From: an uncultured Lactobacillaceae bacterium | GTDB taxonomy: Bacteria; Bacillota; Bacilli; Lactobacillales; Lactobacillaceae | DNA length: 64,000 bases | Direction: 5' to 3' | Assembly (NCBI GenBank): GCA_945285405.1 | Contig: CALYQJ010000009.1 | Span: 16,759-80,758, forward strand | Shown here: one piece after another, positions 1 to 64,000 of the stretch | Layout of the letters: the number at the start of each line of letters is the position of its first letter | How positions within the stretch are numbered: the first letter of the stretch is position 1 | Translations under genes and position numbers: made by a program | The notes under the pieces: generated by a model | Databases searched by the model: none | Seen by the model: the letters and a program-made list of their open reading frames with translations, nothing else | Told to the model about the DNA's origin: nothing

Positions 1-123
1 ATAATACCAGGTTACATATAGTTCACTTAATTTTTAGAAAATCAAAAAAGTTTTAATCTGGTTAAAGGAATTTTTTTGGGAAGTCACCACCGCTAAATGA
101 GTGTTTTATAAAAAATAAAAAAA

Positions 124-145
124 GTTGTTGTAGGCAACAACTCGC
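124..145 (-). terminator. Intrinsic terminator downstream of xpt (minus strand)
   Basis: GTTGTTG-TAGG-CAACAAC hairpin; on the minus strand it is followed by a T-rich tract. Confidence 0.6.
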
Positions 146-239
146 TGAAACTTAGCAATTATTTATAATTTGAGTAAAAGTTAAAATTAATTTTGATAGA
201 GTTCAGGTAACGACAAACGGTAATAGAGTGTTTTTGTAT

Positions 240-815
240 TTAATCTTTTGCGAAGATAACTTTTCCATGATCAAAAGCTGCAATTTTTGCCAGAGCCTCG
301 ACATGAATATGGTGTTCATCAAGAAATTTTTGGCCACGTTGAAAGGCTTTTTCAATTACTACTCCAACTCCTTCGATTTGAGCTCCAGCAGCTTGTGCAA
401 TATCAAGTAACCCGCCAACAGCTTGACCATTAGCTAAGAAGTCATCGATAATTAATACTTTTTCGCCTTGATGTAAAAATCTTTTATCAATAATAATTTT
501 ATTATTTACGCGTTTTGTAAAAGAAAAGACATCTGCAGTATAAACGTTATCTGGTAACGTTAAGGATTTATGTTTTCTTGCAAAAACAACTGGTAAATTA
601 AGTTGGTAACCAGTCATTACCGCAGGAGCAATTCCTGAGGATTCAACAGTTAGAATACGGTCTGCTTTAGTATTAGCAAATCGTCGAGCAAATTCTTGCC
701 CAATATCCATCATTAACTGAGGATCTATTTGGTGATTCAAGAAAGAGTCAACTTTTAAAATATCATCATTTAAAATTCGTCCATCTTTTTGAATCCGTTC
801 TTCAACTAATTTCAT
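240..815 (-). CDS. xpt: Xanthine phosphoribosyltransferase
   Basis: 191 aa; PRPP-binding motif VLIIDDFLANGQA; overall match to Xpt family. Confidence 0.93.
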   Translation of the reverse strand: MKLVEERIQKDGRILNDDILKVDSFLNHQIDPQLMMDIGQEFARRFANTKADRILTVESSGIAPAVMTGYQLNLPVVFARKHKSLTLPDNVYTADVFSFTKRVNNKIIIDKRFLHQGEKVLIIDDFLANGQAVGGLLDIAQAAGAQIEGVGVVIEKAFQRGQKFLDEHHIHVEALAKIAAFDHGKVIFAKD

Positions 816-958
816 AATTTTTTCATTTACCTAACCTTTTTTATTCAGAATAAGTTAAAATAATTGAAATTTCAATATAAAATCGGCCTTTTGACTGATT
901 GTGAAAAATCTATATTTTTTTACAATTTTAAATAATAGTAGAAAAGGAGAATTATGTT

Positions 959-1237
959 ATGGGGTTTTTGCTTGTATTAGTAGTTAGTATAATAATACCT
1001 TTTATTATTGTTGCTATTGTTGGAAAAATTCTCGGATTATATAAATCAGCTGATGATCGGGTTTTGGCAGGCGTTTGTGGCGGAGTCGCTGAACGTTTTG
1101 GAGTTTCAGCTGGACTAGTTCGTGTGATTTGGCTTTTAGCAGTTTTACTGTTTGGCCAGGGTCTAGCTTGGTATATTGCTTTTGCAATAGTTTTACCAAC
1201 TGATTATCATCATAAAGGTTACGATAATGATTACTAA
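959..1237 (+). CDS. PspC-domain membrane protein with an extra N-terminal hydrophobic segment
   Basis: SADDRVLAGVCGGVAERFGV...VRVIWLLAVLL is a PspC signature; RBS aaaggagaa upstream. Confidence 0.85.
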   Translation: MGFLLVLVVSIIIPFIIVAIVGKILGLYKSADDRVLAGVCGGVAERFGVSAGLVRVIWLLAVLLFGQGLAWYIAFAIVLPTDYHHKGYDNDY

Positions 1238-1257
1238 TTTGTAAAAAATAGTTAATT

Positions 1258-1278
1258 GGTCGCAATAAGGGCGATCTT
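1258..1278 (+). terminator. Intrinsic terminator after PspC gene
   Basis: GGTCGC-aataagg-GCGATC followed by TTTTTTCTTTTT. Confidence 0.65.
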
Positions 1279-1305
1279 TTTTCTTTTTAAGGATAAAATA
1301 AAAGT

Positions 1306-1860
1306 ATGAGTAAAGAAAATGAGATGGAAACCATTATTTTAACGGGCTTAGATACTAACTTTCAAAGTAAAATTGGTAAATTACTAGCACAACAGTTAAA
1401 TTGGCCCTTTTATGATCTAGATGAAGAAGTGGCAAAATTAATTCGACGACTTCCTGCAAGTCAGCTTTTTAATCTTAGTGAAAATCAAATAAATCAATTA
1501 ATACAACACGTTTTAATTAATCTTTTAGAAAAAAAAGAAGCAGTTATTGCAGCAAATTCAAATATTGTAGACACTCATCAAAATTTCCATTTTTTAAAAA
1601 ATTGTGCAGCAGTAATTATCTATTTATATGATCGGTTTGATTCAGATAAGGCTAATTATGTTGCCACTAAAATTGCTGATGATCGGAATTTGGGTTCTTT
1701 AATCGTTGGTACTTTTCACTTGATTTGGGAATTATATGATGAACGTTATCGTAATATTTCTGATTTAATGGTAGAAGTTAATGGGAAAAAAGCTGAAAAA
1801 GTTGCTAAAGAAATTGCTACTTTTATTTCTTTAGAAGTAGGTGAAGATGATTTCTTTTAA
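1306..1860 (+). CDS. Shikimate-kinase-like protein lacking a Walker A motif
   Basis: IILTGLDTNFQSKIGKLLAQQLNWPFYDLDEEV aligns with AroK N-terminus, but GxxxxGK[ST] is absent. Confidence 0.55.
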   Translation: MSKENEMETIILTGLDTNFQSKIGKLLAQQLNWPFYDLDEEVAKLIRRLPASQLFNLSENQINQLIQHVLINLLEKKEAVIAANSNIVDTHQNFHFLKNCAAVIIYLYDRFDSDKANYVATKIADDRNLGSLIVGTFHLIWELYDERYRNISDLMVEVNGKKAEKVAKEIATFISLEVGEDDFF

Positions 1861-1884
1861 ATTTTACTTTGAAAAGAGATAACA

Positions 1885-2850
1885 ATGCATATTTTAGTTA
1901 CTGGAGGAATGGGTTTTATTGGTTCTAATTTTATTCGATACCATTTAAAACATTATCCTCATGATGAAGTCATTAATTTGGATCTTTTAAGTTATGCTGC
2001 TAATCAATTAAATTTAGCAGATATTACCCAATTAAATTATCATTTTTATCAAGGTAATATTAATGATTTCACTTTAGTTCAAAAAATTGTACAACAACAT
2101 CAAATAAGCTTAATCATTAATTTTGCTGGGGAAAGCGATGTTGATCGTTCTTTAACTAAGTCAGATGTATTCGTTCAAACTAATGTTGCCGGAGTGAATA
2201 ATTTGATAAATGTTGCTCTGAAAGAAAATATACCTCGCTTTATTCAGATTTCTACTGATGAAGTTTATGGAAGTTTACCCGCATTAGAGTTTGTAGCGGA
2301 GGATGTTCCTTTAAAGCCCAGTTCCCCTTATTCTGCTACTAAAGCTAGTGCTGAGTTATTATTATTAGCGGCTAAAAAAAGTTATCAATTAGGTATTAAT
2401 ATAATTCGTTCAGCAAATAATTATGGTCCACGCCAATATCAAGAAAAATTAATTCCTAAAGCTATTATTGCATTTTTAAAGGGTAATGAAATTCCACTTT
2501 TTGGAAAGGGATTAGAAACTCGCGATTGGTTATATGTTAATGATAATATTCGAGCAATTGAAACGGTAATTCATTCTGGAAAAATTGGGGAAATTTATAA
2601 TGTGGGGACTCAAAAAGAAATATCCAATTTTGCAGTATTACAAGCAATTGCTAAAAATTTATCAGGTGATTCCAGTTTGATTCGATTTACTCATCAAAGA
2701 CCAGGTCATGATCAGCGATATGGAGTTCAAACTGCTAAAATTAAAGAATTAGGTTGGCAACCAGAAGTTAATTTTGCATTGGGAATTAAAAAAACAGTAG
2801 CATGGTATCAGACTAATCGATCGTGGTGGGATGGTAAAAATTACAGGTAA
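1885..2850 (+). CDS. dTDP-glucose 4,6-dehydratase-like NAD-dependent epimerase/dehydratase
   Basis: GGMGFIGSNFIRYHL Rossmann motif, TDEVYGSLP, PYSATKASAE (YxxxK), SANNYGPRQYQEKLIP. Confidence 0.85.
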   Translation: MHILVTGGMGFIGSNFIRYHLKHYPHDEVINLDLLSYAANQLNLADITQLNYHFYQGNINDFTLVQKIVQQHQISLIINFAGESDVDRSLTKSDVFVQTNVAGVNNLINVALKENIPRFIQISTDEVYGSLPALEFVAEDVPLKPSSPYSATKASAELLLLAAKKSYQLGINIIRSANNYGPRQYQEKLIPKAIIAFLKGNEIPLFGKGLETRDWLYVNDNIRAIETVIHSGKIGEIYNVGTQKEISNFAVLQAIAKNLSGDSSLIRFTHQRPGHDQRYGVQTAKIKELGWQPEVNFALGIKKTVAWYQTNRSWWDGKNYR

Positions 2851-3397
2851 CTTCATGGTCATTGATTATACCAATTGATTGTAAAAAGGAATAAATTCCT
2901 ACGGGGCCAATAAAAGAAAAATGATTTTTTTTAAGATCTTTAGTTATTGTTTGGCTTAAAGTATTTTGGGTTGGCACTTGATGATAGTCAGTTATTTGAT
3001 GGTCAATTATTTTACCTTTTGTAAAATGCCAAATATAATTATCAAAAGAGTCAAATTTGTCTCTGATTTTTAAAAAAGCTTGAGCATTTTTAATTGTTGC
3101 TTTAATTTTTAATTTATTACGAATAATTCCAGTATTTTCTAATAATTGTTGATATTTTTTTAAGTCGTATTGAGCAATTTGGTAATAGTCAAAATGGTTA
3201 AATGCTTGTTGAAAATTGCTCCTTTTATGAAGAATTGTTTGCCAACTTAATCCAGCTTGAAAAATTTCTAGAGTTAATATTTCAAATAGCTTTTGGTCAT
3301 CGTGTAAAGGGCGCCCCCATTCTTGATCATGGTATTTAGTTTCAAATGGGTCTTTAGAATTTTTTTCTACCCAATAACAACGCTTAATTTTTGTCAT
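2813..3397 (-). CDS. tag: DNA-3-methyladenine glycosylase I
   Basis: KRCYWV...YHDQEWGRPLHDDQKLFEILTLEIFQAGLSWQTIL and C-terminal NDHEVTC (zinc-ligand pattern). Confidence 0.9.
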   Translation of the reverse strand: MTKIKRCYWVEKNSKDPFETKYHDQEWGRPLHDDQKLFEILTLEIFQAGLSWQTILHKRSNFQQAFNHFDYYQIAQYDLKKYQQLLENTGIIRNKLKIKATIKNAQAFLKIRDKFDSFDNYIWHFTKGKIIDHQITDYHQVPTQNTLSQTITKDLKKNHFSFIGPVGIYSFLQSIGIINDHEVTCNFYHPTTID

Positions 3398-3496
3398 GGA
3401 GATTTTCCTTGTTTAGTCTAGATTATTTTTTAGTTGATTTTAACGTATAACTTAATAATGATATTATAACCATAAAAAAACAAAGGTGGATTTAAA

Positions 3497-3811
3497 ATGT
3501 CCGTTTTCGATATTATTAAAATTACCCAATTAAATCACGAGTATTTTCCAGCAAACAAATTAGTAATGACTGATTTAGAAGGTAAGCCCAACTCATTGCT
3601 TACGGATTTATTACGTGATGTTGTTACTAAGATTGAAATTTTACTAGATTTTGATCAGTTTCATCAGCCTAATGAAGTAATTCTTAAACTTAAAGCAGTT
3701 ACTCCCTTACCGAGTGATGTTTTAGCTGAATATGAGAAAATTCTTAATCAACCAGTAGTTGGGATTAATTTTGTTAGCAAGAGACAAGAACTAGAAATTG
3801 TATATCAATAA
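3497..3811 (+). CDS. Hypothetical protein (104 aa)
   Basis: ORF with RBS aaaggtgg; 11 nt upstream of the HNH gene. Confidence 0.7.
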   Translation: MSVFDIIKITQLNHEYFPANKLVMTDLEGKPNSLLTDLLRDVVTKIEILLDFDQFHQPNEVILKLKAVTPLPSDVLAEYEKILNQPVVGINFVSKRQELEIVYQ

Positions 3812-3822
3812 GAAGGTGACTA

Positions 3823-4725
3823 TTGAAATTAACCTGTGCAAGTTGTCCTTTACGTTTAGAATCTTTTCATTTTATTAAAGGTAAGCGGCTCTTTAGTATT
3901 TGTGATTTATGTCGATTACGAGGACTGAATTTTGAAGATTATTATAATTATTCAAATCAAGTTTATGCACAAGTTATTGCACTTAATTACTGTGGAGCTT
4001 CAAAAGTAACTGTTACCACTAAACAAAATATAACTCCTGAATTTTGTCGGATAATAGAAGAAATTATCTCTGAATATGATTATGCAAGCGTAGTAGTAAA
4101 AAAAAATATATCTCGTAGCCAACTAAATGAGCGTTTATTGGCATATGAAAATCATGAAATTAATATTACCAATGTTGGAAACTTTTTTGATAATTTAACT
4201 CAATTAGGTTTTAATGTTGAGTCATTACATAATCTGCAGCGTGTTGATTATTCCACTAGAATGTGGCTTTATCATCACTATCATCAAACTTGCCAATATT
4301 GTGGACGAATTGGCTATAGTATCGATCATATAAATCCAGTATCACGTGGTGGTAGCAATGAAATTAGTAATTTAATATTATCATGCAATGAATGCAACAA
4401 ATTAAAAGGTAACATGCCATATGAATGGTTTCAGGAATTTAATTTAAAAACGCTAACAATTAATCAAAAATTAGTGATTAATGAAAAGCAAATAAATCAA
4501 TTGAAATCTAGTCAAGAAGCTCTTACTCGACAATTAGCGGCTTATTCTCATCGAACACGAATTTTACAAGACGATCAAACAACAATTTATCGTCAACGAA
4601 TTAAAGCTCAACAAATTTTACTTGATGGGCTTAATAGTGATTATCAAAGCTTGCGTAACTTACGTAAAAACTATATTAAATCTTGTTATCAAATAGCATT
4701 AATTAATAAAAAGAGGGAAGAATGA
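3823..4725 (+). CDS. HNH endonuclease-domain protein with N-terminal Cys-rich zinc-ribbon-like region and C-terminal coiled coil
   Basis: CQYCGRIGYSIDHINPVSRGGSNEISNLILSCNECNKLKG is HNH; TCASCPL...CDLCRLRG N-terminal; TTG start with RBS aaggtgac. Confidence 0.8.
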   Translation: MKLTCASCPLRLESFHFIKGKRLFSICDLCRLRGLNFEDYYNYSNQVYAQVIALNYCGASKVTVTTKQNITPEFCRIIEEIISEYDYASVVVKKNISRSQLNERLLAYENHEINITNVGNFFDNLTQLGFNVESLHNLQRVDYSTRMWLYHHYHQTCQYCGRIGYSIDHINPVSRGGSNEISNLILSCNECNKLKGNMPYEWFQEFNLKTLTINQKLVINEKQINQLKSSQEALTRQLAAYSHRTRILQDDQTTIYRQRIKAQQILLDGLNSDYQSLRNLRKNYIKSCYQIALINKKREE

Positions 4726-5729
4726 CTTATCAATTAGGAGTAGTTGGGAGCAATTGGATTAGTGAACAATTTATTGCTGCAGCTCAAGAAAATTACCAAT
4801 TTAATTTAGCAGCAGTATATTCACGATCGATTGATCATGGAGAAAAAATAACGAAAAAATTTGGTAGAGGTCAAGTTTATACAGATTTTACCAAATTTCT
4901 AGCAAGTAATATTTCTGTAGTTTATATCGCCAGCCCTAATAGTTTACATTTTATTCAAACCAAAACGGCCTTATTAAAACATAAGCATGTTATTTGTGAA
5001 AAGCCTGCTTTTTCCAATCCTCGGGAACTTAATGAAATTCGCCAAATTTTAAATGACAATCCTGATTTATTTTTCTTTGAAGCTCAACGTAATCTTTATG
5101 ATCCTAATTTTCAAGTAATTAAAGACTTACTGAATGAGTTTGGTCCAATTTGGGGAGCAAATTTAAATTTTATTCGTCAATCTTCACGTTATCCGGCTTT
5201 AAAAGCTGGTGAACTTCCCAATGCTTTTTCGACAGTGTACTCTGGGGGGGCTTTGGCCGACTTAGGTGTATATTTAGTTGCTTTTGCTGTAGGTTTATTT
5301 GGTGAACCCGAAAAAGTTAATTATCAAGCTAAAAAGTGGCCTGTTAAAGATGGAGCAGATATTTTTGGAGTCGGTAGTTTAACTTATTCTAATTTATTAG
5401 TTGCATTAGCAATAGGGAAAAATGTTACTTCAGAAAATAATAATGAAATTTATGGAGAAAATGGAACTTTAATAATTGATAGCGTAGCTAATTTATCCAA
5501 GATTAAATTACGTTATCCTTCGGGTGAAATTCAAGATATTTCTTTGCGTAATAGCGGTAATCCATTAAGTTTTGAAGCAAAATCATTTTATTGGACTTTA
5601 AAAAAGCAAAATCACCAAAAGATGTTCGAACAATTTGAGCAAACTGCAATTGTTAATCGAACTTTAAAGCTAATGAGAGATCAAGCTGGGATTATTTTCA
5701 CTAGTGATCGAGTTTCGAAGGCTTTATGA
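4722..5729 (+). CDS. Gfo/Idh/MocA family oxidoreductase
   Basis: GVVGSNWISEQFI; VYIASPNSLH; HVICEKPAFSN. Confidence 0.88.
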   Translation: MTYQLGVVGSNWISEQFIAAAQENYQFNLAAVYSRSIDHGEKITKKFGRGQVYTDFTKFLASNISVVYIASPNSLHFIQTKTALLKHKHVICEKPAFSNPRELNEIRQILNDNPDLFFFEAQRNLYDPNFQVIKDLLNEFGPIWGANLNFIRQSSRYPALKAGELPNAFSTVYSGGALADLGVYLVAFAVGLFGEPEKVNYQAKKWPVKDGADIFGVGSLTYSNLLVALAIGKNVTSENNNEIYGENGTLIIDSVANLSKIKLRYPSGEIQDISLRNSGNPLSFEAKSFYWTLKKQNHQKMFEQFEQTAIVNRTLKLMRDQAGIIFTSDRVSKAL

Positions 5730-6691
5730 AATTACATCATTTAGCTTTAGTTACTAGCCAATTTAAAGCAAACTATAGATTTTATACTAAAATTTTAGGC
5801 TTGCGTTTAATTAAAAATACTGTAAACCAAGATCAACCTCATCATCGGCAAGTATATTATGGAGATTCTATGGGAACTCCTGGTAGCTTAATAACTTTTC
5901 ATGTTAGTGATAAACTGATTTCACCAGAATCGCAAGTGGCATTTTGGTCAGGATTAAATTTTGCTATTCCCCGAGATTCTTTGATTTATTGGCGTGATCA
6001 TTTACAAAATAATGGTTTGAAACCTGAAATTGATTCAGCTCATGTATTACATATTCAAGATCCTGATAATATTTTAATTACATTGAAGGAAGTTGAGGGT
6101 GAACTTGATGATTGTCAAATTAATGAACATACTTCTGTTCCTGCTAGTAAACAAATTTTAGGACTTATTGGAACCAGTTTGTTTACTACTAATTTGACAC
6201 AAACGAAAAGGTTTTTTACTGATTTTTTAGGGCTTAAAGCTCAAAATAATTGGATCTTGCTTGAAGACCAACAACAATTACAACTTTTAGATTTACCAGA
6301 ATCAAATTCAGAAAAAAATAATTTAATAAACGTTGACCATGTAGCTTTTAAGGTTAAGTCACGAAGTGAATTAAATCATTACTGGCACTTGGCTAAAGAA
6401 AAAGGTCAAATTCGCAAAAATTTAACGGATCGAGGCTATTTTATGAGTGCTACTTTTTTAACTCCTAACGAGGGATTAGTAGAACTAGCTACAGAAAATC
6501 CTGGATTGGCTTTGGATGAATCAATAAATAATTTAGGGACAACATTTGCATTACCGCCTAGTTTAGCAATGTATCGCGCTACTTTAACTCAATATTATGC
6601 TCAAAAAGGAATTTATTTTGATGATATTCCAAATGTTCATCGTTCTAAATTACGGCGAATTCGAAAGCAATCCAATTGGTTTAATTATTAA
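5726..6691 (+). CDS. VOC-family (glyoxalase/ring-cleavage dioxygenase-like) protein
   Basis: LHHLALVTSQFKANYRFYTKILGLRLIKNTVNQD; second VOC repeat LIGTSLFTTNLTQTKRFFTDFLGL; 4-bp overlap with previous ORF. Confidence 0.85.
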   Translation: MKLHHLALVTSQFKANYRFYTKILGLRLIKNTVNQDQPHHRQVYYGDSMGTPGSLITFHVSDKLISPESQVAFWSGLNFAIPRDSLIYWRDHLQNNGLKPEIDSAHVLHIQDPDNILITLKEVEGELDDCQINEHTSVPASKQILGLIGTSLFTTNLTQTKRFFTDFLGLKAQNNWILLEDQQQLQLLDLPESNSEKNNLINVDHVAFKVKSRSELNHYWHLAKEKGQIRKNLTDRGYFMSATFLTPNEGLVELATENPGLALDESINNLGTTFALPPSLAMYRATLTQYYAQKGIYFDDIPNVHRSKLRRIRKQSNWFNY

Positions 6692-7740
6692 AATTTAAGT
6701 CCGTGGTTGCGTCTTAAAATTGTCTGCCATTCAGGTAGTTTTTTCTGGAGATTTTTCATCAAATATAAATCATTAATTTGATCTTGAGCTTGTTGAAGAA
6801 TTTCAATCCCTTCTTTAAAATCAGTTTGTAGATATTTGCTTTTTTGATTGATTATTTCAGTAAGGATTATTGTTTTAATAAAAGTAGGATAGTTTTGCTT
6901 CATGCTATAATGGGTAATTAAGCTGGAGTTCCATTGTTTAATTGCCCATTTGGTTCGGTAATTAGCGATTAAATCAATAAAGATAGCTTCATTTAAATAC
7001 TGTGCCCTAATTGTTTTAGGAGCATAATTTAGAAATGGTAATAATTGATCAATATATCCTAAAAGATCGTCTCCAGTACCATTTTGAAAAACTTGTTGTT
7101 CGAGATAAGCTGCTTTTAACCAATCTTGAGACATTACATAAAAATTGCGGTGATCAGCTTGTGGTGATTGATAAAAAAGTTTTTCAGAATACTGAGTCAA
7201 AGGAATTTCATTAATTGCTAGATAAGAGGCAACTAAACTTACGTAGTATCCAAATAGTGCATCAGGGCTTTTTTTAATTGCTGAAATATTTTTGAAATCG
7301 GTGGGAACACCAAACCAATTTAAAGGTAAACAGTTAAGAAAATTAAAAGCGCAAATAATGATGAAAATTATTAAATCGATGCGCAAAATTAATGAAATTT
7401 TTGGTAGAAAATACCATAAAATTCCAGCGATTGTCCCAAAAAGCAAATCAAAGATTATTCCGCCATAAAAGTATGGACGGAATTTTAATTTAGAACTAAA
7501 TTTAACCGGGACAACGTTACTGTCGGTATCAAAGATAGTACGATGAATACGGAATCTTAATTTTTGATTTTTACGAATTAGGGTAAACCATAAAAAGTTT
7601 AGGGAAACAAATTGGTATCCTGATAGTAATGCAAAAATTACTTTTCCACTTTCGTGAATCAGTTGAACAAAATAAATAATGAAAATTAGGGAAAAAAGGT
7701 ATTCAAAAAAGAAGATAAACCATTGTAAAATAAAATTCAT
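6688..7740 (-). CDS. M50-like membrane protein with degenerate zinc motif
   Basis: IHESGKVIFALLSGYQFVSLNF resembles the M50 HExxH helix with last His replaced by Lys; multiple TM segments. Confidence 0.5.
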   Translation of the reverse strand: MNFILQWFIFFFEYLFSLIFIIYFVQLIHESGKVIFALLSGYQFVSLNFLWFTLIRKNQKLRFRIHRTIFDTDSNVVPVKFSSKLKFRPYFYGGIIFDLLFGTIAGILWYFLPKISLILRIDLIIFIIICAFNFLNCLPLNWFGVPTDFKNISAIKKSPDALFGYYVSLVASYLAINEIPLTQYSEKLFYQSPQADHRNFYVMSQDWLKAAYLEQQVFQNGTGDDLLGYIDQLLPFLNYAPKTIRAQYLNEAIFIDLIANYRTKWAIKQWNSSLITHYSMKQNYPTFIKTIILTEIINQKSKYLQTDFKEGIEILQQAQDQINDLYLMKNLQKKLPEWQTILRRNHGLKF

Positions 7741-7794
7741 ATTTTTTTCTCTTGTTTCTTTAATCTAAATAGAAAAATAATTATAGGTTGAAAA

Positions 7795-8286
7795 ATGAAA
7801 AAATCATGGCAATTTTTTAAAAAAAATTGGTGGGGATTAGCAAATATTTTATTTGGAATTGTTGTTTGGTGGCAAGTTCATCTCTTGTCAAAAATTGACC
7901 TTATTGTTGGAGTTTGGCTCTTGTTAAATACGGTTGCTTTGTTAATAGATTGGCACCAAAAGCGTAATTCTTGGGAGCTAATGTTAGCAATCGTTAATTT
8001 AATTCTTGCCATTCCTTTGGGATTACAAATTTATAATGCTGTGATTCCAATGGTCTATTTGGTTATTGCCATTTTAATTCTTAATGCTGCTTTTATTTTT
8101 AATATTTATTATTCGGCTAGTCGCAACAGTTTAAGTATTCGTATCCTTTTGTGGATTTTTCTAATTGTGGCTGTAAGCCTAATTTTATATCCTTGGTTTA
8201 CCTCATCAATTTGGTTGCTACTTTTTGCTGGCTATTTTATAGTTGTGGGCATAATTATAATTTTAGCTTATTTTTTAATTGATTGA
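7795..8286 (+). CDS. DUF308-like multi-TM membrane protein
   Basis: 163 aa, repeated hydrophobic segments. Confidence 0.55.
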   Translation: MKKSWQFFKKNWWGLANILFGIVVWWQVHLLSKIDLIVGVWLLLNTVALLIDWHQKRNSWELMLAIVNLILAIPLGLQIYNAVIPMVYLVIAILILNAAFIFNIYYSASRNSLSIRILLWIFLIVAVSLILYPWFTSSIWLLLFAGYFIVVGIIIILAYFLID

Positions 8287-8763
8287 TTTAAAAAGTTCTT
8301 TTAATTGATTAATTTTATCATAACGCTTAACCAGACGATTAGAAAATTGATTTAAAATATAAGTTTCTTCTTTATTTGTCGCAATAAGTTGAACTGGTAT
8401 ATTTTGGTGGCTTAACGAGGCAAAGGTAATGAAACCAACCACTTTAATGTTGCTGGTTGTTTCCGAGGAATTTCGCCCTTTAATTTTGAAAAAAACTTCG
8501 ACGGAGCTTCCTTTAATCCCTGATGCATAACAAGTTAAAGTGTAAATGTCATCTTGATGGATTGGAGCAATGAAATTAACTTCATCAAGTGAAACGGTTG
8601 CGACTGCTTCTTTAGTCACTAAGTTAACTGAAATTGAACAGGTGTGATCAATCAAAGCTAAAATTTCACCACCAAATAAAGTGTTATTTCGATTGAGTTC
8701 TTTGGGCATAACTCGCTGAGTTGTAGTAACTCGTGTTTGTTGCATTTTAATGATTTTAGTCAT
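8275..8763 (-). CDS. Acyl-CoA thioesterase (hotdog fold)
   Basis: LNRNNTLFGGEILALIDHTCSISVNLVTKEAVATVSLDEVNFIAPI. Confidence 0.87.
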   Translation of the reverse strand: MTKIIKMQQTRVTTTQRVMPKELNRNNTLFGGEILALIDHTCSISVNLVTKEAVATVSLDEVNFIAPIHQDDIYTLTCYASGIKGSSVEVFFKIKGRNSSETTSNIKVVGFITFASLSHQNIPVQLIATNKEETYILNQFSNRLVKRYDKINQLKELFKSIN

Positions 8764-8776
8764 TGGAGTAAACCTC

Positions 8777-9499
8777 GTGAAAAAATTAAGTCAAAGACTA
8801 CAAAAGAATTTTCAAAAAAGGATAATAATTAGTGTTTTATCACTAATCGTATTAATGGCTTTCTATTACTTGCAAGGTCAAATTTTGTTGCGAGCGATTA
8901 ATTTAAAATTAAAATATGACGAGATTAATTACTCAGAGCAGATTGGCCTAGAAGTAATTTATTGTCTAGTTTTTGCTATTTTAGTAGTCTGTGCTTTTAT
9001 TGTATATTTTCTAGTTGTTCAAAAAAAGCCTTTATGGTCGTTTAATTGGCTAAAACTTAAAATTACAATATTTCTTTATTTGATTAGTTTAGGTTTGCAG
9101 TTCCTATTAGGAATGATTAATCAAAAATTAAATGGTGAAATTCAAACTGCCAATAATCAACAAATAATTGATATTGCAGATTTAAGAATTGATTTTGCTA
9201 TAGTTCTTTTATTTACTGCTACTTTCTTATCACCGATTTTTGAAGAAATAATTTATCGAGGATTAATAATCTCGGGAATATTTAAAGAACATCAATTAAT
9301 TGGGGTTTTTGTTCAAGCTATTTTATTTGGAGCTGCTCACCAATTTACCAATATTTGGCAATATTTAATATATTTTTGTACAGGAACATTTTTGGGATTA
9401 ATTTACTGGAAAACACAAGATATAAAGTATTCTATTTTAGGGCATTTTACTCAGAATCTTCTAGGTTCGATAGAAATTATTCATTTATTGCTTGTTTAA
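8777..9499 (+). CDS. CPBP family intramembrane metalloprotease
   Basis: EEIIYRG, FGAAHQFTN and LGHFTQN motifs; GTG start chosen because GGAG lies 8 nt upstream (track ORF starts at 8750). Confidence 0.85.
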   Translation: MKKLSQRLQKNFQKRIIISVLSLIVLMAFYYLQGQILLRAINLKLKYDEINYSEQIGLEVIYCLVFAILVVCAFIVYFLVVQKKPLWSFNWLKLKITIFLYLISLGLQFLLGMINQKLNGEIQTANNQQIIDIADLRIDFAIVLLFTATFLSPIFEEIIYRGLIISGIFKEHQLIGVFVQAILFGAAHQFTNIWQYLIYFCTGTFLGLIYWKTQDIKYSILGHFTQNLLGSIEIIHLLLV

Positions 9500-9524
9500 A
9501 GAAAAGATTAACCAGTTAAATAAA

Positions 9525-9552
9525 TTGACAAAGAACCAGAAAATGCTATTAT
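9525..9552 (+). promoter_or_regulatory. Strong sigma-A promoter with extended -10
   Basis: TTGACA (9525-9530), 16-nt spacer, TGcTATTAT (TATTAT 9547-9552). Confidence 0.75.
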
Positions 9553-9592
9553 AGTTAACTGTAGATTAAGAAATGAAAGGTGGTGGTAAATA

Positions 9593-9685
9593 ATGACAAC
9601 GGATTCTGCTGGTCCTGCATCTGATAGTGGGGTGAGGTTGCCTTATTATTTATTCACCACTTTAAATGTTTTTGAATGTGATTAA
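9593..9685 (+). CDS. Short ORF (30 aa) MTTDSAGPASDSGVRLPYYLFTTLNVFECD, candidate leader peptide
   Basis: ATG preceded by RBS gaaaggtggtgg; absent from supplied track because shorter than 60 aa; starts about 35 nt after predicted TSS. Confidence 0.6.
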   Translation: MTTDSAGPASDSGVRLPYYLFTTLNVFECD

Positions 9686-9687
9686 AT

Positions 9688-9864
9688 GGTACGGCGCCTC
9701 TATTTAGACAAATAGCCTAATAGAGGGACGCGGGAACGCGTACCGAAAGGCATCGTTACATGTTATTTCTCGGATTTGAAAGAGTTGGGACTTTTTCAAA
9801 TCTGGCTTAATTGCACGAAATAATAAAGCGAGTGCGAGTGGCTTTTTGGTCACTCTTTTTTTTT
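9688..9864 (+). ncRNA. Structured leader/sRNA region with several hairpins, ending in an intrinsic terminator
   Basis: CCTCTATT/AATAGAGG; ACGCG-GGAA-CGCGT; alternative GGTACG/CGTACC; GATTTGAAAGAG/CTTTTTCAAATC; terminator GAGTGgc/ggtCACTC plus T9. Confidence 0.6.
9836..9864 (+). terminator. Intrinsic terminator/attenuator upstream of GNAT gene
   Basis: GAGTGGCTTTTTGGTCACTCTTTTTTTTT. Confidence 0.8.
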
Positions 9865-9874
9865 GGAGAAAAAG

Positions 9875-10318
9875 TTGGATCAAGAAATAATAAAGTTTAA
9901 ATCTGGAAATAGTTCATCATCTATTTTTCAAGATGCTTTGCATATTCGTCAAAAGGTTTTTATTGAAGAACAGAATATTGCTCCTAATTTAGAATATGAT
10001 GATCAAGATGCGGTTGCACAACATTTTGTAGCTTATTTAAAAGCAATACCAGTTGCGACGATGCGAATAGTTATTAATAAAACAAAAGGACATCTAGGTC
10101 GAGTAGCAACTCTAAAAGCTTACCGGCATCGGGGTATCGCTGCTGAACTTTTGAATTATATTGAAAAAATTGAAAAAACTGCTGGTATTACTAAAATTGA
10201 ATTGGGTGCTCAATTAACTGCAATTCCTTTTTATGAAAAATCAGGATATACCAGTTTTGGTGATATATTTTTGGATGCAGGAATAAAACATCGAAAAATG
10301 TTTAAAGAGTTAATATGA
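9875..10318 (+). CDS. GNAT family N-acetyltransferase
   Basis: GRVATLKAYRHRGIAAELLNYIE acetyl-CoA site; TTG start with GGAG upstream (track ORF starts at 9863). Confidence 0.88.
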   Translation: MDQEIIKFKSGNSSSSIFQDALHIRQKVFIEEQNIAPNLEYDDQDAVAQHFVAYLKAIPVATMRIVINKTKGHLGRVATLKAYRHRGIAAELLNYIEKIEKTAGITKIELGAQLTAIPFYEKSGYTSFGDIFLDAGIKHRKMFKELI

Positions 10319-10387
10319 AAAGTTTTTCATGTAATTAACATATATGATAAAATTCATAGTGATAGTGAAGGGATCAAATAAATTTAA

Positions 10388-12235
10388 ATGAAAAAACGAG
10401 AAGATATTAGAAATATTGCAATTATTGCCCATGTTGATCATGGAAAAACAACTTTAGTTAATGAATTATTGAAACAATCAGATACTTTATCAGCTCATAC
10501 TGATTTACAAGATCGAGCAATGGATAGTAATCCAATTGAGCGAGAAAGAGGAATCACGATTCTTTCAAAAATTACTGCGGTTAAATACAACAATACTCAA
10601 ATTAATATTTTGGATACTCCTGGTCATGCGGATTTCGGTGGCGAAGTTGAACGAATTATGAAAATGGTTGATGGTGTATTGTTAGTTGTAGATGCCTTTG
10701 AAGGAACAATGCCACAAACTCGATTTGTTTTAATGAAAGCTCTTGAACAACATTTAACACCTGTAGTAGTGATTAATAAAGTTGATCGTCCTGGTGCGCG
10801 TCCTGAGGAAGTAGTAGATGAAGTATTAGAATTATTTATTGAATTAGGAGCTAGCGAAGATCAACTGGAGTTTCCGGTTGTTTATGCTAGCGCTGTTAAT
10901 GGTACATCTAGTTATGACTCTGACCCAAGTAAGCAGGAGCATACAATGAGACCAATTTTTGATACAGTAATTAAGACAATTCCCGCTCCGGTTGATAATA
11001 GTGATGAACCATTACAATTTCAAGTTGCAATGCTCGAATATAACGATTTTGTAGGTCGTATTGGGATTGGTCGAGTATTTCGTGGCCATATTAAAATTGG
11101 TGATGAAGTAGCTTTAACTAAACTTGATGGTAGTGTAAAAAATTATCGGGTAACTAAACTTTTTGGCTTTTTTGGTTTGAAGCGTGAAGAAATTAAAGAA
11201 GCTAAAGCTGGTGATTTGATTGGGGTTTCAGGATTCGATGACATTTTTGTCGGTGAAACAATTACACCGACCGATGCAATTGAACCATTGCCACTTTTAC
11301 GGATTGATGAACCTACTTTGCAAATGATGTTTCTAGCTAATGATTCTCCTTTTGCTGGCAGAGAAGGTACTAAAGTAACACCGAGCAAAATTGAAGATCG
11401 ATTGATGTCACAACAAAGAACTGATGTTTCCTTAAAAGTTGAGCCAGTAGCTGATCAACCAGGGGCTTGGACTGTGTCAGGTCGTGGCGAATTACATTTG
11501 TCAATTCTAGTTGAAGAAATGCGGAGAGAAGGTTTTGAATTACAATTATCAAGACCACAAGTTATATACCGGGAAGTTGATGGGCACTTAGAAGAACCAT
11601 TTGAATCCGTTCAAATGGACATTCCTGATCAATATACTGGTGCGGTGATTGATGCAATGGCTAGTCGCAAAGGTGAAATGAAAGATATGATTAGTGAAGG
11701 TAACGGCCAGACTCGTCTACTTTTTCGGGTCCCATCTCGTGGGTTAATTGGGTTTCCGACTCAATTTATGTCTGATACAGCTGGTTACGGAATTTTAAAC
11801 CATAGTTTTGAAGAATATGGTCCAGTCATTAAAAATTGGGAACCTGGTCGAAAAACTGGTGCATTGGTGTCAATTAATCAGGGGGCAGCTACTACTTACA
11901 GTCTACAAAGCGTTGAAGGACGAGGTACACTTTTTGTAGATCCTGGAACAGAGGTTTACGAAGGAATGATTGTAGGTGAAAGTAGTCGTGATCGTGATAT
12001 TTCAGTTACTGTTACTAAAGGTAAAAATTTAACTAATACACGAGCTGCCGGAAAAGATCATGCAGCAGCAATAAAAACGCCACGTCATTTGTCTTTAGAA
12101 GAATCACTTGAATTTTTGAATGATAGTGAGTATTGTGAAGTTACACCTAAAAGTGTTCGTTTGCGTAAAAAAATTCTTGATACAAATGCTCGTGAAAAAG
12201 CAGAAAAGCACAAGCGATCGTCAATGAAAAAATAA
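10388..12235 (+). CDS. typA: Translational GTPase TypA/BipA
   Basis: [34 protein letters not shown]; 615 aa. Confidence 0.97.
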
Positions 12236-12256
12236 AAACATGGTTTTGCAACTAGC

Positions 12257-13459
12257 ATGAAAGAAAAGAGAAAAAAGTTTAAATACGATCCCTGGATTTT
12301 TTATCCGTATTTATTTTTAAGTTTACTAGGGATTTTAATGGTTTATTCGGCTAGTGCTAATGTCACATTAGATGATAAATATGCTGCCAGTCCAATCGAT
12401 TACCTGATTCGTCAGACCGGGTACTTTTTGGTTGGGCTTTTTTTGATTTTTATCTTTGCGCACCTAAAATTTAGTTTTCTGAAACAAGGTCGTGTCACAA
12501 ATGGTTATATTTTAGTAGTTGTAATTTTATTGTTGTTTTTAATAATTCAAAAGGTAATTTATCCGCAGCGAGTGATTAATGGTGCTTCAGCTTGGATTAA
12601 AATGGGTCCAATTAATCTTCAGCCAAGTGAATTTGCTAAATTAGGAATTATTTTGTATCTTGCTCGTATGTTGGCTAAAAGAGAAAAAAAACTTACATGG
12701 AAAACCATGAAAAAGTCTATTATGGGACCGTTACTTTTTTCATTTTTCATTATGTCTTTAGTTTTACTTCAACCAGATACGGGGGGCGCATTGTCCTTAT
12801 TTTTGATTACATTGATGGTAGTTTCCATTAGTGGTATTCCATGGTATATCGGTGCAGGATCAGTAATTTTAATTGTAACTATTTTGTCGGGAATTATTTC
12901 TTTTATTGCTCATTTATATACAAAGGGAGCTTTAGGTAAAATACCTTATCAAGTTTTGCGGGTAATAGCTTTTGTTGATCCTTGGAAAAATAGTGGTAGT
13001 GCTGGAATTCAGCTGACAAATTCTTATTTTGCAATTAATAATGGCGGTTGGTTAGGAGTTGGTATTGGAAATAGTATCCAAAAACACGGTTATTTACCAG
13101 AAGCTAATACTGATTTCATTTTAGCGATTATTGCTGAAGAGATGGGAGTTGTCACCGTTATTTTAATTTTAATTGCAATTTTTATGATAATTACCCGAGC
13201 AGTGATCTTAGCGATTCGAAGTAAAAATAACTATTATGCAATGATTTGTATTGGAGTAGCAACTACTTTTTTCACGCAAACAGTATTTAATGTTGGAGGC
13301 GTAGCGGGGTTACTTCCAATTACGGGAGTTACTTTACCTTTTATTAGTTATGGAGGTTCAAGTATTTTGCTTTTGTCCATGGAATTAGGATTACTATTTC
13401 ATATTTCTAATGAAGACCACCAACGTAGAATTGAGGCGAAAATTATTTCTAATGATTAA
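12257..13459 (+). CDS. ftsW: FtsW/RodA family peptidoglycan glycosyltransferase
   Basis: Multi-TM; LQPSEFAKLGIILYLA; LPFISYGGSSI. Confidence 0.93.
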   Translation: MKEKRKKFKYDPWIFYPYLFLSLLGILMVYSASANVTLDDKYAASPIDYLIRQTGYFLVGLFLIFIFAHLKFSFLKQGRVTNGYILVVVILLLFLIIQKVIYPQRVINGASAWIKMGPINLQPSEFAKLGIILYLARMLAKREKKLTWKTMKKSIMGPLLFSFFIMSLVLLQPDTGGALSLFLITLMVVSISGIPWYIGAGSVILIVTILSGIISFIAHLYTKGALGKIPYQVLRVIAFVDPWKNSGSAGIQLTNSYFAINNGGWLGVGIGNSIQKHGYLPEANTDFILAIIAEEMGVVTVILILIAIFMIITRAVILAIRSKNNYYAMICIGVATTFFTQTVFNVGGVAGLLPITGVTLPFISYGGSSILLLSMELGLLFHISNEDHQRRIEAKIISND

Positions 13460-13709
13460 AAGAATGAGATTAATTGTTTATACAAATAATTTAAGAAGTT
13501 TACATTTAACTCATCATATTGGTCATTTACAATACTATTCACACAGATTTCATTATGCAATTATCTATGTTAATGCGGATAAAGTTTACAGGATTCAACA
13601 GCAATTACTTCAAAAACCTCAAGTTAAGAAAGTGGAACTTTCACCACAAATAACTAGTTTTGAACAATTTACTACTTTAAAGAAACATTCAAAAACTTTA
13701 GGAGATTAA
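13452..13709 (+). CDS. YlbG family (DUF2129) protein
   Basis: RLIVYTNNLRSLHLTHHIGHLQYYSHRFHYAIIYVN; start overlaps end of ftsW; precedes rsmD. Confidence 0.85.
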   Translation: MIKRMRLIVYTNNLRSLHLTHHIGHLQYYSHRFHYAIIYVNADKVYRIQQQLLQKPQVKKVELSPQITSFEQFTTLKKHSKTLGD

Positions 13710-14264
13710 ATGCTGCGAATTATTGGAGGAAATTTTTCGGGGGTCAAATTAAAAACACCTAAGGGACAAAAGACGCGTCCAACTACTGATATTGTGCGTG
13801 AATCAATTTTTAATATGCTTCAAAATATTGTTAATCCGGGTGCTTGTTTAGATTTATATGCCGGATCAGGTGCTTTAGGAATTGAAGCTTTTTCACGTTG
13901 GGGCCAAATTGTTTATTTGGTTGATCGCTCTCGTGACGCGATTACTGTGATTAAAGAAAATATTACTAAGTTACATCAACCAGAAGCTTTTAAACTTTAT
14001 GCAATTAGTGCTCAAAAAGCACTCCATAAATTTCAGGCTGAAAAATTATATTTTTCTTTGATTTTTTTGGACCCGCCTTATCGTTATCAGAATCAAAATC
14101 AAGATTTATCACAAATTTTGGAATTGGGTTTAGTCAAAAAGGGTGCAATTATTGTTTGTCAAGGTGACCAAAAATTGGAAGTAGCTAATTTTGCTAATTT
14201 GACTCTTTTAAAATCAAAAAAATATGGTAAAACATTGATAGATATTTATCGGGTGGAAAAATAA
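13710..14264 (+). CDS. rsmD: 16S rRNA (guanine(966)-N(2))-methyltransferase RsmD
   Basis: KTPKGQKTRPTTDIVRESIFNML; DLYAGSGALGIEAFSR; FLDPPY. Confidence 0.95.
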   Translation: MLRIIGGNFSGVKLKTPKGQKTRPTTDIVRESIFNMLQNIVNPGACLDLYAGSGALGIEAFSRWGQIVYLVDRSRDAITVIKENITKLHQPEAFKLYAISAQKALHKFQAEKLYFSLIFLDPPYRYQNQNQDLSQILELGLVKKGAIIVCQGDQKLEVANFANLTLLKSKKYGKTLIDIYRVEK

Positions 14265-14269
14265 GAAAT

Positions 14270-14761
14270 ATGAAAAAAGTTGCATTATTTCCTGGAAGCT
14301 TTGACCCTTTTACTAATGGTCACTTAGAAACTTTAAAATACGCTTGTCCGCTTTTTGACCAAATCTATGTTACTGTTGAAACTAACACGCAAAAAAAAGG
14401 CTTTTTTTCACTTGTTGAAAAAGAAGAAATGATTGAAGATAGTGTAGTTAATTTACCGAATGTTAAAGTAATTGCTCAACCAGAAGAATTAACAGTCGAA
14501 ATTGCTAGGAAATTACAAGCTAAGTTTATTATTAGAGGAATTCGTAATCCGAGTGATTTCCAATATGAAGCAGATATTTCTAATATTAATCATCAACTTG
14601 ATCCAGATATTAAAACTATTTTTTTTATTCCTCCTGAAAATTTTACTTATATTTCATCAACAATGATTCGCGAGGTTTCTTCTTTGGGCGGTGATGTGTC
14701 CAAACTTGTTCCCGCTCCGGTATTAAAAAAATTAAAGGAAAAATTTGATCATGATGAATGA
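14270..14761 (+). CDS. coaD: Phosphopantetheine adenylyltransferase
   Basis: ALFPGSFDPFTNGHLETLKYA; IIRGIRNPSDFQYE. Confidence 0.96.
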   Translation: MKKVALFPGSFDPFTNGHLETLKYACPLFDQIYVTVETNTQKKGFFSLVEKEEMIEDSVVNLPNVKVIAQPEELTVEIARKLQAKFIIRGIRNPSDFQYEADISNINHQLDPDIKTIFFIPPENFTYISSTMIREVSSLGGDVSKLVPAPVLKKLKEKFDHDE

Positions 14762-15839
14762 TGATAATGGCAAAAGAATTAAGCAAAAAATTTATCGTCG
14801 TAATTGGATAATTGCGACGCTTTTTTTATTGATAGTTATTTTATTAACTCCAGTTGTAATTCCTACTAAATACTATGTTGAAAATTTAGGTGGTGCAAAG
14901 TCATTAAAAGATGTCATCACCATTAATGGTAAAAATGACCGGCATTCGGGAAGTTTGATGTATACTGCCGTAAGTATAAGTGGGCCAAGTAATTTGTTGA
15001 ATTTAGGATTAGCATCATTAAATCCCCATGCGACAATTATGGATCAAAAAACGGTCTTTAATAATCAAACTCCAGCAGAAAATAAAAAACTTGATGAATA
15101 CTACATGTTAGATGCACAAAATACAGCTGTTGCTACAGCGTTTAAGGCCGCTGGTGAAAAAGTAAAACTTGAATATTTAGGAGTTTATGTCCTTAGCATT
15201 GATGCAAAATCACAATTTAAAAGCAAACTAAAAGTTGGCGATACCATTATTAAGGTTGATGATTTGACCGTAAAAAACAGTCAAGATTTTAGAAATTACC
15301 TGATAACCAAAAAGCGGGGACAAACTGTAAAAATTACGGTTAAGCGTGATGGTAAATATTTAGTAGAAAAGGGAAAGTTAATTAAAATTAACTCAAAGCG
15401 AGCAGGAATTGGGTTAGTACCTATTGATCACACAAAAGTAATTACTAATAAAAATGTTAATTTTGATTTAACTAACGTTGGTGGACCTTCAGCAGGTTTA
15501 ATGTTTACTTTAGAATTGTATAGTATTTTAACCGGTAAAGATTTAACACATGGTAATAAAATTGCGGGTACAGGGACAATAGAAAAAGATGGTAGTGTTG
15601 GAGCTATTGGGGGAATTGATAAAAAAATTGTTAGTGCTGATAAGGCGGGAGCTAAATATTTTATTGCTCCTGATGATGTAATAACAAAAGAAATAAAAGC
15701 TTCTAACCCTAACTATATAAATAATTATCATGAAGCTTTAAATACTAAAAAGAAATTCAACTTAAAAATAAAAATAATTCCGGTAAAGAACTTTTCCGAT
15801 GCTCTTCGAGTTTTAGAAAGAAATCAGATTCCGAACTAA
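14751..15839 (+). CDS. PDZ/Lon-protease-domain protein (SepM/YlbL-like)
   Basis: N-terminal TM, PDZ, VGGPSAGLMFTLELYSILT Ser-Lys Lon protease motif. Confidence 0.92.
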   Translation: MMNDDNGKRIKQKIYRRNWIIATLFLLIVILLTPVVIPTKYYVENLGGAKSLKDVITINGKNDRHSGSLMYTAVSISGPSNLLNLGLASLNPHATIMDQKTVFNNQTPAENKKLDEYYMLDAQNTAVATAFKAAGEKVKLEYLGVYVLSIDAKSQFKSKLKVGDTIIKVDDLTVKNSQDFRNYLITKKRGQTVKITVKRDGKYLVEKGKLIKINSKRAGIGLVPIDHTKVITNKNVNFDLTNVGGPSAGLMFTLELYSILTGKDLTHGNKIAGTGTIEKDGSVGAIGGIDKKIVSADKAGAKYFIAPDDVITKEIKASNPNYINNYHEALNTKKKFNLKIKIIPVKNFSDALRVLERNQIPN

Positions 15840-15890
15840 TTATGAAATAGAGAAAAATTGCTGCGTAATTGACAAATGGAGGTTAGAAAC

Positions 15891-16571
15891 GTGCAAAAAT
15901 TTCTCTATTTTTTTCAAAAGTTTTGGGTAATTATTTTAATTGTAGTTGGGTTTGTTATCGGAATGGGTACTTTTTTAATTGTTAGAGTAACAACGTCCAG
16001 TATAAATTCATCAAATACAGATAACTCTTCATTATTTGAAAATAATTCCGAACCTAAAAAATACAAATCTAAGAAAGAATCCGTGAGTAAATCTACAAAT
16101 AAACAATTTGTGGAAATAAAAGGAGCAGTAGTTAAACCAGGTATTTATCCGATTCAAACAAATATGCGTTTAGCTGCAGTATTATCTAAAGCCGGTGGTG
16201 CTACTCCTGATGCTGATTTAAAAAATGTTAATTTAGCTAAAATTATCAAAGACCAGGATTCTTTTTATATTCCTCAAAAAGGTGAAAATCCAGTTGGCGC
16301 AAATGAATCTAGTTCTGTGACAAATAATACTGATGGAAATGAAAATGCCCCATCAAAAAATTCTGAGCAAAAAGAGCAGGTTGATTTAAATACTGCCGAT
16401 GCTACGAAATTACAAACTTTAGATGGTATTGGTCAAAAAAAGGCAGAAAAAATTATTGAATATCGCAAAGAACACGGTAATTTTAAAGAAATTACTGATC
16501 TTAAAAAAATAAGCGGTATTGGCGATAAAATTTTTAATGCTATTAAAGATCGAATTTTGGTAAGTGACTGA
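15891..16571 (+). CDS. comEA: Competence protein ComEA (SLBB + helix-hairpin-helix)
   Basis: VEIKGAVVKPGIYPIQ; VDLNTADATKLQTLDGIGQKKAEKII; GTG start with GGAGG at 15878. Confidence 0.92.
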   Translation: MQKFLYFFQKFWVIILIVVGFVIGMGTFLIVRVTTSSINSSNTDNSSLFENNSEPKKYKSKKESVSKSTNKQFVEIKGAVVKPGIYPIQTNMRLAAVLSKAGGATPDADLKNVNLAKIIKDQDSFYIPQKGENPVGANESSSVTNNTDGNENAPSKNSEQKEQVDLNTADATKLQTLDGIGQKKAEKIIEYRKEHGNFKEITDLKKISGIGDKIFNAIKDRILVSD

Positions 16572-18788
16572 ATGGCGGGTTATTGGTTTTTCCCCACTAT
16601 TTTATTTATGGGAGTATTTTATTTAATTTTTGGTGGTCCTAAACTTTTAATTTGTTTAATCATATTTTGGATTATTCGAATTTATTTTTTAAGAAAACCC
16701 CAAATTTGGTTTTGGAGTTTAATTTTTTTTTTACTTGCAATAATTTGGGGTAGTTATTGTCGTCAAGTAGATCAAAAAATTTTGTTACCGAAAACAAACT
16801 GGGTTGTGATTAATCCTAATAATGTTCAAGTTAAGGGTGATTTAGCTCAAATGAAAGGACAAGCAAATAATATTCCAGTATTGGTTACAGCTAAAATTAA
16901 TTCAGCTAAACAAAAGAATAAACTAATAAAAAATACCCACTGGTTTAAATTAAAGGTAACTTCAAAATTCGAGCGCATTGAATCACCACATAATGAAAGT
17001 GAATTTAATTACCGAGATTATGCCCATCGCCAATTGCACTGTGATTATGCAGCTTTTCTGTCAGATTTTAAGCCACAAATAATCACTGAAAGTTTGATAC
17101 AGAAAATATTTCGAATCAAACGGGAAATTTATGTTTATTTATTAAGTTTTCCGTATTATTCTCAATTATTTTTACAACTTTTGTTAGGTGGACCGGTTCC
17201 TTTAGCGACTAAAGAATCATTGAATCATCTGGGATTATTAACTTTGTTTTCTTTGGGTGGAATGCAACTTTTTTTATGGCTAGGATTTTGGGAACACCTG
17301 GCGGCACGATTGCGTATAGTCAAATCTTTAGTTAACTTTTTTAGTATTTGCACTTTATTAATTTTAATTATATTTAATTTTGAAAAAGTGGGCTTTACTA
17401 GAAGTGCAATCTTTTTAGTTATTCGAGAAATTAGAAAATTAACTGGCTGGCAATTGGCACCTCTTGATCTTTGGTCTGGAACCTTTTTATTTTTTATCTT
17501 GATTAACCCGCAATTTTTATTTGGTTTGGGGGGATGTTTAAGCTTTTTAATTACTTTTTTTATTCAAACTAAAGTTTTAGAAAATCGTTTTATAACTAAT
17601 TTAAAAATTAATTTAGTGATTTGCCCATTGGTCTTAAAGCAAATGTTTGTTTGGCAAACTTTAGGTTTAATTACTTCTTGGTTATTTTTTCCTATTGTAG
17701 CATCGCTTTTCCCTTTACTTGGTATCAATTTACTTTTCCATTTACCATTAATTGATCAATTGGTTAATCAGATTTTTAAATTTTTGTTTATTCTAATTGA
17801 TGGCTTATCAAATTTAAATTTCGGTGAAATAATTTTTGGTAAACTTACTATCCCTGAAGTTATTATTTTGATTATTTGTGGAGTAATTGGACTAACGAAG
17901 AAGGGGTTTAAACACCCGGGACTGATATTGGCAGTAGCATTTGGTAGTTTGGTTTACATCGGAAATCATTATCCAATAACAGGAAGGGTGATCATGTTTG
18001 ATATTGGACAAGGTGATTCCTTATTAATTGAAACTCCTTTACATCGACAAATTATTTTAATTGATACTGGAGGTAAATTAGCGTTTAAACAAGCTAATTG
18101 GCAAAAAGCAGAACGTCGTTCAAAAGCGGAAACAGTAGTTTTAAATTATCTACATAGCCGTGGAATTGATCACTTGGATGCAGTTATTACAACTCACCAA
18201 GATGCTGATCATATTGGTGATTTACCAAGATTAATTTCAAAAATTAAGATTAAAAAACTAGTATATGGACAAGGAATTTTAGAAAATCCTAGCTATTGGA
18301 AAAAAGTTGCGCCATTAATTAAAAAATCTCAATTTATTGAAGTTAAAGGGGGAGATATTTTAGATATTAATGGTTTAAAGTTAAATATTTTTAACCCAAT
18401 GACTTCTGGTAAAGGTGAAAATACTGATTCAATAACTTTCTTGACTCAATTAGGTGGTTTAAAATTTTTGTTTACCGGTGATTTAGATCAAGCAGGTGAA
18501 AGAAGAATCCTTTCGCGTTATTCTTTGCAGGCTGATATTTTAAAAGTGGGACATCACGGGAGCAAAACGTCAACTAGTATTGACTTTTTAAAAACAGTTA
18601 AACCTAAATTAGCTTGGATTTCTGCAGGACGCAATAATCGCTATAATCATCCAAGTTCTGAAACTTTAATGCGATTACGTCAACAAAAAATTCCTTGGCT
18701 CATAACAAAAGACCAAGGAATGGTTTATTATCAATATAGTTTATTAAAAAAGGAAATTAAATGGTTTCAAAAAAATGGATTTAAGTAA
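16572..18788 (+). CDS. comEC: DNA internalization competence protein ComEC/Rec2
   Basis: 738 aa; multi-TM plus metallo-beta-lactamase THQDADHIGDLP, LKVGHHGSKTST. Confidence 0.94.
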   Translation: MAGYWFFPTILFMGVFYLIFGGPKLLICLIIFWIIRIYFLRKPQIWFWSLIFFLLAIIWGSYCRQVDQKILLPKTNWVVINPNNVQVKGDLAQMKGQANNIPVLVTAKINSAKQKNKLIKNTHWFKLKVTSKFERIESPHNESEFNYRDYAHRQLHCDYAAFLSDFKPQIITESLIQKIFRIKREIYVYLLSFPYYSQLFLQLLLGGPVPLATKESLNHLGLLTLFSLGGMQLFLWLGFWEHLAARLRIVKSLVNFFSICTLLILIIFNFEKVGFTRSAIFLVIREIRKLTGWQLAPLDLWSGTFLFFILINPQFLFGLGGCLSFLITFFIQTKVLENRFITNLKINLVICPLVLKQMFVWQTLGLITSWLFFPIVASLFPLLGINLLFHLPLIDQLVNQIFKFLFILIDGLSNLNFGEIIFGKLTIPEVIILIICGVIGLTKKGFKHPGLILAVAFGSLVYIGNHYPITGRVIMFDIGQGDSLLIETPLHRQIILIDTGGKLAFKQANWQKAERRSKAETVVLNYLHSRGIDHLDAVITTHQDADHIGDLPRLISKIKIKKLVYGQGILENPSYWKKVAPLIKKSQFIEVKGGDILDINGLKLNIFNPMTSGKGENTDSITFLTQLGGLKFLFTGDLDQAGERRILSRYSLQADILKVGHHGSKTSTSIDFLKTVKPKLAWISAGRNNRYNHPSSETLMRLRQQKIPWLITKDQGMVYYQYSLLKKEIKWFQKNGFK

Positions 18789-19788
18789 TTATTTAAAAGA
18801 AATAAAAAAAACTCCTGGTGTGATCTATATAGTAAGCGGAGATGAAACTATTCTTTTTCAAGATCTAAGAATTAATACCAAAAAAATTGCAGATCTTCAA
18901 CATGCTGAAGTTGTGAGTTTTGATTTAAACGAAGATCCTGTTGATAATTTTTTGGTAGCGTTAGATAACTCTAGTCTTTTTTCTACCCAACGTTATCTTT
19001 TTGTGGAACATTTTTTTGATTCGCTTAACAAGCAATTTTCAAAAAAGCAACTTGCATTTTTATATCATCGGCTTAGTGGAACGTTACCAGGTGTTACTTT
19101 AATTTTTATTGAAGGCAACGAAAGAATTGATCGTCGACTAAAAGTGAATAAATTAATAACTACTTTAGGTGAAAAGGTAGAGTTATCTAAATTAAAACCC
19201 GGAGAAGTAAGTGCAAATTTAAAGCACTATCTTAAAAAAAGATATAATAAGCCGTTTACTTCTGAAGTAATAAATGAAATTTTAAATCGGACAAATTATG
19301 ACTATACAGCTTTAAGAGGTGAACTTCCTAAATTAACCTTATTTCTAGATCAGCATCATTCTCCTTTAACTCTTACAGAAGTTAAGCAATTAATTACCCC
19401 AAATATTGATCATAATATTTTTGACTTAATTGGGAATTTAAGTGACAAAAAATTTAATGAAGTTATGAAACAATATAAAGATTTATTAAGCTATTTTGGG
19501 CAACCTTATGGCTTGAATGGAGCTTTAATTAATAATTTTCAATTATTATTGCAAGTAAAAATTTTACAACAATCAGGTTATGATAACTATCAAATGCAAA
19601 AAAAATTAGTTGGGGTTCATCCCTATCGAATTAAATTAGCTCGACAAAAAAATCAACAATTTTCACTAAATCAATTAATTAAAGTTAATCGTATTTTATT
19701 AGAAATGGATCAAAAGATTAAAACTAGTTCGATTAATTATGATCAACTTTTTGTTGATTTAATTTTAGAACTTAAAAAAGATTCATAA
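18775..19788 (+). CDS. holA: DNA polymerase III subunit delta
   Basis: Length, position after comEC and HolA-like sequence. Confidence 0.92.
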   Translation: MDLSNYLKEIKKTPGVIYIVSGDETILFQDLRINTKKIADLQHAEVVSFDLNEDPVDNFLVALDNSSLFSTQRYLFVEHFFDSLNKQFSKKQLAFLYHRLSGTLPGVTLIFIEGNERIDRRLKVNKLITTLGEKVELSKLKPGEVSANLKHYLKKRYNKPFTSEVINEILNRTNYDYTALRGELPKLTLFLDQHHSPLTLTEVKQLITPNIDHNIFDLIGNLSDKKFNEVMKQYKDLLSYFGQPYGLNGALINNFQLLLQVKILQQSGYDNYQMQKKLVGVHPYRIKLARQKNQQFSLNQLIKVNRILLEMDQKIKTSSINYDQLFVDLILELKKDS

Positions 19789-19791
19789 TTC

Positions 19792-20595
19792 TTAAATTTT
19801 AAAATATTTTTTTAAAAAATTAGCAACTCCATCTTCCTCGTTAGTTAAGGTTATTTGATTAGCAATTTTCTTTAATTCAGGTATCGCGTTACCCATAGCT
19901 ACTCCTATCCCTGAAAATTCGATCATTTCTTGATCGTTAGCTTCATCGCCAAAAGCTATTAATTCGCTATTTTTAATCTTAAAATAATTAAGAAGTGCTT
20001 TTAATCCATTAGCTTTGTTAACTGAGAGCGGTAAAACTTCCAAAAATGTTGAACGTGAACGGGTTACATGAAAACAGTTAGTCTTTTTAATTTGTTTACC
20101 TAATTCCGCAATTTTAACCGGAGAGTCAATAATTACGGCTTTATAGATCGGCGTTTTTGGGGGAATTTGATCAAACTTTGTATTAATGAATGAAAGATAT
20201 TTACCCATCTGTTCTTCATAAGGGGATACATTTGGATTTTGTAGCATTGCATAAACTTTATGTTCACTAACTAAATAAAAAATAAAATTTTCTTTTTTAG
20301 CTAAATCAAAGATAGGTCTAAAATCATCAGGTAATAGGGTGGTTGTCGCAATTTTTTGTTTACTTGCTGTGAGTGTTACTAAACCACCATTGAAACAAAT
20401 ACAAGCATCTTGAGGCTGCAATAAACCAAGTTCTTCTAAATAAGGATATATTCCATCAATTGGACGTCCAGAACAAAGAATAATTTTAATGCCTTGTTGG
20501 TGTAATTTTTTTAAAATCTTTTGATTTTCGAAACTAATCTTTTTGGCATTGTTTAAAAGGGTATTATCCATATCTAAGGCAATTGCTTTAATCAT
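19792..20595 (-). CDS. Cof-type HAD-IIB family phosphatase
   Basis: IALDMDNTLLN; LIAFGDEANDQEMIEFSGIGVAMGNA. Confidence 0.93.
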   Translation of the reverse strand: MIKAIALDMDNTLLNNAKKISFENQKILKKLHQQGIKIILCSGRPIDGIYPYLEELGLLQPQDACICFNGGLVTLTASKQKIATTTLLPDDFRPIFDLAKKENFIFYLVSEHKVYAMLQNPNVSPYEEQMGKYLSFINTKFDQIPPKTPIYKAVIIDSPVKIAELGKQIKKTNCFHVTRSRSTFLEVLPLSVNKANGLKALLNYFKIKNSELIAFGDEANDQEMIEFSGIGVAMGNAIPELKKIANQITLTNEEDGVANFLKKYFKI

Positions 20596-20611
20596 TTTTT
20601 CCTTTCAAATC

Positions 20612-20648
20612 AAAAAAATCCCATTAAACTAACTTAAGGGGATTTTTT
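20612..20648 (-). terminator. Intrinsic terminator after rpsT
   Basis: AAAAATCCC-attaa-actaac-ttaag-GGGATTTTTT. Confidence 0.6.
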
Positions 20649-20684
20649 GACAGTAAATACTTTAAATAAAAGTTATCCAAATTA

Positions 20685-20945
20685 TTATAAATTATTTTTA
20701 CGCAAAGTAAGTTTAGAAAGATCGCGAGAAGCTTTATTAGGATGAATCAACTTTTTATGTTTTGCTGAATCAATCATTTTGGCTGCATTCTTATAAAGAA
20801 CTTCTGCTTGATCTTTATCGCCATTGTGCGCAGCAGTATTAAATTTTTTAATTGCTGTACGCATTGCTGAACGTTGCGAAGCATTAGCTAAACGCCGCTT
20901 ATTTTGTGTTTTAACCCGCTTAATAGCTGATTTAATTTGGGGCAT
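20685..20945 (-). CDS. rpsT: 30S ribosomal protein S20
   Basis: [35 protein letters not shown]; start corrected from track 20996. Confidence 0.96.
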
Positions 20946-21135
20946 TAATGATCCACTCCTTTCTTGATCGGATATAATGAAATCAATCTTAAACATTATA
21001 GCAATTAAAGCCAGTTTTGACTAGCAATTTTGAATTTTATTAAAGAACATGGTAATATTACTATACCTATTGCTATGTTTAAGGATTGCCCCCCTTTTAC
21101 TTTGCTTTAGGAATAAATGATAAGGAATATAAATA

Positions 21136-21405
21136 ATGGCAATTTCAAAAGAACGTAAAAACGAAATCATAAAAAAATATGCTCGTAGTGATGGAGATAC
21201 TGGCTCAGTTGAGGTTCAAGTTGCACTTTTAACCGAAGAAATTAATGTTTTAAATGAACATTTAACAAAGCATAAAAAAGATCACCATTCTTATGTAGGC
21301 CAGATGAAGAAAATTGGACATCGGCGGAATTTACTTAGATACTTACGTGAAAGCGATCTTGATCGTTACCGTAAATTAATCAGTTCGTTAGGACTAAGAA
21401 GATAA
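21136..21405 (+). CDS. rpsO: 30S ribosomal protein S15
   Basis: 89 aa; [21 protein letters not shown]...[10 protein letters not shown]. Confidence 0.98.
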
Positions 21406-21414
21406 TAATCAACT

Positions 21415-21437
21415 ACCTGCCGAAAAGAGCAGGTTTT
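21415..21437 (+). terminator. Intrinsic terminator after rpsO
   Basis: CCTGC-cgaaaaga-GCAGG-TTTTTT. Confidence 0.75.
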
Positions 21438-21472
21438 TTAGATTTATCCCAATTGAAAGAGGTGAGAATTAT

Positions 21473-23149
21473 TTGGGAAAGGTAAAAATAGCCATCCTCG
21501 GAGGAGTGCGAGAGAATGGTAAAAATATTTATGCAGTGGATGTTGATGGTGAAATTTTTGTTCTCGACTTTGGATTAAAATATCCAGAAAATGAGATGTT
21601 AGGAATTGATGTAGTAATTCCTGATTTTACCTATTTAGAAGAAAATGTTGAACGAATTGCTGGTGTATTTTTAACTCATGGTCATGCTGACGCCATTGGA
21701 GCTTTACCATACTTTTTACACAAAGGTTATAATGTTCCAATTTTTGGTTCTAAGCTTTCAATTGCTTTAGTAAAAAATAATATTTTGGATAAAAAAAAGA
21801 GTCAATATGATTTTCATGTAATTAATGAAAATTCAGTTATTGATTTTGAAAAAGCCTCAGTTTCATTCTTTAAAACTACCCACACAATTCCTGATAGTTT
21901 GGGAATTGTTTTACACACTTCTGAAGGAAAAATTGTTTATACTGGTGATTTTAAGTTTGATTTTTCTCAAACAGGAGCTTATGAAACTGATCTTTATGCT
22001 TTAGCTCAAATTGGTCGTAAAGATGTAATTGCTTTAATGAGTGATTCCTCAAATGCTGAATCACAGGTTTCTTACAATAATGATCAAGAAGTACGTGATT
22101 ATATTAATAATACTTTTAAATATCATCAAGGAAGAATAATTGCTTCATCAGTAGCTTCAAATTTAGTAAGAATTCAACAAATTATTGATGCTGCTCAATA
22201 TAGTAAGCGCAAATTGGCCATTTCTGGTCGTGATTTAGAAAAAATAGTAAGAACAGCACTGAAATTAAAATATTTACATCTGCCAGAAGGGCTTTTGATT
22301 CCTTTAAAAGATTTGAAAAAGTACTCCGAAGATCAAATAGTTATTTTAGAAACTGGAAAATTAGGGGAACCGATGAAATCCCTCCAAAGGATGGCTACTG
22401 GTCGCTTTAAAAATGTTCGCTTTAAGCAAGGCGATTTAGTCTTTATTTCGACTTCTCCTTCGGCTGCAATGGAAACAGCGATGGCTAAAACTAAAGATCT
22501 GATTTATCGTGCTGGTGCTGATGTTAAAACCTTAAGCGATGATTTAAATGCTACAGGACACGCCAGTCGTCAAGATTTACAGATGTTAATTAAGTTAATG
22601 CATCCAAAATATTTAATCCCAATTCAAGGTGAATATAGATCTTTACATGCACATAAAGCTATTGCTGAAGATGCAGGAATGCCTGGAAAAAATATATTTC
22701 TGCCAGCAATTGGTGATGTTTTAGAAATTGAAAAAGGTGAATTACATCAAGCTAAAGCTGTCCCTGCTGGAGATGTAATGATTGATGGAATTGGTGTTGG
22801 TGATATTGGGAGTATTGTTTTACGAGATCGTCGAATGCTCTCTGAAGATGGAGTTTTTGTTTCTACAGTCACAATTGATCGTCGTAACAAGAAGATTATT
22901 TCTACACCAAAAGTCGTTGCTAAAGGCTTTATATATAATAAAACTAATCGTCAATTACTTAATCAAAGTAAAGAAGTTATAAAGAAAACTGTTTTAAACT
23001 ATTTACAACATGATGATTTTGATTGGTCTGAAATTAAACAAGATGTACGAGAAAAATTAAATAAATTTTTATTTGAACAAACTAAACGTCATCCAGTGAT
23101 TCTTCCAGTAATTATGGAAGTAAATCAAAATAAATCAAATCGGCAGTAA
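21473..23149 (+). CDS. rnjB: Ribonuclease J2
   Basis: 558 aa; THGHADAIGALPYFLHKG (J2-type variant of HGHEDHIG); TTG start, RBS gaggtgag. Confidence 0.88.
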   Translation: MGKVKIAILGGVRENGKNIYAVDVDGEIFVLDFGLKYPENEMLGIDVVIPDFTYLEENVERIAGVFLTHGHADAIGALPYFLHKGYNVPIFGSKLSIALVKNNILDKKKSQYDFHVINENSVIDFEKASVSFFKTTHTIPDSLGIVLHTSEGKIVYTGDFKFDFSQTGAYETDLYALAQIGRKDVIALMSDSSNAESQVSYNNDQEVRDYINNTFKYHQGRIIASSVASNLVRIQQIIDAAQYSKRKLAISGRDLEKIVRTALKLKYLHLPEGLLIPLKDLKKYSEDQIVILETGKLGEPMKSLQRMATGRFKNVRFKQGDLVFISTSPSAAMETAMAKTKDLIYRAGADVKTLSDDLNATGHASRQDLQMLIKLMHPKYLIPIQGEYRSLHAHKAIAEDAGMPGKNIFLPAIGDVLEIEKGELHQAKAVPAGDVMIDGIGVGDIGSIVLRDRRMLSEDGVFVSTVTIDRRNKKIISTPKVVAKGFIYNKTNRQLLNQSKEVIKKTVLNYLQHDDFDWSEIKQDVREKLNKFLFEQTKRHPVILPVIMEVNQNKSNRQ

Positions 23150-23284
23150 AAGAAGTAAATTTTTAATATTTACAAAGCTTTATTTTACCGGTATAATACA
23201 TAATCGGAACGCTTCCAAGCAATTTATGCTAAATAACGGTAATTAAATTAAATAAATTAGATATTTTAGGAGGTCCATTTTTAA

Positions 23285-24475
23285 ATGGCTGAAAAAGAGC
23301 ACTACGAAAGAACCAAGCCGCATGTTAACATCGGTACAATTGGTCACGTCGATCATGGTAAAACAACTTTAACAGCTGCTATTACTCACGTATTAGCAAA
23401 GAAAGGTTTAGCACAGCCTCTTGACTATGCTGGTATTGATGCCGCTCCTGAAGAGAAGGAACGTGGAATCACAATTAATACCGCTCATATTGAATATGAA
23501 ACAGATAAGCGGCATTATGCACATATGGATGCTCCTGGTCATGCTGACTACATTAAGAACATGATTACTGGTGCCGCTCAGATGGATGGTGCAATTTTAG
23601 TTGTAGCTGCTACTGATGGTCCAATGCCTCAGACTCGTGAACATATCTTGCTTGCTCGTCAGGTAGGAGTTAAATATATTATAGTTTTCATTAACAAGAC
23701 TGATTTGGTTGATGATCCTGAATTGATTGATCTTGTTGAAATGGAAGTTCGGGAATTATTAAGTGAATATGGTTTCCCTGGAGATGATGTTCCTGTAATC
23801 AAGGGTTCTGCTTTAAAAGCTCTTGAAGGTGACCCTGAACAAGAAAAAGTTATTGAAAAATTAATGGATACTGTGGATGAATATATTCCAACCCCAGTTC
23901 GTGATACTGAAAAACCATTCTTGATGCCAGTTGAAGATGTTTTCACAATTACTGGTCGTGGTACTGTAGCATCTGGTCGTGTTGATCGTGGTACTGTCAA
24001 GATTGGTGATGAAGTTGAAATTGTAGGTTTGAAACCAGAAATTTTAAAATCAACAGTTACTGGTGTTGAAATGTTCCACAAGACTCTTGATCTTGGTGAA
24101 GCAGGTGATAATGTCGGAATTCTTTTACGGGGAATCAATCATGATCAAGTTGAACGTGGTCAAGTTTTAGCAAAACCGGGTTCAATTCAAACTCATAAGA
24201 AATTCCGTGGTCAAGTTTATATCTTGTCTAAAGATGAAGGTGGTCGTCATACGCCATTCTTCTCCAACTATCGCCCACAGTTCTATTTCCATACAACTGA
24301 TGTTACTGGTACAATTGAACTACCAGAAGGAGTTGAAATGGTAATGCCTGGTGATAATGTATCATTTGATGTTGAATTAATTTCACCAGTTGCAATTGAA
24401 AAGGGAACTAAATTTACTGTTCGTGAAGGTGGTAAAACCGTTGGAGCTGGACAGGTAACGGAAATTCTTGATTAA
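23285..24475 (+). CDS. tuf: Elongation factor Tu
   Basis: [42 protein letters not shown]; 396 aa. Confidence 0.99.
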
Positions 24476-24499
24476 TTTAACTTAAGAATCAATTGAAAT

Positions 24500-24532
24500 T
24501 AGAGGGCTCTTTTAGCGGGCTCTCTTTTTTAT
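24500..24532 (+). terminator. Intrinsic terminator after tuf
   Basis: GAGGGCTC-ttttagc-GGGCTCTC-TTTTTT (with G-U pairs). Confidence 0.7.
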
Positions 24533-24625
24533 TTAGTTTAGCTAATTTCTTATGAAGATTAGATTTACTTTAAGACTCTGCTATAATAGAATGCAATGTG
24601 ACGACTTAAATCATGGAGGAAATTT

Positions 24626-25963
24626 ATGAAACCAGAATGGGAAAAAACAGGAACCAATGAAGGAACTTTAAAATTTGAAATTACCACAGATGTGGTTGCA
24701 AAAGGTGTCGATCATGCTTTTAACAAGATAAAAAATCGGATCCAATTACCTGGATTTCGAAAGGGTAAAGTAAATCGTACAGTTTATCGACAATTTTATG
24801 GTGATTCATCACTTTATCAAGAAGCTTTAGAAGATATCTTTCCTTCATCATATGAAGCTGCATATAAAGAAGTAGGGATTGAACCTGTTAGCCGACCTGA
24901 GGTTACAATTGATGAAATGACTGAAGGTAAACCTTGGGTATTAGAAGTTAAAGTTACGGTTAAACCCGAAGTTAAATTGGGTAAATATAAAGGTGTTGAA
25001 GTTGAAAAAGTTGATCGTACAGTAACTGATGAGGATGTTGATAAAGACATTCAAAACCGTCGAGAAAAAGAAGCAGAATTAGTTATTAAAGATGGTGCTG
25101 CTGAAAAAGGCGACACTGTAGTAATTGATTATGTTGGAACTATTGATGGTAAAGAGTTTGATGGTGGTTCAGCAAAGAATTATTCATTGTCTTTAGGTTC
25201 TAATAGTTTTATTCCTGGATTTGAAGATCAGTTAGTAGGTCATAAGGCTGATGATAAAGTTGATGTTAAAGTCACTTTCCCTAAAGATTATCAAGCTAAA
25301 GATTTAGCTGGAAAAGAAGCTCATTTTGCAGTTACAGTACATGAAATTAAATCTAAAGAATTACCAAAATTGGATGACGATTTTGCTAAAGATTTAGATT
25401 TAGATGTAAAAACTGTTGATGAATTAAAGGCTAAAGTTCGTGAAAATCTTCAAAACGAAAAAAATGATAATGCTGAACGAGAAATGCAAGAAGCAGCAAT
25501 TCACAAAGTTTTAGATAATGCAGAAATTAAAGATATTCCGCAAGTGATGATTGATGACGAGGTTAACCAACAAATTCAACGTTTTAATTCGGCATTGCAA
25601 ACTCGTGGATTAACTATGCAAATGTATCAGCAAATTACTGGTACTAGCAATGACGATTTACGAAAACAATATGAAGAAGAAGCCCAAGATAATGTTAAGA
25701 CTAACTTAGTTTTAGAAGCTGTGGTTAAAGCTGAAAAAATTAAGCCAACAAAAGAAGATATTGATGAAGAAATTAAAAATTTAGCAAAAGAATATCAAAT
25801 GGATGAAAAGCGAGTTCGGCAGACCTTATCTGATGATATGTTGATTCATGATATAGGAGTTAAACAAGCTATTGATTTAATTGTAGATTCTGCGAAGGAA
25901 GTTCCAAGTAAAGGAAAAGCTAAAGAAACCACTGAAAAAAAGTCAGAGGGTGACCAAAAATAG
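24626..25963 (+). CDS. tig: Trigger factor
   Basis: RIQLPGFRKGKVNRTVYRQFYG; FKBP domain GDTVVIDYVGTIDGKEFDGG. Confidence 0.97.
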   Translation: MKPEWEKTGTNEGTLKFEITTDVVAKGVDHAFNKIKNRIQLPGFRKGKVNRTVYRQFYGDSSLYQEALEDIFPSSYEAAYKEVGIEPVSRPEVTIDEMTEGKPWVLEVKVTVKPEVKLGKYKGVEVEKVDRTVTDEDVDKDIQNRREKEAELVIKDGAAEKGDTVVIDYVGTIDGKEFDGGSAKNYSLSLGSNSFIPGFEDQLVGHKADDKVDVKVTFPKDYQAKDLAGKEAHFAVTVHEIKSKELPKLDDDFAKDLDLDVKTVDELKAKVRENLQNEKNDNAEREMQEAAIHKVLDNAEIKDIPQVMIDDEVNQQIQRFNSALQTRGLTMQMYQQITGTSNDDLRKQYEEEAQDNVKTNLVLEAVVKAEKIKPTKEDIDEEIKNLAKEYQMDEKRVRQTLSDDMLIHDIGVKQAIDLIVDSAKEVPSKGKAKETTEKKSEGDQK

Positions 25964-26005
25964 GGCTTTCCTGAAGAAGTGAAAGTATTTTTCCGAGGAG
26001 ATTGA

Positions 26006-27241
26006 TTGAATAACGAAGAAAATGGTGTTATTAGATGCTCATTTTGTGGGAAAACACAAGATGAAGTTGAAAAGATGATTGCTGGTCCAGGTGTTTATAT
26101 TTGTAATGAATGTGTTAATTTATCAAAAAGTATAATTGATGATCAGATAAAAATTAAGAACGAAACCACTGATGATCTTAAAGATAATTTTCCGAAACCT
26201 CATGACATATATGACTATTTAAATGAATATGTAATAGGTCAAAATACTGCAAAAAGAGCACTATCAGTAGCTGTTTATAATCATTATAAACGGATAACTC
26301 AAGATGATAATCCAGACGTTGAAATTCAAAAAAGTAATATTGCTTTAATTGGACCAACGGGTTCAGGGAAAACGTATTTAGCTCAAACTTTGGCTAAAAT
26401 CCTTAATGTACCGTTTGCTATTGCGGATGCTACTTCTTTAACGGAAGCAGGATATGTTGGCGAAGATGTAGAAAATATTTTATTAAAGTTGCTTCAAGCT
26501 GCTGACTTTAATGTTGAACGTGCACAACGTGGAATTATTTATGTTGACGAAATAGATAAAATTGGCCGTAAAGCCGAAAATGTTTCGATTACGCGTGATG
26601 TCTCTGGTGAAGGAGTGCAACAAGCTTTATTGAAAATTTTAGAAGGTACTGTGGCTAATGTTCCACCGCAAGGTGGCAGAAAACATCCGCAACAAGAGTT
26701 AATTCAAATTGATACTAAAAATATTCTTTTTATCGTTGGAGGTGCTTTTGATGGTTTAGAGAATATTATTAAAGAACGTTTAGGCAAAAAAGTGATTGGC
26801 TTTGGAGCAAATAACGAAGATCTTTCTGATGATCAAATTTTACATCGCGTAATTCCTGAAGATTTACTAAAATTTGGAATGATTCCTGAATTTATCGGGC
26901 GAATTCCAATTATTCAAACTTTAGATAAATTATCGGCATCAGATTTAGTTCATATTTTAACTCAACCGAAAAATGCTCTCGTTAAACAATATCAAGCTTT
27001 GATGAAAATGGATGGCATTGCTTTAGAGTTTACGCCTGATTCATTAACCGCAATAGCTGAAGAGGCAATTAAACGCCAAACTGGAGCCCGGGGTTTGCGT
27101 TCAATTATTGAAAAAGCAATGCAAAAAGCAATGTTTGATTTACCTAGTCGCAAAGATGTAGCTAAAGTAGTTGTTACTTCAGATACAATTAAATTAGGGA
27201 AGCAGCCCCAAATTACTTTGAAGACAGCCGAGGCTTCTTAA
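26006..27241 (+). CDS. clpX: ATP-dependent Clp protease ATP-binding subunit ClpX
   Basis: Zinc finger [11 protein letters not shown]...CNECV; Walker [12 protein letters not shown] start. Confidence 0.97.
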
Positions 27242-27828
27242 TGGCAAATAAGGATCAACAGTTTATTAAAAGCGCCGAAAAAGTTGTTGATTTTCCAGTA
27301 AGCAATCTTCCGCGGATTGCTTTTTTTGGTCGATCCAACGTGGGGAAATCAAGTTTAATTAATATTTTATTAAAACGTAAGAATTTAGCGCATACCTCAA
27401 GTACTCCAGGAAAAACTCAAGTTATTAATTTTTATTTATCAATGGATCATGAATTTGAACTAGTTGATTATCCCGGATATGGTTATGCTAAACTCAGTAA
27501 AAATCGACGGGAAGCAATTGATCGAATGATTCGTTATACTGTAGCTGAAATTCCTAACTTACGGGGAATTATTCAATTAATTGATGGACGGATTGCGACT
27601 CAAAAAATTGATTTAACTTTTGAAAAAATTCTTAATCAGGTGGGAGTGCCTCAAATGTTGGCTATTACTAAAGTCGATCAAGTTAAAAAGAGTCAAATAA
27701 TGAAATTAGAACGGCGGATTGAAACTGATTTTGGTAAAGTCCCCAACATTATAGAGTACCTGCTTACTAGTACTGTCAGTGGGCATGGCATTGCTGATTT
27801 ACAACAATGGATTCATACAGTAATTTAA
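27241..27828 (+). CDS. ysxC: Ribosome biogenesis GTP-binding protein YsxC/YihA
   Basis: FFGRSNVGKSSLIN; DYPGYGYAKL; follows clpX. Confidence 0.95.
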   Translation: MANKDQQFIKSAEKVVDFPVSNLPRIAFFGRSNVGKSSLINILLKRKNLAHTSSTPGKTQVINFYLSMDHEFELVDYPGYGYAKLSKNRREAIDRMIRYTVAEIPNLRGIIQLIDGRIATQKIDLTFEKILNQVGVPQMLAITKVDQVKKSQIMKLERRIETDFGKVPNIIEYLLTSTVSGHGIADLQQWIHTVI

Positions 27829-27830
27829 CA

Positions 27831-27855
27831 GTCATCTTATTGATGACTTTTTTTT
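27831..27855 (+). terminator. Intrinsic terminator after ysxC
   Basis: GTCATC-ttatt-GATGAC-TTTTTTTT. Confidence 0.75.
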
Positions 27856-27931
27856 ATCTAAATTGTGAAGTAAAATTTCAAAAAAAATCGAATTTAATTG
27901 TTTTAAAAGAAAAAATGTGTTACATTAAATT

Positions 27932-27944
27932 GGAAAGCGTTTCC
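27932..27944 (+). promoter_or_regulatory. Candidate catabolite-responsive element (cre) upstream of GH89 gene
   Basis: Perfect palindrome GGAAAGCGTTTCC close to the cre consensus TGWAARCGYTWNCW. Confidence 0.6.
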
Positions 27945-28034
27945 GTTAAAAATAAAAATAAAACTCTAATAAAACGATTATTTAGGAGTTTATTACGAAA
28001 ATAACTTTTATAAATAAAAAATAGAGGAGAAGAA

Positions 28035-31000
28035 ATGAAACATATAAAGCGACTATTTGCGCTTTTTTTAATTGGAATAATGGTTAATCCCTTCCAACTT
28101 GCTATTAACTTAAAACCGGTAGCAGCTGCAAGTAAAAGCCAAGATATTCCTGGAATTACAACAACCAATATTATTGACCAGTGTTCTATTGATGGTCCTG
28201 AAAGTCAATCTGGTCATGATTTTGATCAATTGATGGATGGTGATGATCAAACACTCTGGATAGCTAATGGTGGTAATTGGCCAGCTAAGTTGCATGTTAA
28301 AGTACCAACTAGCAATAATCAACCAATTAAGCAATTAGTTATTAAACTTGAACAGAATCAACCTGATCGGAGCGTTGATGTAAAAGTTCAACATGCTTTA
28401 AATGGGGTAACATCAGATTTAATTGATGATGCGACTTTGAAAGATCAAAAATTTGGAAAAGATATTAACGTAGATTTCAAAGATGGTATTAATGCTTCAG
28501 ATTTCTATATAACTTTAAGTAACCCTAAAAATGGGGATAAAACTGGTGAATTTTGGCCTGCAATTGCCGAGTTAAAGTTATATGTTGATCGCGAAAATAA
28601 AGATGAAATTACTGATGTAGCACCTAATGCTGATATTAAGGGATATGGTGATGCTCAAAAGATAACTGATAATGATCAGAGTACCTTATATATGTTAGCT
28701 AACGGTGGAATTAGTACTTTACCAAATAAACAAGCTAGTGTGGAATTTGATTTAGATCAACCAACTAATGTTATTGGTTTTCAAACTCAATTTGAACATT
28801 TAAACAGTGATTCCAATAATTTTGAATTTACATATCAAATTAGCGGTAAAGATGCTTCTACACAACAATGGAGCACTATTTGTAAGGATGTTAAAGCTAA
28901 AAGAACTTCCCCTGATGATATTGTTACGAGTCCTTTAGCTGATTCAGTAAAATTAAGTGCTGTTCGTATAACGATTACTGATATAAAATCAACTGGTGGT
29001 GATCCTTGGCCCGCTATAGCTGAATTTAAAATTTTTGGCGAAAGTTCAGATAGTTCAGCTAACAAAGAAGATAAAGAAAGCATTGCTTGGAATAAAACCA
29101 TTCACACGAATAGTAATCAAGATCAAGTAAAACGAATAAACGATGGCTCTTTAACTAATAGTTGGCGAAGCAAAAATTATCCTAGTTACGTTGATATTGA
29201 TTTAGGTAGTAATTACGATTTAAGTGAAGTTCAAATTTATGCACCAAGTTTTGGTTATCAAAACTATACAATTTATACTAGCACTGATGGAAATAACTTT
29301 ACCCGATACGCGCAAAAGAGTAATCAAGAAGCAACTCCTGCGACCGGTGATCGATATAAAAAATCTGCTACTGCTCGTTTTGTGAGAGTGTATGTTTACT
29401 ATAATTCGAAAAAAGATGGTGCGGTATTAAATGAAGTTAGAGTTTTAGGTAAGGAAGCCAATACAACTTCAAAACTTGCTCCAATTCCAACAGTGACTGA
29501 TTATAAAAATACTGATTATAATCAACAAACAACGGCACAAGATGCAATTGATGCAGTTAAAGGAATTATTGATCGCCGTTTAGGAAAGAAATACGAAGAT
29601 TGGTTTACTTTTGCCATTGCTAATCAGGCAAATAAATACGATTACTTTGATATTAGTAGTGACAACGGAAAAGTTAAAATTACTGGTAATTCAGGAGTTA
29701 GCTTAGCTAGTGGTTTAAATTATTATTTAAAACATGAAGTAAAAGTTAATCTTAGTGAAGTTGCTGATCAAGCAAAAATGCCAGAAAAAATTGTTTTGCC
29801 GACTCAAACAATTCATCAGGAAACCCGTTTCCCAGTTAGATATGCCTTTAATTACACGACTATGTCTTATTCAATGCCATACTGGGGTAAAAAGGAATGG
29901 CAAAAAGAAATTGATTGGTTAGCTTTAAATGGTATTAATTTAGTTCTTGATGTTACTGGTCAAGAAGCAGTTTGGTATGAATTTTTACATTCTGCAGGGT
30001 TTACAGATCCTCAAATTAAAGATTTTGTTTCGGCACCAAGTTATGCTGCTTGGCAATATATGAGTAACCTATCAGGTTTTGGTGGACCTTTAAATAATGA
30101 GTTTTTTACTAATCGAGTACAGTTAGCACGGGAAAACCATTACCAAATGCGTAAATTGGGAATGGAAGTTTGTTTACAAGGATACGCCGGAATGATTCCT
30201 GATGGAATTACCGCAATAGATTCGAAAGTTCAATTATTGCCACAAGGAACTTGGAGTGGATTTCAACGACCAGCAATGATTAAAACTGATACTCCTGAAT
30301 TTGATAAATATGCGCAACTATATTATCAAGCTCAAGCTAAAGTTTATGGTACTTATGATCACCATTATGCGATAGATCCTTTCCATGAAGGTGGTAATCC
30401 TGGTAATTTGAGTCCTACAGTAATTTCCCAACAGGTATTAAAAAATATGATGCAGTTTGACTCAAAAGCTGTTTGGGTAATTCAATCTTGGCAAGGTAAT
30501 CCAACGACTGCTTTGTTAAAAGGATTAGGAGATAATCGTGATAAACATGCTTTAGTTTTAGATTTAAATTCTGAGACAAATCCTCACTGGAACGAAACAG
30601 ACCCAGCAAAATATGGTGGATCAGCAGAAGGTGGAGAATTTATGAAGACACCCTGGGCGTTTTCAATTATTGAAAACTTCGGAGGTCGTGATGGGATGTC
30701 TGGTCATATAGATTCCATTCTGTCTGGATTGAATGATGCAATGGGACGTGCTAAACATATGGCTGGAATTGGTATGACTCCTGAAGCTAATCAAACTAAT
30801 CCAGTAATTTTTGATTTATTATTCGAGTCAATTTGGAGTAAAGATGGCAACCATGTTGATCAGATTGATATAAATAAATGGATTAAAGACTATGCTGAAA
30901 GACGATATGGTGCCAAAAGTGATTCTGCTGATGCTGCTTGGAAGATCTTATTAAATACGGCTTATGCTGCTAAAAACAATAAAATTGGCCAAGGAGCTCC

Positions 31001-32870
31001 GGAATCAGTAATTAATGCTCGTCCAGCAACTGATATTTCGGCTGCTTCAACTTGGGGTAATGCAGTAATTCAATATGATAAGCCGGAATTTGAACAAGCA
31101 GCACGGTTGTTATTAAAAGATTATTCTAAATTAAAAAATAGTCCGGGTTATCAAGATGATTTAGCAACAGTTTTGACTCAAGTTTTATCTAATTATGCTC
31201 AAGAAGTTCAAAAACAAATGACCGCAGCATTAAAGAATAAGGATGCTGCAGGTTTTAAGAGTGCCTCTGAACAATTCTTAAAGACAATTGATCAAGTTGA
31301 TCAAGTAACTGGAACTCAAGCTGAAAGCATTTTAGGTAATTGGACACAACCTGCTGAGCGTGCTGCTGCAGGATTAGATGACTTTAGTAAAGATACAGCT
31401 CTTTATAATGCTAAGGCATTAATTACTACTTGGGGTAGTATTAATCAAGCTAATGCAGGTGGTTTAAAAGATTATTCTAATCGTCAATGGTCTGGTTTGA
31501 CTAAAGATTTTTATAAAATGCGTTGGCAAAAGTGGATAAATGCCAAAACTCAAGAGTTGCAGACAGGTCAACCACAAGATATTAGTGATGCAGATTGGTT
31601 TGGAATTGAATGGGATTGGGTTCATAACGGTAAAAACTATCCTGAAGAAGTTAACAATGCTGATTTGCAAAAATTAGGATTAACTGTATTGGGTAATTAT
31701 ATCGTTGCTAACAAATTAGATTTAACTGCTTTGAATGATGCAATTACAGAAGCTAATGCTAAAGTAGCTGCTGGTTTTGAACAAGCAAAAACAACCCAAG
31801 AAAAATGGGATGCTTTAACTAAGACTCTTAAAAAAGCTCAAGATTTTGTTAAAGCCAACCAAACTAATAGTTCAGTTCAAAAACAAAGTGAAGCCGATCA
31901 ATTAACTCAAGATTTGATGGAATCGCTCACGGATTTAGATAATTCAAATTCAGGAAAACCTGTGACACCAGGAAAACCTGTGACACCAGTGACAACAGAT
32001 AAAACTCAATTAAAAGCGGTTTTAAATCAGGCTAAGCAAGAATTAGAATCATCATGGCAATATCAAGAAGATTCTTATCAAGATTGTCAAACAGCGATTA
32101 AAGCAGCTCAAAAAGTTCTTCAAAACGATGAAGCAACTCAAAATCAAATTGATCAAGCAACTAAGGACTTAAAGTCATCTTTACAAAAATTAGTAAAGAT
32201 TTGGACGGTTAAAAATGTAGATCAAGTTTGCTACATTTCTTATGTTCCTGGTTATAGTGTTAAAGTGTATGATTTGCCAAAAGGAAAATTTGTTAATCAA
32301 ATGTTAAAACATGGTACTTCTTGGCATGTTAGTCAAATTGCTGAAAATACATCAGGTCAAAAGTATTACCGTTTAGGAAAGAATCAGTGGATTGAAGGAC
32401 AATATGCTTCTGATTCTCCAGTAAGTGATTTTAGAATTAGTAGTTTTAAAGCGGTAGGATATATTAACTATATTCCAAACTACAAAATAAAAGTTTGGAA
32501 TGAACCAATGGGTAAATTTACCGGTAAATATTTAGCACATGATAGTGCATGGAAAATCTTTAAAAAAGCAGTTAATTCTAAAGGACAGGTATTCTACAAC
32601 GTAGGTGGTAATCAGTGGATAGATGGACAATATGTAGTTTTTGATCATAATCAAGTTTATCAAAATCTATCTGGTATAGTTACCATTAAGTATGTTAAAG
32701 GGTATGGCGTTAACTTATGGAAAGATTCAAATACAAATTCCGGTTATTATTTAGGTCGAAAACTAAACGATGGTACTAAGTGGAAAGTATTTGGGAAACA
32801 AAACGGTTTTTATAAATTAGGAAACAACCAATGGGTTCAAAGTATATATACTTCTTATAATGCTAAATAA
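28035..32870 (+). CDS. Secreted GH89 alpha-N-acetylglucosaminidase with F5/8-type-C-like domains, FIVAR-like segment and C-terminal cell-surface repeats
   Basis: 1611 aa; signal peptide; NAGLU-like barrel (TRFPVRYAFNYTTMSYSMPYWGKKEWQKEIDWLALNGIN); candidate catalytic Glu in DPFHEGG and GIGMTPEANQTNP both present; no LPXTG. Confidence 0.88.
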   Translation: MKHIKRLFALFLIGIMVNPFQLAINLKPVAAASKSQDIPGITTTNIIDQCSIDGPESQSGHDFDQLMDGDDQTLWIANGGNWPAKLHVKVPTSNNQPIKQLVIKLEQNQPDRSVDVKVQHALNGVTSDLIDDATLKDQKFGKDINVDFKDGINASDFYITLSNPKNGDKTGEFWPAIAELKLYVDRENKDEITDVAPNADIKGYGDAQKITDNDQSTLYMLANGGISTLPNKQASVEFDLDQPTNVIGFQTQFEHLNSDSNNFEFTYQISGKDASTQQWSTICKDVKAKRTSPDDIVTSPLADSVKLSAVRITITDIKSTGGDPWPAIAEFKIFGESSDSSANKEDKESIAWNKTIHTNSNQDQVKRINDGSLTNSWRSKNYPSYVDIDLGSNYDLSEVQIYAPSFGYQNYTIYTSTDGNNFTRYAQKSNQEATPATGDRYKKSATARFVRVYVYYNSKKDGAVLNEVRVLGKEANTTSKLAPIPTVTDYKNTDYNQQTTAQDAIDAVKGIIDRRLGKKYEDWFTFAIANQANKYDYFDISSDNGKVKITGNSGVSLASGLNYYLKHEVKVNLSEVADQAKMPEKIVLPTQTIHQETRFPVRYAFNYTTMSYSMPYWGKKEWQKEIDWLALNGINLVLDVTGQEAVWYEFLHSAGFTDPQIKDFVSAPSYAAWQYMSNLSGFGGPLNNEFFTNRVQLARENHYQMRKLGMEVCLQGYAGMIPDGITAIDSKVQLLPQGTWSGFQRPAMIKTDTPEFDKYAQLYYQAQAKVYGTYDHHYAIDPFHEGGNPGNLSPTVISQQVLKNMMQFDSKAVWVIQSWQGNPTTALLKGLGDNRDKHALVLDLNSETNPHWNETDPAKYGGSAEGGEFMKTPWAFSIIENFGGRDGMSGHIDSILSGLNDAMGRAKHMAGIGMTPEANQTNPVIFDLLFESIWSKDGNHVDQIDINKWIKDYAERRYGAKSDSADAAWKILLNTAYAAKNNKIGQGAPESVINARPATDISAASTWGNAVIQYDKPEFEQAARLLLKDYSKLKNSPGYQDDLATVLTQVLSNYAQEVQKQMTAALKNKDAAGFKSASEQFLKTIDQVDQVTGTQAESILGNWTQPAERAAAGLDDFSKDTALYNAKALITTWGSINQANAGGLKDYSNRQWSGLTKDFYKMRWQKWINAKTQELQTGQPQDISDADWFGIEWDWVHNGKNYPEEVNNADLQKLGLTVLGNYIVANKLDLTALNDAITEANAKVAAGFEQAKTTQEKWDALTKTLKKAQDFVKANQTNSSVQKQSEADQLTQDLMESLTDLDNSNSGKPVTPGKPVTPVTTDKTQLKAVLNQAKQELESSWQYQEDSYQDCQTAIKAAQKVLQNDEATQNQIDQATKDLKSSLQKLVKIWTVKNVDQVCYISYVPGYSVKVYDLPKGKFVNQMLKHGTSWHVSQIAENTSGQKYYRLGKNQWIEGQYASDSPVSDFRISSFKAVGYINYIPNYKIKVWNEPMGKFTGKYLAHDSAWKIFKKAVNSKGQVFYNVGGNQWIDGQYVVFDHNQVYQNLSGIVTIKYVKGYGVNLWKDSNTNSGYYLGRKLNDGTKWKVFGKQNGFYKLGNNQWVQSIYTSYNAK
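31953..31988 (+). repeat. 18-bp tandem repeat x2 encoding GKPVTP linker
   Basis: GGAAAACCTGTGACACCA repeated twice. Confidence 0.9.
32226..32856 (+). repeat. Three C-terminal protein repeats (SLAP/SH3-like, about 60 aa each)
   Basis: VCYISYVPGYSVKVY...LGKNQWIEGQY; VGYINYIPNYKIKVW...VGGNQWIDGQY; IVTIKYVKGYGVNLW...LGNNQWVQSIY. Confidence 0.8.
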
Positions 32871-32895
32871 TATAAGTAAATATTTATAATAAAAA

Positions 32896-32928
32896 ACAAA
32901 CCATTCGTTTTGAATGGTTTGTTTTTTT
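32896..32928 (+). terminator. Intrinsic terminator after GH89 gene
   Basis: ACAAACCATTC-gtttt-GAATGGTTTGT-TTTTTT. Confidence 0.85.
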
Positions 32929-32962
32929 GTGAAATTTATATATAAAAAGATAACGATATAAT

Positions 32963-33100
32963 CTATTTTTTATTTTTTGATTTAAATGATTTATCTTGTT
33001 TTTGAATGGCTAATTCTTTATCTTTTTTCTCTTTTGGTAATGTGGCGAATTTATCGAAAAGACTTTCGATATCTAAATCTCGATGGATTTTTAATGCCAT
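32963..33100 (-). CDS. Small conserved-looking protein, 45 aa (MALKIHRDLDIESLFDKFATLPKEKKDKELAIQKQDKSFKSKNKK), possibly SPJ_0845-like
   Basis: Unlisted ORF (<60 aa) with strong RBS AAAGGAGG 8-9 nt upstream of ATG. Confidence 0.65.
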   Translation of the reverse strand: MALKIHRDLDIESLFDKFATLPKEKKDKELAIQKQDKSFKSKNKK

Positions 33101-33311
33101 AAACTAACCTCCTTTAATTACTTATTTTAATATGATATATTCAAAAAATAAAGCAATTTTTCTTATTAATTAGCTAATTTATACCATATAAAAATACAAA
33201 AAAATAATATTAAAATTCAAAAAATACTTAAATTATATTAAATGTTATAAATTGTTGTATTTATTACTTGCAAAATACTTTAAAAATACTTAAAATAAAG
33301 AAGTTGTTTAC

Positions 33312-33392
33312 GGAGGAGTAGCGAAGTGGCTAAACGCGGCGGACTGTAAATCCGCTCCTTCGGGTTCGGTGGTTCGAATCCACTCTCCTCCA
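33312..33392 (+). tRNA. tRNA-Tyr (GUA anticodon), long variable arm, no encoded CCA
   Basis: GGAGGAG/CTCCTCC acceptor, CTGTAAA anticodon loop, GGTTCGAATCC T-arm. Confidence 0.95.
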
Positions 33393-33403
33393 CTAGTACT
33401 TTT

Positions 33404-33427
33404 AGCTCCTGAAAAGGAGCTTTTTTT
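33404..33427 (+). terminator. Intrinsic terminator after tRNA-Tyr
   Basis: AGCTCCT-gaaa-AGGAGCT-TTTTTT. Confidence 0.85.
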
Positions 33428-33443
33428 GTAATAGAATAATTAT

Positions 33444-34157
33444 ATGACTAATCCAGCTTATATTTCAATTTATAATGATATTAGGAAAAAAATCGAATCA
33501 AATCTTTGGACAGTTGGACAAAAACTTCCTTCTGAAAGAGATTTGGCAAAGGCGTATAATGTATCTAGAATGACGCTACGTCAAGCCATTCAATTTTTGG
33601 TTCGAAATGGTCTTTTAGTTCAAAGAATTGGATCTGGGACTTTTGTTGCTCGTAAAAAGTTTCAGGAAAAAATGGAGGGAGTTACGAGCTTTTCGGATTT
33701 AATTCGAGCTCAAGGCAAAACTCCTTCCTTTAAGGTTGTATCCGCATTAGAAGTGGTTCCAAATGATACAGAAAAAGCAATTTTGCATCTTAAAGGTCAA
33801 GAAAAAATTATGCGAATTGAACGAATTCGTTTTGGAGATCAAGTACCCATATGTTTTGAAGTTGCAGCGGTGCCGCTAGCTTTTGTTCAAGGATTTCAAA
33901 AAAAAGGTGTTACGGAGTCACTTTATACTATGATTCAGAAAAATACTGGTCATCGAATAGGACGTGCTAAGCAAAAGATTACAGCGGTTTTAAGTAATGA
34001 AAGAATAGCTAATTATTTAGAAATTCCTCATCCATCTGCTATTTTAAAATTACAACAAATTTCATATCTTGATAATGATCAACCTTTTGAATTAGTTATT
34101 GCACATTATGCAGGAGATCGTTTTGAATTTTACCTAGAGAGGAGAAACACCCTTTAG
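33444..34157 (+). CDS. GntR/HutC-type (UTRA) transcriptional regulator
   Basis: KLPSERDLAKAYNVSRMTLRQAIQFLVRNGLLVQRIGSGTFVA. Confidence 0.92.
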   Translation: MTNPAYISIYNDIRKKIESNLWTVGQKLPSERDLAKAYNVSRMTLRQAIQFLVRNGLLVQRIGSGTFVARKKFQEKMEGVTSFSDLIRAQGKTPSFKVVSALEVVPNDTEKAILHLKGQEKIMRIERIRFGDQVPICFEVAAVPLAFVQGFQKKGVTESLYTMIQKNTGHRIGRAKQKITAVLSNERIANYLEIPHPSAILKLQQISYLDNDQPFELVIAHYAGDRFEFYLERRNTL

Positions 34158-34159
34158 CA

Positions 34160-35707
34160 ATGAGCAAATTTAAGAAAATGAACCTTCTTGGAAAAACGTT
34201 TGTAATATTTATTTTACTGCAACCTTTTTTGGATTTTTATTTTTTCTATGTTCCTCCGTTATCCAAAATTTTTCCTTTTGCAATTTCAACCATTATTCGG
34301 ATAATTATGATGGTGGTTTTGGCTTTTTTATACTTACGGGAAAAACCTGATCGTCGAGTATTAAAATTAATCATCTTATATTTATTGATAACAGTAATTT
34401 ATTTTGGTCTGCATGTTTTAAATGCACGACATTTTACTTCTCTTTCGGATTCTAATTTTAATTTTTCATTAGTTGGTGAAGCTTTTTATTTAGTGCGAAT
34501 GTTAATACCAGTTTTTGTGATTGGATTCACGATGCATTTACAATTTGATTTAAAAAGTTTTAGTTTAATTGTCCAATTTTTAAGCTGGGTGATATCAGGC
34601 AGTATCGTATTTTTTAACTTAATTAAGTTAAGCATGGCTTCTTATGGTAGCGGCTTTATCACTGGCAATATTTTCGATTGGTTCACTAATGGTGATCCCG
34701 GTAGTTTTTATGGATTTGCTTCCAAAGGATTCTTTTACTATGCAAATTCTATTTCTGGTGTTGTTTTACTTTTAGTTCCTTTTGTTCTTTATTTAGTTTT
34801 TACGACACCAAAGTGGTCTAACTTGTTGTTGGCCTTGGTCCAACTTTTAAGCTGCTTAATGTTGGGAACAAAGACGGCAGCTTTTGGGTATTTAGCTTTG
34901 CTCTTTGGCTCATTAATTTTATTTTTGTTTTCATATGCTATTAAAAGGGAAAAGAAAATTTATCCTTCATCCATTATTTTAGTTTTAGGGTTAGCTTTAG
35001 TATCAGGATTATTGATTCCTTTCTCACCAATGTCTAATCGTAATTTGACTAATGAAGTTACGATTACCGAAAAGCAAAGCAATAAAGTAGCTTTGTTAAA
35101 GCAACAACAAGTTCTTAAACGAGAACTGGAACATAAAGCAAAAGGTAAGATTACACCTTTAATGCGATATATCCAAGCTAATTATCAAGATTACTCATTA
35201 AATCCTGAATTTGTTAATGGGAAGTATTCTTATATTATTGATCCTGAATTTTGGTACGGAGTAATGAAAGCACCACTTAAAGAACGAATGGATTATCGCT
35301 ATTTAGAAAAAGCAATGTTAGATCGTGTGAAAAAAATCAATCATAATCCTTTAGATAATTGGTTTGGAATTACTTATACTCGAATGAATAATATTTTTAA
35401 TTTAGAGCGTGATTTCTTGTCTCAGTGGTACTCTATGGGCTTCTTTGGTGTATTAATTTTACTTGGACCGATGATTTATTTATCATTCCGATTTGTTTTT
35501 CTATTACTTTTTAAATTTAAAAAATATTTTACCTTTTTAAATTCAGTGATGACTTTTTCAATTTTAGGTATTTTGGCTTTCTCAATTTATGCTGGCAATA
35601 TTTTAGACTTTCTAACTTCTTCTGTATTATTAGCTTTCTTTGTTGGTCAAACATATATTTTGTTCAAAAAAACCCCACAACAAAAAAAGCAATTGAATGA
35701 AGGGTGA
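34160..35707 (+). CDS. O-antigen ligase/polymerase-like multi-TM protein
   Basis: 515 aa, many TM segments, location in glycosyltransferase cluster. Confidence 0.7.
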   Translation: MSKFKKMNLLGKTFVIFILLQPFLDFYFFYVPPLSKIFPFAISTIIRIIMMVVLAFLYLREKPDRRVLKLIILYLLITVIYFGLHVLNARHFTSLSDSNFNFSLVGEAFYLVRMLIPVFVIGFTMHLQFDLKSFSLIVQFLSWVISGSIVFFNLIKLSMASYGSGFITGNIFDWFTNGDPGSFYGFASKGFFYYANSISGVVLLLVPFVLYLVFTTPKWSNLLLALVQLLSCLMLGTKTAAFGYLALLFGSLILFLFSYAIKREKKIYPSSIILVLGLALVSGLLIPFSPMSNRNLTNEVTITEKQSNKVALLKQQQVLKRELEHKAKGKITPLMRYIQANYQDYSLNPEFVNGKYSYIIDPEFWYGVMKAPLKERMDYRYLEKAMLDRVKKINHNPLDNWFGITYTRMNNIFNLERDFLSQWYSMGFFGVLILLGPMIYLSFRFVFLLLFKFKKYFTFLNSVMTFSILGILAFSIYAGNILDFLTSSVLLAFFVGQTYILFKKTPQQKKQLNEG

Positions 35708-36674
35708 TTGTATGGAAGAAAATTTAATATCTGTAATTATGACCACTTATAATGAAAGTGCTAAAGAATTAACGGAAGCTGTTAATTCCATTCTGGATCA
35801 AACCTATCCCAAATTTGAATTAATTTTAATTTTGGATGATCCTAATAATTCAGATTTGAAAAAAACGATTGAAGCTTTGGCTGCAGTTGATAAAAGAATT
35901 AAATTCTATATTAATGAGAAAAATATGGGACTTTCACGTTCACTAAATCGTGCGATAACACTAGCAACTGGAGAATTTATTGCGCGAATGGATGCTGATG
36001 ATATTTCTTTCCCTAATCGTTTAGCTGAAGAACGTGATTTAATGATCAAAAATAACTACGATTTGGTTACTGGATCAGCAACTTTTATTAATGAATCAGG
36101 AAAAATTATTGGTTCACATGAACCAATTCTCACTGATCCTATTCAAATTGCTAAATTACTACCATATGGAAGTAATTTAGTACATCCTAGTGCTTTCTTT
36201 CGTGGTTCGGTATTACGTGAATTTAAATATCATTGTTATCCTACAGCTGAAGATTATGATTTGTGGTTGCGTTTGGTGAGTCATCACAAAGTAATTGGAG
36301 CTACTAATAAAGAAATTATAAAGTACCGTATTCGACAAAATTCAATGACTCAAAGTAATAAGTTAAAGATGTTTTTAACATCACAGTATTTACGTCAAAA
36401 ATTTGCTGATCATACATTAGATAATTTTGATAAAAAGGAATACGATGCTTATCTAAAAAGTTGGGGCTATAATGATGCTTTTCGTCAAGAATTTAATCAA
36501 GTAACGAATAACTTTAGTCAAGGGTTAAAAAATTTACGTAAATTTAAATTTAGTGGCTTTAAAAATTTAGCACCATTATTGCATAAACGTATTTATCGAG
36601 ATTATTTTAAAAATAGTTATCAATATAAGAAGCAATATCGCAAATTACTCAACGCTGAACAATATCTTTCTTAG
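35697..36674 (+). CDS. Family 2 glycosyltransferase
   Basis: ISVIMTTYNESAKELTEAVNSILDQTYPKFELILILDD; MDADD. Confidence 0.9.
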   Translation: MKGDCMEENLISVIMTTYNESAKELTEAVNSILDQTYPKFELILILDDPNNSDLKKTIEALAAVDKRIKFYINEKNMGLSRSLNRAITLATGEFIARMDADDISFPNRLAEERDLMIKNNYDLVTGSATFINESGKIIGSHEPILTDPIQIAKLLPYGSNLVHPSAFFRGSVLREFKYHCYPTAEDYDLWLRLVSHHKVIGATNKEIIKYRIRQNSMTQSNKLKMFLTSQYLRQKFADHTLDNFDKKEYDAYLKSWGYNDAFRQEFNQVTNNFSQGLKNLRKFKFSGFKNLAPLLHKRIYRDYFKNSYQYKKQYRKLLNAEQYLS

Positions 36675-37377
36675 CTTGTTTCACTACTTTTAAAAAACGA
36701 GGAATGGCAAAGTAGCGTTTGATACGTTTAGGATCAGTTACTAAACGATAACACCATTCTAAATTTGCTTTTTGAATAAACTTAGGAGCTCGTTTTACTT
36801 TACCAGTGAAAACATCAAAACTACCTCCAATTCCCATCCAAATTGCGGAAGTGGTTGTGAAATTTTGATTAATAAATTCTTCCTGCTTAGGAGAACCTAA
36901 TGCTACAAAAACTAATTGAGGCTGAGTTTCCTGTAAACACTTTTTAACTGATTGATCATCTTTTAGGTAACCATCAAATGCCCCCACAATTTCAATTTTT
37001 GGATAAGATTTAGTAACTTTGGTTTTAACAGCACTAATGACTTCTGGCTTAGCACCATAAAATAAAACTTTAAGATGCTTATTTTGAGCCTGAGTTAGAA
37101 GATATAAAAAAGTATCGTAACCCGTTATTCGTTCCTTTAATGGCAGATTTAATTGTTTACCGGCATAGATAATTCCAATGCCATCGGGAGTAATATAATC
37201 TGCTTTTTTAATAAGTTCAGCGAATTTTGGATGAGCTAGAGCATACATTACAATTTCGGGATTGGCCGTAACGACAAAAGTATTCTTTTGTTGATCAAGG
37301 CGTTGAATTAATGTTTTCTGAAACTCTTGATTAGTTGCTTTGATAAAATTAAATCCTAAAATATTTTGAGTTTGCAT
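36649..37377 (-). CDS. WecG/TagA/CpsF family glycosyltransferase
   Basis: TANPEIVMYALAHPKFAELIKKADYITPDGIGIIYAGK; FVALGSPKQEEFI. Confidence 0.92.
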   Translation of the reverse strand: MQTQNILGFNFIKATNQEFQKTLIQRLDQQKNTFVVTANPEIVMYALAHPKFAELIKKADYITPDGIGIIYAGKQLNLPLKERITGYDTFLYLLTQAQNKHLKVLFYGAKPEVISAVKTKVTKSYPKIEIVGAFDGYLKDDQSVKKCLQETQPQLVFVALGSPKQEEFINQNFTTTSAIWMGIGGSFDVFTGKVKRAPKFIQKANLEWCYRLVTDPKRIKRYFAIPRFLKVVKQAKKDIVQR

Positions 37378-37445
37378 GTAACTTTTTTAGACCTCTCTTG
37401 GATGTTATAATAGTTATATTATCTTAAAAGAATGGAATAAGTAAA

Positions 37446-38387
37446 TTGGCAAAATATTTAATAACTGGTGGTGCTGGTTTCATTGGCTCAACTGTTGCTA
37501 ATCTTTTATTACAAAATGATCAAGAAGTTACTGTTATTGATGATTTATCAATGGGAAAACGCGATAATTTAGCAAATTCTTCTCATTTACAATTTTTGAA
37601 ACACACGATTACTGATCATGAATTTGTTAATCACCTTTTAGATCAAGAAAAATTTGATTATATTCTTTTAATTGGTGCTGTAGCGAGTGTCGCCGACAGT
37701 ATTGCTGATCCAGCAAGAACTCATGCAATTAATTCAGAAGCTAATTTTAATATTTTAGAACATTTACGGGTAAATAAACTACCTTTAAGAGCATTACTTT
37801 TTATTTCTTCTGCAGCAGTTTATGGAAATTTACCTGGAGTCCCTAAGAGTGAAACTTCTCCGGTTGAACCTTTAACACAATATGCTGTTGATAAATATGC
37901 AACAGAACGAAATGTTTTAAATTATTGCCATTTGTATAATTTACCAACTGTAGCTGTCCGTGCTTTTAATGTTTATGGCCCACGTCAAAATCCGCAATCC
38001 CCTTATTCGGGAGTACTTTCAATTATTACTAAATGTTTAATGAATGATCAAGTATTTAAACAATATGGAGATGGCGAACAAGTTCGTGATTTTACTTATG
38101 TGATGGATGTAGCTAATTGTATTTTAGGTTTATTGAAGGAACCACGCGCAATCGGTGAAGTTTTTAACTTAGGTACTGGCCATAAGGCAACACTTAATGA
38201 AGTAATTGACATCATTGAAAAAGTATCTCATAAGAAATTGCAGCGCCAAATTTTACCGGAACGTTCAGGAGATATTAAATACTCTTATGGTGATTTAAGT
38301 AAACTAAATAACCTTGGTTTAACTAGCAAAGTAGATTTAAAAACTGGAATTAAAAAATATTGGGATTATCTCTGTGAAAATTGTTAA
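37446..38387 (+). CDS. NAD-dependent epimerase/dehydratase (UDP-glucose 4-epimerase-like)
   Basis: ITGGAGFIGSTVANLLL; QYAVDKYATE; TTG start. Confidence 0.88.
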   Translation: MAKYLITGGAGFIGSTVANLLLQNDQEVTVIDDLSMGKRDNLANSSHLQFLKHTITDHEFVNHLLDQEKFDYILLIGAVASVADSIADPARTHAINSEANFNILEHLRVNKLPLRALLFISSAAVYGNLPGVPKSETSPVEPLTQYAVDKYATERNVLNYCHLYNLPTVAVRAFNVYGPRQNPQSPYSGVLSIITKCLMNDQVFKQYGDGEQVRDFTYVMDVANCILGLLKEPRAIGEVFNLGTGHKATLNEVIDIIEKVSHKKLQRQILPERSGDIKYSYGDLSKLNNLGLTSKVDLKTGIKKYWDYLCENC

Positions 38388-39450
38388 TGTAAATGCAGGT
38401 CAAGAAACGGGAGGTGCTTTAACTCACCTCATTTTTTTATCTAAAATTTTAAAATCACATCAAATTGCTAATGAATTATTGCTTTTTGAAGATGGAACTG
38501 TTGCTAAAGCTGCGCGTAGGGAACATTTAGATTTCCAAATAATTCCGCAAAGAGAAGTTAAAAATTGGGTTTCTTGGTTGAATCAAAAACGTTTTGATTT
38601 TGTTCAGACTCACGGACCACGTGCTAACTTTTTAGTTACTTTGCATCGAAAAGAGATTAATTCACCGCATATTGTTACGGTTCATAGTGATCCTCAGTAT
38701 GATTTTATGGGTCAAGGATTAAAAGGATTACTTGAAACTCGTTTAAATTATTGGAGCTTAAAAAAAGCAGATGGTTTATTTGTTGTATCCAAAGAAATTA
38801 AAGAAAAACTAATTAATCTTGGCATTTCTTCCAAAAAATTAATACAACTTAATAATGCTATTGAATTTTCAACAAAAATACCTGCAAAAATAGAACATCA
38901 ATTTATGCAAGTCATAATGGTAGCACGTTTACATCCAGTTAAAGGTCATAAACGGCTTTTAGATGCTTTAGCGGCAGTTAATAATCCTCGAATTAAATTA
39001 CACTTGGTAGGCGACGGTCCCATTCGTAGGGAACTTGAAACAAAAGTAGCTACTGAAAATTTAGTTCAACAAGTTAAGTTTTATGGTGCATTAAATTCTG
39101 ATGAAATAAATGAGCTTTATCGTAAGATGGATTTAGCACTAATTGTTTCTAAAAGTGAAGGCTTTCCTTTGGTATTTCTCGAAGCAGCGAATAATGCAGT
39201 ACCGACTTTAATGACAAATCTTTCAGCAACTTCTATGTTAATTCCTGATGAAAATCATGGCATTAGGGTGAATAATAATTTAGATGGTATTATAACGGGG
39301 CTGCAACAAGCATTTACAATGGGGCCAGACAAATTACAACAAATAGGTCAAAACAGTCGTGACTATGCTAAAGAATATTTTGGACCTGCTGCTTTTTTTA
39401 ATCAAATAAAAAAAGGATATGAATTATTTAGTAATTCTTCAATTGTTTGA
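38374..39450 (+). CDS. Family 4-like glycosyltransferase
   Basis: VARLHPVKGHKRLLDALAAV; HLVGDGPIRREL; VSKSEGFPLVFLEAA; GTG start. Confidence 0.88.
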   Translation: MKIVNVNAGQETGGALTHLIFLSKILKSHQIANELLLFEDGTVAKAARREHLDFQIIPQREVKNWVSWLNQKRFDFVQTHGPRANFLVTLHRKEINSPHIVTVHSDPQYDFMGQGLKGLLETRLNYWSLKKADGLFVVSKEIKEKLINLGISSKKLIQLNNAIEFSTKIPAKIEHQFMQVIMVARLHPVKGHKRLLDALAAVNNPRIKLHLVGDGPIRRELETKVATENLVQQVKFYGALNSDEINELYRKMDLALIVSKSEGFPLVFLEAANNAVPTLMTNLSATSMLIPDENHGIRVNNNLDGIITGLQQAFTMGPDKLQQIGQNSRDYAKEYFGPAAFFNQIKKGYELFSNSSIV

Positions 39451-39463
39451 TATAATTTAATTA

Positions 39464-39571
39464 TAAGGGAGTAACAGGCATTTAATGCGGCAGACCCGTC
39501 AAGCAGGATTAAACCCGGGCTGCCATAATTTGTGAGACTTATGCAACATGCAATAGGTCTCTTTTTATTTT
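39464..39571 (+). ncRNA. yybP-ykoY (Mn2+) riboswitch with terminator hairpin
   Basis: aagggagtaacaggc...gcggcagacccgtcaagcaggattaaacccgggctgcc aptamer pattern; hairpin GAGAC...GTCTC plus T-rich tract at 39534-39571. Confidence 0.85.
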
Positions 39572-39588
39572 ATTATTCGGAGGAAAAA

Positions 39589-42255
39589 TTGGATTTAAAA
39601 ACCAAAAAAAAGAAAAATTTTTATGCAGCAGCTGTTGATGATTTAATTCAAGAATTTCGAACGTCTTACGACGGGATGAGTGAAGATCAAGTCCGACGTT
39701 TGCAAATGCAATATGGCAAAAATGAATTAACTGCTACGAAGAAAAAGACATATTTAGAAATGTTTATTTCGCAATTCAAGGATTTCATGATTATTGTTCT
39801 TTTAGTAGCGGCGTTGATTGCTGGATTAGTTGCTAAAGAATGGACTGATGCAATTATTATTTTAGCCGTAGTTGTTTTAAATGCGATTTTTGGCGTTTTT
39901 CAAGAGTCAAAAGCTGAAGGAGCAATTGATGCATTAAAAAAGATGGCAACACCAAAAGCCCGTGTTAAACGTGATGGTGCTGTTAAAGAAATTGATAGTA
40001 CAGAACTAGTACCTGGAGATATTGTAGTAGTTGAAGCAGGTGATGTAGTACCAGCAGATTTAAGACTTTTTGAAACAACAACCTTAAAAATTGAAGAATC
40101 TTCTTTAACAGGTGAATCAATTCCTGTTCAAAAGTTAGCAACTACATTGACGGAACCAAATTTAGCTTTAGGTGATCAAAAGGATATGGCCTTTTCTGGA
40201 ACTAACGTTACCTTTGGTAAGGGTACAGGAATTGTTGTTAACACTGGAATGAATACGGAAATTGGTCAAATTGCTTCAATGATTAATAATTCTGATGATA
40301 AAGTGACACCACTTCAGCGTAATCTATCACAATTAGGTAAAGTTTTAACTTATATTATTTTGATGATTTCGGTAGTGATCTTTATTATTGGGATGGCTAA
40401 ACACGAATCAAGTTTGATTAATATGTTAATTGTAGCAATTTCTATTGCTGTAGCCGCAATTCCTGAAGGTTTACCGGCAATAGTAACCATAATTTTGGCA
40501 TTAGGTACACAAAAATTATCTAAACAAAATGCAATTATTCGTAAACTACCCGCAGTTGAAACTTTAGGAAGTACAGATATTATTGGTTCAGATAAAACGG
40601 GGACATTAACAATGAATCAAATGACTGTTGAAGTGGTTTATACTAATCGTCAGATTTTAGAAGCTAAAACTCCTTTAGCCCATGAAGATATGACTTTACA
40701 AATTATGAATTTTGCTAATGATAGTCAAATTCAAGCTGATGGTACACTTTTGGGGGATCCAACTGAAACAGCATTAATAAAATATGGTCAAGAGCAGGGG
40801 TTCTATATTCAAGATGAGTTAAGAGAACGTCCAAGAATTAATGAATTACCATTTGATTCTGATCGAAAAATGATGACTAGTATTAATCGATTTGGTGGTC
40901 AGACTTATTTAATTATGACAAAGGGAGCACCAGATATTGTTTTACAGCATTGTAATAAATATTTGGAGAATAACGAATTACATGATTTAACAAGTGAAGA
41001 TCGAGAAGATATTTTACATGTCAATGAAAAACTAGCAAAACGAGCTTTAAGGGTTTTAAGTTTTGCATATAAAGTGGCGAGTGATCTACCATCACCAATT
41101 AATTCTGAAACAGTTGAAAATGATTTAGTGTTTGCCGGCATGGTTGGGATGATTGATCCCGAACGACCAGAAGCAAAAGATGCAGTAGCTGAGGCAAAAC
41201 GGGCAGGGATTAATACCATTATGATTACTGGTGATCATCAAATTACGGCTCAAGCGATAGCAATTCGTTTAGGTATTTTAGATCCAGAACAAAGCGGTGC
41301 TGTAATTACCGGAACTGATTTAAGTCAAATGGATGATCAACAATTAGCGAATAATGTTGAAAAGTATAAAGTATATGCCCGTGTTAATCCAGCTGATAAG
41401 GTACGGATAGTTAAAGCTTGGCAAAGTAAGAATAAAGTTGTGGCAATGACCGGAGATGGTGTTAACGATGCTCCAGCACTTAAAGCAGCTGATATTGGAA
41501 TTGGAATGGGGATTAATGGAACTGAAGTGTCCAAGAGTGCCAGTGATATGGTTTTAGCTGATGATAATTTTGCAACTATTGTTCATGCGGTTAAAGAAGG
41601 ACGAAAGGTTTTTGCTAATATTCAAAAAGCAATTCAATATTTAATGTCTGCTAATCTAGGTGAAGTTATAACAATTTTTATTTTAACTCTGATGGGTTGG
41701 GATGTTTTAGCACCAGTACAATTATTGTGGATTAATTTGGTTACTGATACTTTTCCTGCAATTGCTTTAGGAATTGAACCAACTGAAAAGGGTATTATGG
41801 ACCAAAAACCACGTGGTCGTAATTCAACTTTCTTTACTGGTGGTGTTTTACCCGCCATCGTTTATCAAGGAATTCTAGAAGCAGCTATTACTTTAGGAGT
41901 CTACTATTTTGCAATTAGTTTTCCTGTTCACCATAGTGCGGGATTAATTCACGAAGATGCTCAAACGATGGCATATGTTACTTTGGCTCTAATTCAACTA
42001 TTCCATGCTTTTAATGTTAAATCATTTAATAAGTCACTTTTCCAAATTAATCCCTTTGCTAATAAGGCGTTTAATTGGGCTATTTTAATTTCGTTAGTGC
42101 TGTTAGGTATAACTGTTTTAATTCCAGGGTTTATCCAAATTTTTCATGTTAGTTCATTGAATTTAAACCAGTGGTTAGCTATATTTATTGGTGCAATCTC
42201 AATGGTTATTGTGGTTGAAATTGTCAAAATTTTTCAAAGAATTTTTAATAAGTGA
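39589..42255 (+). CDS. Calcium/cation-translocating P-type ATPase
   Basis: SDKTGTLTMNQM; MTGDGVNDAPALKAADIGIGM; TTG start after GGAGG (track ORF starts within riboswitch at 39532). Confidence 0.93.
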   Translation: MDLKTKKKKNFYAAAVDDLIQEFRTSYDGMSEDQVRRLQMQYGKNELTATKKKTYLEMFISQFKDFMIIVLLVAALIAGLVAKEWTDAIIILAVVVLNAIFGVFQESKAEGAIDALKKMATPKARVKRDGAVKEIDSTELVPGDIVVVEAGDVVPADLRLFETTTLKIEESSLTGESIPVQKLATTLTEPNLALGDQKDMAFSGTNVTFGKGTGIVVNTGMNTEIGQIASMINNSDDKVTPLQRNLSQLGKVLTYIILMISVVIFIIGMAKHESSLINMLIVAISIAVAAIPEGLPAIVTIILALGTQKLSKQNAIIRKLPAVETLGSTDIIGSDKTGTLTMNQMTVEVVYTNRQILEAKTPLAHEDMTLQIMNFANDSQIQADGTLLGDPTETALIKYGQEQGFYIQDELRERPRINELPFDSDRKMMTSINRFGGQTYLIMTKGAPDIVLQHCNKYLENNELHDLTSEDREDILHVNEKLAKRALRVLSFAYKVASDLPSPINSETVENDLVFAGMVGMIDPERPEAKDAVAEAKRAGINTIMITGDHQITAQAIAIRLGILDPEQSGAVITGTDLSQMDDQQLANNVEKYKVYARVNPADKVRIVKAWQSKNKVVAMTGDGVNDAPALKAADIGIGMGINGTEVSKSASDMVLADDNFATIVHAVKEGRKVFANIQKAIQYLMSANLGEVITIFILTLMGWDVLAPVQLLWINLVTDTFPAIALGIEPTEKGIMDQKPRGRNSTFFTGGVLPAIVYQGILEAAITLGVYYFAISFPVHHSAGLIHEDAQTMAYVTLALIQLFHAFNVKSFNKSLFQINPFANKAFNWAILISLVLLGITVLIPGFIQIFHVSSLNLNQWLAIFIGAISMVIVVEIVKIFQRIFNK

Positions 42256-42272
42256 CAAAAACAGTAATGGAG

Positions 42273-42309
42273 CGAAAACCATCAATACAGGTGATTTTCG
42301 CCTTTTTTG
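42273..42309 (+). terminator. Intrinsic terminator after P-type ATPase
   Basis: GCGAAAA...TTTTCGC hairpin followed by TTTTTT. Confidence 0.7.
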
Positions 42310-42374
42310 ACTTAGCTTTAATTTGAAGTTTTGGTCAGAATAAGATATCTTTATAAGCGATAAAGAGGTTAAAA

Positions 42375-43664
42375 ATGTTCGTAGATGAAGCGTATATCAA
42401 TGTAAAAGCTGGCGATGGTGGTAACGGTAAAGTTGCTTTTCGCCATGAAAAATATGTACCTAATGGCGGTCCTGCCGGTGGTGACGGTGGAAAAGGTGGC
42501 AATATCATTGCTCAGGCAGATCCAGGTTTAAAAACTTTGATGGATTTAAAATATCATCGTCATTTTAAAGCTCAACGTGGTAATGATGGAGAAATTAAAT
42601 CTAAATATGGCCGTGGTGGCAAAGATTTAATTTTAAAAGTTCCTTTAGGAACTTTAATAAAAGATGCTGATAGTAAAGCAGTTATTGGTGATTTAACTAC
42701 TGCTGGTCAACAAGTAGTAGTTGCTCGTGGTGGTGCTGGGGGAAGAGGTAATATTCATTTTGCTACATCGACCCATCAAGCTCCAGAAATTGCTGAAAAT
42801 GGCATTCCCGGTGAAGAACGGGAACTATATTTGGAATTAAAAATGATTGCTGATGTGGGGTTAGTCGGGTTCCCGTCAGTTGGTAAATCAACTTTTCTTT
42901 CAGTAGTAACAAGTGCTAAACCTAAAATTGCGGCTTATGCTTTTACGACTTTACAACCAAATTTAGGAGTTTTAAGGTTAAGAGATGGTCGTGAATTAGT
43001 TATGGCTGATCTTCCTGGAATTATTGAAGGTGCTTCAGCTGGCGTTGGTTTAGGTTTAGTTTTTTTGAGACACATCGAACGGACGCGGATGCTTTTACAT
43101 TTAGTTGATATGGATCCGAATAATGGTCGAGACGCATTTAGTGACTTTGTAACGATTCAAAATGAATTAAAAAATTATGGTGAAGCAGTAGCTAAAAAGC
43201 CATTGATTATTGTTGCAACTAAAACTGATTTACCTGGAGCGGTTGAAAAGTTAAATAACTTTAAAGAAAAATTAGCAGCTCAAGTGGATTCTAAAATTTC
43301 AATATATGCGATTTCTAATTTCACACATGAAGGTGTAGATCCTTTGATTAAAGCAGTTTTTGAAAAAATTAATCAAATTCCTAAACCTATGATTTCAAAT
43401 GAAACAGCAAAAAAACATGTTGATTATAATTATCAGGATGAGGCTTCAATTCAAATAGAAAAAATAGCTGAACATAAATATCGTGTTAATAGTGAAAGAG
43501 TTTCACGCTTATTAGCTCGTAGTAATTTAAATTATCAAGATGGTATTATGCGTTTTGCTCGATCCTTACGTAATATGGGGGTTGATGAAGCTTTGAGAGA
43601 TTTTGGGGTTAAAGATGGTGATCTAGTAATGATTGATGATTTTGAGTTAGAATTTAAGGAATAA
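42375..43664 (+). CDS. obgE: GTPase ObgE
   Basis: Obg glycine-rich N-domain; VGFPSVGKSTFLSVV; C-terminal OCT domain. Confidence 0.97.
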   Translation: MFVDEAYINVKAGDGGNGKVAFRHEKYVPNGGPAGGDGGKGGNIIAQADPGLKTLMDLKYHRHFKAQRGNDGEIKSKYGRGGKDLILKVPLGTLIKDADSKAVIGDLTTAGQQVVVARGGAGGRGNIHFATSTHQAPEIAENGIPGEERELYLELKMIADVGLVGFPSVGKSTFLSVVTSAKPKIAAYAFTTLQPNLGVLRLRDGRELVMADLPGIIEGASAGVGLGLVFLRHIERTRMLLHLVDMDPNNGRDAFSDFVTIQNELKNYGEAVAKKPLIIVATKTDLPGAVEKLNNFKEKLAAQVDSKISIYAISNFTHEGVDPLIKAVFEKINQIPKPMISNETAKKHVDYNYQDEASIQIEKIAEHKYRVNSERVSRLLARSNLNYQDGIMRFARSLRNMGVDEALRDFGVKDGDLVMIDDFELEFKE

Positions 43665-43665
43665 A

Positions 43666-45666
43666 ATGATCAAAAGTTGGGATAAAAGTACCAAAAACCC
43701 TAAAGCCACATCAACCTATATTACTGGATTTGACGGTTTAAGGGCAGTAGGTGTCCTTTTGGTAATTTTTTATCACCTTAATCCTCAGCTTTTTGCCGGG
43801 GGTTATTTAGGTGTACCTATTTTTATGGTTCTTTCTGGTTACTTAATTACCAGTTCCTTAATGAATGAATTTCAAAGTTCAGGTAAAATTAACTTAAAGT
43901 CTTTCTTTATGAGAAGAATTAAGCGTATTTACCCAGCATTAGTTACAGTTCTTTTTGCTACAAGTACTTATATTTTACTTTTTCAAAGAGATTTATTAGC
44001 TAAATTGTGGCAAATAGTATTAACTAATTTAGCTAGTGTTTATAATTGGTGGCAAATCTTTAATGGACAATCTTATTTTGAACGTTTTGCAACTAATGTT
44101 TCGCCATTTACTCATTTATGGACTTTATCAATTGAAGGACAATTTTATTTAATATGGCCCATTATCGTAATTGTATTATTTCGATTGGTTAATAAGAATT
44201 GGCAAAAGTCATTATTTACCTTAGGACTAGCTTTTCTTTCAGCAGGAGCAATGGCAGTAATGTATTCTCCTGATCAAATTAATCGGGTGTACTATGGTAC
44301 TGATACGCGAGCTTTTTCTATTTTGTTAGGTTGCAGTTTAGCTTTTGTTTGGCCAGTAAAACGTTTAAATCGTAATTTGAATCGCGAAAGTCGTATTTTA
44401 ATTAACTCACTAGGATCAATAGCTTTATTAGCAATGTTGATAATGATTTTACTATTAAAAGATCAATCAAGTAGTTTATATCAATCAGGAATGTTTATCT
44501 TTTCACTGTTTACTACTATTTTAGTTGCAGCTATTGCTCATCCAGGTAGCAGTTTTAATAGAATATTTACCAATTCGATTTGTAATTATATTGGTAAAAT
44601 TAGTTACGGGATTTATTTATATCAATTTCCAGTAATGATTTTTTTTGAAAACAGCCATCCAGATTTATTTAAACATCGATTTTTATATGGTTTAATCGAG
44701 TTAATTATTATTTTTTTGATCAGTACTTTTTCTTACGTGACAATTGAAAAGTATTTTGCACATCTAACTTTAACCGATTTTAAAAAAGATTTAAAAAAAA
44801 TCTTAAAATTTAAAAGTTGGGTTCATTCAAATCAACGACCTAAAATTGCTTTGATACTTTTTCTTTCAATCGGATGTTTAGGAATGATTGGTAATATTAG
44901 TTCAATTTTTATTAAACCTAAAGATCCTGCTAAGTCAACCTTAGCAAAAAGGATTAAAGTTAATACGCGAAAGCAAAAAGCTCATAATAAAATTGCTGAA
45001 CAAGAAGCGCGTAAAGCTAATCAGGCTTTACAAAAATTGAATGAAGGTAAAAAAAGAAGTCAAGAGTCACATTATTTATCAAATACCCAGAGAAATAGAT
45101 TGAAGTTACAAGCACAAAAAAGTCCAATTAATCAACAATATGAAAAGTATGGGTTAACTCAGTTTGAATTACAATTGGCTCAGGAAGTGGGAATAACTGC
45201 CGTTGGTGATAGTGTTATGGTTGATGGACAACAAGTTTTAACTGCAATTTTTCCTAAAATTGTTCTGGATGCCGCTATAAGTCGTCAAGCTACAGATTTG
45301 CCTAATATTTTAAATGATAAAATAAAGCAAAAGGTTATTGCGAATAATCTTTTAATTGGATTAGGAACTAATGGGCAATTAACAGACGATGTGATTGATC
45401 AATCAATGAAAATTGCTACACCACAGCGACAAGTATTTTGGATTAATAATTATGTTCCTAATCGTCCCTGGCAAGACACTAATAATCTGCTTTTAACTAA
45501 AAAAGCACGACAGTATCGAAATTTATATTTAATTAATTGGCATGATTATGTATCACCACATCAAGATTGGTTATATCATGATTTAACGCATCCTAATTCA
45601 TTGGGAGCAACGATGTATGGTACTTTTATTGCTAAAAAAATTCTCCAAATTTTGGAGCAGAAGTGA
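43666..45666 (+). CDS. OatA-like acyltransferase (acyltransferase-3 + SGNH domain)
   Basis: [43 protein letters not shown]-terminal [10 protein letters not shown]. Confidence 0.92.
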
Positions 45667-45670
45667 GTGT

Positions 45671-46618
45671 ATGGAAATTGAATTTTTAGGTACAGGAGCT
45701 GGTGCGCCTTCTAAAAGTCGCAATGTCTCTGCTACCGCCTTAAAGTTACTAGATGAAATTAATGAAATTTGGCTTTTTGATGTTGGTGAAGCTACTCAGC
45801 ATCAGATTTTAAAAACTAATATTAAACCACGTAAAATTACTAAAATCTTTATTACTCATTTACATGGTGATCATATTTTTGGTTTACCTGGTTTTTTATC
45901 GAGTCGCTCTTTTCAAAATGGCGATGCTCCGGTTGAAATTTATGGTCCTGTGGGAATTAAAGAGTATGTTAAAACCAGTTTAAGAATTTCAGGAACCCAT
46001 TTAAGTTATCGCATAATTTTTCATGAAATAGAAAATGAAAAAGGTCAGTTATTTAGTAATGATCACTTTCAAGTTAAATATGCTTTATTAGATCATCGAA
46101 TTCCAAGTTATGGTTATCGTGTAATTGAAGCTACAAAACCAGGCGAGCTTTTAGTTGATAAATTATTGCAGGCTGGTGTTCCTTCGGGTCCGCTTTATGG
46201 TCAGCTAAAGCAAGGTAAAGATATAGTTTTACCGGATGGTCGTACATTTTTAAGCTCTGATTATGTAGGCCCTGCTATTCCAGGAAGGATTGTGACAATT
46301 TTTGGTGATACTCGTATAAGTAAAAATCATCTATTTCTAGCTCATAATGCTGATGTAGTTGTTCATGAAAGTACTTTTGCTCATCAAGATCGTGACATTG
46401 CTCATAAATATTATCATTCTGCTAGTACGCAAGTAGCTAAAATGGCTAAAGATGCTCATGCAAAGTATTTAATTTTAACTCATCTGTCAGCTCGTTATTT
46501 AGGCAAAAATGCCCTTATGTTGCAAAAGCAAGCAGAAAAAATTTTCCCAAAAGTACAAGTTGCTAGTGATTTAATGACTTATAATGTATTACCTAAGAAG
46601 GACTTAAGTGATGAATAA
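45671..46618 (+). CDS. rnz: Ribonuclease Z
   Basis: [36 protein letters not shown]; start corrected from track 45617. Confidence 0.95.
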
Positions 46619-47390
46619 AAGAAATATTATTGTTACTGGTGCTGATTCAGGAATTGGCTTAGAGACTTGCCGTTCTTTGATCAATCTAGGCTTTTTTATC
46701 ATTATGATTGGTCGTAATTCAGCAAAGCTTTTACAAGCTCAATCTAAAATTGATCCAGATCACCAAAATTCTAATGTTTTAAGCTGCGATTTAACTCGTC
46801 GTTTAGCGATAAAACAAGCAATCACATTAATTCGCCATAGTAAAATTCAAATTTATGGTTTGATTAATACAGCTGGTGTTGGCTATTTTGAAAAAGTATT
46901 AGATACTACTGATATGCAAATTGAACAGACTTTTGAAACCAATACTTTAGGGTTAATTTATTTAACTAAATATGTTGCTCGGTTGATGGTACATCAAGGT
47001 TTTGGTCATATTATTAATGTTGCTTCGATGGCAGGTAAAATTATTACACCAAAAGCGGCCATTTATGGTAGTTCTAAAGCGGCAGTAATTTCTTTCTCAA
47101 ATGGTTTGCGCATGGAATTAAAACCATACAATGTTTTAGTTTCAACAGTTAATACAGGTCCAGTTAAAACTCCTTTTCTTAAAAAAGCGGATCTTTCAGA
47201 AAATTATGCAAAATCAGTTCAAAAATATCTTCTGGATCCACAAATTGTTGGAGAAAAAATTGCACAATTATTAATTGATTATCGTCGTGAACTCAATTTA
47301 CCTTGGTATATGGAACTTGCAGCAAAGCTATATCCTCTTTTCCCACAATTAGGAGATTATTTAAGTGGAGATGTTTTTAATAAAAAATAA
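46611..47390 (+). CDS. SDR family NAD(P)-dependent oxidoreductase
   Basis: [34 protein letters not shown]. Confidence 0.92.
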
Positions 47391-48299
47391 TTAAAAAAAG
47401 CCACGATGTTTTAAAATACGATATACCCAAATCATAATAATAGTTGTTCCTATGGTAATTAAAATCCATGAAAATGTACCTTTAGTCATTGGTAAATCAA
47501 TGTTCATTCCAAAAAAACCAACAACGATAGCTGGAATAGCTAGAACAATAGAAGCTACAGTTAAAATACTCATTGAACGATTAGTATTATTATTAATAAT
47601 ATTTTCATATGCATCAGATAGTAAATTCATCATTTTAGTTGAGACATTTGCCATATCTAATGCTTGTTTCATTTCAATTTCGATGTCTTCAAGGAATTCT
47701 TTTTCGGAGGCATCGATTTTTTCGCGTTTCGCGTTTTTAAATTGTTCTAAAGTCGCATGATTTCGTTGAAGCGCATTAAGATAATAGATTAACTCTACTT
47801 TTACATTTAAAAGTTCACTTAAATATTCACTATTTCGATGATGAGATAAAGTTTTTTGAAGAAAATTTTGTTTACGTTCGACTTCTTCCAAGGTATCTAA
47901 AAATTTAGCAGTTATGTTAAAAAAAGCATTTAAAACTAGATCTAGAGGTTTTATTGAATTTGGATTTTGTGCTTCCAAGTAGGCTTTTGGAAATTTTTCA
48001 ATAATATTTTTAACTGCCAGATTATTAGTAAATGTAATTAAACGATTAGGATTTTGAATAAAAAAAGCTAATGGTTGAATTTCTACTTCACTTTTTGTTT
48101 GATCAGCGATGCTATTAAGAATGATCAGATCATTTTTTTGGTCAAATTCATAGCGAGGTGACTCGAAACGATCCGTTGCATAATTTAGCATTTCTTCATT
48201 TAATTCATAGTGATCATGAAGTTCTAAAAGTTCTTGTGAATCAGGATTAACAACTTCTATTAATTCAAATTGAGGATAATCATGATTAATTTTTATCAT
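47391..48299 (-). CDS. CorA-family magnesium/divalent cation transporter
   Basis: VVGFFGMNIDLP (GMN motif) and C-terminal TM pair. Confidence 0.92.
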   Translation of the reverse strand: MIKINHDYPQFELIEVVNPDSQELLELHDHYELNEEMLNYATDRFESPRYEFDQKNDLIILNSIADQTKSEVEIQPLAFFIQNPNRLITFTNNLAVKNIIEKFPKAYLEAQNPNSIKPLDLVLNAFFNITAKFLDTLEEVERKQNFLQKTLSHHRNSEYLSELLNVKVELIYYLNALQRNHATLEQFKNAKREKIDASEKEFLEDIEIEMKQALDMANVSTKMMNLLSDAYENIINNNTNRSMSILTVASIVLAIPAIVVGFFGMNIDLPMTKGTFSWILITIGTTIIMIWVYRILKHRGFF

Positions 48300-48396
48300 A
48301 TTTTTTTACCTTTTTTATCTAAAAATTCAAAAAAACATCTTGTCTATTTGACCAATACTGACTATAATATATGTAAACCATTTTCGAGGTGAAATT

Positions 48397-51009
48397 ATGG
48401 ATCAAAATAAATTTACAAATACCTTAAATGAAGCAATTCAAACTGCACAACAACTAGCAATAGAAAATCAAAATTATGAAATTGATGTACCACATTTAAT
48501 TAAGGGCATTTTAGATCAGGATGATTCTTTGGGCAAGACCATTTTTCAAGGTCAAAATATTCCCGGTGATGTTTTAGCTGCAGAATTAACTCAAGAAATC
48601 GCTAATCTTCCTAAGGTGAGTGGTTCTGAATCTAATAATGGTCAAACAATTTCTCGCGATCTATTCAATCTTTTTAATACAGCACAAAAAATTGCAAAAA
48701 ATTTTGGTGACGAGTTTGTTGCAGTAGATACGGTTTTGTTATCTCTTTTTGATTATGATCAATTACCGATTACTAAATTTCTTGTAAGTAGAGGGTTAAA
48801 TAAAACTAAAATGCGATCTATCGTTGAGGATTTACGAAGCGGTAGCAAAATCACAAGTCAAGATGCGGAGAAAAACTATAAAGCATTAGAGAAATACGGC
48901 ACAAACATGATCGCCGAGGCCAGAAAAGGTAATGCTGATCCAATTATTGGTCGCGATAGTGAAATTATGAATGTAATTCGAGTTTTATCTCGTAAAACAA
49001 AAAATAATCCAATTTTAATTGGAGATCCAGGTGTTGGTAAAACAGCCGTTGTTGAAGGTTTAGTTCAACGAATGGTTAATGGTGATGTGCCTGATAATTT
49101 AAAGGATAAAGTTGTTTATAACTTGGATATGGGTTCACTGATTGCAGGTGCTAAATACCGTGGTGAATTTGAAGAACGTCTACAGGCAGTTTTAAAAGAA
49201 GTTAAAAAAGCTGACGGTAGAATTATTCTCTTTATTGATGAAATTCATAATATTGTTGGCGCAGGTAAGACTGAAGGTAGTATGGATGCTGGTAACTTAT
49301 TAAAGCCAATGCTGGCTCGTGGTCAATTGAGGTTAATTGGAGCAACTACCTTGGATGAGTATCGATTATACATTGAAAAGGATAAAGCTTTAGAGCGGCG
49401 CTTTCAAAGAGTAATGATTGATGAACCAACAGTTGAAGATACAATTAGTATTTTGCGTGGATTAAGGGAACGCTTTGAAGTTTATCATGGGGTAAGAATC
49501 CATGATAGTGCTTTAGTAGCTGCAGCTACTTTGTCTAATCGATATATCACTGATCGATTTTTACCCGATAAAGCGATTGATTTAGTTGATGAAGCTAGTG
49601 CTAATATTAATGTAGAAATGCATTCAGTTCCTGAAGAATTGGATGAAAGTAATCGAAAATTAATTCAGTTACAAATCGAAGAGGAATCCTTAAAAAAGGA
49701 AACTGATCAAGCTTCAAAGATTCGTTTAGAAGATACAAAGAAAGAAATTGCTGAAGCTAAAGAAGAAAATAATCAACTTAAAGCTCGTTGGGATCAAGAA
49801 CTAAAATCAATTAATAGTTTAAATGAAAAGAAAAAATTAATTGAAAAAGCTAAACATGATTTAAAAGAAGCACAAAATCGCTCTGATTTTGAAACTGCAG
49901 CTAAAATTCAGCATGGAACTTTACCGAAATTAGAAAGAGAATTGCAAGAAGCGGAAGGAAGTTCTAAAAATCATGATGATTGGATGGTTGATGAATCAGT
50001 TACAGAAAATGAAATTGCTGAAGTTATTAGCCGTCAGACTGGAATTCCAATTTCAAAATTAGTTCAAAGTGATCGTGACAAATTATTGCATTTAGAAGAT
50101 CAACTGAAAAAACGCGTTGTTGGACAGGATGAAGCAGTAAAAGTAGTATCTGATGCCATTATTCGATCACGTGCAGGAATTCAAGATCCTAATCGTCCGT
50201 TAGGTAGTTTCATTTTTCTTGGGCCAACAGGAGTAGGAAAAACTCAATTAGCTAAGAGTTTAGCTGAATTATTGTTTGATTCAGAAAAACATATGGTACG
50301 TATCGATATGAGCGAGTATATGGAAAAAGAGTCTGTTTCAAGATTAATTGGTGCAGCCCCAGGTTATATTGGTTATGAAGAAGGTGGACAATTAACTGAA
50401 GCAGTAAAACGTAATCCTTATTCAATTATTTTGTTAGACGAAATTGAAAAAGCTCATCGAGATGTATTTAATGTTTTATTGCAAGTTCTTGATGATGGCC
50501 GTTTAACTGATGGTAAAGGTCAAACTGTTGATTTTAAGAATACTTTAATTATAATGACTAGCAATTTAGGCGCTGACTTGATTTTGGATCAACAACAAAA
50601 AGAATCACCAGAGGCATTACATCAGCAATTAATGGATGTAGTAAAAGCTAATTTTAAACCAGAATTTTTAAATCGTGTTGATGCTATTTTGCAATTTAAC
50701 GCTTTAAGTGAAGATGATGTTGTTAAAATTGTAAAAATTGATATGCAGGATTTAAAGGAACGTTTAGCAAATCAGCGGATTACTTTAGAAGTAAATCCAG
50801 CAGTTCTTGAGTGGATTGGTAAAAGTTCTTATGATCCAAGCTTTGGTGCAAGACCAATTCAAAGATTCATTAAAAATAATGTTGAAACTCCTTTAGCTAA
50901 AGAAATTATCGCTGGTAAAGTTTTACCCGATACTAAAGTAAGTGCAGAAATGGATCAAAATAAATTAATTTTTGTAAGTCAGAAAGTAAATAGTGAAGTT
51001 ACGGCTTAA
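48397..51009 (+). CDS. clpB: ATP-dependent chaperone ClpB
   Basis: Two AAA domains: [14 protein letters not shown] and [14 protein letters not shown]; 870 aa. Confidence 0.97.
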
Positions 51010-51066
51010 ATAATTTTAAGTTAATTAATTAATTAAGCAAAAAGTTAAACTTAAAACTTTTTTATA

Positions 51067-51099
51067 TCCGTTAAGGTTTATAACCTTAACGGATTTTTT
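51067..51099 (+). terminator. Intrinsic terminator after clpB
   Basis: TCCGTTAAGGTT-tat-AACCTTAACGGA-TTTTTTT. Confidence 0.92.
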
Positions 51100-51362
51100 T
51101 AGGTATTTAAATAATTTTTACCTTATATATATATTTCATAATAACTAAACAAAGATAAAGAATTTCTTAATATTTTTTTAGGTACTTATTTTATTATTTA
51201 CAATAAAAAATATTTTTGTTAGTATGTTCCAGCAAAATTTGGAGAGGAAAAAATTTAGTAAAAATATTTTTAAAAACCTTAAATAAATAGTTAGTTGGAT
51301 TAATGAAAATTTCAGATTATTTAACTAATAGACGTTAAGACTAGAAATAGGAGTGGTATTAA

Positions 51363-52118
51363 ATGAAATTTGAAGAACGGGTCTTAAATGAAAGTTATAA
51401 GTTAACTGAGATGGAAACTGAAATTGTTGATTATATTCAAAAAAATCTCCAAGAAATTGATCATTTTAAAATTCAACAGTTAGCTAAACAATTTTATACT
51501 GTACCTAATACAATTACCCGCTTAAGTCATAAATTGGGTTATAGTGGCTTTTCCGAATTAAAACACGTTATTAAATATGAACAAGAAGAAAAGATTGATC
51601 TGAAAAACAAACCACAGCAAACTTTATTCCGTAATTTGGATTTGATTGATAATCAGCGAGAAGCAATAGTTGCAGAAATGATGTGTAAAGCTAAACAAAT
51701 TCAATTTGTAGCTCGCGGATCGTCAGCTAATGTTATTCAAATTAGTGTTAATAATTTTTATAAAGTGGATCATAAGTCTTATTTTTCAACAAACATTAAT
51801 GAACTTAAAGAAAATCTGACAGAAAGTAAATCTGACTTATATTTTCTTGTTAGTGATACTGAAAATGATTCAAAAATTATTTCTCTAGCGAAATTGATAA
51901 AACAAAAAAAATTGCCAATTGTCTCTTTAACTCATGTTCAAAAAAATCCATTAGCAAATTTAGCTGATCAGCGCTTATTTTGTTTTACTCAAGTTCAAGA
52001 AATAGTCGATGATGATAAATCACAAATAATTGTAGATCAAACACCATTAATGATTATCATGAATAGCCTTTTTCAAACTTATACTCAAAAATTGGGTAAA
52101 GTTTTGCAGCAAGTATAA
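51363..52118 (+). CDS. RpiR-family (HTH + SIS) transcriptional regulator
   Basis: LAKQFYTVPNTITRLSHKLGYSGFSELKHVI; SIS-like ARGSSANVIQISVNNFYKV. Confidence 0.9.
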   Translation: MKFEERVLNESYKLTEMETEIVDYIQKNLQEIDHFKIQQLAKQFYTVPNTITRLSHKLGYSGFSELKHVIKYEQEEKIDLKNKPQQTLFRNLDLIDNQREAIVAEMMCKAKQIQFVARGSSANVIQISVNNFYKVDHKSYFSTNINELKENLTESKSDLYFLVSDTENDSKIISLAKLIKQKKLPIVSLTHVQKNPLANLADQRLFCFTQVQEIVDDDKSQIIVDQTPLMIIMNSLFQTYTQKLGKVLQQV

Positions 52119-52199
52119 CTTTTATGTTTGTTTGTCTCATTGTAAAAAATATTTTTAATAGTTTTAACTAAAAAAATAAGAAAGGATGGGATTAAATTT

Positions 52200-54764
52200 T
52201 TGATAACTGTAAATATTATTCCTCATTTAAGGTGGAATCGCGAAAGTGATTTTTCCGCTGCAAAATCGAAAATATATTTAGCTCATGATTTACGTGAAAT
52301 ATTAGAATTTTTGGAAAAACATCCAGAGTTTCCTAATTATTTACTTGATGGTCAAATGGCCATTGTGGAAGATTATTTGCAACTTTATCCGGAAGATCGA
52401 AATCGTTTGAAAAAATTAGTTCAAGCCGGTCGTTTAAGTATTGGTCCTTGGTATACTCAAACAGATCAAATGATGGTAAGTGGTGAATCATTGGTTCGAA
52501 ACCTTTACTATGGGATTCAAGCAGCAAAAAAAATTGGTCAACCAATGATGATTGGATACGCTCCAAATGCTTTTGGACACTCAGCTCAGCTACCGCAAAT
52601 TTTAAATAATTTTGGTATTAAGAAAGCTATTATTTGGCGAGGAATTTCTAATCGTAATGGCGGTAACAAAGCTGAATTTGTTTGGCAAAGTTCGGGTCAT
52701 TCTCAAGTGACAGTTCAATTATTACCCTTAGGGTATCAAATTGGTAAAAAGTTACCCACTAACCCTCAAGATCTAAAAAAACGAATGGATCAATATTTTA
52801 AAACTTTAGATGAAAAAGCTACAGGTAAAAATGAAATAATTCCTAATGGAGCTAATCAAATGCCAATTCAAAAAAATATTTCTGAAGTTTTAGAACAGTT
52901 GAAAAAGCTTTATCCTAATCGGAAATTTTGCTTAAATTGTTATGAGAAAACTTTTGCTGAACTTGAATCTAAAAATTTATCGCAAGTTCAAGGAGAGTTT
53001 ATTGATGGTCAAAATAATCGTGTTCATCGTACCATTTATTCAACTCGAGCTGATTTAAAAGCTGCTAACACTAGAATCGAAAATAAAATTACTAATCAAT
53101 TAGAACCATTATTGGCTTTAGCTTTTTGTTCAAATTTTACTTATCCTAAACAAACAATGGCTGATATTTGGAAAAAATTGTTAACTAATCATGCTCAGGA
53201 TAGTATGGCCGCTTGCTGTTCTGATCAAGTAAATCAACAAATCAAAACCCGTTATCAAGAAGTAGAAGAAAGTGTTGATCAATTGATTAATTTTTATCAA
53301 CGTAAAATAAGTCAGGGAATAAAAGTAGATCAACAACAGGAAACGCTAGTACTATATAATTCATTGCCACAGTCGCGTGATGCTGTAATTAATTGTTCAT
53401 TACGTTCAAATTTTAAACAATTTAAATTAATAGATTCATCTGGTCAGAGTATCCCTTACCAAATTTTGCATCAAAAGGCGATCCAAATATCTAATCAATC
53501 TTCAAAAGAAATGTATGATTATCAAATTCAATTTGAGCACCATTTAAAAGGTTTGAGTTATGAAGCATTAACCATTGAAGCCGGTAAAAGTAAAAAAGTT
53601 AAAACCGATTTTCCAAGAGTTTCTGTAATTGAAAATAAATATTATCAGATTTTACCAAATGATGATGGTACAGTAGATCTTTTGGTCAAATCAACAGGAC
53701 AAGTTTATGAAAATATTTTGTCTTTAGTTAATGAAGGCGATTGTGGTGATGAATATGATTTTTCACCTTTGGCAGATAATATTCCTCTGCTGTCATCAAT
53801 GCAAGTTCGTTCTTATCATTGGTTTAAAATCACTGATACAAGTGAAGAATTGAGTTTAAATTACCATTGGAAATTACCTAAAAATCTTCAAAGTCGTCAA
53901 AAAAAGCTTTTTGATGGTGGGATGGTTGTAACTTTGAATCTTATTTTGAAGAAGAACGATCCAGTGATTGGCTTGAAATTAAAAATTGCAAGTAATTTAA
54001 GCGACCAGCGAACAAGGCTATTAGTTCCTACTAAAATTAAAAGTAAATTTTCAATTGCAGATAATCAATTCGGTGTAATAAAACGTTCAGTAAACGATAC
54101 GGCATTATTAGATTGGTCGAAAAATAATTGGGAAGAACGTCCTGATCCAATTTATCCATTTTTAACTCATGTTGCTTTGGCTAATGATAGTGAAACAGTC
54201 GGTGTTATTACTAACAGTGTCAAAGAATATCAAGTTGTTGGAGAACAAAATGATACGTTGGCGATTACGCTTTGGCGTAGTGTTGGAAAACTAGGTAAAA
54301 AAGACTTAAGAAGAAGACCTGGACGAGCATCAGGTTATTCGCTTCAAACTCCTGATTCGCAAATGCATGGGTTAATTCAATTTGATTTGGGGTTAGTTTA
54401 TCTTCCTGGTGATTATCAAACTACTAATTTACCAATTATAGCTAAGAGTTACTTAACTCCAGTGATGACTTTTAATGAAGCTGAGGATTCACGGATAAAA
54501 TTGAATCCAGTAAATAAGACATTACCTTTAAGTAAAAGTTTAGGTCAAATTAAATTATCTGGGGTAGTTGTGAGTACCGTTAAAGTTGCTGAAGATCTAT
54601 CAGGAATTGTTGTGCGTTTATTTAATACCAATTCAGAAGTTGTAAAAGTAAAACTTAGTCCTAAAATACAGCTTTTAGATTTAAATGAGAATCCTAAAAA
54701 GTATAGTAAAGATATAATATTAGAACAAAATGAATTTATTACGATAAAATTATCGAAAAAATAA
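52200..54764 (+). CDS. GH38 alpha-mannosidase-family protein with substituted active site (probable pseudoenzyme)
   Basis: 854 aa with GH38 architecture (LPQILNNFGIKKAIIWRGIS; RVHRTIYSTRADLKAANTRIENKITNQLEP); active-site motifs altered; TTG start. Confidence 0.82.
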   Translation: MITVNIIPHLRWNRESDFSAAKSKIYLAHDLREILEFLEKHPEFPNYLLDGQMAIVEDYLQLYPEDRNRLKKLVQAGRLSIGPWYTQTDQMMVSGESLVRNLYYGIQAAKKIGQPMMIGYAPNAFGHSAQLPQILNNFGIKKAIIWRGISNRNGGNKAEFVWQSSGHSQVTVQLLPLGYQIGKKLPTNPQDLKKRMDQYFKTLDEKATGKNEIIPNGANQMPIQKNISEVLEQLKKLYPNRKFCLNCYEKTFAELESKNLSQVQGEFIDGQNNRVHRTIYSTRADLKAANTRIENKITNQLEPLLALAFCSNFTYPKQTMADIWKKLLTNHAQDSMAACCSDQVNQQIKTRYQEVEESVDQLINFYQRKISQGIKVDQQQETLVLYNSLPQSRDAVINCSLRSNFKQFKLIDSSGQSIPYQILHQKAIQISNQSSKEMYDYQIQFEHHLKGLSYEALTIEAGKSKKVKTDFPRVSVIENKYYQILPNDDGTVDLLVKSTGQVYENILSLVNEGDCGDEYDFSPLADNIPLLSSMQVRSYHWFKITDTSEELSLNYHWKLPKNLQSRQKKLFDGGMVVTLNLILKKNDPVIGLKLKIASNLSDQRTRLLVPTKIKSKFSIADNQFGVIKRSVNDTALLDWSKNNWEERPDPIYPFLTHVALANDSETVGVITNSVKEYQVVGEQNDTLAITLWRSVGKLGKKDLRRRPGRASGYSLQTPDSQMHGLIQFDLGLVYLPGDYQTTNLPIIAKSYLTPVMTFNEAEDSRIKLNPVNKTLPLSKSLGQIKLSGVVVSTVKVAEDLSGIVVRLFNTNSEVVKVKLSPKIQLLDLNENPKKYSKDIILEQNEFITIKLSKK

Positions 54765-54796
54765 AAAAAAAGCTTGCTAAATGCAAGCTTTTTTTA
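54764..54796 (+). terminator. Intrinsic terminator after GH38-family gene
   Basis: AAAGCTTGC-taaat-GCAAGCTTT-TTTT. Confidence 0.85.
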
Positions 54797-54925
54797 TTTG
54801 TGTATAGTTTTGTTACAATAAGAAATAAAATAGAAGTGGAATAGATATTAAAAAAGCTATACTATATTCTCATTAGTTAATTTTTAGGAGAGAAAATTAC
54901 TAACTTTAGGTAGGTTCATTAAGCT

Positions 54926-56677
54926 TTGAATGATAGATCAAAATTAATTAATAAAATTTCTAATTTTAGTTTGAACAAATTTAAAAAGCTACTCAAGGTT
55001 TCTCATCCCCGGTATTTTCATTTATTTGCTGGTATTGTATTAGGAATGATTTCTTCAGGAATTCAATTATTAATTCCTATTTTAGCGCAGTACTTGATTA
55101 ATAGTTTTAAAGAAAGAATAGATTACTGGTTAATTGTTAAAATAGTTGTAATGTTGGTTTTTACAGCAATTTTATCAGCCGGAGCGGGAACAATTTTAGG
55201 AGTTTTTGGCGAAAATGTGGTTGCAAATTTACGTAAAGAACTTTGGCACAAAATTATTGATTTACCCGTGAAGTATTTTGATCAAGTTAAATCAGGTGAT
55301 TTAGCATCTCGTCTTGCTAATGATACAACATTAATTAAAAACTTAATTGCTAACACTTTCCCAAGTGCGTTTTCTTCAATAATTTTAATTATTGGTTCGA
55401 TTATAATGATGTTAATCATGGATTGGAAAATGTCCATAATTATTTTTTTCTGTTTGCCTTTAATTTTCTTAGTTTTGGTTCCTTTAGTACACTTTGGACA
55501 AAATATTGGTCGCAAACGTCAAAATAAATTAGCAGATTTTAATGCTGCAATCAGCGAATCAATGGGAGAAATTCGTTTAGTCAAATCTTCTAATGCAGAA
55601 AATTATGAGCGCCATAAAGGTAATAAGTTAATTAATGAATTAAGGTTAATTGGGCGATATGAAGCAATTTATGATTCAATATTTCCCCCGTTTTTAACTA
55701 CCATTTTAATGTTTTTAATTTTGGGAATTATGGTTTATGGAGTACATCGGGTATCTGTAGGGACAATGACTTTTGGGATGTTGACTTCGTTTGTTCTCTA
55801 TCTTTCTAATTTTATGGCATCAATACCAGTCGTTACTAATTTATTTACTCAAACTGCTAAAGTTTCCGGTTCAACTGATCGAATTAGTGATATTTTACTT
55901 GAAAAGACTGAAGATTTAACTAATGGTATTAAGCAGGATATTTCAGGTCAAACCCTTCGAGCAAAGAATATTTCATTTTCTTACCTTACTAATAAACCAA
56001 TTTTAAAAAATATTTCTTTTAAAGCTAGTCCTAATACTATGGTAGCGTTTGTTGGACCTTCGGGAGGAGGGAAGTCTACAATTTTTTCATTGTTAGAGCG
56101 TTTTTATGAAGTTAATAGTGGCGAAATTGTGATAGGTGATCATAATATTAAAGATTTTAGTTTATTGGATTGGCGACGACAAATTGGTTATGTAGGGCAA
56201 GATTCCCCTCTATTTGCCGATACGATTCGAAATAATTTGGTTTATGGTTTAACTAAAAAATTTGAAGATCAAGAACTCTGGGATAAATTAAAACTAGCAT
56301 TTGCAGAAAAATTTGTGAGTGAGATGCCTGAACAATTAAATACTTTTGTTGGTGAAAGAGGAATAACTATCTCCGGGGGGCAAAGACAACGGTTAGCAAT
56401 TGCGCGTGCATTTTTGCGTGATCCTAAATTATTATTGTTTGATGAAGCAACTGCTAGTTTGGATTCTCAATCTGAAATGAAAATTCAAAATGCCTTAAAA
56501 AATTTAATGCAAGGTCGTACTACTTTAATTATTGCGCATCGTTTAGCTACAATTGTTGATGCAAATATGATTTATTTTGTTGAACATGGTCAAATTACAG
56601 GAGCCGGGACCCATCAAGAATTATTGAGATCTCATGCTTTATATGCTAAGTATGTTCAAGAACAGTTCAAAGCTTAA
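54926..56677 (+). CDS. LmrA/MsbA-like ABC transporter (TM + ATPase half-transporter)
   Basis: GPSGGGKSTIFSLLERFY; TISGGQRQRLAIARAFL; TTG start. Confidence 0.93.
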   Translation: MNDRSKLINKISNFSLNKFKKLLKVSHPRYFHLFAGIVLGMISSGIQLLIPILAQYLINSFKERIDYWLIVKIVVMLVFTAILSAGAGTILGVFGENVVANLRKELWHKIIDLPVKYFDQVKSGDLASRLANDTTLIKNLIANTFPSAFSSIILIIGSIIMMLIMDWKMSIIIFFCLPLIFLVLVPLVHFGQNIGRKRQNKLADFNAAISESMGEIRLVKSSNAENYERHKGNKLINELRLIGRYEAIYDSIFPPFLTTILMFLILGIMVYGVHRVSVGTMTFGMLTSFVLYLSNFMASIPVVTNLFTQTAKVSGSTDRISDILLEKTEDLTNGIKQDISGQTLRAKNISFSYLTNKPILKNISFKASPNTMVAFVGPSGGGKSTIFSLLERFYEVNSGEIVIGDHNIKDFSLLDWRRQIGYVGQDSPLFADTIRNNLVYGLTKKFEDQELWDKLKLAFAEKFVSEMPEQLNTFVGERGITISGGQRQRLAIARAFLRDPKLLLFDEATASLDSQSEMKIQNALKNLMQGRTTLIIAHRLATIVDANMIYFVEHGQITGAGTHQELLRSHALYAKYVQEQFKA

Positions 56678-56713
56678 TGTAAAATTTAATGTTAAATCTT
56701 TTCTAGCATAATA

Positions 56714-56740
56714 TGACAAATGTAATGTAATTTAGTGACA
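56714..56740 (+). promoter_or_regulatory. Candidate regulator-binding direct repeat upstream of ABC/TCS operon
   Basis: TGACA at 56714-56718 and 56736-56740 (22-bp period) next to a possible -35; TATAAC at 56755. Confidence 0.3.
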
Positions 56741-56796
56741 TAGCGCACTTCTTTTATAACACTTCTTTATTTAAAATCCTTAATAAGAGGTGGAAA

Positions 56797-57684
56797 GTGA
56801 AAAAAGTAATTGAAGTTCAAAATTTATATTTTAATTATGGTACAAAAAAAGTTTTAAAGGGATTAAATTTTATCGTTAATCCCGGAGAGATTATTGGATT
56901 ATTAGGCAGTAATGGTGCCGGTAAGACTACGTTGTTGAGTATTTTGCTTGGACTTTTGCCGGCAAATAAAACTACTTGGGTTTTAGAAAAGTCTCCTGGA
57001 TCTAAAAGGGCTAAAGAAAAAATCGGTTCAATGCTCCAAGGTGATTTGATACTCGGTAAAGTTAAAGTTTCAGAAATGTTAAAAGAAACGGCTATTCGTT
57101 ATCCTAATCCCCAGTCGTTGACTAAGATTTTAAATCAAATTAATTTAGTATCAGAGTCAAATAAATATCTTAGTGAACTTTCGGGGGGACAATTACGTCG
57201 AGTAATGTTAGGCATGGCCTTAATTGGTAACCCTGATTTATTATTTTTAGATGAGCCAACTTTAGAAATGGATGTGAAATCGCGGCAAGACTTTTGGAAA
57301 TTAATTCAGCAAATGAAATTATCAGGGAAAACGATCTTATTAAGTAGCCATTATTTAAATGAAATTGAAAACGTAGTTGATCGAATTTTTATTTTACAAA
57401 ATGGTAATTTTATTTTTCAAGGGACTTTTCCTGAGTTGCAATCACTTAATCATGAAACACAACTTAGTTTTAAAACTAAGTTGAGTCCCCAATTTTTTAA
57501 AAATTTACCAGGAGTAAAAAATGTTGAATTGGACCATGATTTAATTAAATTAATCAGTCAAGATGGTGATCAAACTCTTAATGCCTTAAAAAATAATTTG
57601 AGTCAACTTAAACAGATTACTATTGAACGTCAATCACTTGACAATATTTTTATAGAACTTACTAAAAAGGAATCAGTGAAATGA
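56797..57684 (+). CDS. ABC transporter ATP-binding protein
   Basis: LLGSNGAGKTTLLSILLGLL; LSGGQLRRVMLGMALIGNPDLLFLDEPT; GTG start. Confidence 0.94.
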   Translation: MKKVIEVQNLYFNYGTKKVLKGLNFIVNPGEIIGLLGSNGAGKTTLLSILLGLLPANKTTWVLEKSPGSKRAKEKIGSMLQGDLILGKVKVSEMLKETAIRYPNPQSLTKILNQINLVSESNKYLSELSGGQLRRVMLGMALIGNPDLLFLDEPTLEMDVKSRQDFWKLIQQMKLSGKTILLSSHYLNEIENVVDRIFILQNGNFIFQGTFPELQSLNHETQLSFKTKLSPQFFKNLPGVKNVELDHDLIKLISQDGDQTLNALKNNLSQLKQITIERQSLDNIFIELTKKESVK

Positions 57685-58448
57685 AAATCTTTTTGCAACA
57701 ATTAAAATTTGATAGTAAACGAATTGTTTTTCGCAATCAATCTTATATTTTTTTTACGATTTTGTTACCGTTATTTTTTTATGTTTTATATACTAAAATT
57801 TTCAATACGGGACCAACAACTCAAGTTTTAACCTATGCTAAAACTTTTTTGGGAAGTATGGCAGTTTATAGCTTTTTAATTAATGCTATATTTGGTTTAG
57901 CACAACTTTTAAAAAGCGATAAGGATCACAAATATCTAATATGGCTTTATCTCATGCCCAAGGGGTATCTATCTTATTACTTTTCAATTAGTTTAATCAT
58001 GGTAATTATAAATATTTTATCATTAGGAATTTTGGGGTTATGTGCATTTCTAATTAATGGTATTAGTTTCACTATTCAACAATGGCTTTTTTTAATAGGT
58101 GGATTGATGTTAGCTCAAATACCTTCTCTACTTTTAGGGTATGCAGTTTCATTTATTAAAAAACGCGAAACTTTAAGTATTGTGAGTAATTTAATTACTT
58201 TTCCTTTAGCAATTGTGAGTGGTTTATGGTGGCCACTAAGCGTATTACCTAATTGGGCTCAATCAATAGGTAAAATAATGCCAACTTATTTTGCTAATCA
58301 ATGGTTTAATCAAATTATGTTTAATCAACCATTTGTATGGAAAAATTTTTATGGAATTATGTTTTGGATTTTAATTAATATTGTTTTAATTCAAATAGTA
58401 AGATTTTTTGTAAAGAAGCAGGGAATTTTTTTACAAAATGATGAATAA
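57681..58448 (+). CDS. ABC-2 type transporter permease
   Basis: 6 TM-like segments; translationally coupled to ATPase gene. Confidence 0.85.
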   Translation: MKIFLQQLKFDSKRIVFRNQSYIFFTILLPLFFYVLYTKIFNTGPTTQVLTYAKTFLGSMAVYSFLINAIFGLAQLLKSDKDHKYLIWLYLMPKGYLSYYFSISLIMVIINILSLGILGLCAFLINGISFTIQQWLFLIGGLMLAQIPSLLLGYAVSFIKKRETLSIVSNLITFPLAIVSGLWWPLSVLPNWAQSIGKIMPTYFANQWFNQIMFNQPFVWKNFYGIMFWILINIVLIQIVRFFVKKQGIFLQNDE

Positions 58449-59562
58449 AATTCTAAAACTTGATTTTAATTTTTGGCATATTTTTTCTTACATCTGGTTA
58501 ATTTATTTGTTCTATCCAATCCAGAATTATTTACCGGTAAAAAGTAATCATGATTTACTGGGGTTAATTATCCTTGCTTTATTTGTGGTTAGTTATATTT
58601 TAGTTGATAAAAGTAATCGATACTTGAAGTATATGATATTTTTAGAATTAACACTTATTGAATTATTTGTCTTTTTTTCTAATGGATATGGTCTTCAGTT
58701 ATTAATTTATCCAGGTTGGCAAATAAGCTCAATCTTAGGAAATTATTCTCAAAAATATTTTCAGAAATTTTGTAAACTTTATTATTCACTATTAATTATT
58801 GATTTATTAATTTTATTTTTCGTAAAATCGTTAATTTTTAAACAATCTTTTACATTAATAATTATTATTTTTTTTATTTTAATTGCGCCACCCTTAGCTT
58901 ATTCTTTAATTTACAATATAGCTAAAAATCGGCATTTAAATCAAACTAATCGGCGTCTTGAAGCAGTGATTCAACGTGGAGAACGTGATCGAATTGCCCG
59001 TGATTTACACGATACTTTAGGTCAAAGTTTCTCCATGATTACTATTAAAGCAGAGCTAGCAGAAAAACTGTTAGAAAAAAGACCACAACAAGTGGTAGAA
59101 GAACTACGTGATATTGCCCATACTAGTCGTCAAAATTTGCAGTTAGTTCGGGACATTGTTAATGATTTATATCAAAAATCTTTAAGTGAAGTTTTGATCG
59201 AACAGAATAAGAATTTAATAAAAGTTAATTTAGTCTTGGAAACTAAGGGTGAAAGTGAGGCTTTAAAGTGGCCAACAAAAATTCAAAGTGAATTTGCTAG
59301 TGTAATCCCTGAAGCCATTACTAATATTATTCGACATGCTCATGCCAAAAAAGTATTTATGAATTTTATAGAAGAAACCACATTCTATCAGATTACTATT
59401 CATGATGATGGTCATGCTAAGAAATTTGAGCGTGAAGGTTCAAAGGGAATTTATGGGATGACTCAACGTTTAAAAGAAGCTGGTGGTAGGTTAATAATAA
59501 ATCATCAATTTAATGGAACAGATGTAAAGTTTATCCTTTTTAAGGACAATAAAAATGATTAA
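58438..59562 (+). CDS. Sensor histidine kinase (HisKA_3/DesK-LiaS type)
   Basis: RDRIARDLHDTLGQSFSMITIKAELAEKLL; HATPase region. Confidence 0.92.
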   Translation: MMNKILKLDFNFWHIFSYIWLIYLFYPIQNYLPVKSNHDLLGLIILALFVVSYILVDKSNRYLKYMIFLELTLIELFVFFSNGYGLQLLIYPGWQISSILGNYSQKYFQKFCKLYYSLLIIDLLILFFVKSLIFKQSFTLIIIIFFILIAPPLAYSLIYNIAKNRHLNQTNRRLEAVIQRGERDRIARDLHDTLGQSFSMITIKAELAEKLLEKRPQQVVEELRDIAHTSRQNLQLVRDIVNDLYQKSLSEVLIEQNKNLIKVNLVLETKGESEALKWPTKIQSEFASVIPEAITNIIRHAHAKKVFMNFIEETTFYQITIHDDGHAKKFEREGSKGIYGMTQRLKEAGGRLIINHQFNGTDVKFILFKDNKND

Positions 59563-60169
59563 ATTGTATCTAGCTGAAGATCAAAGTATTTTAAATTCAG
59601 CATTGAAACAGTTATTAGATTTAGAAGATGATTTTTCGGTTATTGGTAGTGCTCTCGATGGGTTCAAAGCGTGGAATGATTTATGTTATTTAAAGCCTGA
59701 TATAGCTATTTTAGACATTGAAATGCCAAAATTAAGTGGTTTAGATATAGCGGAAAGAATTCATGATTTGAAGTTACCCATTAAAGTAATTGTTTTAACC
59801 ACTTTTGCACATAAAAGTTACTTTGAACGCGCAGTTAAAGCTCAAGTTTCAGGCTATCTATTAAAAGATATTTCTAGCGAAAAATTGATTGATGTGATTC
59901 ATCAAGCAATGGAAGGTAATACCTTTTACTCACCAGAATTAGTAGTAAATATGATAAGTGTAATTAATAATCCTTTAACTAAAAGAGAAATTGAAATTTT
60001 AAATTTAGCTCAGTCAGGTTTGAATTCGAAGGAAATTGCAACAAAATTATTTTTATCGGATGGTACGGTTCGTAACTATTTTTCTGCAATATTTAGCAAA
60101 TTGGGTGTGCATAATCGAATTGAAGCAATCAATTTAGCTCAAAAGTATAAATGGCTAAAAATTAATTGA
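59555..60169 (+). CDS. NarL/LuxR-type response regulator
   Basis: LKPDIAILDIEMPKLSGL; LTKREIEILNLAQSGLNSKEIATKLFLSDGTVRNY. Confidence 0.94.
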   Translation: MIKLYLAEDQSILNSALKQLLDLEDDFSVIGSALDGFKAWNDLCYLKPDIAILDIEMPKLSGLDIAERIHDLKLPIKVIVLTTFAHKSYFERAVKAQVSGYLLKDISSEKLIDVIHQAMEGNTFYSPELVVNMISVINNPLTKREIEILNLAQSGLNSKEIATKLFLSDGTVRNYFSAIFSKLGVHNRIEAINLAQKYKWLKIN

Positions 60170-60249
60170 TCACTTTTTGTAAGTATAATTAGTTTTATTA
60201 AAAAAAATGTGTAACAATAAAACTAATATAAACAAAAGGGTGAATTATA

Positions 60250-61347
60250 ATGTCAAATTTGCTGGATTATTTACAAAACGTCAATCAGTCATGGCAAAAA
60301 ATACCATTTAATGAAGTAGATGCGTTAATATTGGCCCAAGCTGCTTATTTGGCATACCGACCTTTATTAAAAAATCATTATCATCAATTTAAGGACTTAA
60401 AAAACCAAACAACTTTAATTAGAAAAGCTGTTTCGACAACTTGGTATCCCGAAGAGAATCAAAAATTGATTACTGCATTGGCTCAAAATCAGCGTTTTAG
60501 TGAAATACAATGGTCAGATTTTTGGGAAATAAATGATCATAATACTCAACAGCAGTTCTCGGCTATCACTTTTAAATTACCAAATAATTGTTATTACTTG
60601 TCATTTGGGGGAACCGATGGAACTTTTTTAGGAATTAAAGAGGATTTAAATATGTCTTTCCAAAAAATTGTTCCTTCACAACGTTCCGGTCTCAAATATT
60701 TTAATCAGATTTCTCAAAAATATTCCGGTGAATTTTATTTAGGAGGTCATTCTAAAGGGGGAAATGTTGCTATTTATAGTTTGTTACATGCAAGTTTAGC
60801 GGATCAAGTTCGAATTAAAAAAGTTTTTAATTTTGATGGCCCCGGTTTTGGTAATGATGAAAAAAGTCTGTCGTATAATCAAATAAAAAATAAAGTTAAT
60901 AAATTTGTACCGCAATCTTCAGTAGTTGGGCGGCTCTTAGAGTCACGCCATGACTTTATTGTTGTCAAAAGTTCGGGTAGAGGATTTCATCAGCACGATT
61001 TATTTACTTGGCAAGTTGAAAATCATCATTTGGTAACATTACCAGAAACTGATGCTTTTTCGAATTATGTTAGTCAAACAACAAGTGAAGTTGTGGCTGA
61101 AATTGATGATGAAAATAAAGAATATTATTTGGACTCTTTATATGATTTATTTACTGCTACTGATATAGCTAGTGTAACTGATTTGAAGAAAAATTGGTTG
61201 CCTAATTTAATTGAATTATTAAAAGTAATTAAAGACTCTGATCCCCAACTTCGTAAATCGTGGTTAACCACTACTAAAGATATGGTAATAATTTCCTTTA
61301 AATCAACCAAGATTTTATTTAAGAAAAACAAATATAGGAGTCCTTAA
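60250..61347 (+). CDS. DUF2974/Mbeg1-like alpha/beta hydrolase
   Basis: LGGHSKGGNVAIYSLL nucleophile elbow; VFNFDGPGFG. Confidence 0.85.
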   Translation: MSNLLDYLQNVNQSWQKIPFNEVDALILAQAAYLAYRPLLKNHYHQFKDLKNQTTLIRKAVSTTWYPEENQKLITALAQNQRFSEIQWSDFWEINDHNTQQQFSAITFKLPNNCYYLSFGGTDGTFLGIKEDLNMSFQKIVPSQRSGLKYFNQISQKYSGEFYLGGHSKGGNVAIYSLLHASLADQVRIKKVFNFDGPGFGNDEKSLSYNQIKNKVNKFVPQSSVVGRLLESRHDFIVVKSSGRGFHQHDLFTWQVENHHLVTLPETDAFSNYVSQTTSEVVAEIDDENKEYYLDSLYDLFTATDIASVTDLKKNWLPNLIELLKVIKDSDPQLRKSWLTTTKDMVIISFKSTKILFKKNKYRSP

Positions 61348-61351
61348 ATTT

Positions 61352-61972
61352 ATGAATATTGAAATGGATATTAAAAATTTCCAAGCGGTTAATACGACTA
61401 TTAAAGAGGTTCAATTAGATCATACTAATACTTTACAAGTGATTAAAGCTAAAAAGATTAACCAATTTGATGAAAATACATATGCTAAATTAAAAGATTT
61501 AACTTTTAAGAATGGTTTAATTGAAGTTAAAATGCTTAGTCGTTTACTACCTGACGCTCCAGAATTTGCACGTGGTTTTATTGGATTGGCTTTTCGAATT
61601 AATAATGATGATTCAGCTTTTGAAGCATTCTATTTTCGGCCGACTAATGGATTAAAACAGACTGATGATTCAATTCGCCAAAATCATGCTTGGCAGTATT
61701 TTTCTTATCCAAAATATACTTTTTCTTATATGCGTGAGCATAAAATTAAAGGTTTTGAAGGACCTGCAAATATAAAATTAGATCAGTGGATTAGTTTAAA
61801 AATAGTAATTAAAAATGCCAAAGCAAAGTTTTATTTAAATCAGCAAATAAATCCTATTTTAAAAGTAGATCAACTAAAAATGGGTGCTAATATCGGCGGA
61901 TCGGTTGGATTTTTTGTTGATATTGGTACGGTTGCTTATTTTAAAGATTTAGTGATTGTAACAAATGATTAA
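61352..61972 (+). CDS. Concanavalin-like (LamG/DUF1080-like fold) protein
   Basis: FKNGLIEVKM...FIGLAFRINNDDSAFEAFYFRPTNG...SVGFFVDIGTVAYFKDLVI. Confidence 0.55.
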   Translation: MNIEMDIKNFQAVNTTIKEVQLDHTNTLQVIKAKKINQFDENTYAKLKDLTFKNGLIEVKMLSRLLPDAPEFARGFIGLAFRINNDDSAFEAFYFRPTNGLKQTDDSIRQNHAWQYFSYPKYTFSYMREHKIKGFEGPANIKLDQWISLKIVIKNAKAKFYLNQQINPILKVDQLKMGANIGGSVGFFVDIGTVAYFKDLVIVTND

Positions 61973-62034
61973 TAAATTTATTTAATTTTAATTATTATAA
62001 ACATTTTATAGTTAAAAAAATTAAAAGAAGCAAG

Positions 62035-62060
62035 AAAAGCCAACCTAATGGTTGGCTTTT
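62035..62060. terminator. Bidirectional intrinsic terminator
   Basis: AAAAGCCAACC-taat-GGTTGGCTTTT between convergent genes. Confidence 0.8.
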
Positions 62061-63868
62061 TAACTTACTTTTTTATGAGAAATTTTATTTAAAGTTAGTT
62101 TAATAGTTTCAGCTACAGTTTGTGAAATACCTAACTTCATTAGGTCTTTCACAGGAGCGGTTTTAATTTTAGAAATTGAATGATATTTTTGTAAAAGTTT
62201 GGTGCGAGTTTTTGGACCAACACCTTTGATCATTTCAAGTTGAGAAGATAGAGCATTTTTATTATGAGTCTTGCGATGAAAAGTAATTGCAAACCGATGG
62301 ACTTCATCTTGGATTCTTGTTAATAAGAAAAATCCCTGACTATGAGGATCTAAAGGTACCAAATGAGCATCTTCTCCCGTGATTAAATGAGATGTTCGGT
62401 GATGGTTATCTTTAACCATCCCGGCAACTGGAATATTAATTCCTAATTCATTATGTAAGACGTCTAAAATTACATTTAATTCGATTTCTCCACCGTCCAT
62501 TAAGATTAAATCAGGAAATGGTTGTTTTTCTTTAATTAATCGAGAATAGCGGCGATAGATTATTTCACGAGTATTAGCAGCTTCATCAGCACCATCATGT
62601 TTTTCTAAAACATTTTTAATTTTATATTTACGATAATTTGATTTTTCGGGTTTACCGTCCACAAAACTGACCATTGCTGATACAGCATCGGTTCCTTGGA
62701 TATGTGAATGATCAAAAGACTCAATCACATGGCCATAAGGAAGGCCTAAAGCATCAAAGATTTCTTTTTGGGCTCCTACAGTCTGGCGATTATCTAATTC
62801 CATTAAGCGGAACTTCTCTTCTAAAGAAATTTTAGCATTATCACGAGCCATCATTAATAAGTCACGTTTTTGTCCACGTTTAGGTGTCCGAAATGGAATA
62901 TGAAGAATTTCAGTTAAAGGTTCCTGGTCAATTTTGGCAGGAACTAAAATTTCTCGTGGCAAAACGTTATTTTTTCGATTATAAAATTGCAAAATAAAAC
63001 TTGCCAATTCTTCTTCAGGTTCATTAATGCATGGAAAAATTCGCTTTTCTCGTTTCATTAATCTTGCTTGACGGATAAAGAAGACTTGAATTGAAATATA
63101 TCCTTTATCCACATAAAAATTGAAGAGGTCTCGGGGCGTATAATCGTTGGAAATAATTTTTTGTTTTTCAACTGTCTGCTCAATATAATTAATTTGATCA
63201 CGCAATTCCGCAGCACGTTCAAATTCGAGATTTTGAGCAGCATTTTGCATCTTTTTTGTTAAAGCTTTTTTGACAGTAGTAACATTACCATTTAAAAAGC
63301 GCTTAATTTTGTTAATATTTTTTTGATATGCTTCTGGTGGAACTTCTTTAAAGCAAGCACCAAGACATTGCCCCATATGATAGTAAAGACAAGGCCTTTT
63401 CAGATGTCCAGAACAACGCCTTAATGGATAAACTTTTTGTAAAAAGTGCAAAGTTTCCTCTGCTGCATAAACATTAGGATAGGGTCCAAAATAATACCCT
63501 CCATCTTTTTTAACTTTTCCAGTAATTTTAATTTGCGGATCACGTTCATTTGTGATCTTAATATAAGGATAACCAGTCCCTTTTTTTAGTTTGATATTGT
63601 AGTATGGCTGGTGTTTTTGAATTAAGGTTATTTCTAGAAGAAAAGCTTCCTTATCAGTTGCGGTAATAATTGTTTCAAAATCTTGAATCTCGCTGACAAG
63701 TTTTGCTGTTTTACCTTCATGACTGCTTTTAAAGTAAGAGCGAACACGGTTTTTTAGATTTTTAGCTTTGCCAACATAAATAATTTTTGCATTCAAATCT
63801 TTCATCAAATAGCAGCCTGGGCGATCAGGTAGTAATGTTAATTTGTGTTCTAAATATTCTGTGGTCAA
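62060..63868 (-). CDS. uvrC: Excinuclease ABC subunit UvrC
   Basis: LPDRPGCYLMKDLNAKIIYVGKAKNLKNRVRSYF; UVR domain; C-terminal HhH. Confidence 0.96.
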   Translation of the reverse strand: MTTEYLEHKLTLLPDRPGCYLMKDLNAKIIYVGKAKNLKNRVRSYFKSSHEGKTAKLVSEIQDFETIITATDKEAFLLEITLIQKHQPYYNIKLKKGTGYPYIKITNERDPQIKITGKVKKDGGYYFGPYPNVYAAEETLHFLQKVYPLRRCSGHLKRPCLYYHMGQCLGACFKEVPPEAYQKNINKIKRFLNGNVTTVKKALTKKMQNAAQNLEFERAAELRDQINYIEQTVEKQKIISNDYTPRDLFNFYVDKGYISIQVFFIRQARLMKREKRIFPCINEPEEELASFILQFYNRKNNVLPREILVPAKIDQEPLTEILHIPFRTPKRGQKRDLLMMARDNAKISLEEKFRLMELDNRQTVGAQKEIFDALGLPYGHVIESFDHSHIQGTDAVSAMVSFVDGKPEKSNYRKYKIKNVLEKHDGADEAANTREIIYRRYSRLIKEKQPFPDLILMDGGEIELNVILDVLHNELGINIPVAGMVKDNHHRTSHLITGEDAHLVPLDPHSQGFFLLTRIQDEVHRFAITFHRKTHNKNALSSQLEMIKGVGPKTRTKLLQKYHSISKIKTAPVKDLMKLGISQTVAETIKLTLNKISHKKVS

Positions 63869-64000
63869 CTCTAATTATCCTTTCTTGTGGGCCACATTTT
63901 ACTCTTTTTTATTCAGAAATCTAGTCCTTAGGTTAATTAAAATCAAATTTAATTAAAAGGCGATTTTTAAAATTGTAACTTTTAATTTTATTTTTAAAAC

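Follow-up and report, generated by a model that had tools for sequence, protein, structure and literature searches.

What remains of an enzyme when the residues that carried its chemistry are gone, and why would a bacterium keep the gene? This question is raised by a full-length GH38 gene of an uncultured Lactobacillaceae bacterium. The window, by which we mean the whole stretch of 64,000 nucleotides that was analysed, carries this gene together with a terminator:

52200..54764, + strand: predicted MngB-derived GH38 pseudoenzyme, 854 aa, TTG start (ORF, domains, alignment, tree)
54765..54795, no strand: terminator-like stem-loop with a 13-bp stem, T-rich on both strands (structure scan)

Identity and Fold of the GH38 Protein

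A preliminary description of this DNA had reported an intact 854-codon ORF followed by a clean terminator. Both were found again: the ORF contains no internal stop, all motifs quoted at the time (PHLRWNRES, GYAPNAFGHSAQLPQI, NGANQMPIQKN, and NHAQDSMAACCSDQVNQQI) are present, and the stem-loop at 54765..54795 is the terminator. The promoter scan did no better than chance, with 20 promoters found vs. 21.1 expected. Each of the four Pfam GH38 domains scores above its gathering score, with the N, middle, and C parts in order over the full length. A frameshift, a wrong frame or a wrong start was ruled out, since the protein can be aligned with GH38 over its whole length and its start coincides with that of its relatives. 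Also ruled out was a second intact GH38 gene that would mask the loss, as the window genome (G000) gave a single GH38 match, and so was a mobile origin of the gene, because plasmid and phage searches yielded relatives at no more than about 42% identity.

Compared with the mannosylglycerate hydrolase model (PRK09819/NF007331), the window protein scores 938.7 bits over its full length, while the equivalog cut-off is 1138. However, three intact relatives reach 1021, 1074, and 1142 bits, and since two of them fall below the cut-off as well, the low score is by itself uninformative.

Structure prediction had been proposed as a check, and it indicates that the fold was kept. The AlphaFold2 model, built with 14 relatives, has a mean pLDDT of 81.7 and matches SpGH38 of Streptococcus pyogenes (TM 0.87) and the GH38 protein of E. 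faecalis over the whole length (TM 0.87–0.88). An intact control (L012), modelled with the same sequences, reached a mean pLDDT of 85.1. Loops 11–20 and 331–340 obtained 58 and 57 in the window protein vs. 78 and 69 in the control, which is suggestive only. As proof of a disordered pocket it is weak, because the overall confidence of the models differs too and loop 121–130 is alike in both (64 vs. 66).

Thus, judged from its sequence, the window protein is a GH38 member by fold and descent and not an alpha-mannosidase by its residues. Annotation pipelines would label the gene alpha-mannosidase or mannosylglycerate hydrolase, which calls for caution among annotators.

Loss of the Active Site

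In SpGH38, zinc is bound by H13, D15, D125, and H351; D125 doubles as the nucleophile, and the acid/base is D232. The sugar is positioned by W18 and F127, and R149, Y192, D352, and Y574 complete the -1 site (PMC2815779). Residues were mapped by aligning the window protein to SpGH38, and six of these positions turned out to be replaced (all + strand, from the alignment):

52230..52232: codon 11, AGG, Arg for a zinc ligand His (SpGH38 H13)
52236..52238: codon 13, AAT, Asn for a zinc ligand Asp (SpGH38 D15)
52245..52247: codon 16, AGT, Ser for the sugar-stacking Trp (SpGH38 W18)
52566..52568: codon 123, AAT, Asn for the Asp that is nucleophile and zinc ligand (SpGH38 D125)
52854..52856: codon 219, AAT, Asn for the acid/base Asp (SpGH38 D232)
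53196..53198: codon 333, CAG, Gln for a zinc ligand His (SpGH38 H351)

The other half of the site, F127, R149, Y192, D352, and Y574 of SpGH38, is kept as F125, R147, Y179, D334, and Y519. The preliminary description had assigned R, N, N, and Q to the four zinc ligands, and these are indeed R11, N13, N123, and Q333. All sites it named were found replaced, while it had overlooked the acid/base (D219N) and the Trp (W16S). It had also suggested to align the protein with SpGH38 and E. coli MngB, and no replacement set of His and Asp is apparent in this alignment. The protein thus has neither the His-Asp-Asp-His zinc site nor the Asp nucleophile and Asp acid/base of a GH38 alpha-mannosidase, from which we infer that it would be free of zinc and without activity.

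The losses are not a trait of a wider group. Among 73 homologues from the family, the order, the class, and other phyla, E. coli MngB included, the ancestral residue is kept at all six sites in 73 of 73. This set had been extracted with a motif filter; checking the unfiltered listing of earlier loci and the counts in and out revealed that the filter had dropped no full-length homologue locus for a lost motif. Substitutions common to a larger clade, which the preliminary description had envisaged as the outcome of a phylogeny, were consequently ruled out: none of the 73 homologues shares any of them, and only the dead copy of genome G003 (see below) does.

Nor are the losses spread over the protein. 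The homologues have 59 strictly invariant columns, and the window protein retains 52 of them, so that the earlier view of an otherwise conserved scaffold holds. The seven lost are H11R, D13N, W16S, D123N, D219N, H333Q, and N598S, six of which lie inside the 10-column active-site set (hypergeometric P = 3e-5). When 55 homologues were left out one at a time, the worst of them departed from three invariants and the majority from none. Taken together, both results indicate that loss is concentrated on the catalytic centre while the scaffold was kept. Since the codons of Arg11 (AGG) and Ser16 (AGT) are more than one change away from His and Trp codons, the active site has probably been free to vary for some time.

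Descent from a Mannosylglycerate Operon

The tree places the window protein in the MngB clade together with E. coli MngB (support 100/100), inside the Lactobacillales part. Its sister there (82/84) comes from a different family of the order and has a branch about half as long (0.55 vs. 1.2 for the window protein). The closest intact relatives share 44–47% identity with it. They lie in operons, which in L063, L097, L098, and also L064 consist of RpiR, PTS IIABC, GH38, and glycerate kinase genes in this order; in L096 and L099 the GH38 gene has no adjoining glycerate kinase. In L063, the PTS protein scores above the equivalog cut-off of MngA, the 2-O-mannosyl-D-glycerate transporter (891 vs. 763 bits), and the kinase passes the glycerate kinase model. 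In the window, RpiR and GH38 genes stand 81 bp apart at the point where the relatives carry the PTS gene. No MngA-grade PTS was found in G000, a genome of 85.7% completeness, where the best match reached 298 bits vs. 1377 for the true partner. Likewise, glycerate kinase had no match in G000 at this completeness and none in its three congeneric relatives. From the sequence comparison, the window gene is thus derived from an MngB-type mannosylglycerate operon that has lost the PTS and, where present, the glycerate kinase gene. In other lineages the regulator can go first: at L097:13432-13917 the RpiR ORF is cut to 161 aa beside an otherwise intact MngA-MngB-glycerate kinase operon.

A Dead Orthologue and a Constrained Copy

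The nearest relative, G003, belongs to the same genus, and its upstream flank shares about 96% identity with that of the window gene. Its GH38 ORF contains 15 in-frame stops and 11 internal deletions of 1 to 487 bp, not one of them divisible by three in length. Because the flanking ORFs of G003 are intact, RpiR included, these lesions are unlikely to be assembly noise. The copy reads PHLR*NRES, GYAPNAFEHS, and HVQDNMAACC, and thus has the substitutions of the window protein at all sites that are still readable; consequently, the catalytic site was lost before the two lineages split. An intact copy of the substituted gene was found in one genome only. Given the dead orthologue of G003, whatever role the window protein acquired is dispensable, and it may be transient. 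In the syntenic stretch of G003, parts of the ABC exporter gene and the adjoining histidine kinase gene (window 57391-58810) are absent as well, which again points to gene loss in progress between the two genomes.

Since that split the window copy has acquired neither a stop nor a frameshift. When amino-acid differences were polarised by seven outgroups, the window protein was in the outgroup state 46 times and G003 11 times (P = 3e-6), and private losses of invariant residues number 12 in G003 vs. none in the window. A neutral expectation, built from the observed window-to-G003 mutation spectrum, predicts about 16 nonsense changes on the window branch and about 140 missense ones, while no nonsense change is seen (P = 8e-8). 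The same expectation fits the dead copy of G003, with 15 stops observed vs. 11.4 expected under full neutrality. The pairwise dN/dS of 0.29 between the two copies combines a branch under constraint with a free one. Synonymous divergence to G003 is 0.13 for RpiR, 0.23 for GH38, and 0.37 for the ABC exporter gene (window 54926-56677), the latter standing out against about 0.13–0.16 for ClpB, RpiR, and CorA. This uneven divergence perhaps stems from recombination or replacement, and the comparison between the two branches is independent of it.

Purifying selection on the window copy since the split from its nearest relative is thus supported by these comparisons. However, constraint could have ended recently: if 20% of the window branch were neutral, the probability of seeing no stop would be 0.04, so that up to about this share could have passed without an expected stop. 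The statement in the preliminary description that the gene is not a decaying pseudogene therefore stands for the window lineage, with its absence of stops and its 46:11 ratio, and fails for the G003 orthologue with its 15 stops. Relatives with frameshifts and neutral dN/dS had been named as the finding that would speak against it, and G003 comes close to that picture while the window copy does not. The latter combines lost catalytic residues with a constrained ORF and scaffold, the features of a pseudoenzyme under selection.

The Adjoining RpiR Regulator

Upstream of the GH38 ORF, and ending 81 bp before it, lies the gene of a regulator:

51363..52118, + strand: RpiR-family regulator, SIS phosphate-loop SLSGE replaced by SDTEN, codons 164–168 (domains, alignment)

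It is 33% identical to the RpiR protein of L063. Compared with seven full-length relatives, 23 of 23 near-invariant positions are kept in the HTH, whereas the SIS domain retains no more than 17 out of 29, and a stretch around codon 121 is altered as well. Some of the relatives also deviate at several otherwise invariant columns. In SpNanR, Ser135, Ser179, the backbone of Leu180, Ser181, and Thr184 hold the effector phosphate. The loop serves as the effector site and is highly conserved among RpiR regulators (PMC12713135). The window RpiR departs from the SxSGxT type of loop, reading SDTEN where its relatives read SLSGE. With acidic residues introduced, this loop probably does not bind phosphate, although Ser164 and Thr166 still carry hydroxyls. 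The preliminary description had placed the GH38 gene under RpiR control. An RpiR gene is indeed present upstream, but with the conserved effector loop lost, control in the usual sugar-phosphate-responsive sense is doubtful. The search for inverted repeats yielded AT-rich palindromes only and no convincing operator.

A second RpiR paralogue (L094:5595-9441 and L095:8622-9362), 40% identical and with an intact effector loop, stands in the window genome beside a PTS operon that includes a gene of the tyrosine phosphatase family. G003 has kept this RpiR, and the PTS genes are gone there. In this genus, RpiR genes appear to persist longer than the genes next to them.

What the Protein May Be Kept For

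We regard it as likely that the window GH38 protein is a pseudo-MngB which purifying selection maintains for a non-hydrolytic role in the cytoplasm. Its ancestor would have been an MngB-type hydrolase that cleaved PTS-imported mannosylglycerate-6-phosphate in the cell. The PTS transporter and any glycerate kinase would have left the operon first, an order of events that we infer, and zinc binding, nucleophile, acid/base, and stacking Trp would have followed, while the fold and half of the sugar-contacting pocket were retained. In the window lineage selection would still hold this cytoplasmic protein, while the sister discarded its gene. The likeliest role may be that of a binding protein, and we offer this tentatively: an amide- and Arg-lined pocket or surface might accept a sugar, an anionic ligand, or a partner, possibly the adjoining RpiR. 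Naming a specific ligand or partner would be conjecture.

An alternative is that an enzyme rendered useless by the loss of its PTS drifts in both lineages and the window copy has simply not been hit yet. Transporter and kinase are gone, the sister copy is a pseudogene, the branch of the window protein is about double the length of its sister's in the tree (1.2 vs. 0.55), and the genus is shedding genes. Yet over equal time the window copy suffered no stop or frameshift compared to 26 disabling changes in G003, the polarised changes stand at 46:11, the lack of nonsense changes would have a probability of 8e-8 if the branch were neutral throughout, and the ancestral losses cluster in the active site instead of being scattered. 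This leaves only a very recent end of constraint, and we consider decay quite unlikely. A zinc-free chemistry, by which the protein would hydrolyse or transfer with, e.g., D334, R147, and Y179, is highly improbable. These residues, F125, and Y519 are kept in a gene under constraint, but both the nucleophile and the acid/base Asp became Asn, all metal ligands are gone, and the alignment offers no apparent His/Asp substitutes. H128 in the FGHS motif is a His in eukaryotic GH38 proteins too, where it is presumably not a ligand.

A more specific form of the preferred reading, a selected pseudo-MngB, would have the protein act in a complex with RpiR and replace the lost sugar-phosphate effector, similar to a trigger-enzyme co-regulator. 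The two genes remained neighbours when the intervening PTS gene disappeared, and both proteins lost conserved residues that handle small molecules while keeping the HTH (23/23) and the GH38 scaffold, respectively. It is in the RpiR phosphate loop that SpNanR and other structures of the family have their conserved effector site (PMC12713135). However, RpiR is intact in G003, which lacks the GH38 protein, some RpiR relatives likewise differ at several otherwise invariant columns, and no convincing operator emerged, so that such a candidate complex appears unlikely. Going further, one could suppose that natural evolution made a mannosylglycerate-6-phosphate hydrolase into a zinc-free protein which, once transporter and kinase of the operon were lost, came to act as the signal for, or as a partner subunit of, an RpiR that co-evolved with it and is blind to effectors; this strikes us as improbable. 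As RpiR persists in G003 without the GH38 protein, the two need not work together.

Relation to Known Systems

With E. coli MngB, the window protein shares full-length homology at 39% identity, the clade (100/100), and, through its relatives, the MngA-type PTS operon; it differs by a score under the equivalog cut-off, lost catalytic and zinc residues, and missing PTS and kinase partners. The five-domain fold of SpGH38 (2wyh/2wyi) is shared (TM 0.87) and F127, R149, Y192, D352, and Y574 are conserved, whereas H13, D15, D125, H351, D232, and W18 are all replaced and the window protein belongs to a separate subclade. The dGMII mutants D204A and D341N (3bvu, 3cv5, 3bup) likewise lost the nucleophile or the acid/base, and according to the entry titles were deposited with mannose or oligosaccharides bound; a GH38 pocket can thus bind without cutting. 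In contrast to the window protein, these are single laboratory mutations with the other metal ligands still in place. Glycosidase folds kept for binding or regulation after catalysis was lost are known from chitinase-like YKL-40, klotho, and 4F2hc, but these are animal proteins of other GH families. No description of a bacterial GH38 pseudoenzyme was found in the open-access literature searched, whose coverage is incomplete.

Pseudoenzymes as such are well known, and the window protein is not a new system. They are mostly recognised long after their origin, while here intact MngB relatives, their type of operon, a selected inactive copy, and a sister with a dropped copy can be compared side by side. 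This makes the locus a good test case for an enzyme that outlives its own chemistry in a shrinking genome.

Elsewhere in the window, at 28035-32870 (+ strand), a 1611-aa protein is encoded which comprises the N, barrel, and C domains of a GH89 alpha-N-acetylglucosaminidase (NAGLU) as well as F5/8, FIVAR, and SlpA surface domains. These domains point to a probable surface enzyme with host or mucin glycans as its substrates.
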